Below, piece by piece: positions 1 through 32,323 of a stretch of 32,323 nucleotides of DNA. The translations under genes were made by a program, and so were the position numbers. Numbering within the stretch: position 1 is the stretch's first letter; every line of letters starts with the position of its first letter. Below the pieces are notes generated by a model. The model did no database searches. It was not told where the DNA came from and was given only the letters and a program-made list of their open reading frames with translations. Origin of the DNA: Patescibacteria group bacterium (lineage in GTDB: Bacteria; Patescibacteriota; Minisyncoccia; Minisyncoccales; JANBVM01); NCBI GenBank assembly GCA_024238995.1, contig JANBVL010000008.1, positions 1-32,323 of the forward strand, given 5' to 3'.

Positions 1-171
1 ATATTGCTTCCAGCCTTTTTTAAGGCGCCAATAAAATGGAGTTTAGCAAAAGTTTCTGGCCAACAACTTTCTCTTGGTCATGCTCTAAAGCTGCCAGGTC
101 ATTACTATAACTGGGAAGAAATTGCTCCAGAAATAATATTGTTTTTGGAAAACAATCTGGTGCTGTTCTAA
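1..171 (+). CDS. 3' end of an unrecognised protein gene (partial)
   Basis: An open frame runs in from the left edge and stops at TAA 169-171, giving the last 56 residues of a protein that starts outside the window. The tail is rich in hydrophobic and aromatic residues and includes the stretches GHALKLPGHYYNWEE and IILFLENNLVLF. I do not recognise the family. The following mevalonate kinase ATG lies only three bases after the stop, so the two genes are probably co-transcribed, which hints at a role near isoprenoid metabolism. That is context only. The frame is clear; the function is unknown. Confidence 0.6.
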   Translation: MLLPAFFKAPIKWSLAKVSGQQLSLGHALKLPGHYYNWEEIAPEIILFLENNLVLF

Positions 172-174
172 TAT

Positions 175-1194
175 ATGAATATGATAACTGTATCTAGTCC
201 AGGTAAAATTATTTTGTTTGGGGAGCACGCTGTTGTATATGATAAACTTGGCATTGCTTGCAGTATTGACAAAAGATGTAAGATAAAAGCTTTTCCTTGT
301 CCGGGAAAAGCTGTTTTTATTAAGTCAAGAAATTTAAATTTAACTAAATCCTTGGAGGAAAAAGAGCTGCTTGCTTTATATGAAAATATCAACAGCCTCA
401 TAAAAGAAAAAAGCTTTGATAAAATAAAGGAAATCTATAAAAACAATGAGCTTATTCCAAGCTTTTTTGTTCTTGCCAACATTTTTAAAAAACACGGTTT
501 TAAACCACTAGATATTGAAATTGATTCTGAAGTGCCTAAAAACTTGGGTTCAAGCTCAGCTGTTTTTTCAGCCATTAGCTTGGGAGCGTTAAAGTGCTTA
601 ACAGAGAATTTCTCTAAAAAAGATGTTTCTGATTTTGCTTATTGTGGCGACGTTATAGCCCATGGCGGCACTCCTTCTGGCATTGACAACAATGCTGTTG
701 CTTTTGGTGGTTACGTAAAATATAGAAAATCAGAAGGCATCAATCCTTTGGCAATTGATTTTAAGATTCCTTTATTGATTGTAGACAGTGGCGAAAAATC
801 AAAAACATCAAGAACGGTTTCTTATGTAAGAGAACAAGCAGAGGAAAATCCTGAATTTGTTGGTTCTGTTTTAGATTCTCTGGACAACATTTCTAAAAAA
901 GCTTTAAAGGTTCTGGACTTGCAGGATTTAAATGCTTTCGGTGGGTTAATGACAGAATATTATGAAGAATTAAAGAAACTAAACATTTCAACTCCAAAGC
1001 TGGATAAAATAGTTGAGATTGCCTTAAAGCACAATGCTTTGGGAGTTAAGCCAACCGGAGCCTGGGGCGGAGGTTGCTGTTTAGCCTTAATGAGAAACCA
1101 AGAAGACATATTTAAGTTAAAAGAGATTTTTGCACAAAATGGCTTCAAGTCTTTTCAGGCAAAAATTGGAGTAAAAGGAGTTAAAACTATATGA
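175..1194 (+). CDS. mvk: Mevalonate kinase (GHMP family)
   Basis: Cytosolic enzyme expected to phosphorylate mevalonate to 5-phosphomevalonate with ATP. All three GHMP motifs are visible in 339 residues: N-terminal SPGKIILFGEHAVVYD (8-23), the phosphate-binding loop PKNLGSSSA (121-129), and C-terminal KPTGAWGGGC (292-301). The segment HGGTPSGIDNN (163-173) carries the catalytic Asp171 in the form typical of mevalonate kinases, which is why I assign this gene rather than the other GHMP gene to the first step. One oddity is Trp297 where the third motif normally has glycine. An alternative ATG lies two codons in, at 181; neither start has a clear Shine-Dalgarno sequence. The stop overlaps the mvaD start as ATGA, indicating translational coupling. 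Substrate specificity is inferred from motifs only. Confidence 0.85.
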   Translation: MNMITVSSPGKIILFGEHAVVYDKLGIACSIDKRCKIKAFPCPGKAVFIKSRNLNLTKSLEEKELLALYENINSLIKEKSFDKIKEIYKNNELIPSFFVLANIFKKHGFKPLDIEIDSEVPKNLGSSSAVFSAISLGALKCLTENFSKKDVSDFAYCGDVIAHGGTPSGIDNNAVAFGGYVKYRKSEGINPLAIDFKIPLLIVDSGEKSKTSRTVSYVREQAEENPEFVGSVLDSLDNISKKALKVLDLQDLNAFGGLMTEYYEELKKLNISTPKLDKIVEIALKHNALGVKPTGAWGGGCCLALMRNQEDIFKLKEIFAQNGFKSFQAKIGVKGVKTI

Positions 1195-2180
1195 AAGCAA
1201 CTGCAATTGCTAATGTCAACATTGCTCTAGTTAAATATTGGGGAAAACGAGACAAAAAACTGTTTTTGCCAAACAACAGTTCTATGTCTTTAACTTTAGA
1301 CAGTCTTAACACAACTACTACAGTTGAATTCGGCAACTATGAAAATGACACTTTCATTTTAGACGGAAAAGAAATTCAGGGAAAAGAACTGGAAAAAGTG
1401 ACAAGACATGTGGAATTAATTAGAAAAGTGTCTGGAATTCAAAAAAAAGCAAAGATTGTCAGCAAAAATAACTTTCCTACGGCAGCAGGACTGGCTAGCT
1501 CAGCGTCAGGCTTTGCTGCACTGACTTTGGCTGCAACAAAAGCAGCTGGATTGGATTTGAATCCAAAAGAATTATCAATCATTTCCCGTCAGGGTAGTGG
1601 TTCGTCAACAAGAAGTTGTGTGGGTGGATTTGTTGAGTGGTTAAAAGGGAATAAAGATGATGGAACTGATAGTTATGCAAAACAGGTTGCTTCACCGGAG
1701 TATTGGTCAGAGTTCCGGATGATTATAACAATTGTTTCAACAGAAGTTAAAAAAGTATCCAGTCGTGCAGGCATGGCTCAAACAGTTGAAACTTCACTAA
1801 TGTATCCTGTTTGGCTTGATACGGTTGAAAAGGATTTAGAAAGTATGAGAAAAGGGATTCTGAATAAAGATTTTACGCTTGTTGGAACTACTGCTGAATC
1901 TAGTTGTTTAAAAATGCATGCAACAATGACTACAACTCAACCTTCAATAATTTACTGGATGCCAGCAACCTTAGAGATAATTCATGCAGTTAAGTCTTGG
2001 AGAGAAAATGGGTTTGAAACCTATTTTACAATTGACGCAGGGCCGCAGGTTAAAATTATTGCTTTGGAAAATCAGGTTTCAGAGATTAAAAAGAAACTAC
2101 AGGACCTTAGTGGCGTAAAGGACGTTATTGTCTGCAAGCCTGGTCAGGGCTCAGAATTAATTGAAAACCATTTATTTTAA
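1191..2180 (+). CDS. mvaD: Diphosphomevalonate decarboxylase
   Basis: Catalyses ATP-dependent decarboxylation of 5-diphosphomevalonate to isopentenyl diphosphate, the last step of the classical mevalonate route. The 329-residue protein has the family's usual length and motifs: ANVNIALVKYWGKRD at 7-21, the ATP loop PTAAGLASSASGFAAL at 96-111, SRQGSGSSTRS at 132-142 with the conserved Arg141, KMHATMTTTQPS at 241-252, and TIDAGPQVK at 280-288 with the catalytic Asp282. It overlaps the upstream kinase by four bases, and its TAA is immediately followed by the ATG of the next GHMP kinase, so the three genes behave as one translational unit. The presence of this enzyme argues for the phosphomevalonate kinase branch rather than the archaeal isopentenyl-phosphate branch, so a phosphomevalonate kinase should also be encoded; the next gene is the candidate. 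Confidence 0.95.
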   Translation: MKATAIANVNIALVKYWGKRDKKLFLPNNSSMSLTLDSLNTTTTVEFGNYENDTFILDGKEIQGKELEKVTRHVELIRKVSGIQKKAKIVSKNNFPTAAGLASSASGFAALTLAATKAAGLDLNPKELSIISRQGSGSSTRSCVGGFVEWLKGNKDDGTDSYAKQVASPEYWSEFRMIITIVSTEVKKVSSRAGMAQTVETSLMYPVWLDTVEKDLESMRKGILNKDFTLVGTTAESSCLKMHATMTTTQPSIIYWMPATLEIIHAVKSWRENGFETYFTIDAGPQVKIIALENQVSEIKKKLQDLSGVKDVIVCKPGQGSELIENHLF

Positions 2181-3137
2181 ATGATTAAAGCTTCTGCTCC
2201 TGGAAAATTAATATTATTTGGTGAACACGCTGTTGTTTATGATAGGCCATGTATTGTGGCTTCTGTTGAGCATAGAATTAGTGTTTCTTTGAAAAAAAGA
2301 AATGACAATAACATTTTCTTAACTGCGCCTGATTTAAATTTTAAAAATCAGGACATTTCCTCTTTGGAAAAATCTCACTTTAAAAAATCGAGTTTTATTC
2401 TAGCTGCTATAAGGAACTTTTTTAAAAAATATGATGTAAAATTTGGTTTAGATATTAAAACTCAAAGCGAATTTTCAGATAAGATCGGCTTAGGAAGTTC
2501 TTCTGCTGTTGTTGTTTCAGCTATTAAGGGTTTGTCAGAGTTATTTAAGATAAAGATGAATGAAAAAGATATTTTTGATCTTTCCTATCAAACAGTTTTA
2601 GATGTTCAGGGTTTGGGTTCTGGTTTTGACGTGGCAGCTGCAGTTTATGGAGGGATATTATTCTTTGTTACAGGTGGAAAGATTATAAAACCAATCGAAA
2701 TTACAGACATGCCATTGGTTGTTGGTTATACTGGCGTTAAGGCAGATACGCCTACCTTGGTTAAAATGGTAGGTGAAAAATTATTAAAAGAACCTGAAAG
2801 GATCAATGGGATTTTTAATGAGATTGAAAATATAGTTAATTTGGCAAAGGTTGAAATAGAAAATAAAGATTGGAAGAAAGTAGGACATCTTATGAATTTA
2901 AATCAGGATTTATTAAGAAAGCTTGGGGTAAGTTCTAAAAAACTTGAAAGTTTAATAAAAGTAGCGCTTGATTCTGGAGCTTATGGCGCTAAATTGTCAG
3001 GAGCTGGTGGAGGAGATTGCATGATTGTCCTATCTGATAGAGAGAATTTGAATAGTATAAAAAAAGCGATAGAAAAAGCTGGAGGAGTTATTATTGAGAC
3101 AAAGATTCCAGCTGAGGGGGTTAGGACGCTATCTTGA
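2181..3137 (+). CDS. GHMP kinase, probable phosphomevalonate kinase (or second mevalonate kinase)
   Basis: A second GHMP kinase of 318 residues placed directly after mvaD. Visible motifs are APGKLILFGEHAVVYDRP (6-23), KIGLGSSSAV (101-110) and KLSGAGGGDC (271-280). The middle segment reads GLGSGFDVAAAVYGG (144-158), which resembles the phosphomevalonate kinase pattern (GSGFDVA) rather than the PSGIDN pattern of mevalonate kinases. By contrast, GEHAVVYD and VGYTGVKADTPTLVK (181-195) resemble archaeal-type mevalonate kinases. Since the pathway to IPP through mvaD needs both kinases and the first gene of this cluster looks like a mevalonate kinase, I infer the phosphomevalonate step here, but database annotation may well call both genes mevalonate kinase. 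The TGA stop doubles as part of the -35 box of the next promoter. Confidence 0.75.
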   Translation: MIKASAPGKLILFGEHAVVYDRPCIVASVEHRISVSLKKRNDNNIFLTAPDLNFKNQDISSLEKSHFKKSSFILAAIRNFFKKYDVKFGLDIKTQSEFSDKIGLGSSSAVVVSAIKGLSELFKIKMNEKDIFDLSYQTVLDVQGLGSGFDVAAAVYGGILFFVTGGKIIKPIEITDMPLVVGYTGVKADTPTLVKMVGEKLLKEPERINGIFNEIENIVNLAKVEIENKDWKKVGHLMNLNQDLLRKLGVSSKKLESLIKVALDSGAYGAKLSGAGGGDCMIVLSDRENLNSIKKAIEKAGGVIIETKIPAEGVRTLS

Positions 3138-3162
3138 CGGGTTGATTTAGTAGAAATAAAAT
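3134..3162 (+). promoter_or_regulatory. Promoter of the small secreted-protein gene
   Basis: TTGACG (3134-3139), a 17-base spacer and TAAAAT (3157-3162) match the sigma-70 consensus well. The -35 box overlaps the stop codon of the upstream GHMP kinase. The predicted transcript would have a leader of about 50 nt before ATG 3219. That leader contains a small hairpin (GGTCA-AGAA-TGACC, 3179-3192) and no Shine-Dalgarno sequence. Confidence 0.6.
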
Positions 3163-3218
3163 GAATAAACTATCTAAAGGTCAAGAATGACCGAATAATA
3201 AACAATTAGATAAGAAAT

Positions 3219-3464
3219 ATGAAAAAATTATCTTTTTTATTATTAATTTCAATGATGTTAGTATTGGCAATACCGGTATTTGTAGGTGCTGATGTTCTTT
3301 GCGAAGAGCCAGATCAGACCTATGCGCCGCTAGAGCACGCTGAGGAGGGCAAATATGCTTTAACAAGCGGTCTCTTTGTTAATGGTGAAGAAGTTATCAA
3401 TGGCTCTACAGATAAGGTATGTGTTTGGCCAGCAGGCAGTGTGAATAGCGTTAAGGTAAACTAA
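3219..3464 (+). CDS. Small secreted protein of unknown function
   Basis: An 81-residue protein with a clear Sec signal peptide: MKK, a hydrophobic core over residues 5-22 and a likely signal-peptidase site after VGA (22-24). The mature part is about 57 residues with two cysteines (28 and 68) that could form a disulfide, is acidic near its start, and shows no domain I recognise. It has its own promoter and is followed by a strong terminator, so it is a single-gene transcription unit between the mevalonate cluster and the secreted protease. Its leader resembles that of the protease gene, suggesting shared expression. The gene is credible from the signal peptide and the flanking signals; the function is unknown. 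Confidence 0.75.
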   Translation: MKKLSFLLLISMMLVLAIPVFVGADVLCEEPDQTYAPLEHAEEGKYALTSGLFVNGEEVINGSTDKVCVWPAGSVNSVKVN

Positions 3465-3486
3465 ACTTCTGAATTGTACGTTTTCT

Positions 3487-3511
3487 AAAAGCCGTCCTAA
3501 AGACGGCTTTT
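3487..3511 (+). terminator. Rho-independent terminator after the small secreted-protein gene
   Basis: Perfect 10-bp stem AAAAGCCGTC / GACGGCTTTT with the five-base loop CTAAA. The stem ends in four T and is followed by AGTTTG, so the U-tract is short. It lies 22 bases past the stop of the 81-residue gene and just before the next promoter. Confidence 0.85.
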
Positions 3512-3522
3512 AGTTTGAAAGT

Positions 3523-3550
3523 TTGACAAAACTGTTCAATGAAATAAAAT
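3523..3550 (+). promoter_or_regulatory. Promoter of the subtilisin-like protease gene
   Basis: A perfect -35 box TTGACA (3523-3528), a 16-base spacer and TAAAAT (3545-3550), sitting 12 bases after the preceding terminator. Predicted leader of about 57 nt to ATG 3614, A+T-rich and without a Shine-Dalgarno sequence. The segments GAAATAAAAT, ATAAACTA and AAAGGTC..AAGAAT also occur, in the same order, upstream of the small secreted-protein gene. Confidence 0.7.
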
Positions 3551-3613
3551 AGAATTATAAAATAAACTAATTTCAAAGGTCGAAGAATTTAAAAGTTAAT
3601 TAAATGTAAAAAT

Positions 3614-5707
3614 ATGAAAAGAACAAAAATAGGAATTGCGATATTAAGTTCAATAACACTATTTAGTTTGATTTTTGGAGGATTTGTTTCTGCTAAGCCT
3701 CTTCTTAACGAAATAGATTCTAACAATAGTAAAGCTGAATATGTTCCAGATGAGATTATTGTTAGATTCAAGGGAGATACGGAATCCTTTAGAGTAATTA
3801 AGGTTTCCAAAGGCATGGTTGGAGAGGAAGTAAGAGGATATCTAGAGAGAGAAGATGTTGAGTATGCTGAGCCAAACTTTATTGCCCATACCCAGATGAC
3901 CCCTAATGATTCTTATTATGGCTATCAGTGGCATATGGATAATTCTGAATATGGTGGGATTAACATGGAAGCGGCTTGGGATATTTCTAGTGGTTTAGGA
4001 GTGACCGTGGCTGTTATTGATACTGGAATAGCTTATGAGGATTATAACAGATACAAGCAAGCCCCGGATTTAGCCCAAACTTGTTTTGTTACTGGTTATG
4101 ATTTTGTCAATGATGATACTCATCCTAACGATGATGAAGGGCACGGAACTCATGTGGCAGGAACAGTTGCTCAAAGCACCAACAATGACTTGGGAGTAGC
4201 CGGAGTAGCTTTTAGTACTTGCTTGATGCCTGTTAAAGTCCTTGATCGAAATGGTTCTGGGACTTATGCTGATGTTGCTGCTGGCATTTATTATGCTACT
4301 GATAATGGAGCTCAGGTAATTAACCTTAGTTTGGGTGGTAGCGCTGACTCAACTACCTTAAAAGATGCTGTTGCTTATGCTTACAATCATGGGGTAACAG
4401 TAGTAGCAGCAGCTGGTAATGATAATTCTAGCACTATTAGTTATCCAGCCGCCTACGATGACTATGTTATTGCTGTAGGAGCAACTCGCTATGATGAAAC
4501 AAGGGCGTATTATTCTAACTATGGCTTGAGCTTAGATATTGTTGCTCCGGGTGGAGATGTAAATGTTGATCAAAACAATGATGGCTATGGCGATGGAATT
4601 TTACAACAGACTTTTGGCAGAAAAGTTGATGACTTTGGTTATTATTTCTACCAAGGAACTTCAATGGCTTCTCCTCATATAGCTGGGGTAGCCGCTTTAG
4701 TCATTGCCAATGGAGTTACTGGTCCAGATAATGTTAGAGCTGCTATTGAAGCTACGGCTGAGGATTTAGGAACTACTGGTTGGGATGAGATTTTTGGTTG
4801 GGGATTAGTTGATGCTGCAGCTGCTCTTGCTTGGACAGCTGGTCCAGTTGATAATCTTCCCACAGTTTCAATTACCAATCCTTTGGATGGCTCAACAGTT
4901 GTAAGAGTAATAACGATTTCGGCCGATGCTACAGATGATGTAGGTGTTACCCAAGTTGACTTTTATGTTGACGGTGGCTTGATTGGTTCTGATATTGAAA
5001 GTCCTTATGAGATTTCCTGGGATTCTACTACTGTTTCTGACGGCAGTCATACCGTTTCTGCCACAGCCATTGATACTGCTTCTCAGACAGCCAGTGATTC
5101 AATTAGTGTCTTGGTTGACAATGTTAACGATTCACCAATAGCTAATGCAGGGCCTGATCAATCAGCTTACATAGATGACACGGTTTACTTTGATGGTTCT
5201 GGCTCAACTGATGACGGGGAAATTGTCTCTTACGATTGGAACTTTGGCGATGGAGCTACTGCTAGCGGAATCACGGTAGAGCATATTTATGCTGCTGAAG
5301 GGGAATATATTGTTACCTTGACCGTAACTGACGATGGCGGGCTTACTTCAAATGATACAGCGATTGTAACTGTAACCACAGTACCAGCCGAATCCACAGA
5401 AGTGATCGTTGATTCTATTACTTATATCACCGAGGGCGGAAGGAATGGCGACAAGCACTTGGATACTACTCTTGCACTGGTTGACGATTTCGGTAATTTG
5501 GTAAGCAACGCGTCGGTTTCGATTATTTTGGACAACACGACAACAGGAAGTTCCTGGCCTGAGACTGGAACAACTGGTGATGATGGAATAGTGACATTCT
5601 CATTGAAAAACGCTCCTTCGGGATGCTATGTGACAACTGTGACTGATGTAATCTTCGGAGATCTTACGTGGGATGGAATAACTCCAGGGAATGAATTATG
5701 TAAATAG
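3614..5707 (+). CDS. Secreted subtilisin-like serine protease (S8) with Ig-like, PKD and C-terminal beta domains
   Basis: A 697-residue exported protease. Order of parts: signal peptide (1-27, ending FVSA); fervidolysin-like propeptide (about 43-92, starting YVPDEIIVRFKG); S8 catalytic domain (about 100-408) with Asp136 in AVIDTG, His177 in EGHGTHVAG, oxyanion Asn269 in AAAGND and Ser350 in GTSMASPHIAG; a bacterial Ig-like domain (about 413-503); a PKD domain (about 506-589, with YDWNFGDG at 540-547); and a final beta-rich domain (about 594-697) with GTTGDDGIVTFSL, similar to Ig-like domains that follow subtilases elsewhere. All catalytic residues are present, so it should be active outside the cell, perhaps on host or environmental protein. 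It has its own promoter and terminator. There is no C-terminal membrane anchor, so it is released or held non-covalently. Its G+C content looks somewhat higher than that of the neighbouring cytosolic genes. Confidence 0.93.
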   Translation: MKRTKIGIAILSSITLFSLIFGGFVSAKPLLNEIDSNNSKAEYVPDEIIVRFKGDTESFRVIKVSKGMVGEEVRGYLEREDVEYAEPNFIAHTQMTPNDSYYGYQWHMDNSEYGGINMEAAWDISSGLGVTVAVIDTGIAYEDYNRYKQAPDLAQTCFVTGYDFVNDDTHPNDDEGHGTHVAGTVAQSTNNDLGVAGVAFSTCLMPVKVLDRNGSGTYADVAAGIYYATDNGAQVINLSLGGSADSTTLKDAVAYAYNHGVTVVAAAGNDNSSTISYPAAYDDYVIAVGATRYDETRAYYSNYGLSLDIVAPGGDVNVDQNNDGYGDGILQQTFGRKVDDFGYYFYQGTSMASPHIAGVAALVIANGVTGPDNVRAAIEATAEDLGTTGWDEIFGWGLVDAAAALAWTAGPVDNLPTVSITNPLDGSTVVRVITISADATDDVGVTQVDFYVDGGLIGSDIESPYEISWDSTTVSDGSHTVSATAIDTASQTASDSISVLVDNVNDSPIANAGPDQSAYIDDTVYFDGSGSTDDGEIVSYDWNFGDGATASGITVEHIYAAEGEYIVTLTVTDDGGLTSNDTAIVTVTTVPAESTEVIVDSITYITEGGRNGDKHLDTTLALVDDFGNLVSNASVSIILDNTTTGSSWPETGTTGDDGIVTFSLKNAPSGCYVTTVTDVIFGDLTWDGITPGNELCK

Positions 5708-5768
5708 TCTTTTTATTTCAGAGCTGAACAGAAGCGGAGTCAAATACCTTTGATTGTATGAACAAAGT

Positions 5769-5800
5769 CCCTCTTAGTAGAGGGGTTTTGTTTTGTTTTT
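5769..5800 (+). terminator. Rho-independent terminator after the protease gene
   Basis: Stem CCCTCT (5769-5774) / AGAGGG (5779-5784) with loop TAGT, followed by a T-rich tail (GTTTTGTTTTGTTTTT). It lies about 60 bases after the protease stop. Confidence 0.75.
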
Positions 5801-5815
5801 TATTGCTGATATAAT
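5788..5815 (+). promoter_or_regulatory. Possible promoter of the flippase-like gene
   Basis: A perfect TATAAT (5810-5815) lies eight bases before ATG 5824. A weak -35 TTGTTT (5788-5793, 16-base spacer) falls inside the terminator's T-rich tail. The spacing predicts a transcript with almost no leader. Confidence 0.4.
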
Positions 5816-5823
5816 TTATAATA

Positions 5824-6852
5824 ATGAAAAAAATATTTCTTTTTTTAATTTCTCTTTTTATTGGAATTGGTATTTTCTTATGGATTGGTAAAATTGTTGG
5901 CTGGAGCGAAATAGGGTCTGCTTTCCTTCTTTTCACCGGTACTCACGGCATAATCATTTTTACTTTAACGTTTATTGTAATACTTATTGGCAATAGAAAG
6001 TGGCAAGAGATTTTAAGAGCGCAAGATGTTAAAATTTCTTTTTTCGAACTTTTAAAAGCATTTTTAGCAGGTTTTAGCGTAATGTTTTTAGCGCCTGTTC
6101 TTGTTTGGGCTGGAGAGATTTTAAGGGGTTATGTCATAAGAAGAAAAAATAAGGTTTCCTGGTCAAAAATAATGGCATCAGTGTTTATTGACAGGGTGCT
6201 GGAGTGGACAATTAATTTAATAGTAATTGTTTTAGGAAGCTTTTATTTTCTATATAAAATTGGTTTGCCTTCAAAAAATCTATTAATGATTTTTGGCGGC
6301 GTGTTTTTAATATTTTTTTCAGCAATTGCATATTTCTATTTCAAGATTTCAAAAAAAGAAAGCATTGTTAAGTTCCTTTTTAAAATTACTGGCTTTAAAA
6401 AACATAGTAAAAACAATCTTTTTTTTGAAGCTGAAAAAGAGATTTTTGATTTTTTCAAATGGCAAAATAAATTTATGCAAAAAAGCTTTTTATTGTCATT
6501 CCTGCGGGCAGGAGTAATGTGCTTGAGAGCCTGGGTTTTAGTTCTTTTTTTAGGGAAAAATATTGAAGTTCTGTCAGCGTTTTCTCTTTTAGGTTTTACA
6601 TATCTTGCAGCAATGATTCCGATTCCTACAGCCTTAGGTTCTCATGAAGCAATCCAAACTTTTGCTTTTAAATCTTTAGGATTAACTCTATCGTCCGCAA
6701 CTGCCTTTACAATGATAATCAGGGGAGCAGAGTTATTGGTGGCTTTACTTGGAATTATGATGGTACTTAGAGTTGGAATAGGTTTTTTTAAAAATATATT
6801 TTTTAAAGAAGTTGAAGAAGCAGGGGAGTTTATTACTGAAAATGATGTATAA
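5824..6852 (+). CDS. Flippase-like integral membrane protein (lysylphosphatidylglycerol synthase transmembrane / UPF0104 family)
   Basis: A 342-residue polytopic membrane protein with roughly eight hydrophobic segments. It matches the family that includes the membrane part of MprF and the YbhN/AglD proteins: an early IGNRKWQEILRA cytoplasmic turn (about 56-67), the segment LAPVLVWAGEILRGY (about 90-104), VFIDRVLEW, and the late MIPIPTALGSHEAIQTFAF followed by IIRGAELLVALLG. Members are linked to translocation or transfer of lipid-linked groups in the membrane; the substrate cannot be read from sequence. The cytoplasmic aminoacyl-transferase domain of true MprF is absent. It starts a run of collinear genes (MFS, polX, nudix) with short gaps, but functional linkage among them is not obvious. 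Confidence 0.8.
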   Translation: MKKIFLFLISLFIGIGIFLWIGKIVGWSEIGSAFLLFTGTHGIIIFTLTFIVILIGNRKWQEILRAQDVKISFFELLKAFLAGFSVMFLAPVLVWAGEILRGYVIRRKNKVSWSKIMASVFIDRVLEWTINLIVIVLGSFYFLYKIGLPSKNLLMIFGGVFLIFFSAIAYFYFKISKKESIVKFLFKITGFKKHSKNNLFFEAEKEIFDFFKWQNKFMQKSFLLSFLRAGVMCLRAWVLVLFLGKNIEVLSAFSLLGFTYLAAMIPIPTALGSHEAIQTFAFKSLGLTLSSATAFTMIIRGAELLVALLGIMMVLRVGIGFFKNIFFKEVEEAGEFITENDV

Positions 6853-6860
6853 TTAACTAT

Positions 6861-7499
6861 ATGTCAACACCTATAAATAAGATTATCAAGACTTTAATAG
6901 TTAGTGATCTTGTAATGGCTGCTGGTTGGGGTTTTGTTGGACCTGTTTTTGCTATATTTATTATGCAAAACATTGCAGTTGATAGTATTGCTCATGCTGC
7001 TCAGGTCGCTGGCTTTGCGTCATTGACTTATTGGATGTTGAAATCAATTCTGCAGATTCCAATTGGGAGGTACTTAGATAAAAACCATGGTGAGCAAGAT
7101 GATTTCTGGTTTATGTTTTTTGGAACATTTTTAAGCGGTTTTGTCCCTTTCATATTCATGATTTCTTCAGAACCTTTACATATTTATATTGCTCAGTGTG
7201 TTCAGGCTGTTGCAATGGCAATGGTAATACCTTCTTGGTCAGCTGTGTTTACAAGACATATTGATAAAGGAGAAGAAGCATATGAATGGGGATTAAGGAG
7301 TACAAGCTTAGGCTTTGGTTCAGGAATTGCTGGAGCTACGGGTGGAATTTTGGTTGCAGTGTTTGGTTTTAAAATCGTTTTTATTCTAGTGAGCGCATTC
7401 ACTTTTATCTCAGCCCTGCTTTTGTTAATCATTAAAAGTGATGTTGCTCCGCATAATAAGGTTCTTCCAATAGTTCCTCGTTCTAGATTACCATTTTAA
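6861..7499 (+). CDS. Half-size major facilitator superfamily protein
   Basis: A 212-residue membrane protein with about six hydrophobic segments, equal to one half of a typical 12-helix MFS transporter. The loop GRYLDKNHGEQDD (about 69-81) sits where MFS proteins have the G-x-L-x-D-R/K loop between helices 2 and 3, and the segment GLRSTSLGFGSGIAGATGG resembles the helix-5 region. The reading frame ends cleanly with a short hydrophilic tail (SRLPF), and polX starts five bases later, so it does not look like a freshly broken gene. It may work as a homodimer or may be an old truncation. A TATAAT (6848-6853) overlaps the upstream stop and lies seven bases before the ATG. Transport substrate unknown. 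Confidence 0.75.
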   Translation: MSTPINKIIKTLIVSDLVMAAGWGFVGPVFAIFIMQNIAVDSIAHAAQVAGFASLTYWMLKSILQIPIGRYLDKNHGEQDDFWFMFFGTFLSGFVPFIFMISSEPLHIYIAQCVQAVAMAMVIPSWSAVFTRHIDKGEEAYEWGLRSTSLGFGSGIAGATGGILVAVFGFKIVFILVSAFTFISALLLLIIKSDVAPHNKVLPIVPRSRLPF

Positions 7500-7504
7500 G
7501 AGTC

Positions 7505-9229
7505 ATGAAAAATCAGGAAATTGCTAAAATATTTTATAAAATTTCAGAGTATTTAGAAATGGATGAAGTTGCTTTTAGGCCTTATGCTTATAATAGAGCA
7601 GCCTTGACTTTAGATAATTTAGATCAGAACATAGAAGAGATTTATAAAGAAAAAGGACTCAAAGGTTTAAAAGAAATTCCAGGAATAGGAGAACATCTTG
7701 CTTTAAAGATTGAGGAATATTTAAAAACTGGAAAAATTAAGTATTATGAAAAATTAAAAAAGGAATCACCTATTGATGTGAGTAGCCTTACTGCTATTGA
7801 GAGCTTGGGTCCTAAAAAAATTAAAACCCTATATCAGAAATTAGGGATTAGAAATGTAAAGCAGCTGGAAAAAGCAGCAAAAGCGCATAAAATAGCGCCT
7901 CTTTTTGGTTTTGGGGAGAAAACTGAACAAAACATCTTGCAAGGCATTGAATTTTTAAAAAAAGAAAAAGGAAGATTTCTTTTAGCAGAAATATTGCCGA
8001 CAGCCCAGGATATTTATAAAAAATTAAAAAAATTAAAAGAAGTTGAAAAAATTGATATAGTCGGTTCTTTAAAAAGAATGAGAGAGACAATAAGAGATGT
8101 TGATATTTTAGTGGCCTCTAAAAGACCAAAGAAAGTAATGGATTTTTTTATAACTTTGGACGGGATTGAAAAAGTATGGAGTAAAGGAACAACCAAGGCT
8201 TCGATAAGAATGAAGGAGGGTTTTGATGTTGATATTAGAGTAGTTCCTAGAGATAGCTATGGTTCAGCACTGCAGTATTTTATTGGTTCAAAAGAGCACA
8301 ATATTGCAACTAGAAAAATTGCAATAAAAAAAGGATTAAAATTAAATGAATACGGTTTATTTAAAGGAAGAAAGAAAATTGCAGGAAAAGATGAAAAACA
8401 GATTTATGAGTTATTGGGTATGGCATGGGTTCCTCCTGAAATGAGAGAAAATCAAGGCGAAATTGAATTGGCCTTAAAAGATAAACTTCCAGAACTTATT
8501 GAATTAAAAGATATTAAAGGAGATTTGCATTGCCATTCTGATTGGAATGGTGGTGAAAATTCAATACTGGAAATGGCAAAAAAAGCAATTAGTTTAGAAT
8601 ATCAATACATTGGCATTTCAGACCACACTAAATTTTTGAGAATTGAAAATGGTTTAAATGAAAAGCAATTACTAAAACAAAGAAAAGAAATAGATAGATT
8701 AAATGAAAAATTTAAAAGGAAAAAATCAAAATTCAGAATTCTACAAGGTGCTGAAACAAATATTTTAAAAGACGGATCAATTGACATTAAAGATGAAGCA
8801 CTAGAAAAATTAGATTATGTTATTGCTGGAATTCATTCAAGTTTTAAAATGAAAAAAGATGAAATGACAGATAGAATGATCAAAGCAATGAAAAATCCGC
8901 ACATTGATATTATTTCTCATCCTACAGGCAGGCTTCTTAAAAAAAGAGAGCAATATGAAATTGATTTTGATAAAATTATTAAAACTGCAAAAGAATATGG
9001 TGTTATTCTAGAAATTAATTCACATCCTGTTAGGCTGGACTTAAATGGTCAAAATATTAGAAGATGCAAAAAAGCTGGGGTTAAAATGGTTATTAATGCA
9101 GATTCTCATCACAGGAGTCACATGAGATATGTGGAATTAGGAGTTGCCCAGGCGCGTCGTGGTTGGGCAGAGAAAAAAGACATTATTAATGCTCGGCCTT
9201 TAAATAAATTGCTGGAATATTTCAAATAA
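7505..9229 (+). CDS. polX: PolX: family X DNA polymerase with PHP 3'-5' exonuclease domain
   Basis: A 574-residue repair polymerase of usual bacterial PolX length. The N-terminal part holds the helix-hairpin-helix lyase-like region (about 1-150, with KEIPGIGEHLALKIEEYL at 56-73 and a second hairpin near ESLGPKKIKTLYQKLG). The nucleotidyltransferase palm follows with DIVGSLKR (184-191), the metal-binding pair Asp198/Asp200 in RDVDILVA and the third carboxylate Asp243 in DVDIRVV. The C-terminal PHP domain starts at GDLHCHSDWNGG (339-350) and keeps its metal ligands: GISDHT, GAETNI, AGIHSS, ISHPTGR, INSHPVRLDLN and NADSHH. The expected role is gap filling in base excision repair with proofreading or end cleaning by the PHP domain. 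The next gene, a Nudix hydrolase, starts one base after the stop, so co-expression in nucleotide and DNA housekeeping is plausible. Confidence 0.95.
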   Translation: MKNQEIAKIFYKISEYLEMDEVAFRPYAYNRAALTLDNLDQNIEEIYKEKGLKGLKEIPGIGEHLALKIEEYLKTGKIKYYEKLKKESPIDVSSLTAIESLGPKKIKTLYQKLGIRNVKQLEKAAKAHKIAPLFGFGEKTEQNILQGIEFLKKEKGRFLLAEILPTAQDIYKKLKKLKEVEKIDIVGSLKRMRETIRDVDILVASKRPKKVMDFFITLDGIEKVWSKGTTKASIRMKEGFDVDIRVVPRDSYGSALQYFIGSKEHNIATRKIAIKKGLKLNEYGLFKGRKKIAGKDEKQIYELLGMAWVPPEMRENQGEIELALKDKLPELIELKDIKGDLHCHSDWNGGENSILEMAKKAISLEYQYIGISDHTKFLRIENGLNEKQLLKQRKEIDRLNEKFKRKKSKFRILQGAETNILKDGSIDIKDEALEKLDYVIAGIHSSFKMKKDEMTDRMIKAMKNPHIDIISHPTGRLLKKREQYEIDFDKIIKTAKEYGVILEINSHPVRLDLNGQNIRRCKKAGVKMVINADSHHRSHMRYVELGVAQARRGWAEKKDIINARPLNKLLEYFK

Positions 9230-9230
9230 T

Positions 9231-9644
9231 ATGCCAACAGAGAGATCAGCCGGCGCAATAATTTTTAGAAAAGAAAAAGGCAGTATATATTACCTTGTTT
9301 TACATTATGAGGTGGGCCATTGGGATTTTGTAAAAGGAAAAATCGAAGATGACGAAGAAATGAAACAAACGATTATTAGGGAAACAGAAGAAGAGGCAGG
9401 CATTAATGATCTTGAATTTATTAATGAGTTTGAAGAGAAAATTGAATATTTTTTTAAGCGGAATAACAAAACAATTTTTAAAATTGTCATATTCTTTTTA
9501 GCTGAAACTAAAATTGGGAAAGTAAAACTTTCTCATGAGCACATTGATTTCAAGTGGTTAAATTATGAACAGGCTTTAAACAAGCTAACTTTTGACAATG
9601 CAAAAAATGTTCTAAAAAAAGCCAATGAGCTCATTAAACTGTAG
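9231..9644 (+). CDS. Nudix hydrolase (Ap4A hydrolase / MutT-like)
   Basis: A 137-residue single-domain Nudix protein. The Nudix box is complete: Gly at 35 in VKGKIEDDEE, then RETEEEAGI with the catalytic glutamates, matching GX5EX7REUXEEXGU except that the first U position is Thr. The N-terminal SAGAIIFRKEKG and the GHWDFVKGK lead-in resemble bacterial bis(5'-nucleosyl)-tetraphosphatases more than MutT 8-oxo-dGTPases, but the substrate is not certain. It follows polX with a one-base gap, and the terminator after it is shared with the convergent rplT operon. Confidence 0.88.
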   Translation: MPTERSAGAIIFRKEKGSIYYLVLHYEVGHWDFVKGKIEDDEEMKQTIIRETEEEAGINDLEFINEFEEKIEYFFKRNNKTIFKIVIFFLAETKIGKVKLSHEHIDFKWLNYEQALNKLTFDNAKNVLKKANELIKL

Positions 9645-9651
9645 CTACTTT

Positions 9652-9677
9652 AAAACCGCCTTTTAGGCGGTTTTTTT
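9652..9677. terminator. Bidirectional terminator between the nudix gene and rplT
   Basis: Perfect 10-bp stem AAAACCGCCT (9652-9661) / AGGCGGTTTT (9665-9674) with the three-base loop TTT. Seven T follow on the plus strand and an A-run provides a U-tract on the minus strand. It serves the convergent nudix (+) and rplT (-) units. The rplT stop codon (9663-9665) lies in the loop and first base of the right arm, so the arm also encodes the last codons of L20. Confidence 0.88.
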
Positions 9678-10034
9678 AGTTTGTTTTTTAATAACTACCT
9701 TTTCAACAATCTTTTCAAATATTTTAGGATGTTTTTGTCCTAGTTCTGCTAATATTTTCCTATTAAGTTCAATTTTGTTTTTTTTCAAAAGATTGGTAAA
9801 TCTACTGTATGAAATTCCCTTTTCCCGAGCTGCAGCATTAATTTGGATTTGCCATAAACCTCTAAAAGTTCTTTTTTTATTTTTTCTATCTCTAAAAGCA
9901 TGAGTCCATGCATGGACCAAAGCATCTTTGGCTAATCTATATTTTGATTTTCTCCCCCAGCGATATCCTTTGGTAAGTTTTAAAACTCTTTTCCTTCTTT
10001 TATGCGCCGTTGTTCCTCTTTTTACTCTAACCAT
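9663..10034 (-). CDS. rplT: 50S ribosomal protein L20
   Basis: A 123-residue, very basic protein matching L20 throughout: MVRVKRGTTAHKRRKRVL at the start, AKGYRWGRKSKYR-like segment (KGYRWGRKSKYRLAKDAL), HAFRDRKNKKRTFRGLWQ and INAAAREKGISYSRF. L20 is a primary 23S rRNA binder needed early in large-subunit assembly, and in many bacteria it represses its own operon by binding the leader; no leader structure was identified here. It ends the order infC-rpmI-rplT, with a two-base gap after rpmI. The last residues (KKTA) are encoded inside the shared bidirectional terminator, so translation reaches right into the hairpin. Confidence 0.97.
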   Translation of the reverse strand: MVRVKRGTTAHKRRKRVLKLTKGYRWGRKSKYRLAKDALVHAWTHAFRDRKNKKRTFRGLWQIQINAAAREKGISYSRFTNLLKKNKIELNRKILAELGQKHPKIFEKIVEKVVIKKQTKKTA

Positions 10035-10036
10035 AG

Positions 10037-10234
10037 TTATTTGGAATATTTAAGTAGTTTTTTAATTTTCTTAGCTTCACATTCTGCCAAAGGGACAAGC
10101 TTTCTTTTTTGCCTTATTTTCTTCCCTGATTTCTTTGCTCTGTAATGACAAAGCCCGACAGCTCTTCTTAAGACCTTTCCTGTTTTTGTAATTTTAAATC
10201 TTTTTAATATTGCTTTTTTTGTTTTTGCTTTCAT
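10037..10234 (-). CDS. rpmI: 50S ribosomal protein L35
   Basis: A 65-residue basic protein matching L35: MKAKTKKAILKRFKITKTGK at the N-terminus, then AVGLCHYRAKKSGKKIRQKRK. The frame stays open for 21 more codons upstream, but that stretch overlaps the end of infC and lacks homology to L35; the Met at 10234 gives the normal family start (M-K-x-K-T-K-K). One base separates this start from the infC stop, so translation is likely coupled. The expected infC-rpmI-rplT order supports the call. Confidence 0.95.
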   Translation of the reverse strand: MKAKTKKAILKRFKITKTGKVLRRAVGLCHYRAKKSGKKIRQKRKLVPLAECEAKKIKKLLKYSK

Positions 10235-10235
10235 G

Positions 10236-10790
10236 CTATTTTTTCTCTTGTTCTTTTTTCTTGTTTTCTGCTTCCTGAGATTGATCAGCTGAAACAATCA
10301 TCATAAGTTTGTTTGGTGCTCTTTTTAAGTCTCTTTCGACCCTTACCGGAATTTTTGAACTTAAAACCTCCATGAAATGACTTATCTTTTCTCTTGCAAA
10401 ATGAGTTAGTCCTTTTTCCCTTCCCCTTAAAATCATTTCAATTTTTACAATTTTCCCTTTTTTTAAAAATTTTTCTGCTTGGTTGGCCCTGGTTTCTAAA
10501 TCATGTTCAGATATATTAAACCTTAGCCTTATTCCCTTAATCTCGCTTGTTTTTTGGGTTTTTTTATCTTTTTCTTTTTTCTGAAGTCTGTAGAGATATT
10601 TTCCATAATCTATAATTTTACATACTGGAGGATCAACTTTTTCAGTAACCTGCACTAAATCTAAACCGCGCCCCTTAGCCATTTGGAACGCTTCTTCAAA
10701 AGCAACAACTCCTAGTTGCTTTCCTGATTCATCAATCAGCCTTACTTCTCTTGCCCTTATTTGAATATTTACTCTTGGTCTTTTTTTCAA
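10236..10790 (-). CDS. infC: Translation initiation factor IF-3
   Basis: IF3 keeps the subunits apart and checks start-codon pairing on the 30S subunit. The N-domain shows IQIRAREVRLIDESGKQLGV and DLVQVTEKVDPPVCKIIDYGKY; the C-domain has IRLRFNISEHDLETRANQAEKFL and a conserved RGREKGLTHFAREK segment. The frame is open back to a GTG at 10844, but bases 10798-11132 are the tmRNA gene, so I place the start at TTG 10790, giving 184 residues with KKRPRVNIQIRAREV at the N-terminus, the normal IF3 length. That start has no Shine-Dalgarno sequence and lies seven bases after the tmRNA 3' end. Rare initiation codons are usual for infC because IF3 discriminates against them and so limits its own synthesis. 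A later ATT (10760) is a less likely alternative. Confidence 0.93.
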   Translation of the reverse strand: MKKRPRVNIQIRAREVRLIDESGKQLGVVAFEEAFQMAKGRGLDLVQVTEKVDPPVCKIIDYGKYLYRLQKKEKDKKTQKTSEIKGIRLRFNISEHDLETRANQAEKFLKKGKIVKIEMILRGREKGLTHFAREKISHFMEVLSSKIPVRVERDLKRAPNKLMMIVSADQSQEAENKKKEQEKK

Positions 10791-10797
10791 ATTTTTG

Positions 10798-11132
10798 TGG
10801 AGATGAAGGGGGTGAGCCCTTGTCCAAGAATTATCATAAAACACTTCTACAAGCTTATCCCAATTAGTTTAAACAGAGAATTTAAATTGGGAAAAAGTTC
10901 TCTATTGTTGTTCTGTTGATTTTCGATAGTTTTTCCAGTTCCCAAAAAATTATCTATCTCAATGCAGTTGCGCCTATTCTTGCCTATTGAGAATCAGCAA
11001 GGTAGACGACATTAGACTGTAGCTAATGCTGGTGCAAATAAATTATTGGCACTTATTTTGTTTTAAAGTTTAAAGAGATTTAAGCTCTGCTTGCATATTT
11101 TGTTCAAATTCCTGTCGAATCTTGGCATCCCC
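10798..11132 (-). ncRNA. ssrA: tmRNA (transfer-messenger RNA)
   Basis: tmRNA rescues stalled ribosomes with SmpB. The 5' end reads GGGGATG and pairs with CATCTCC at the 3' end to form a seven-pair acceptor stem with one G-U. The near-invariant segment ATTCGACAGG follows at the 5' side (E. coli has ATTCGACGGG). After a structured stretch comes AAATAAGT and the tag reading frame starting GCC at 11050 and ending TAA at 11014-11012. The 3' part has GGAC, the T-stem AAGGG/CCCTT and discriminator A (10798). CCA is not encoded (CAA follows), so it must be added enzymatically. The T-loop, CTCACC, is six bases and not the usual TTCRANN. The gene begins two bases after the smpB stop. Ends are inferred from pairing. 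Confidence 0.9.
11012..11050 (-). other. tmRNA proteolysis-tag reading frame
   Basis: The resume codon is most likely GCC (Ala), preceded by AAATAAGT as in other tmRNAs. The encoded tag is ANNLFAPALATV followed by TAA. It is similar to known tags in starting with Ala-Asn and having Ala-Leu-Ala near the end, but it ends in Thr-Val where most bacterial tags end in Ala-Ala. The exact resume codon is inferred. Confidence 0.8.
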
Positions 11133-11134
11133 TT

Positions 11135-11587
11135 TTAATGGAATTCTCTTCCTATATTTCTCCTAATTTCTCTTTCAATTTCACGTTTTTTAATTGATTC
11201 CCTTTTATCAATCTTTCTTTTTCCTTTTCCTAATCCAAATTCTATCTTTATTTTGCCCTTCCTAGTATAAATCATCAAAGGTATCATTGTCAAACCTTTT
11301 TGCCTTGATTTTCCTATTAAATATTTAATTTCCTTTTTAGTTAAAAGAAGCTTTCTAGCTCGCTTTGAATTATAGTTTTTTGGTGCATTTTTAGGCTGAT
11401 AAGGAGGAACATTGGCTCCTACTAGAAACACCTCTTCTTCCCTTAAAATAACATAAGCTCCAGCTAAGTTAATCCTGCCTAATTTTATTGATTTTACTTC
11501 CTGGCCGATCAAAACAATGCCTGCTTCAAATTTCTCCAGGATTTCATAATTAAAATATGCTTTTTTATTTTCAGTAATTACTTTCAT
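11135..11587 (-). CDS. smpB: SsrA-binding protein SmpB
   Basis: SmpB delivers tmRNA to stalled ribosomes, mimicking the codon-anticodon stem. The 150-residue protein has the family length and motifs: NKKAYFNYEILEKFEAGIVL, GQEVKSIKLGRINL, GAYVI, NVPPYQPKNAPKNYNSKRARKLLL in shortened form, and the basic C-terminal tail (KGKRKIDKRESIKKREIERE) that enters the mRNA channel. The ATG at 11587 sits six bases downstream of an extended -10 box, so its mRNA is predicted to be leaderless. Its TAA is followed after two bases by the 5' end of ssrA on the same strand, so the two partners of trans-translation are adjacent and probably transcribed together, with the tmRNA released by processing. Confidence 0.96.
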   Translation of the reverse strand: MKVITENKKAYFNYEILEKFEAGIVLIGQEVKSIKLGRINLAGAYVILREEEVFLVGANVPPYQPKNAPKNYNSKRARKLLLTKKEIKYLIGKSRQKGLTMIPLMIYTRKGKIKIEFGLGKGKRKIDKRESIKKREIEREIRRNIGREFH

Positions 11588-11593
11588 ACTTTG

Positions 11594-11602
11594 ATTTTAA
11601 CA
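11594..11602 (-). promoter_or_regulatory. Extended -10 promoter of the smpB-ssrA-infC operon
   Basis: TGTTAAAAT on the minus strand fits an extended -10 (TGn followed by TAAAAT, 11599-11594). Six bases (CAAAGT) separate it from the smpB ATG. No good -35 box is seen, which is acceptable for an extended -10 promoter. Confidence 0.5.
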
Positions 11603-11626
11603 GAAAAATCAGATAACCTTAAATTA

Positions 11627-12811
11627 ATGAATAACAAGAAAAGTAGCAGAATTCCTGGTTTTTTCAAACTAAATAGTAATGAAAAATTAAAGATTGTTCA
11701 AGAATTTACTGATTTAACTGACAAGGAGCTGGAAATCATTAAAAAAGGATTTTTAGATTCAGACACAAGAGACAAGATGTCCGAAAACGTTATTGGCACT
11801 TATTCTTTGCCCTATTCAATTGCTGTTAATTTTTTAATAAATGACAGAGATTATCTTGTGCCAATGGTCACTGAAGAGCCCTCTGTAGTTGCCGCAGCTT
11901 GCTATGGGGCAAAGCTTTTAAGAGATAATGGAGGGATTAAAGCTGAAAGTCTAGAAAATCTAATGATAGGACAGATTTATTTAACTGATATAAGCAGTAT
12001 TGAAAAAGCTAGTCAAGATATTTTAAAAAATAAAAAAGAAATAATAGAACTTGGTAATTCTAGAAAATCTGATTTATTAAGTTTAGGAGGCGGTGTCAGA
12101 GATTTAGAAATAAAAGTTTTTAAAAATACAAATATTGGAGATTTTTTAAGAATTCATTTGTTTATAGATACAAAAGATGCAATGGGAGCAAATACTATTA
12201 ATACAATAGTTGAAGTTGTGGCTCCTTTACTTGAAAAAATTACTGATTCAAAAGCGCTTTTAAAAATTGTTTCCAATCTGGCTGACAAAAGACTTGCCAA
12301 AGCCAAAGGGATTGTTAAAAAAGAATCTTTAATAACAAAAGATTTTAAAGGAGAGGAAGTGATTGAAAACATTGTCAAAGCTCAAGCTATTGCTGAAAAT
12401 GATATTTATAGGGCTGTAACAAATAACAAAGGTATTTTAAACGGAATGGGAGCAGTGACATTGGCTACTGGAAATGACTGGAGAGCACTTGAGGCAGGAG
12501 CACATGGTTATGCAGCAAGCTCAGAAAGATATATGCCTTTAGTCAAATGGAATAAAGATGAAAATAATGATTTAGTTGGTGAAATAATAGTTCCAATAGC
12601 AGTAGGTGTTGTGGGTGGAGTAATCCAATCTCATCCAGTAAGCAAGCTGTCTTTAAAAATTTTAAACATTAAAACAGCTTCAGAATTAGCTTGCGTCATA
12701 GCTTCTGTTGGCCTGTCTCAGAATCTGGCAGCTTTAAGAGCTTTAGTCTCTGAGGGGATTCAAGAAGGTCATATGAGGCTTCATGCTAAACTAATGGAAA
12801 AAGATGATTAA
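11627..12811 (+). CDS. mvaA: Hydroxymethylglutaryl-CoA reductase, class II
   Basis: Reduces HMG-CoA to mevalonate with NAD(P)H, the committed step feeding the kinases at the left of the window. From ATG 11627 the protein has 394 residues and begins with the class II hallmark SRIPGFFKLNSNEKL (7-21). Catalytic residues are placed as in the Pseudomonas mevalonii enzyme, shifted by one: Glu84 in TEEPSVVAAA, Lys268 in NNKGILNG, Asp284 in TGNDWRA and His382 in EGHMRLH. DAMGANTINT (184-193) is the cofactor-binding segment. The frame is open back to a TTG at 11591, but those 12 residues lie in the divergent promoter region and are not conserved, so the ATG is preferred. It overlaps argS by eight bases. 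Direction (biosynthetic) is inferred from the kinases and decarboxylase nearby. Confidence 0.95.
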   Translation: MNNKKSSRIPGFFKLNSNEKLKIVQEFTDLTDKELEIIKKGFLDSDTRDKMSENVIGTYSLPYSIAVNFLINDRDYLVPMVTEEPSVVAAACYGAKLLRDNGGIKAESLENLMIGQIYLTDISSIEKASQDILKNKKEIIELGNSRKSDLLSLGGGVRDLEIKVFKNTNIGDFLRIHLFIDTKDAMGANTINTIVEVVAPLLEKITDSKALLKIVSNLADKRLAKAKGIVKKESLITKDFKGEEVIENIVKAQAIAENDIYRAVTNNKGILNGMGAVTLATGNDWRALEAGAHGYAASSERYMPLVKWNKDENNDLVGEIIVPIAVGVVGGVIQSHPVSKLSLKILNIKTASELACVIASVGLSQNLAALRALVSEGIQEGHMRLHAKLMEKDD

Positions 12812-14390
12812 ACAAAAAATTAAGGATTTAATAAAGGATTCGATTAAGAAACTTCAAAAAAGTAAAGAGTTCGCCGGTTTTGATGTTGGGGAAATTAAAG
12901 TTGAGATTCCTGAAAAAGAAATCCATGGTGATTATTCAACTAATATTGCAATGATAATTGCAAAAAAAACAAACAAAAATCCAATAGAAACAGCAGAATT
13001 ATTGACTGAAAATTTTAAGACTGAAATATCAAATTTGTTTGAAAGAATTAAAATAGTAAAACCAGGCTTTATTAATTTTTTTATTTCAGAGAAGTATTTA
13101 CAAGATCAAATCAAAGAAATTTTAAAGAAAAAAGAAAAGTTTGGACAGCTTAACATTGGAAAAAACAAAAAAATTCAGGTTGAGTTTATTTCTGCCAATC
13201 CAACAGGGCCTTTAACTTTAGGTAATGCTAGAGGCGGAGCAGTTGGTGATGTTTTGGCTAATGTTTTGAAAAAAGCAGGCTATAAAACAGAAAAAGCATA
13301 TTATATTAATGATTATGGGATGCAGATTTTAACTTTAGGACATTCGGTTTTAAAAGATGATAAAGCTCAGTATAAAGGAGATTACATTGATTATTTGAAT
13401 AAAAAAAATAAAAGCAAAGATCCTTATAAAGTGGGAGAAAAGGCGGCCAAGATTATTGTTAAGGAAATGATCAAGAAGACTACTGACAATTTTGGCATTA
13501 AATATGATGAGTGGACTTCAGAAACAAGCTTTTATAAATCTAAAGCAGTTGATAAGGTTTTGGAAAGATTAAAGAAAAAAGGATTAATTTATGAAAAAGA
13601 AGGCGCTTTATGGTTTAAGTCTAAAAAGTTTGGCGATCAAAGAGACAGAGTTGTTGTTAAAGAAGATGGGTGGAAAACATATTTAGCTGGAGACATAGCT
13701 TATCATGAATATAAATTTAATAAAAAAAAGTTTGATAAAGTAATTAATGTTTGGGGTGCTGATCATTTTGGGGATATTCTTGGTCTTCAAGCAGCAGTTG
13801 AAGCTATTGGTCATAAAGGCAAGCTTGATATTATTATTCTTCAATTTGTTACTCTTTTTGAGAAAGGAAAACAATTGAAAATGTCAAAAAGAAAAGGAAC
13901 TTATGTTACTGTTGATGAATTATTAGAAGAGGTTGGTAAAGATGTGGCAAGATTCTTTTTCTTAAACAAATCATCAGATACTCATTTGAATTTTGATTTA
14001 GAATTAGCAAAAGAACAGTCACAAAAAAATCCAGTTTATTATGTACAATATGCTTATGCCAGAATTTGCAGTATTTTGAAAAAAGTAAAAGCAAGTGAAG
14101 TGAAACTTGATTATTCTTTACTAAAACACGACTCTGAGATTTCCTTAATAAAACAACTTCTCAAATTCCCAGAGATTATTGAAGATATTAGTAAAGATTA
14201 TCAGGTTCAGAAGTTGCCTCAATATACAATTGATTTAGCAGTAATATTTCACAGATTTTATCATGACTGTAAAGTTTTGACTGAAGATGAAGTTTTACAA
14301 AAAGCAAGGTTGAATTTAGTTTTAGCTACAAAAAACGTATTTAAGAATACATTTGATCTAATGGGGATTTCAGCGCCTGAGAAGATGTAA
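12804..14390 (+). CDS. argS: Arginyl-tRNA synthetase
   Basis: Class Ia synthetase of 528 residues that charges tRNA-Arg. The N-terminal additional domain (about 1-115) contains the usual IHGDYSTNIAM segment (40-50), the catalytic core starts at FISANPTGPL (128-137), and KMSKRKGTYVTVDELLEE starts at 359. YYVQYAYARICSILKK and the C-terminal helical DALR domain (from about 450) are typical. The HIGH-equivalent reads TLGN (138-141) instead of HIGH/HVGH, so both histidines are replaced. The rest of the active site is well kept, so this is most likely the functional enzyme of this lineage, not a paralogue. It overlaps the end of mvaA by eight bases. No terminator is seen in the 87 bases before ileS. 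Confidence 0.95.
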   Translation: MIKQKIKDLIKDSIKKLQKSKEFAGFDVGEIKVEIPEKEIHGDYSTNIAMIIAKKTNKNPIETAELLTENFKTEISNLFERIKIVKPGFINFFISEKYLQDQIKEILKKKEKFGQLNIGKNKKIQVEFISANPTGPLTLGNARGGAVGDVLANVLKKAGYKTEKAYYINDYGMQILTLGHSVLKDDKAQYKGDYIDYLNKKNKSKDPYKVGEKAAKIIVKEMIKKTTDNFGIKYDEWTSETSFYKSKAVDKVLERLKKKGLIYEKEGALWFKSKKFGDQRDRVVVKEDGWKTYLAGDIAYHEYKFNKKKFDKVINVWGADHFGDILGLQAAVEAIGHKGKLDIIILQFVTLFEKGKQLKMSKRKGTYVTVDELLEEVGKDVARFFFLNKSSDTHLNFDLELAKEQSQKNPVYYVQYAYARICSILKKVKASEVKLDYSLLKHDSEISLIKQLLKFPEIIEDISKDYQVQKLPQYTIDLAVIFHRFYHDCKVLTEDEVLQKARLNLVLATKNVFKNTFDLMGISAPEKM

Positions 14391-14441
14391 AAAGAAGACT
14401 TCAGCAGGGCGCACAAATTTCTTTTTAGCCAATTTAGCTGA

Positions 14442-14470
14442 TTGCGTTTTTACGCTTAAAATGATATTTT
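14442..14470 (+). promoter_or_regulatory. Possible promoter of ileS
   Basis: TTGCGT (14442-14447), a 17-base spacer and TATTTT (14465-14470), seven bases before ATG 14478. An alternative -10 is TAAAAT at 14457-14462. If the first pair is used, the ileS mRNA is essentially leaderless. Confidence 0.4.
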
Positions 14471-14477
14471 AAACAAT

Positions 14478-17400
14478 ATGAAGCTGAATTTTCTCAAGAC
14501 AGAAAAGAAAGTTTTAAAGTTTTGGAAAGATAATAATATATTTGAAAAAAGCATAAAACAACGAGTGAAAGCTCGTGATTTTATATTTTATGAAGGCCCT
14601 CCTACTGCTAATGCGCCTCCAGGACTTCATCATGTTTTAGCTAGGGCGTTTAAAGATATAGTTTGTAGGTATAAAACAATGAGGGGTTTTAGGGTGATAA
14701 GAAAAGGTGGTTGGGATACACATGGTCTTCCTGTTGAACTTCAGATTGAAAAAAAGCTTGATTTAAAATCAAAAAAGGATATTGAAAACTATGGAATTTC
14801 TAAATTTAATAAAAAATGTAAAACTTCTGTTTGGAATTTTACAAAGGCCTGGGTGGATTTAACAGAGAAAATGGGTTATTGGATAGATATTAATAATCCA
14901 TACATTACATATAATCCTGAATATGTTGAATCTGTTTGGTGGATTTTAAAACAAATCTGGAATAAAGGACTTTTAAAACAAGATTTTAAAGTTGTTCCTT
15001 ATTGTCCTAGATGTGGAACTCCTTTATCTAGCCATGAAGTTGCCGATGGTTATAAGAAAATAAAAGAACCATCTGTTTTTGTTAAATTTAAAATTATTAG
15101 CCCTAATTTTAAAAATACCTCTCTTTTAGTCTGGACAACAACCCCATGGACATTACCTGGCAATGTTGCTGTTGCCTTAAATCCTAAATTTACTTATTCC
15201 AAAATTAAAGTTAATAATGAATTTTTAATATTAGCCAAAGAAAGAATAAAAAAACTTGGAATTGAAGGTGAAATTACTGGTAATTTTAAAGGAAAAGAGC
15301 TTTTGAATTTAAGATATCAAGCTCTTTATCCAGCTGAAGATGAGGTTTTAAGAAATGCTTATAAAATAATAGGTGGGAATTTTGTAACTTTAGATGAAGG
15401 GACCGGCCTGGTTCATATTGCTCCAGCTTATGGTGTAGATGATATGGAGGTTGCTAAGAAAAATAAACTGCCAGTTTTGTTAAACATTGATGAAGAAGGA
15501 AAGTTCAGATTAAATGTTGAAAAATGGGCAAGAATGTATTTTAAAGATGCTGACCCTTTAATTATCAAGGATTTAGAAGGCAGAGGGCTATTGTTTAAAC
15601 AGGAAGTTTATGAGCATGATTATCCATTTTGCTGGAGATGTAAAAACCCGCTTCTTTATTACGCAAAAAAAACCTGGTTTATAACAATAACTAAAGTTAA
15701 AAAAGATTTAATTAGCAATAATGAAAAGATTAATTGGCATCCTGCGTATTTGAAAAAAGGGAGATTTGGGAATTGGTTGAAAGAAGTAAGAGACTGGGCT
15801 ATTGCTAGAGATAGATATTGGGGGACACCTCTTCCTGTTTGGGAATGTAAAAACTGCAAGCACACTGAAATGATTGGAGGCGTGAATGATATTGTAAAGC
15901 AGAAATTTGACACTAATCGTTATTTTCTTCTTCGCCATGGTCAATCTTTACGACAGACCAAAGAAAAAAACCTGTCAATGTGCTGGCCTGAAAAAATACA
16001 TTGCCCTTTAACTGATAAAGGGAAAGAAGAGGCTTTAAAAACAGCCAAGCAGTTGGCAAAAGATGGTATTGATCTAATCTTTTCTTCTGATTTGCTGCGA
16101 ACAAAACAAACTGCTGAGATCGTAGGGCAGGAGCTGAAAATTCCTGTTAAGTTCAGTAAAAAGATAAGGGAATTTGATGTCGGCACATTTAATGGAAAAG
16201 AAGCAAGGTTGTCCTGGGAATATCGGAAGGAAAAAGGAGACCTTATAGGAACGAGACTTCCAGGCGGTGAAAGTTATATTGATGTTAGAAAAAGAGTTTA
16301 TAAGTTCATTAAAGAAATAAATAACAAGTATAAAGATAAAAATATATTAATTATTTCTCATGAATCACCTTTAACTGTTCTTGAAAAAACTTTAAAAGGT
16401 TGGCCTTTGGAAAAGATTGTGGATTGGAGGTGGAAAAAAAGAAAAGATCTTATTAAAACTGGTCAATGGCGCGAGGTTAAGTTTGCTGACCTTCCTTACA
16501 ATAAAAAAATGCAGCTTGATCTTCATCGTCCATTTATTGATAAAATCAAATTTCATTGTTCTGGGTGTAATACTCTTATGGAGAGAGTGCCTGAGGTTAT
16601 TGACTGCTGGTTTGACTCAGGAGCAATGCCTTTTGCCCAGTATCATTATCCTTTTGAGAATAAGAGTTTAATTGATGATAATAAGCAGTTTCCAGCTGAT
16701 TATATTTGCGAGGCAATAGACCAGACAAGGGGTTGGTTTTATACTTTGCTGGCAATTTCAACTTTACTTGGCAAAGGGCCAGCATATAAAAATGTTATTT
16801 CTTTAGGTCATCTTTTAGATGAAAAAGGAGAAAAAATGTCCAAGTCAAAGGGAAATATTATTGATCCCTGGTATATCTTTGAAAAATATTCAGCTGATGC
16901 TGTTAGGTGGAGTTTTTACACTATTAATCAGCCAGGTGACCCAAAGCTTTTCTCAGAAAAAGATCCTGAAAAGTCTTTGAGAAAATTCATACTTCCTTTG
17001 TGGAATTCATATGTTTTTCTAAAAACTTATAGCAATAGTCAGTTTTTTACAACTAAAAAACCAGTTTCAAACAATATATTGGATAAGTGGATTATTTCTA
17101 AGCTTGATGAATTGATTTTAAATGCCACAAAATCTTTGGAAAATTATGATATCACTAGTGCCTCCAGAAATATTGAAAAGTTTTTAATGAGTGAAGTGTC
17201 TCTTTGGTATATTAGAAGGTCTCGTAAAAGATTTCAGCAGCCTGAAAGTAATTTAGAGCTGAAGCAGGCATCTCAGACTTTGAGTTTTGTGATTTTTCAA
17301 ATTTTAAAATTATCTTCTCCTTTTATTCCTTTTTTAGCAGAACATATTTATCAGGATTTTAAAAAATCAGGATTAAAAGCAAAACTATCTGTTCATTTAG

Positions 17401-17924
17401 AAGATTGGCCTCAATCAGTTGAGAAATCGGTTGATAAAATATTAAATGTAAAAATGGATAAAGTTAGAGAAATAGTGGTTCAAGGTTTGGCTGAAAGAGC
17501 AAAAGCTAAAATTAAAGTAAGACAAGCTTTGCAAGAGTTAACAATTAAAGATAAAGAATTAAAAAACGAGAGTCAGCTCTTGGATTTAATCAAACAAGAG
17601 GTTAATATTAAAGAAATAAGCTTTGGAAAAGAAATTAAGCTTAATACAGAGCTTACAAAAGCATTAAAAGAAGAAGGTTTAGTAAGAGAGGTTATAAGGC
17701 AGATTCAAGAGATTAGAAAGGAGAAAAAACTGATTCCTCAGGATGCGATATTAGTCCAGTTTGAAGGAGAACATGATATTAGCGAGTTATTGCTAAGAAA
17801 AGAAAAAGAGATTGTAAAAGAAACAAAAGCTAAAGATTTGGATTTAGTTAAAGGATTAAAAAAAGGAAAACAAATTAATGTTAATGGCCAGAAGCTGCAA
17901 TTATCCATCAAAAAAGTAAAATAA
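14478..17924 (+). CDS. ileS: Isoleucyl-tRNA synthetase with an inserted histidine-phosphatase (PGAM-like) domain
   Basis: A 1148-residue class Ia synthetase. The catalytic core begins FYEGPPTANAPPGLHHVLAR (start 37), where GLHH (49-52) is the HIGH motif in the form seen in one bacterial IleRS type. A zinc-knuckle YCPRCG and the CP1 editing domain (TTTPWTLPGN) follow, then RYWGTPLPVWECKNCKHTE, KMSKS (786-790) and the anticodon-binding domain plus a C-terminal extension. Between the CKNC pair and HCSGC, at about residues 478-668, lies a complete histidine-phosphatase domain: LLRHGQS with His487, SSDLLRTKQTAE with Arg541, GGESYIDVRKRV, and IISHESPL with His628. The frame is continuous, and core sequence resumes with DLHRPFIDK and PEVIDCWFDSG, so this is a true insertion and not an assembly joint. 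Its role is unknown; proofreading or phosphate-ester hydrolysis are guesses. Confidence 0.95.
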   Translation: MKLNFLKTEKKVLKFWKDNNIFEKSIKQRVKARDFIFYEGPPTANAPPGLHHVLARAFKDIVCRYKTMRGFRVIRKGGWDTHGLPVELQIEKKLDLKSKKDIENYGISKFNKKCKTSVWNFTKAWVDLTEKMGYWIDINNPYITYNPEYVESVWWILKQIWNKGLLKQDFKVVPYCPRCGTPLSSHEVADGYKKIKEPSVFVKFKIISPNFKNTSLLVWTTTPWTLPGNVAVALNPKFTYSKIKVNNEFLILAKERIKKLGIEGEITGNFKGKELLNLRYQALYPAEDEVLRNAYKIIGGNFVTLDEGTGLVHIAPAYGVDDMEVAKKNKLPVLLNIDEEGKFRLNVEKWARMYFKDADPLIIKDLEGRGLLFKQEVYEHDYPFCWRCKNPLLYYAKKTWFITITKVKKDLISNNEKINWHPAYLKKGRFGNWLKEVRDWAIARDRYWGTPLPVWECKNCKHTEMIGGVNDIVKQKFDTNRYFLLRHGQSLRQTKEKNLSMCWPEKIHCPLTDKGKEEALKTAKQLAKDGIDLIFSSDLLRTKQTAEIVGQELKIPVKFSKKIREFDVGTFNGKEARLSWEYRKEKGDLIGTRLPGGESYIDVRKRVYKFIKEINNKYKDKNILIISHESPLTVLEKTLKGWPLEKIVDWRWKKRKDLIKTGQWREVKFADLPYNKKMQLDLHRPFIDKIKFHCSGCNTLMERVPEVIDCWFDSGAMPFAQYHYPFENKSLIDDNKQFPADYICEAIDQTRGWFYTLLAISTLLGKGPAYKNVISLGHLLDEKGEKMSKSKGNIIDPWYIFEKYSADAVRWSFYTINQPGDPKLFSEKDPEKSLRKFILPLWNSYVFLKTYSNSQFFTTKKPVSNNILDKWIISKLDELILNATKSLENYDITSASRNIEKFLMSEVSLWYIRRSRKRFQQPESNLELKQASQTLSFVIFQILKLSSPFIPFLAEHIYQDFKKSGLKAKLSVHLEDWPQSVEKSVDKILNVKMDKVREIVVQGLAERAKAKIKVRQALQELTIKDKELKNESQLLDLIKQEVNIKEISFGKEIKLNTELTKALKEEGLVREVIRQIQEIRKEKKLIPQDAILVQFEGEHDISELLLRKEKEIVKETKAKDLDLVKGLKKGKQINVNGQKLQLSIKKVK
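15909..16481 (+). other. Histidine-phosphatase domain encoded inside ileS
   Basis: Roughly residues 478-668 of IleRS. The phosphate-pocket set of the histidine phosphatase superfamily is intact: RHG (486-488), the second Arg541 and the second catalytic His628 in SHESP. The acid residue candidate lies in REFDVGTFNGKE. The boundaries are estimated from where normal IleRS sequence stops and resumes. Confidence 0.85.
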
Positions 17925-17931
17925 TTATTAT

Positions 17932-18384
17932 ATGGAAAATAAAGGACAACAATTTGGACGAAGAATGTGGGGAGAAGGATCGCAAAGGCCATCTAGTTTT
18001 GAAAGAAAATATTCAGTGCCTACAAAATCAATAAAATCAGAAATCGAAAAAATGAAGATTAAGAAAACAGGGACTAAGGAAGCGGGAAAATCCTCTGAAC
18101 AAGCATTTTGGAATCGTTTTGGTTCTGCGAAAAAAGAAGGAATTTTACAAAAATTCAAAGGAGGTAAACTTTTTGGACAAACAGGTATTCCAGAAGCCGA
18201 GAGGCTTAAATATGCCGATAAAATATTCAAACTTGGCACTGGTTATGGCAGCAAAGAGAGTTTAAAAAAGGAAATAATGATTTTAAGAGGAAAAGCTACT
18301 TCTGGCAAAACCGAAATGGAGCAGAAACAGGCAAGAAAACATTTGAACTTGTTGGAAAAGGTATTTGGAAAAGATATAAAATAG
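17932..18384 (+). CDS. Hypothetical basic protein, 150 residues
   Basis: I do not recognise this family. The protein is hydrophilic and lysine-rich, has no signal peptide or membrane segment, and is largely predicted as charged helices in its second half (ERLKYADKIFKLGTGYG, then a Lys/Glu-rich helix ending LNLLEKVFGKDIK). The N-terminal 60 residues look flexible (Gly, Ser, Arg, Lys). It begins seven bases after ileS and ends one base before recO, and it has normal codon use, so it is a real gene in this operon. A nucleic-acid-associated role is possible from its charge and neighbours but is speculation. Confidence 0.7.
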   Translation: MENKGQQFGRRMWGEGSQRPSSFERKYSVPTKSIKSEIEKMKIKKTGTKEAGKSSEQAFWNRFGSAKKEGILQKFKGGKLFGQTGIPEAERLKYADKIFKLGTGYGSKESLKKEIMILRGKATSGKTEMEQKQARKHLNLLEKVFGKDIK

Positions 18385-18385
18385 G

Positions 18386-19111
18386 ATGTTTGTTCATTAT
18401 AGGACCAAAGGTTTTATTTTTAAAAAAGTTGACAGAAGTGAAGCTGATCAGTTGTTTAGTATTTTTACAAAGGATTTTGGAGGATTAAAAGTATTAGGAA
18501 AAGGAATAAGGAAAACAACTTCAAAATTAAGGGCAGGTATAGACATTTTCTATTTATCAGAAATTGAATTTATCCAAGGCAAGGGGCATAAAACCTTAAC
18601 AGATGCAATAAAAATAAATAATTTCGAGTACATTAGAAAAGATTTAGACAGACTTGAAGTTGCCTATAAAATAGAGCAATCCTTAGATGATCTGATAAAA
18701 GGAGAGGAAAAGGATGATAATGTCTGGAATTTATTGTTAGAGGTTTTTGAAAAATTAAATGATTTGAATTTTAAAAACATAGATTTACTTTATTATTATT
18801 TTTTTTGGAATTTTTTATCTTTACTGGGTTATCAATTAAATGTACATAATTGCTCAAACTGTGAGGAAAAACTAAAGCCTGAACAACTTTATTTTGATTT
18901 GAAAAAATCAGGTATAATGTGCGGGAATTGTATTGATAAAGATTCTGTTAAAAAAATAGTTCCAGAAATAGTTAAAATTTTAAGAATTATTTTAAAAAGA
19001 GATATAAAAATAATATCTAAGTTAATTACTAAAGACAAGCACATTAAGTCTTTAAGCGAGATTTCTAAAAACTATTATTCGTTTGTGCTAAATTTAAGCG
19101 GACAAGCATGA
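18386..19111 (+). CDS. recO: DNA repair protein RecO
   Basis: RecO anneals strands and helps load RecA at single-stranded gaps together with RecR. The 241-residue protein starts with the OB-fold domain (HYRTKGFIFKKVDRSEADQL, DFGGLKVLGKGIRKTTSKL), followed by the helical domain, where the zinc-binding set NCSNCEEKL ... MCGNC (about 152-179) is clear. ATG 18386 gives the family's usual N-terminus and lies one base after the upstream stop. The 3' end overlaps the next start as ATGA. Sequence identity to well-known RecO proteins appears low, but motif order and length fit. Confidence 0.88.
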   Translation: MFVHYRTKGFIFKKVDRSEADQLFSIFTKDFGGLKVLGKGIRKTTSKLRAGIDIFYLSEIEFIQGKGHKTLTDAIKINNFEYIRKDLDRLEVAYKIEQSLDDLIKGEEKDDNVWNLLLEVFEKLNDLNFKNIDLLYYYFFWNFLSLLGYQLNVHNCSNCEEKLKPEQLYFDLKKSGIMCGNCIDKDSVKKIVPEIVKILRIILKRDIKIISKLITKDKHIKSLSEISKNYYSFVLNLSGQA

Positions 19112-20769
19112 AAAAGATTTTCAATTATTTAATTATCATACTTACAATATCAGCAGTAGCTGGCCTTGTTTGGAATTGGCAGAAAAATGTTTATTCAAAA
19201 GAGCTATTGGTGTTAGAAATTATCGGGCCAAAAGAGATTACTTTAGCTGAAGAAGTTGAGTATGTTGTAAGGTATAAAAATAAAGGAGAATTTAGATTAG
19301 ATAATCCTGAGCTGGTTTTTGAAGCTCCGGAGTATTCATTAAAAGATAATGAGTTTTTTGAAAGAGAGACTTTGGGTCAGGAAGAATTAGGTGAAGCAAT
19401 TTATCCGGGCGAGGAAAAAACATTTTCATTTAAAATCAGCATGCTTGGAAAAGAAGGAGATATTAAGATTGTTAAAGCATCTTTAAGTTATCAGCCAAAA
19501 GATTTAAGGGCAAGATATGAATCCTCTTCAGAATTCACAAGTCAGATTAAATCAGCTCCAATAACATTTGATTTTGATTTACCTTCAAAAGTTGCTTCAG
19601 AAAAAGATTTTACTTTTCATATTAATTATTTCTCAAATATTGACCATATTTTAACCAATCTAATATCCCAGGTTGAATATCCAGTTGGTTTTGAGTTTAT
19701 TAGTTCTACTCCTAAATCAATGGAGCAAACTGAATGGGAAATTCCTTTATTAAACAAATCAGAAGGAGGAAGAATTAAAATAACTGGTAGCCTTTCAGGA
19801 AGATTGGGAGAAGCAAAGGTTTTTAGAGCCAAGCTTGGTGTTTGGAAAGATGGTGAATTTATTGTTTTAAAAGAAGCTTCAAAAGGAGTTGAAATGGTTA
19901 AGCATTCTCTTTATGTTAGACAGGAAATTAATGGAAATCCTCAATATGTAGCTGTTCCTGGCGACTGGCTTCATTATGAAGTTTATTTTAAAAACAGCGG
20001 AGAAGACAGTATCAGTAATTTGTTTATGGTTAATCAACTGGAGGGAGAAGCATTTGATTTTCAAACAATTCAATCAGATTATGGAAATTTTCAAGCAGGA
20101 GACAATTCAATTGTTTTTGACTGGAGAAACGTTCCAGATCTTCAGTATTTGATACCAATGGAGGAAGGAAAGGTTGAATTTTTTATAAAATTAAAAGATG
20201 ATTTAGGAACTATTAGAAATCCTGTTTTAAAAAACAAAGTGTTTATTGGTCAGGTTAAAGAAGAGTTTGTTACAAAAATTGGCTCAAAATTAGATGTAGA
20301 CCAAAAAGCATATTTTCAGGATGATATTTTTGGCAATTCTGGCCCTATTCCTCCCCAGGTTGGAATACCTACAACATATACAATTACGTGGCATATTAGG
20401 AATCACTATTCAGATGTTAAAAATGTAAAAGTTAAAGCTGTTTTACCTGAAAATGTGGAGTTAAATGGTAGTGTTTTCCCTCAAGAACAGTTTGAAAAAT
20501 TTAGCTTTGATTCTCAATCAAGGGAAATTCTTTGGTTAGCAGGTGATCTAACAAAAGGCGTTGGAGTGACAGAACCGCCAAAAACAATTGCTTTTAAAGT
20601 TGTATTTACTCCTGACTCAACTCAAAGAAGCACTATCCCTAATTTAATTAATCAAGTAACCATCACTGGTGAAGATGTCTGGACAGAAACTGTTGTAGAA
20701 GGAATTGATTCTGCTATAAATACCAGCTTGCCTGATGATTCTTCAGTAGTTAATGGTGTTGTGCAATAA
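19108..20769 (+). CDS. Membrane-anchored extracellular protein with DUF11/Ig-like repeats
   Basis: A 553-residue protein with one N-terminal transmembrane segment (about 5-23, LIIILTISAVAGLVW) that is followed by acidic beta-rich sequence, so most of it should face outward. Repeats of the conserved-domain type seen in DUF11 and S-layer-like proteins can be recognised: EVEYVVRYKNKG, FTFHINYFSN, WLHYEVYFKNSGEDSISNL and TYTITWHIRNHYSDVKNVKV each begin a beta-sandwich unit of about 110-130 residues. No enzymatic motif, sortase signal or C-terminal anchor is seen. It overlaps recO by four bases and is followed six bases later by glyS, so a surface protein is embedded in a housekeeping operon. Probably a structural envelope protein; exact role unknown. 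Confidence 0.75.
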   Translation: MKKIFNYLIIILTISAVAGLVWNWQKNVYSKELLVLEIIGPKEITLAEEVEYVVRYKNKGEFRLDNPELVFEAPEYSLKDNEFFERETLGQEELGEAIYPGEEKTFSFKISMLGKEGDIKIVKASLSYQPKDLRARYESSSEFTSQIKSAPITFDFDLPSKVASEKDFTFHINYFSNIDHILTNLISQVEYPVGFEFISSTPKSMEQTEWEIPLLNKSEGGRIKITGSLSGRLGEAKVFRAKLGVWKDGEFIVLKEASKGVEMVKHSLYVRQEINGNPQYVAVPGDWLHYEVYFKNSGEDSISNLFMVNQLEGEAFDFQTIQSDYGNFQAGDNSIVFDWRNVPDLQYLIPMEEGKVEFFIKLKDDLGTIRNPVLKNKVFIGQVKEEFVTKIGSKLDVDQKAYFQDDIFGNSGPIPPQVGIPTTYTITWHIRNHYSDVKNVKVKAVLPENVELNGSVFPQEQFEKFSFDSQSREILWLAGDLTKGVGVTEPPKTIAFKVVFTPDSTQRSTIPNLINQVTITGEDVWTETVVEGIDSAINTSLPDDSSVVNGVVQ

Positions 20770-20775
20770 AAATCC

Positions 20776-22203
20776 ATGAAAAATTTAATGACAAAAGTTG
20801 TATCATTAGCCAAAAGAAGAGGATTTGTTTTTCCTGGTTCTGATATTTATGGTGGATTAGCAAACACTTATGATTACGGTCCTTTAGGCGTTGAGTTGAT
20901 GAGAAATATTAAAAACCTTTGGTGGAAGCGTTTTGTCAATGAAAGAGATGAGATTTATGGTCTTGATTCAGGGATTATAATGAGTCCTAAAGTTTGGGAG
21001 TCATCTGGTCATACAAGTAGTTTTACTGATGTTCTAATTGATTGTAAAAAATGCAAAAACAGAATACGAGCCGATCATTTAATTGAAGATTATTTTGAAA
21101 AAAAAGGAAAAGAAATAAAAGTTGAAGGTCTTAGTGTTGAGAAGATAAAAGACATTATTGATAAAGAAAAGATTCCTTGTTTATCCTGTAAAGCTTTTGA
21201 TTGGACAAAACCAAGGAAATTTAACCTTTTATTCGAAACTCATATTGGTATTGTTCCTGAAAAAAAATCCTTGGCATATTTAAGAGGAGAAATAGCTCAA
21301 GGAATGTTTGTTAATTTTAAAAATGTTTTAGATTCTCAGTCGCCAGATCTTCCTTTTGGTTTAGCTCAATCTGGTGCTGCATTTAGAAATGAAATAACAT
21401 TGGGAAATTTTATCTTTAGGACTCTTCAGTTTAATCTTTCTGAGTTTGAATATTTTTTTAATCCTGAAAAACAAAAATGGGAACAGTTATTTGATTACTG
21501 GAAAAAAGAAATGTGGGCATGGACAACTGAGATTCTTGGTATTAATAAAAAGAATTTAAGATGGAGACCGCATACTGACGAAGAAAGATCTCATTATTCT
21601 AAGAAAACAGAGGATTTAGAATATAATTTTCCATTTGGAAGCTTTAAAGAACTCTATGGTTTGGCATATCGTACTGATTTTGATTTAAAAAATCACATGG
21701 AAAAGTCAGGAGTTGATATGCGTTATACTGACAAAGAAACAGGTGAAAAGTTTATCCCTCATGTTGTAGAACCAACTTTTGGGATGGACAGGTCATTTTT
21801 AGTATGTCTTTTAGATGCTTATACTGAAGATAAAAAAGAAAAACGCGTTGTTTTAAAATTAAAGCCAAGTTTAGCCCCTTATAAAGCAGCAGTATTTCCT
21901 TTGTTAGCTAATAAGCCAGAAGTCGTTAAAAAAGCACGAGAAGTTTATGATATTTTAAAAACCCAGTTTTCAACTGACTGGGATGATAGAGGTAATATTG
22001 GAAAACGTTATTACTCTCAAGATGAAATTGGTACAATTGTATCAATTACAGTAGATTTCCAAACTTTGAAAGATGACACTGTAACTTGTCGTGACCGGGA
22101 CAGTATGGTTCAAATAAGAGTTCCGATTTTAAAATTAATAGAGGTAATTCGAAAAATTCTTAAGAGCGAAGATTTTTTGAAACTAGGAAAAATCGTTAAA
22201 TAA
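20776..22203 (+). CDS. glyS: Glycyl-tRNA synthetase, homodimeric type
   Basis: Class II synthetase of 475 residues of the single-chain alpha2 type found in eukaryotes, archaea and some bacteria, not the alpha2beta2 enzyme. Motifs: SLAKRRGFVFPGSDIYGG at the N-terminus, YDYGPLGVELMRNIK, the motif 2 region FRNEITLGNFIFRTLQFNLSE in part, LRGEIAQGMFVNFKNV, EPTFGMDRSFL near motif 3, and a C-terminal anticodon-binding domain beginning KPSLAPYKAAVFPL. A zinc-binding pair CKKCKN ... CLSCKA is present at about 95-98 and 136-139. It follows the surface-protein gene after six bases. On the opposite strand the end of a decayed gene overlaps its last codons. Confidence 0.95.
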   Translation: MKNLMTKVVSLAKRRGFVFPGSDIYGGLANTYDYGPLGVELMRNIKNLWWKRFVNERDEIYGLDSGIIMSPKVWESSGHTSSFTDVLIDCKKCKNRIRADHLIEDYFEKKGKEIKVEGLSVEKIKDIIDKEKIPCLSCKAFDWTKPRKFNLLFETHIGIVPEKKSLAYLRGEIAQGMFVNFKNVLDSQSPDLPFGLAQSGAAFRNEITLGNFIFRTLQFNLSEFEYFFNPEKQKWEQLFDYWKKEMWAWTTEILGINKKNLRWRPHTDEERSHYSKKTEDLEYNFPFGSFKELYGLAYRTDFDLKNHMEKSGVDMRYTDKETGEKFIPHVVEPTFGMDRSFLVCLLDAYTEDKKEKRVVLKLKPSLAPYKAAVFPLLANKPEVVKKAREVYDILKTQFSTDWDDRGNIGKRYYSQDEIGTIVSITVDFQTLKDDTVTCRDRDSMVQIRVPILKLIEVIRKILKSEDFLKLGKIVK

Positions 22204-22560
22204 TTTCAGCTATTTCTCTATCAGTTTTTGCTATGTTTCTTGATGCTTCACTAAACTTGATAGTTAGGGCTTTACACATCTCTTTTAATATATAAACAGG
22301 CATTCTTTTTTCTTAATTTCCAAGCCGAGAGAGTGGCTTTATGTACTTTTAAGAAATGAGCAAAATCTTGGTCTTTTTTAAATTCCTTTCTTAATTTTTT
22401 CAAAAAGGAATTTATGAAATTCTTTTTTTAAAAGAACAGTTGTATTTTCATGAATATAGTCATTAATATATTTTGGCTGTTTTGAGAGTTTTATTTTGCC
22501 CTGATCTTTTAAGATTTTTAAATAAGCTCGAGTCCTATCGCCGGAGTTAGCTCCAAAAAA
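22196..22560 (-). pseudogene. Decayed gene for a possible helix-turn-helix protein (two frameshifts, no start)
   Basis: Three consecutive minus-strand open stretches join into one plausible protein of about 120 residues. From 22560, GANSGDRTRAYLKILKDQ continues to FEKIKKGI and a stop. A shifted frame then gives EFKKDQDFAHFLKVHKATLS and AWKLRKKNACLYIK. A further shift gives EMCKALTIKFSEASRNIAK and ends at TAA 22196-22198. The middle part (HFLKVHKATLSAWK) looks like a helix-turn-helix. An in-frame stop precedes the first stretch, so there is no 5' end. The parent family is not recognised. The 3' end overlaps glyS by eight bases. Confidence 0.45.
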
Positions 22561-22589
22561 TTACCAAGAAGGCGGTTTTTTGGTAGAAT
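22561..22589 (+). promoter_or_regulatory. Probable promoter of the DUF5667 gene
   Basis: TTACCA (22561-22566), a 17-base spacer and TAGAAT (22584-22589), preceded by TGG so that it also fits an extended -10. The block GGCGGTTTTTTGGTAGAATG closely matches the sequence before the M16 peptidase gene (23804-23823). The predicted leader to ATG 22635 is about 40 nt and has no clear Shine-Dalgarno sequence. Confidence 0.45.
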
Positions 22590-22634
22590 GAAAATGAAAA
22601 GTCGGCAAAACATAATAAAGTAATGAAGTAAGTT

Positions 22635-23573
22635 ATGAAAAGAATATCTATACTAATAACTTTGGTATTTCTGTTTTCTCTTGGGGCAGGAGCTTTTGCT
22701 CAAGATACCGAATTTACATTGCCTAAAGCTGGTATTACCCCAGAGAGTCCATTTTACTTCCTTGATCGTTTAGGAGAATTCCTTCAGGAATTTTTCACTT
22801 TTAATCCTGAAGGAAAAGCCCATCTTCAGATTACCTTTGCTGCCGAAAGGATAGCCGAGATAAAAATAGTTTTAGAAACTAAAGGAGTTGAAGCGAGGGG
22901 TTTAGATGTCGCCCAATCAAGACTTCAGGCACACTTAGCAAAAGCCGCCACTATAGTTACTGACCAAAAAGCAAAAGGGAAAGATGTTAGCAGTCTTGCC
23001 AGAGAACTGGACGATAAATTTGAAGCACCAAAATCTGCTCTTGCTCAAATCTTCAAAGAACAGGAACGAATCTTAGAAGCAAAAGAAGATGAACTCAAAG
23101 CCCAGCTTAAAGCCGCTCACCGAGCGGGTGATGTTGTCCTGGAAGAAACAATAGCGGTGGAACTTGGGCAGGTTTTAGCCCAATTAGAACTTCTGGAACT
23201 CAGAGAAGAGGATATTGAAAGGGAATTAGAGGCAGAAGAAGAGCGAATTGAAGAGGAGATAGAAGCTCAACATAAAGCCGAGAAAGCCATCAGGGAAGCT
23301 GAAGAAGAAAAGCAAGAGGTATTGGATGAAGCCGTAGAGGAAGGAGTGGAACTTCCTGCAGATGCTTTCGCAGAGTTTGATAATCTCCTTTCGCAGGCAC
23401 GGGGTGCTTTTGAGGCGGGGAACTTCTTAGGGGCAAGGCGTCTTGCTAAACAAGCAGAAGAATCTCTTGAAGATGTAGAGGAAGCCGTAGAACGGCTTGA
23501 GGAAGAAAAAGAGAAAGCCGAAGAAGAAGCTGAAAAAGAGGAAGAGAAATTAGAAGAAGAGGAGGAAGAATAA
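22635..23573 (+). CDS. Secreted DUF5667-type protein with acidic coiled-coil tail
   Basis: A 312-residue exported protein. A Sec signal peptide ends at AFA (20-22). The DUF5667-like core follows: LPKAGITPESPFYFLDRLGE (29-48), then FTFNPEGKAHLQITFAAERIAE and helical segments counting through about residue 150. The rest is a very acidic, Glu-rich helix region likely to form a long coiled coil, interrupted near 230-275 by a short domain (LPADAFAEFDNLLSQARGAF), and the protein ends in a run of glutamates. DUF5667 proteins are common in Patescibacteria and have no known activity; a surface or periplasmic structural role is a guess. The gene has a more G+C-rich codon use than its neighbours and is flanked by decayed minus-strand fragments, suggesting a recently inserted or exchanged block. 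A strong terminator follows. Confidence 0.8.
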   Translation: MKRISILITLVFLFSLGAGAFAQDTEFTLPKAGITPESPFYFLDRLGEFLQEFFTFNPEGKAHLQITFAAERIAEIKIVLETKGVEARGLDVAQSRLQAHLAKAATIVTDQKAKGKDVSSLARELDDKFEAPKSALAQIFKEQERILEAKEDELKAQLKAAHRAGDVVLEETIAVELGQVLAQLELLELREEDIERELEAEEERIEEEIEAQHKAEKAIREAEEEKQEVLDEAVEEGVELPADAFAEFDNLLSQARGAFEAGNFLGARRLAKQAEESLEDVEEAVERLEEEKEKAEEEAEKEEEKLEEEEEE

Positions 23574-23609
23574 AACTGATATTAGATTTGTCTTTATTTA
23601 TTGGAACAC

Positions 23610-23634
23610 AAAATGCCTCAAAGGGAGGCATTTT
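23610..23634 (+). terminator. Rho-independent terminator after the DUF5667 gene
   Basis: Perfect 10-bp stem AAAATGCCTC (23610-23619) / GAGGCATTTT (23625-23634) with loop AAAGG, 36 bases past the stop codon. The T-run is four bases long. Confidence 0.8.
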
Positions 23635-23700
23635 CTCATAATAGTAGCGGGGTGAGGTATACCCGAGATGTCAGGCGTTTACCGTTAATAGTCTTTGGGT

Positions 23701-23796
23701 TTACTTCATCATAACTACAAAAGGCTCAATCTCTCTTTTAATTTTATTCCAGTCTAAGGTTCTAAGCACGTCCAATAGGGAGAGTTCGTAAAATCG
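23701..23796 (-). pseudogene. C-terminal remnant of an unidentified gene
   Basis: A minus-strand open frame of 31 residues ending at TAA 23701-23703 reads RFYELSLLDVLRTLDWNKIK and ends EIEPFVVMMK. It has the look of a protein C-terminus (helix-rich, with conserved-looking Trp and Leu spacing) and resembles the tail of nucleotidyltransferase/AbiEii-type toxins, but this is a weak impression. There is no start or upstream body. It sits between the DUF5667 terminator and the M16 peptidase gene. Confidence 0.3.
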
Positions 23797-23813
23797 CCTT
23801 AAAGACGGTTTTT

Positions 23814-23822
23814 TGATAGAAT
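23814..23822 (+). promoter_or_regulatory. Extended -10 promoter of the M16 peptidase gene
   Basis: TGATAGAAT is an extended -10 (TGA plus TAGAAT, 23817-23822). Six bases (ATATAT) separate it from ATG 23829, predicting a leaderless mRNA. Just upstream is an imperfect hairpin AAAATCG...CGGTTTT with a T-run that looks like a weak terminator for transcription coming from the left. Confidence 0.5.
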
Positions 23823-23828
23823 ATATAT

Positions 23829-25094
23829 ATGTTTAAAAAAGTTACTTTAAAAAATGGATTAAGGATTATAACTGTTCCCCAGAAAAATACAGAAGCTGTG
23901 ACAGTTTTAGTGTTGGTGAAAACTGGCTCTAAATATGAAAAAAAAGATATTAATGGCATTTCTCATTTTTTAGAACACATGTATTTTAAAGGAACAAAAA
24001 AAAGGCCAACAGCAATGGCAATTGCTGAAACCTTAGATAAAATTGGTGGAATTTATAATGCTTTTACTTCAGAGGAATATACTGGATATTATGCAAAAAC
24101 CATTGCTTCAGAGTTTGAAACAGCTCTGGATTGGGTTTCTGACATTTTTTTAAATTCGACTTTAGCTGAAAAAGAAATGCAAAAAGAAAAAGGTGTTATT
24201 ACTGAAGAAATTAATATGCGATTAGATCATCCAATGACCTATGTTAATGTCTTGTGGTCTAAACTGCTATATGGCGATCAGCCTGCTGGATGGGATATTA
24301 TTGGTACAAAAGAAAATATAGTTAATATGACAAGAAAAGAGCTGGTTGATTATATGAATAGCCAATATGTAGCAGCAAACACGATAGTTTGTGTGGCTGG
24401 AAATATTGGAAGCGATTTAGCTGTAAATAAGGTTAAAAAATATTTTTCTAAAATAAAAGAAAATGATTCAGAGAAAAAACAAAAAGTTATTGAAATGCAG
24501 TCAGAGCCTGAATTAATTATTCAAACAAGAAAAACTGATCAAACTCATTTATGTTTGGGAGTAAGAGCATATAATCTTTTTCACAAAGACAAATATGTCC
24601 AGAAATTATTATCAATAATTTTGGGAGGAATGATGAGCTCCCGTTTATTTGTTAGAGTAAGGGAGAAAATGGGCGCAGCTTATTATATTAATACTATTTC
24701 TGATGCTGATCCTGACACGGGGTGCTTGTTTACCCAAGTAGGGGTAGATAATAGAAAAGTTGAAAAAGTGATTTTAGCAGTTTTAGATGAATACAAAAAA
24801 ATCTCAAAAGAAAAAGTAAATATTTCAGAATTAAAAAAAGTTAAAAATTATATTAAAGGGAAAACAGCGCTTTTATTAGAATCTTCTGATGCTTTAGCTT
24901 CTTTTTTTGCAAACCAAGAACTTTTAGAGGGAAAGATTATGAATTTAAAAGAAATTTTTAAAATGATTGACAAAATAACAGCCAACGACATTTTGAAAGT
25001 TTCAAAAGATATATTCCAACCGCAGAAATTAAATTTAGCTTTAATCGGACCTTTTAAAAACAGAGAAAAATTTAAAAAAATGTTAAAAATATAA
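23829..25094 (+). CDS. M16 family zinc metallopeptidase (processing-peptidase-like)
   Basis: A 421-residue single M16 protein. The inverted zinc motif HFLEH (about 46-50) and the downstream glutamate region (KEKGVITEEINMRLDHP) are intact, so it should be catalytic. The C-terminal M16 domain contains the usual RxxxY-like segment (REKMGAAYYINTISDADPDTG). No signal peptide is present, so it is cytosolic or exported by another route. Many bacteria encode M16 proteins as a catalytic/non-catalytic pair; no partner lies next to it here. It opens a run with the AI-2E-type permease, rsmI and metG at short spacing. Confidence 0.93.
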   Translation: MFKKVTLKNGLRIITVPQKNTEAVTVLVLVKTGSKYEKKDINGISHFLEHMYFKGTKKRPTAMAIAETLDKIGGIYNAFTSEEYTGYYAKTIASEFETALDWVSDIFLNSTLAEKEMQKEKGVITEEINMRLDHPMTYVNVLWSKLLYGDQPAGWDIIGTKENIVNMTRKELVDYMNSQYVAANTIVCVAGNIGSDLAVNKVKKYFSKIKENDSEKKQKVIEMQSEPELIIQTRKTDQTHLCLGVRAYNLFHKDKYVQKLLSIILGGMMSSRLFVRVREKMGAAYYINTISDADPDTGCLFTQVGVDNRKVEKVILAVLDEYKKISKEKVNISELKKVKNYIKGKTALLLESSDALASFFANQELLEGKIMNLKEIFKMIDKITANDILKVSKDIFQPQKLNLALIGPFKNREKFKKMLKI

Positions 25095-25103
25095 TTTTAA
25101 AAT

Positions 25104-26129
25104 ATGGATGAGGAAAAAGTTTTAGATATATCATGGTCAACAATTCTAAGAATTAGTGTCACTTTATTGGTTTTTTACACCCTTTATTCAATAAAAGACA
25201 TTTTAGTTTCAATTATTTTTGCATTAGTCATTTCAATCCTATTTAATCCTGCAATTAATTTTTTAGAAAGAAAAAGAATCCCCCGTGTCATTGGAACAAT
25301 TTTTATGTATGTTAGTATTTTCGCACTGTTAAGTTTAATTTTATATTGGATTGTGCCTATTTTTATTTATGAAATTCAGCAGTTTGGCAAGTTATTTCCT
25401 CAATATTTCGGCAAATTATCCCCGCCTTTAAGAAGTCTTGGACTAGAAGCATTTGATAGTTTTGAAACCTTTACACTTGCTTTGCAAGAGTGGTTGATTG
25501 AAGCATCTTCTAGTATTTTTGGAGTAATAATTTCTATTTTTGGAGGAATTTTTTCAACAGTAAGTATATTTGCAATTGCAATATTCTTTTCGATGGAAGA
25601 AAAAGAAGTGCAAAATGCGGTTAAGTCCTTGGCTCCTAAAAAAAATGAAGAATATTTCCTGAATTTATGGCAAAGGGGTCAGACTAAAACTGCTGCTTGG
25701 TTTGGAACAAGGGTGTTGAGCAGTATTTTTGTTGGCTTGGTTTCATACCTTGCTTTAAGTGTTTTAGATGTAAATTATGCTTCAGTTTTAAGTTTATTTG
25801 CAGGAGTTATGGATATAATTCCAGTATTGGGACCTATTTTTGCTGGTACAATTATTACGCTTTTGGCTGCTTTGGATTCTTGGCTTAAAGCATTTTTTGT
25901 ATTGGTTGCTTTTATTTTAATTCAGTTAATAGAAGGAAATATTATTACTCCAATTTTAACCAAAAAATTAGTAGGACTTCCTGCAGTCTTAGTTTTAATA
26001 TCAGTTTTGGTTGGTGGAAGATTGGCAGGAGGCTTGGGTGCAATTTTGGCAATTCCTCTAACAAGTATAATCTATGAATTTTTAAGAGATTACTTGAAAA
26101 AAAGAAAAGAAAATAGCTTGGTTACTTAA
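25104..26129 (+). CDS. AI-2E family permease-like membrane protein
   Basis: A 341-residue integral membrane protein of the PF01594 type (TqsA/PerM/YdiK-like). It shows about eight hydrophobic segments with the family's characteristic arrangement: two early helices, a third helix around FMYVSIFALLSLILYWIVP, an extramembrane stretch, and the conserved late block LSLFAGVMDIIPVLGPIFAG followed by LVAFILIQLIEGNIITPIL and GLPAVLVLISVLVGG. Family members export small molecules or act as sodium/proton antiporters; AI-2 transport itself is proven for very few, so the name is only a family label. A TATAAT (25090-25095) overlaps the upstream stop and lies eight bases before the ATG. The next gene starts two bases after the stop. 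Confidence 0.88.
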   Translation: MDEEKVLDISWSTILRISVTLLVFYTLYSIKDILVSIIFALVISILFNPAINFLERKRIPRVIGTIFMYVSIFALLSLILYWIVPIFIYEIQQFGKLFPQYFGKLSPPLRSLGLEAFDSFETFTLALQEWLIEASSSIFGVIISIFGGIFSTVSIFAIAIFFSMEEKEVQNAVKSLAPKKNEEYFLNLWQRGQTKTAAWFGTRVLSSIFVGLVSYLALSVLDVNYASVLSLFAGVMDIIPVLGPIFAGTIITLLAALDSWLKAFFVLVAFILIQLIEGNIITPILTKKLVGLPAVLVLISVLVGGRLAGGLGAILAIPLTSIIYEFLRDYLKKRKENSLVT

Positions 26130-26131
26130 AC

Positions 26132-26794
26132 ATGCCAGATTTATTTATTGTTGCTACTCCTATTGGCAATTTATCTGATATTAGTTTTAGAGCAATTGAA
26201 ACCTTGAAAAAGGTTGATTTAATTTTGTGCGAAGATACAAGAAGAACAAAAAAACTTTTAAATCACTACGAAATAACAAAAAAGACTGTTAGTTATCATC
26301 AGCACAGTAAATTAAAAAAAATAAATTATATAATTGATTTATTAAAACAAGGAAAGAGTTTAGCTCTAGTTTCAGATGCAGGAACTCCAGGAATTTCTGA
26401 TCCAGGCAATAAATTAATTGAAATGGCGCTTGAAAAGCTTGACGATTTAACAATTATTCCAATCCCTGGCCCTTCAGCAATAACTACAGCACTTAGTATT
26501 TCTGGTTTTGGAGTTGATAAATTCACTTTTTTAGGATTTCCTCCGGTAAAGAAAAAACGAAAGAAATATTTTAAAAAGATTTTAGATTCAGAATATCCAG
26601 TCGTTTTTTTTGAATCACCTCATAGAATTTTAAAAACACTGGAGGAATTAAAATTTTTAAAAAACAAAATCGTTGTTTGCAGGGAGCTGACAAAAAAGTT
26701 TGAGATAATTTATAGAGGAACAGTTGATGAGGTTGAAAAAGAATTAAAAAAAGATAAGATAAGGGGAGAATTTGTGGTAATAATTAGAAAATAA
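26132..26794 (+). CDS. rsmI: 16S rRNA (cytidine(1402)-2'-O)-methyltransferase
   Basis: RsmI methylates the ribose of C1402 in the 16S rRNA decoding centre using S-adenosylmethionine. The 220-residue protein has the tetrapyrrole-methylase-like fold and the family's motifs: ATPIGNLSDISFRAIETL at the N-terminus, LILCEDTRRTKKLLNHY, the SAM-binding VSDAGTPGISDPG, PGPSAITTALSISGF and ESPHRILKTLEEL. It is shorter than the E. coli protein, lacking the C-terminal extension. It lies two bases after the permease and three before metG, consistent with one operon ending in translation genes. Confidence 0.95.
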   Translation: MPDLFIVATPIGNLSDISFRAIETLKKVDLILCEDTRRTKKLLNHYEITKKTVSYHQHSKLKKINYIIDLLKQGKSLALVSDAGTPGISDPGNKLIEMALEKLDDLTIIPIPGPSAITTALSISGFGVDKFTFLGFPPVKKKRKKYFKKILDSEYPVVFFESPHRILKTLEELKFLKNKIVVCRELTKKFEIIYRGTVDEVEKELKKDKIRGEFVVIIRK

Positions 26795-26797
26795 TAT

Positions 26798-28282
26798 ATG
26801 AACAAGTTTTTTATTTCAACAGCAATTTATTACGTAAATGCAAATCCTCACATTGGTCATGCTTTGGAAATTGTTCAAACAGATGTTTTAGCTCGTTACT
26901 ATAGAACATTGGGCAAGGAAGTTTTGTTTTTAACTGGAACTGATGAAAATAGCTTAAAAAATGCCCAAGCAGCTGAAAAAATTAACGTTCCAGTCCAGGA
27001 CTTTGTAGATAAAAATGCCCAAATTTTTAAAGAGCTTAAAAAAATCCTTAACTTGAGTTTTGATGATTTTATTAGAACAACTGAAGAACGCCATATAAAA
27101 GGAGCTGAAAAATTGTGGCTGGCATGTAAAAAAGATATTTATAAGAAAAAGTATAAAGGCCTTTATTGCGTTGGCTGTGAAGAATTTTATACAGAGAAAG
27201 AGCTTGTGAATGGTTTATGTCCAGAACATAAGAAAAAACCTGAATTAATTGAAGAAGAGAATTATTTTTTTAAACTTTCCAAGTATCAAAGTCAATTAAA
27301 AGAATTAATTGAAAAAGATGAAATTAAAATTATTCCTCAAACTAGAAAAAATGAAGTTTTAAGTTTTATTAATTCAGGGTTAAAAGATATTTGTATTTCT
27401 CGTTCAAAAGAAAGAGCTCATGGCTGGGGAATTCCAGTGCCTGGTGACGAAAGCCAGATTATCTGGGTTTGGTTTGATGCATTGGCAAACTATATTACTG
27501 CTTTGGGTTATGGAACTGATGAACAGAAATTCAATGATTGGTGGCAGAACAATAACAATAAATTACACGTTATTGGAAAAGGAATTTTAAGATTTCACGC
27601 AGTTTATTGGCCTGGAATGCTTTTGTCAGCTGGTATTTCTTTGCCTGAAAGAATTTTTGTTCATGAATACATTAATGTTGATGGTCAGAAGATGTCAAAA
27701 TCTTTAGGGAATGTTATTGATCCTTATCAGTTAGTTGAAAAGTATAACACAGAGGCAGTTAGGTATTTCCTTTTACGTGAAATATCTCCTTTTAAGGATG
27801 GTGATTTTTCTCAGAAAAGATTTGAAGAGCGGTATGATGCTGATTTAGCAAAAGGGCTTGGTAATTTATTGGCAAGAGTTTTGTCTTTGGCTGAAAAAAT
27901 AGGCTTAAAAAATGAAAGTTTTATTGTTGAAAAAATAAAAGAAAGTAATTTTCAATCAAAAATAGATAAAACTCAACAAAATTATCACAGAGCTCTGAAA
28001 GAATTTAAATTTAACGATGCATTAACGTCAATTTGGGAACTGATTAGTTTTTGTGATGAATGCATTGAGAAAGAAAAGCTTTGGAACAAGAGCGAAAATC
28101 AAAAAACTAATATATTATATTTACTATATACTATTGGCAACATTGCCAATTTATTAAAACCATTTCTTCCTGAAACTTCTGAAAAAATATTAAAACAAAT
28201 TGGATTAAAAGAAAAAGAAAGAGAGTGGATATTTAATATTAAAAAAGGCGAATCGCTTTTTCCTAAATTGAATTCTTTTTAA
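26798..28282 (+). CDS. metG: Methionyl-tRNA synthetase
   Basis: Class Ia synthetase of 494 residues. The signature HIGH lies at 18-21 in NANPHIGHALE and KMSKS at 298-302 in GQKMSKSLGNVIDPYQ. The connective peptide holds a reduced zinc knuckle (CVGCEEF and CPEH, about 124-146), and the catalytic WFDALANYI and HVIGKGILRFHAVYWPG segments are present. The anticodon-binding helical domain follows, and the protein ends there without the C-terminal tRNA-binding EMAP-like domain found in many longer MetRS. It starts three bases after rsmI. No clear terminator was found between it and the next promoter. Confidence 0.96.
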   Translation: MNKFFISTAIYYVNANPHIGHALEIVQTDVLARYYRTLGKEVLFLTGTDENSLKNAQAAEKINVPVQDFVDKNAQIFKELKKILNLSFDDFIRTTEERHIKGAEKLWLACKKDIYKKKYKGLYCVGCEEFYTEKELVNGLCPEHKKKPELIEEENYFFKLSKYQSQLKELIEKDEIKIIPQTRKNEVLSFINSGLKDICISRSKERAHGWGIPVPGDESQIIWVWFDALANYITALGYGTDEQKFNDWWQNNNNKLHVIGKGILRFHAVYWPGMLLSAGISLPERIFVHEYINVDGQKMSKSLGNVIDPYQLVEKYNTEAVRYFLLREISPFKDGDFSQKRFEERYDADLAKGLGNLLARVLSLAEKIGLKNESFIVEKIKESNFQSKIDKTQQNYHRALKEFKFNDALTSIWELISFCDECIEKEKLWNKSENQKTNILYLLYTIGNIANLLKPFLPETSEKILKQIGLKEKEREWIFNIKKGESLFPKLNSF

Positions 28283-28297
28283 TTTTCCAAAAGCAGC

Positions 28298-28325
28298 TTG
28301 ACTTTGAAGAGAGAAACAATATTAT
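28298..28325 (+). promoter_or_regulatory. Promoter of the small TTG-start gene
   Basis: TTGACT (28298-28303), a 16-base spacer and TATTAT (28320-28325). A predicted leader of about 27 nt contains a perfect Shine-Dalgarno sequence before the TTG start at 28359. Confidence 0.55.
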
Positions 28326-28342
28326 GGAGATAGCTTATTAAC

Positions 28343-28353
28343 AAGGAGGTGAT
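28343..28353 (+). promoter_or_regulatory. Full-length Shine-Dalgarno sequence
   Basis: AAGGAGGTGAT is an 11-base complement of the usual 16S rRNA 3' tail. AAGGAGG ends nine bases before TTG 28359 and fixes that start. It stands out because nearly every other gene in the window lacks a recognisable Shine-Dalgarno sequence. Confidence 0.85.
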
Positions 28354-28358
28354 AAGTT

Positions 28359-28643
28359 TTGGTAAGAATTGTGTGCAAGAATATAAAAAGTTCTCTCAAA
28401 ATGTTTGAAAAGATGTATCCTGTTGAGGGGAGAATCAGGCACTGGATATTGCTTGATCTTGAAAACAAAAGAGTTTTCATCCAACCCAGCGTTTCTACTG
28501 GGTTGAACAGTTTTCTCATAGATAATTTAGGAGATGAGGACGAGAAAGTTTTGAAAGAGTTTGCAAAGAGCAATAACATAAGGCTTTTTGAATGTCCAAC
28601 AATTGAATTTGACGACAACAGAGATCCTTTTGTTGCCCATTAA
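28359..28643 (+). CDS. Hypothetical small protein, TTG start, 94 residues
   Basis: I do not recognise this family. The protein is soluble, mixed alpha/beta, with conserved-looking features MFEKMYPVEGRIRHWILLDL (residues 15-34), FIQPSVSTGLNSF and a C-terminal FECPTIEFDDNRDPFVAH. There is no signal peptide, metal motif or membrane segment. The start is set by the perfect Shine-Dalgarno sequence; there is no ATG at the proper distance. It is a single-gene unit with its own promoter and a terminator immediately after the stop. The signals argue that it is translated at high efficiency despite the TTG. It sits at the left border of an accessory patch with decayed fragments. Confidence 0.75.
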   Translation: MVRIVCKNIKSSLKMFEKMYPVEGRIRHWILLDLENKRVFIQPSVSTGLNSFLIDNLGDEDEKVLKEFAKSNNIRLFECPTIEFDDNRDPFVAH

Positions 28644-28659
28644 ATAACTTAATTCTATT

Positions 28660-28684
28660 TCCAGCTCAGCTGGATTTTTTTTAT
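28660..28684 (+). terminator. Rho-independent terminator after the TTG-start gene
   Basis: Stem TCCAGC (28660-28665) / GCTGGA (28669-28674), loop TCA, followed by a long T-rich run (28675-28684). It is 17 bases past the stop. Confidence 0.85.
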
Positions 28685-28709
28685 TAAAAAAAAGAGGTAA
28701 GATAGAGTT

Positions 28710-28790
28710 ATGTTAATTGATAGTCATGCTCATCTAAATTTTTCTGCATTTGATAAAGACAGAGACAGAGTTATTAAAAAATGTCTGGAC
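28710..28790 (+). pseudogene. Duplicated 5' fragment of tatD
   Basis: ATG 28710 opens MLIDSHAHLNFSAFDKDRDR and continues IKKCLD, closely matching the first 27 residues of the intact tatD at 29949 (23 of 27 residues; 70 of 81 bases by hand count). Homology then stops abruptly and the frame ends at TAA 28818-28820. A TAAGAT box lies six bases before this ATG, the same layout as upstream of leuS. It is a truncated, diverged copy, not a recent exact duplication. Confidence 0.85.
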
Positions 28791-28859
28791 AGCTGGGTAC
28801 TTTTTATTAACCAATCTTAATTTGCTATGTAGCTACAATTTTCCACAATTAACAGGCAT

Positions 28860-28924
28860 AGTGCCGTGACTATAATAACAACCATCTTCATTTTCAGATA
28901 CATGAAAATGGTCGATACGGCACT
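28860..28924. repeat. Nested inverted repeats
   Basis: Outer arms AGTGCCGT (28860-28867) and ACGGCACT (28917-28924) enclose an inner perfect 8-bp pair CATTTTCA (28889-28896) / TGAAAATG (28903-28910) with a six-base loop. It lies within the peptidase remnant, so part of it may be chance. Confidence 0.5.
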
Positions 28925-28978
28925 GTAGTGAATCCTCGGGAATATGTTAGATTTAACGACGGATTGGATATTTGGTAA
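28862..28978 (+). pseudogene. C-terminal remnant of an M23 (LytM-like) peptidase
   Basis: An open stretch ending at TAA 28976-28978 reads CRDYNNNHLHFQIHENGRYG followed by TVVNPREYV. The HLHF plus NP ending is the classic end of the M23 endopeptidase domain, whose HxH provides zinc ligands. An in-frame stop (28859-28861) precedes it, and no body of the enzyme is present in any frame, so only about 38 residues of a former gene remain. Confidence 0.5.
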
Positions 28979-28999
28979 CTGCAACTAATCTTTAAAATA

Positions 29000-29030
29000 A
29001 AAGGAGTATTTTTTTACTCCTTTCTTTTTT
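29000..29030 (+). terminator. Rho-independent terminator
   Basis: Stem AAAGGAGTA (29000-29008) / TACTCCTTT (29015-29023) with a six-T loop, followed by CTTTTTT. On the plus strand it follows the M23 remnant; on the minus strand it lies just past the stop of the frameshifted gene and could also end that transcript. Confidence 0.75.
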
Positions 29031-29047
29031 AATAAAGATCAAGATTT

Positions 29048-29714
29048 TTAAAATTTAGAATTAGAGATTATTTGTTCAAGGAGCTCTAAATTTCTTTCTT
29101 TATCTTTTGTAAGAGTGTCTATTATAAACTCAAATAATATTTTTTCTTCTGGATCAGGGAAACTAATTACTATCGAGGTTATATTTTGATATTCTATCTC
29201 TTTTTTGTATATCTCTCTTCCACTTAATGTGATAAATTCTTGATTGAGTATCTCGCCGTATGGCCAGTCAGTTCCTCTTTTAGCCCAATAATGCCAAGTG
29301 CATTTTTGTGGATTGTCTTCAAATAAACCAATGCACCAATTAGGATCAGGAGGAATTCTAACGATATTAAAGATTAGTGTTGTTCCTTTGGTTAGCAACT
29401 GTGTTCGCCATAAACCTTCTACTACTTGTGGTTGTGGATTTATTTTTTCTTCGTAATTATTTGATTGAAATGTTGTATTAGAAAGTACTATGCCTTGATT
29501 TTCCTGGGTTTTAATAATTGTCCAATCTTGTGGATGTTGCATTATATACCCAAATTTTTCGTTTTTATAAATTTTCCAACCCTCTATTACTTGAATATTA
29601 TCTTCAAGTTCATTAGATGTTTTTTGATTTTTTTTTAAAAAAAATCAAACCTCCAATTAAAATTGAAAAAAATACAATAGAAATAAAAATTGATTTCAGA
29701 TATTCTCTCTTCAT
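29048..29714 (-). CDS. Membrane-anchored protein of unknown function, interrupted by a frameshift in a homopolymer
   Basis: The downstream part (29542 to 29048, 164 residues from an internal Met) is intact, but its start is not the real one. From ATG 29714 the strand encodes MKREYLKSIFISIVFFSILI plus GGLIFF, a typical membrane anchor, then meets a TTTTTTTT-AAAAAAAAA run and stops soon after. Removing one A from the run restores a frame that continues SNELEDNIQVIEGWKIYKNE and on through FGYIMQHPQDW into the long part. The pattern K-x-Y-x-N-E-x-F-G-Y plus HPQDW resembles small extracytoplasmic (PsbP-like) proteins common in Patescibacteria. The shift could be a sequencing error, a true mutation or slippage at the A/T run. 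It lies 11 bases after a 45-residue membrane protein gene on the same strand. Confidence 0.65.
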
Positions 29715-29725
29715 AACTTTTTCGT

Positions 29726-29863
29726 TTACTTAGTTATTTGTTTAAGAAAAGACAAATAAACCTTGAGGTCATACCAAATTCCAGGGAACAATCGAATTCC
29801 TAAAATAATAAATAATGCCGTGGTAATGTAACAAAAGATAAGTACTTTTGTTTTTTTATTCAT
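29726..29863 (-). CDS. Small single-pass membrane protein, 45 residues
   Basis: ATG 29863 opens MNKKTKVLIFCYITTALFII followed by LGIRLFPGIWYDLK and ends KQITK at TAA 29728-29726. It has a basic N-terminus and one hydrophobic segment (about 8-27), then a short polar tail, as in small inner-membrane proteins. The frameshifted membrane-anchored gene starts 11 bases later on the same strand, so the two form a probable operon. A TATAAT box lies about 33 bases upstream. No family recognised; the short length keeps confidence moderate. Confidence 0.5.
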   Translation of the reverse strand: MNKKTKVLIFCYITTALFIILGIRLFPGIWYDLKVYLSFLKQITK

Positions 29864-29896
29864 AATATCAGACAAATATATCTAGTTAGTTATATT

Positions 29897-29902
29897 ATTA
29901 TA
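29897..29902 (-). promoter_or_regulatory. -10 box for the minus-strand membrane-protein pair
   Basis: A perfect TATAAT on the minus strand, followed by AATATAAC. A TTGGCA lies 12 bases upstream of TATAAT, or 18 bases upstream of AATATA, so the exact pair is uncertain. It is divergent from, and overlaps, the tatD promoter region. Confidence 0.35.
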
Positions 29903-29913
29903 GAGTAAATCTT

Positions 29914-29942
29914 TTGCCAAGATTTTATGCTTTAGATACAAT
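29914..29942 (+). promoter_or_regulatory. Promoter of tatD
   Basis: TTGCCA (29914-29919), an exact 17-base spacer and TACAAT (29937-29942). Six bases (TAAATC) separate the -10 from ATG 29949, so transcription should begin at or next to the start codon. Confidence 0.65.
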
Positions 29943-29948
29943 TAAATC

Positions 29949-30785
29949 ATGTTAATTGATACCCACGCTCATTTGAATTTTTCTGCTTTTAATAAAGACA
30001 GAGATAAAATTATTAAAAAATGCCTGGACAATAATGTCTGGGTTGTTAATGTTGGAACAAATTTAATTACTTCAAAACAAGTCGTTGAATTAGCTTTAAA
30101 GTATGAAAAAGGCATTTATGCTTCTATTGGACTTCATCCAATCAATTTAGAAACAGGACTAGTGAAAATAAAAGCTGATATCAATGAAAGAAAAAGCATT
30201 GAAAAAGAATTTGATTATGAAAAGTACAAAAAACTAGCTCAGAATGAAAAAGTGGTTGCAATTGGTGAAATTGGTTTGGATTATTACTGGAGGCCTAAAA
30301 CTAAAGTAAAAAAAGAATTATTCAAACAAAAACAAAAAGATTTATTATTAGAGCAGTTAAAGCTTGCCAAAGAGTTGGATTTGCCAGTGATATTTCATTG
30401 TCGTATGGCTAATCATGATTTGTTTAATATTTTATCTGATCATTCTGATTTAAGACCTAAAAAAGCAGTTGCCCATAGTTTTGTTGGTAGCGTTGATGAT
30501 ATTAGAAGACATATTGATTTGGGATACTATATTGGTTTTAATGGAATAATTTTTAAAAATATTGAAGGTATTGATTTTAAAGAGATTATAAAAGCCACGC
30601 CATCAGAGAGAATTTTAATTGAAACAGATTGTCCTTATTTAGTACCTCCTCAAGCTCAAACAAAACGCAATGAACCTATTTTTGTAAAATATATTGCTCA
30701 GGAGATTGCTAAAATAAAGAGCATAAGTTTTGAAAAAGTAAAAGAAGCTATTACTAAAAACGCAAAAACATTGTTTGGGATATAG
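29949..30785 (+). CDS. tatD: TatD family metal-dependent hydrolase (deoxyribonuclease)
   Basis: A 278-residue amidohydrolase-fold protein, expected to act as a metal-dependent DNase or exonuclease in repair and DNA clearance. The metal ligands are in place: DTHAHLN with His6 and His8, the GEIGLDYYW glutamate, VIFHCRMANHD and AVAHSFVGS histidines, and the late IETDCPYL aspartate. An insertion of about 20 charged residues after the GLHPI segment (NLETGLVKIKADINERK) is the only deviation from the usual length of about 260. The predicted mRNA is leaderless. A diverged copy of its first 81 bases lies 1.2 kb upstream. leuS follows after 36 bases. Confidence 0.95.
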   Translation: MLIDTHAHLNFSAFNKDRDKIIKKCLDNNVWVVNVGTNLITSKQVVELALKYEKGIYASIGLHPINLETGLVKIKADINERKSIEKEFDYEKYKKLAQNEKVVAIGEIGLDYYWRPKTKVKKELFKQKQKDLLLEQLKLAKELDLPVIFHCRMANHDLFNILSDHSDLRPKKAVAHSFVGSVDDIRRHIDLGYYIGFNGIIFKNIEGIDFKEIIKATPSERILIETDCPYLVPPQAQTKRNEPIFVKYIAQEIAKIKSISFEKVKEAITKNAKTLFGI

Positions 30786-30786
30786 C

Positions 30787-30815
30787 TTGATTCTTAGCTT
30801 TGCTAAGATTAAGAT
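30787..30815 (+). promoter_or_regulatory. Promoter of leuS with an inverted repeat in the spacer
   Basis: TTGATT (30787-30792), a 17-base spacer and TAAGAT (30810-30815), six bases (AAGATT) before ATG 30822. The spacer is almost filled by the perfect hairpin TCTTAGC-TTT-GCTAAGA (30792-30808). With no T-run after it, the hairpin could be an operator or a remnant of the tatD terminator. Confidence 0.55.
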
Positions 30816-30821
30816 AAGATT

Positions 30822-32323
30822 ATGAATTATTCTCATAAGGAAATAGAGCCTAAGTGGCAAAAATACTGGGAGAAAAAGGACTTTTATAAAGCCCAGGATT
30901 TTTCAAAAAAGCCCAAGAAATATATTCTTTTTGAGTTTCCTTATCCTTCTGGAGACGGTCTTCACGTTGGTCATTGCAGGCCATATTGTGCTATGGATGC
31001 AATCTCTAGAAAATACAGAATGCAAGGTTTTAATGTAATGCTTCCTATGGGTTGGGATGCTTTTGGTTTACCAACTGAAAACTATGCTATTAAAACTGGC
31101 ATTCACCCTAAAGAAGCTACTAAAAAGAATGTAGCTAATTTTAAAAGACAAATGGAAAGCCTAGGACTTTCGTTAGATTGGTCAAGGGAGGTAAATACAA
31201 CTGATCCAAAGTATTATAAATGGACTCAATGGATATTTTTGAAACTTTTCGAAAACAATCTTGCTTATCAGGATGAAATGCCTATTAATTGGTGTCCATC
31301 ATGTAAGATTGGTTTAGCTAATGAAGAAGTTGTTGATGGTAAATGTGAAAGGTGCAAGGCAAAAGTTTCTCAGAAGAAATTAAAGCAATGGATGCTTAAA
31401 ATTACAAAATATGCTGATAGATTAATTGAAGATTTAGAAAAAGTTAATTTCTTGGAAAAAATTAAAGCTCAACAGCTTGAATGGATTGGCAGAAGTTATG
31501 GGGTTGATATTGACTTCAAAATTGAAAATTCTAGTGACGTTATCTCTGTTTTTACCACCAGAGCTGATACTATTTTTGGGACAACAGCTGTTGTGTTAGC
31601 TCCTGAACACAGATTAGTTGAAAAACTGATAATTGATAAGCAGAAAAGTTCAGTTGAAGAATACATTAAAGATTCAAAATATAAAACAGAATTTGAGAGA
31701 ACTAAATTAGAAAAAGAAAAAACAGGAGTTTTCACTGGCTCATATTGTATTAATCCAATTAATAATGAAAAAGTACCTATTTGGGTTGGTGATTATGTAG
31801 TTGCAACTTATGGAGGAGGGGCTGTAATGGTTGTTCCTGGTCATGATAAGCGCGATTATGAACTTGCTAAGAAATATGGGTTTGAGATAAGAGAAGTAAT
31901 AAAAGGTGGAGACATTTCCAAAGAACCTTTTGTCGAATATGGAATTTTAGTAAATTCAGGAGAATTTAATAGTTTAAAATCAGAAGAGGCAATTAAAAAA
32001 ATAACTAAGTGGCTTGAGAATAAGAAACTAGGAACAAAACAAGTCCGTTATAAATTAAGGGATTGGGTATTTTCTCGTCAGCACTACTGGGGAGAGCCAA
32101 TTCCTATTATTCATTGTGAGAAATGCGGTGTCGTTCCAGTTCCAGAAAAAGATTTGCCAGTTGAGCTTCCTTATGTGAAGAAATATGAACCAACTGATAC
32201 TGGGGAGTCTCCTTTAGCTGTAATAACTGATTGGGTTAATGTTAAGTGTCCAAAATGCAAAGGCAGTGCGAAAAGAGAAACTGATACAATGCCTAACTGG
32301 GCTGGTTCTAACTGGTACTTTTT
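30822..32323 (+). CDS. leuS: Leucyl-tRNA synthetase (N-terminal part, runs off the window)
   Basis: The first 500 residues of a class Ia synthetase; the frame is open to the right edge. Motifs: YPSGDGLHVGHCRPY with HIGH-equivalent HVGH at 48-51, MGWDAFGLPTENYAI, the zinc-type NWCPSCKIGLANEEV and GKCERCKAKV, WIGRSYGVDIDF at the entry to the editing domain, TTRADTIFGTT (the threonine-rich editing peptide), MVVPGHDKRDYE, RDWVFSRQHYWGEPIPI, and MPNWAGSNWYF at the edge. The KMSKS loop and anticodon domain lie outside. Editing motifs are complete in the visible part. It is probably transcribed from its own leaderless promoter rather than from tatD. Confidence 0.96.
   Translation, partial: MNYSHKEIEPKWQKYWEKKDFYKAQDFSKKPKKYILFEFPYPSGDGLHVGHCRPYCAMDAISRKYRMQGFNVMLPMGWDAFGLPTENYAIKTGIHPKEATKKNVANFKRQMESLGLSLDWSREVNTTDPKYYKWTQWIFLKLFENNLAYQDEMPINWCPSCKIGLANEEVVDGKCERCKAKVSQKKLKQWMLKITKYADRLIEDLEKVNFLEKIKAQQLEWIGRSYGVDIDFKIENSSDVISVFTTRADTIFGTTAVVLAPEHRLVEKLIIDKQKSSVEEYIKDSKYKTEFERTKLEKEKTGVFTGSYCINPINNEKVPIWVGDYVVATYGGGAVMVVPGHDKRDYELAKKYGFEIREVIKGGDISKEPFVEYGILVNSGEFNSLKSEEAIKKITKWLENKKLGTKQVRYKLRDWVFSRQHYWGEPIPIIHCEKCGVVPVPEKDLPVELPYVKKYEPTDTGESPLAVITDWVNVKCPKCKGSAKRETDTMPNWAGSNWYF

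Follow-up and report, generated by a model that had tools for sequence, protein, structure and literature searches.

Branch-1 histidine phosphatases (HPs), such as PspA, CobC, PhoE, and GpgP (structures 4ij6, 6nru, 1h2e, and 4qih), are domains of about 190 aa with an RHG motif, a second arginine, a second histidine, and an acidic residue. Type-2 bacterial isoleucyl-tRNA synthetases (IleRSs), represented by the T. thermophilus enzyme (1ile) and P. megaterium IleRS2, have an editing domain, zinc sites, a KMSKS motif, and a C-terminal domain (DUF5915). One curated IleRS family bears an additional enzyme domain, a GNAT acetyltransferase (NF040702, ileS_w_GNAT), and in the actinobacterial bifunctional RNase H/acid phosphatase (NF005567) an HP is joined to a nucleic-acid enzyme.

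We analyzed a stretch of 32,323 nucleotides from a Patescibacteria group bacterium (contig JANBVL010000008.1; hereafter, the window), in which an HP is nested in the product of ileS. The HP shares with the solved branch-1 enzymes the fold (Foldseek TM 0.73 to 0.79), the catalytic residues, and the length, but it is only 22 to 26% identical to them, and it alone is nested in a synthetase. The synthetase part shares its architecture and all of the elements listed above with the type-2 enzymes, from which it differs by a GLHH form of the HIGH motif and by the HP in a zinc ribbon, a feature absent from every solved IleRS that was matched. As in ileS_w_GNAT, an IleRS carries an extra enzyme, but the enzyme class differs: NF040702 scores 315.7 bits against the window protein (cut-off, 1999), and the Pfam scan of this protein contains no GNAT domain. 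The RNase H protein is an end-to-end fusion, in contrast to the nested insertion in the window, and its model reaches 78 bits on the HP part, below the cut-off of 326. Among open-access papers, we found no description of an HP in IleRS or in valyl-tRNA synthetase (ValRS). Both parts belong to known families; in this open-access literature, we saw no account of the HP nested in a synthetase, of the interchange between nested HP and upstream gene, or of recurrent HP use in IleRS and ValRS, although the nested architecture itself must already be visible in sequence databases.

An HP domain in the second zinc ribbon of IleRS

The ileS reading frame is single and unbroken (Table 1), and its product is an IleRS by its match to TIGR00392 (896 bits, cut-off 621.4, E=2.6e-269), with predicted charging of tRNA-Ile. 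The top Foldseek structures for the protein are IleRS2 of P. megaterium (8c8v) and 1ile, and these matches place the enzyme in the eukaryote-like type 2. KMSKS is found at residue 786, and both zinc sites, Zn1 and Zn2, have the complete set of cysteines (CCCC). The AlphaFold2 model of the full-length protein is confident in both parts (mean pLDDT 90.8).

Table 1. Features of the ileS locus, in positions of the window
Feature	Position	Strand	Basis
argS, upstream neighbor; in relatives, a separate HP gene falls between argS and ileS	12804..14390	+	
ileS, type-2 IleRS with nested HP domain; 1148 aa	14478..17924	+	profiles, alignment, Foldseek
Class I signature motif, swapped form GLHH (aa 49-52)	14622..14633	+	motif scan
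Zinc ribbon 2, first Cys pair (C457, C460)	15846..15857	+	alignment, motif scan
Whole inserted segment, aa 473-679, instead of ~12 residues in the T. thermophilus loop	15894..16514	+	1ile alignment
HP domain, aa 478-668 (Pfam core 483-651)	15909..16481	+	Pfam, NCBIfam, AlphaFold2, Foldseek
R486-H487 of the RHG motif: phosphate pocket and predicted phospho-accepting His	15933..15938	+	invariant in 102/102 inserted HPs
R541, second pocket Arg	16098..16100	+	invariant in 102/102
E565, position of the expected general acid	16170..16172	+	Glu in 81, Asp in 21 of 102
H628, second pocket His	16359..16361	+	invariant in 102/102
Zinc ribbon 2, second Cys pair (C694, C697)	16557..16568	+	alignment, motif scan
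150-aa ORF between ileS and recO, no Pfam match	17932..18384	+	
recO, which closes the conserved argS-[HP]-ileS-recO order downstream	18386..19111	+	

Alignment to 1ile covers residues 4-472 and 680-1010 and leaves about 200 extra residues between C457/C460 and C694/C697, that is, inside the second zinc ribbon. Within them, residues 483-651 match His_Phos_1 (PF00300) with an E value of 1.4e-34 and 119.9 bits (gathering score, 21.7), far above chance expectation. A preliminary description of this DNA had claimed a complete HP domain in one frame between the two cysteine pairs of IleRS and had proposed a Pfam search and a structure prediction as checks; the domain, its coordinates, and its residues proved right. 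R486-H487-G488, R541, E565, and H628 all lie where HP family members have them. Modeled alone, the domain has a compact and confidently predicted HP fold (mean pLDDT 95.2) that matches solved HPs at Foldseek TM 0.7 to 0.8, among them the small-metabolite enzymes PspA (phosphoserine phosphatase), GpgP (glucosyl-3-phosphoglycerate phosphatase), and CobC (alpha-ribazole phosphatase), as well as PhoE. By profile and by model, the insert is an intact branch-1 HP. An assembly or frame artifact is ruled out by the unbroken frame and because the same architecture occurs in independently assembled relatives (34 of 60) and in records titled complete genomes (AP024682.1 and CP011209.1, our loci L148 and L174).

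Seven residues (R486, H487, S537, R541, E598, R606, and H628) are invariant in all 102 distinct inserted HPs, and the description's statement that the catalytic residues are kept thus extends to the whole set. The inserts evolve faster than the synthetase cores: their identity to the window ranges from 36 to 60%, vs. 42 to 80% for the cores. Because the catalytic set is invariant despite this strong divergence, the simplest reading of the alignments is an apparently working phosphatase under long-term selection for activity. One ValRS copy of the HP (L084) lacks the second histidine. Zinc-ribbon loops are typical places for structural insertions, and the HP could in principle be inert, a structural spacer such as an additional knob that contacts tRNA; neither the conserved catalytic set nor the replacement of the insert by a separate gene is expected of a spacer, however, and we give this reading very little credence. 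Catalytic conservation rejects a degenerate spacer.

Distribution and mobility of the HP module

The HP lies inside IleRS in 34 of 60 related genomes; in another 14, ileS is directly preceded by a same-strand HP gene (gaps of -11 to +49 bp), 11 have neither arrangement, and no ileS was found in one. The preliminary description suspected that related Patescibacteria share the insertion and that it might be lineage-wide. Sharing is confirmed, but the insertion is not strictly lineage-wide, as the HP can also be an upstream gene, unlinked, or absent. Four of the 11 genomes with neither arrangement (G014, G029, G030, and G058) have no His_Phos_1 match at all, and HP activity is therefore dispensable in them.

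In a broader sample of the class, an HP lies inside a frame of at least 700 aa in 82 of 123 genomes. We also collected 134 distinct IleRSs, of which 96 contain between one and three HPs, 26 are accompanied by an upstream HP gene, and 12 have neither; these were gathered via HP or IleRS similarity, and the counts are not population frequencies. Carriers among named records, in a phylum-level search confined to the window's phylum, include Nealsonbacteria, Wildermuthbacteria, Yanofskybacteria, Wolfebacteria, Niyogibacteria, Zambryskibacteria, Nomurabacteria, Moranbacteria, and Uhrbacteria. The nested HP is widespread in the window's part of Patescibacteria, bacteria with tiny genomes. Of 203 records of plasmid IleRS relatives, not one reaches 80% coverage of the query, which is consistent with the absence of the HP there.

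The site in the window is one of at least four IleRS loops in which we saw an HP among the collected sequences. Family f120 (L076, L079, L081, and L099) has two tandem HPs in the same loop as in the window; in one of its members (L081:2059-6444, minus strand), the Cys pairs of zinc ribbon 2 are lost. A 1569-aa IleRS (L083:2176-6885, plus strand) contains three HPs in three separate loops, none of them at the window's site: one directly follows the second Cys pair, one is in the HYPF-PADF loop, and one is in the linker that precedes the anticodon-binding domain. In another IleRS (L086:3138-7415, minus strand), a GNAT acetyltransferase domain occupies one of these three loops and an HP another. 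Five ValRS loci also have an HP (L077, L084, L087, L088, and L089), with one or two copies inserted in L087:2872-6660 and L088:2914-6234 (both minus strand); in L088, the HP is clearly at the site homologous to the window's. All long HP-bearing frames that we fetched encode IleRS or ValRS. Shorter, end-to-end fusions in Patescibacteria join HPs to VTT (L100 and L101), 2-hydroxyacid dehydrogenase (L102), and glycosyltransferase (L107) partners.

The recurrent gene order is argS-[HP]-ileS-(small ORF)-recO. Where the HP is inserted, as in the window, ileS comes straight after argS; among the 26 loci with an upstream HP gene, argS lies at most three genes upstream in 19 and recO at most three genes downstream in 22. 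A few genomes (L156 and L187) retain argS-HP-recO without ileS in the slot, and the adjacency of HP and ileS may therefore partly be inherited old gene order. The small ORF of the window recurs in the ileS-recO interval of several relatives from the same family. Farther upstream are mevalonate-pathway genes (positions 175-3137 and 11591-12811) for two GHMP kinases, a diphosphomevalonate decarboxylase-like protein, and HMG-CoA reductase, the last immediately preceding argS.

In a phylogeny of the IleRS cores, from which the insert was excised (FastTree; individual branches are provisional), the distribution of HPs inside IleRS needs 12 changes, at least 9 of which are forced by well-supported branches. 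In the HP phylogeny, inside and upstream copies are interleaved; its branches are often weak, which leaves uncertain exactly how many moves there were and in which directions. In the window's family, the IleRS cores group at a support of 100, and the six HPs fall into two types (L002 and L003 vs. L004, L005, L009, and L011). Constraining these six HPs to one clade is rejected (AU test, P = 5.9e-5). Because the HPs are not one clade though the cores group together, we conclude that the insert has been swapped inside ileS within this family. The changes on the core tree and, for the window's family, the AU test reject a single ancestral insertion inherited by descent. The HP is a movable module that resides inside IleRS, just upstream of ileS, at an unlinked position, or nowhere.

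Possible function of the nested HP

Every HP equivalog in NCBIfam scores below its cut-off: alpha-ribazole phosphatase CobC (TIGR03162) at 90.7 vs. 162.9 bits, phosphoserine phosphatase PspA (NF045917) at 68.3 vs. 350 bits, and cofactor-dependent phosphoglycerate mutase (TIGR01258) at 36.4 vs. 81.7 bits. Because all of these scores are subthreshold, transfer of a substrate from known HPs is ruled out. The 2,3-BPG-dependent mutases are branch-1 HPs, and weak similarity to GpmB models would agree with a glycolytic role in which the HP supplies phosphoglycerate mutase activity. We nevertheless disfavor such a role, and think it highly improbable, because the genome encodes a PF01676-type enzyme (a 404-aa frame, G000:C3:19377-20564), from a family that we take to be the usual home of the cofactor-independent mutase. 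The domain is also short, its fold is nearest to phosphatases, and its acid position varies between Glu and Asp.

By analogy with the family, we propose that the HP is a catalytically competent phosphatase in which R486, R541, and H628 would hold the phosphate, H487 would become phosphorylated, and E565 would serve as the acid; the likely substrate class is a small phosphomonoester, hydrolyzed through phospho-H487. This self-contained module may have a functional tie to the branched-chain class Ia synthetases, maintained either through co-transcription (argS-HP-ileS-recO) or through placement of the domain within a solvent-exposed IleRS loop, sometimes one of ValRS. Its modular behavior argues against a direct hand-over between HP and synthetase sites: because the HP also occurs as a separate gene, in several loops, in ValRS, and in tandem, channeling between the two active sites is unlikely. 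Since the HP would work without being held in a fixed position toward the synthetase site, its substrate is most likely diffusible, and the HP probably acts close to the synthetase, or in step with it, on a molecule such as a nucleotide by-product or a nucleotide-like inhibitor.

The observed basis of this proposal is the domain, its residues, the fold prediction, the linkage, and the modularity, from which we infer activity, tie, and substrate. As a whole, an active, modular small-molecule phosphatase functionally tied to the branched-chain synthetases appears to us about as probable as all other readings together. Counted against the tie are the 11 of 60 genomes with neither arrangement, the argS-HP-recO loci without ileS, and the HP fusions to unrelated partners. 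The last two of these observations, together with the dispensability of the HP in some relatives, the modular swapping, and the lack of any other His_Phos_1 domain in the window's genome, are what one would expect if a general metabolite phosphatase were carried as a passenger in a tolerant loop of an essential, constitutive IleRS without any link to aminoacylation. This possibility is a serious one, if not our favored one: HPs have converged repeatedly on two synthetases, IleRS and ValRS, using several loops and even multiple copies per protein, which is unexpected of a neutral carrier, and the long frames examined include no other large internal host. We prefer the functional tie because neutral insertion fails to explain the repeated choice of two branched-chain synthetases.

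A third role would be self-protection, with the HP inactivating phosphorylated nucleotide-like inhibitors before they reach the IleRS or ValRS active site. Both hosts are synthetases with similar inhibitor classes, and the L086 IleRS, in which a GNAT domain accompanies the HP in a different loop, would, like the GNAT-bearing IleRS of NCBIfam, suit such a role. To our knowledge, mupirocin is not a phosphate ester, which counts against it; likewise, we found no phosphatase-based resistance of such type and noticed no synthetase-inhibitor gene cluster nearby. The window IleRS has GLHH where HxGH is the usual class I signature, and GXHH-type motifs are common in these enzymes (61 of 134 collected inserted IleRS rows, with HYGH in others); this swap is the reported signature of mupirocin hyper-resistance in IleRS2 (PMC10485003) and speaks for the self-protective role. 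On balance, self-protection as the specific role seems improbable.

Implications for the branched-chain synthetases of Patescibacteria

We tentatively suggest, while judging it rather unlikely in this full form, that the IleRS and ValRS of Patescibacteria recruited an active phosphatase for extra quality control, nucleotide clearing, or self-protection, as an exchangeable cassette that alternates between operon neighbor and several loops of an essential enzyme. If the HP is functional, these bacteria would have a synthetase whose catalytic body houses a second, unrelated enzyme that has stayed active throughout a large clade while repeatedly entering and leaving IleRS, and the zinc-ribbon loops of class Ia synthetases would be landing sites for whole enzymes. 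Even if the HP is a passenger, it is evolutionarily unusual for an essential gene to have an internal domain of 190 residues exchanged again and again. The pairs of relatives with the HP, without it, or with it as a separate gene form a natural set for testing HP function, and the frequent position of the HP next to ileS where it is absent from IleRS points to an undescribed partnership between the two.
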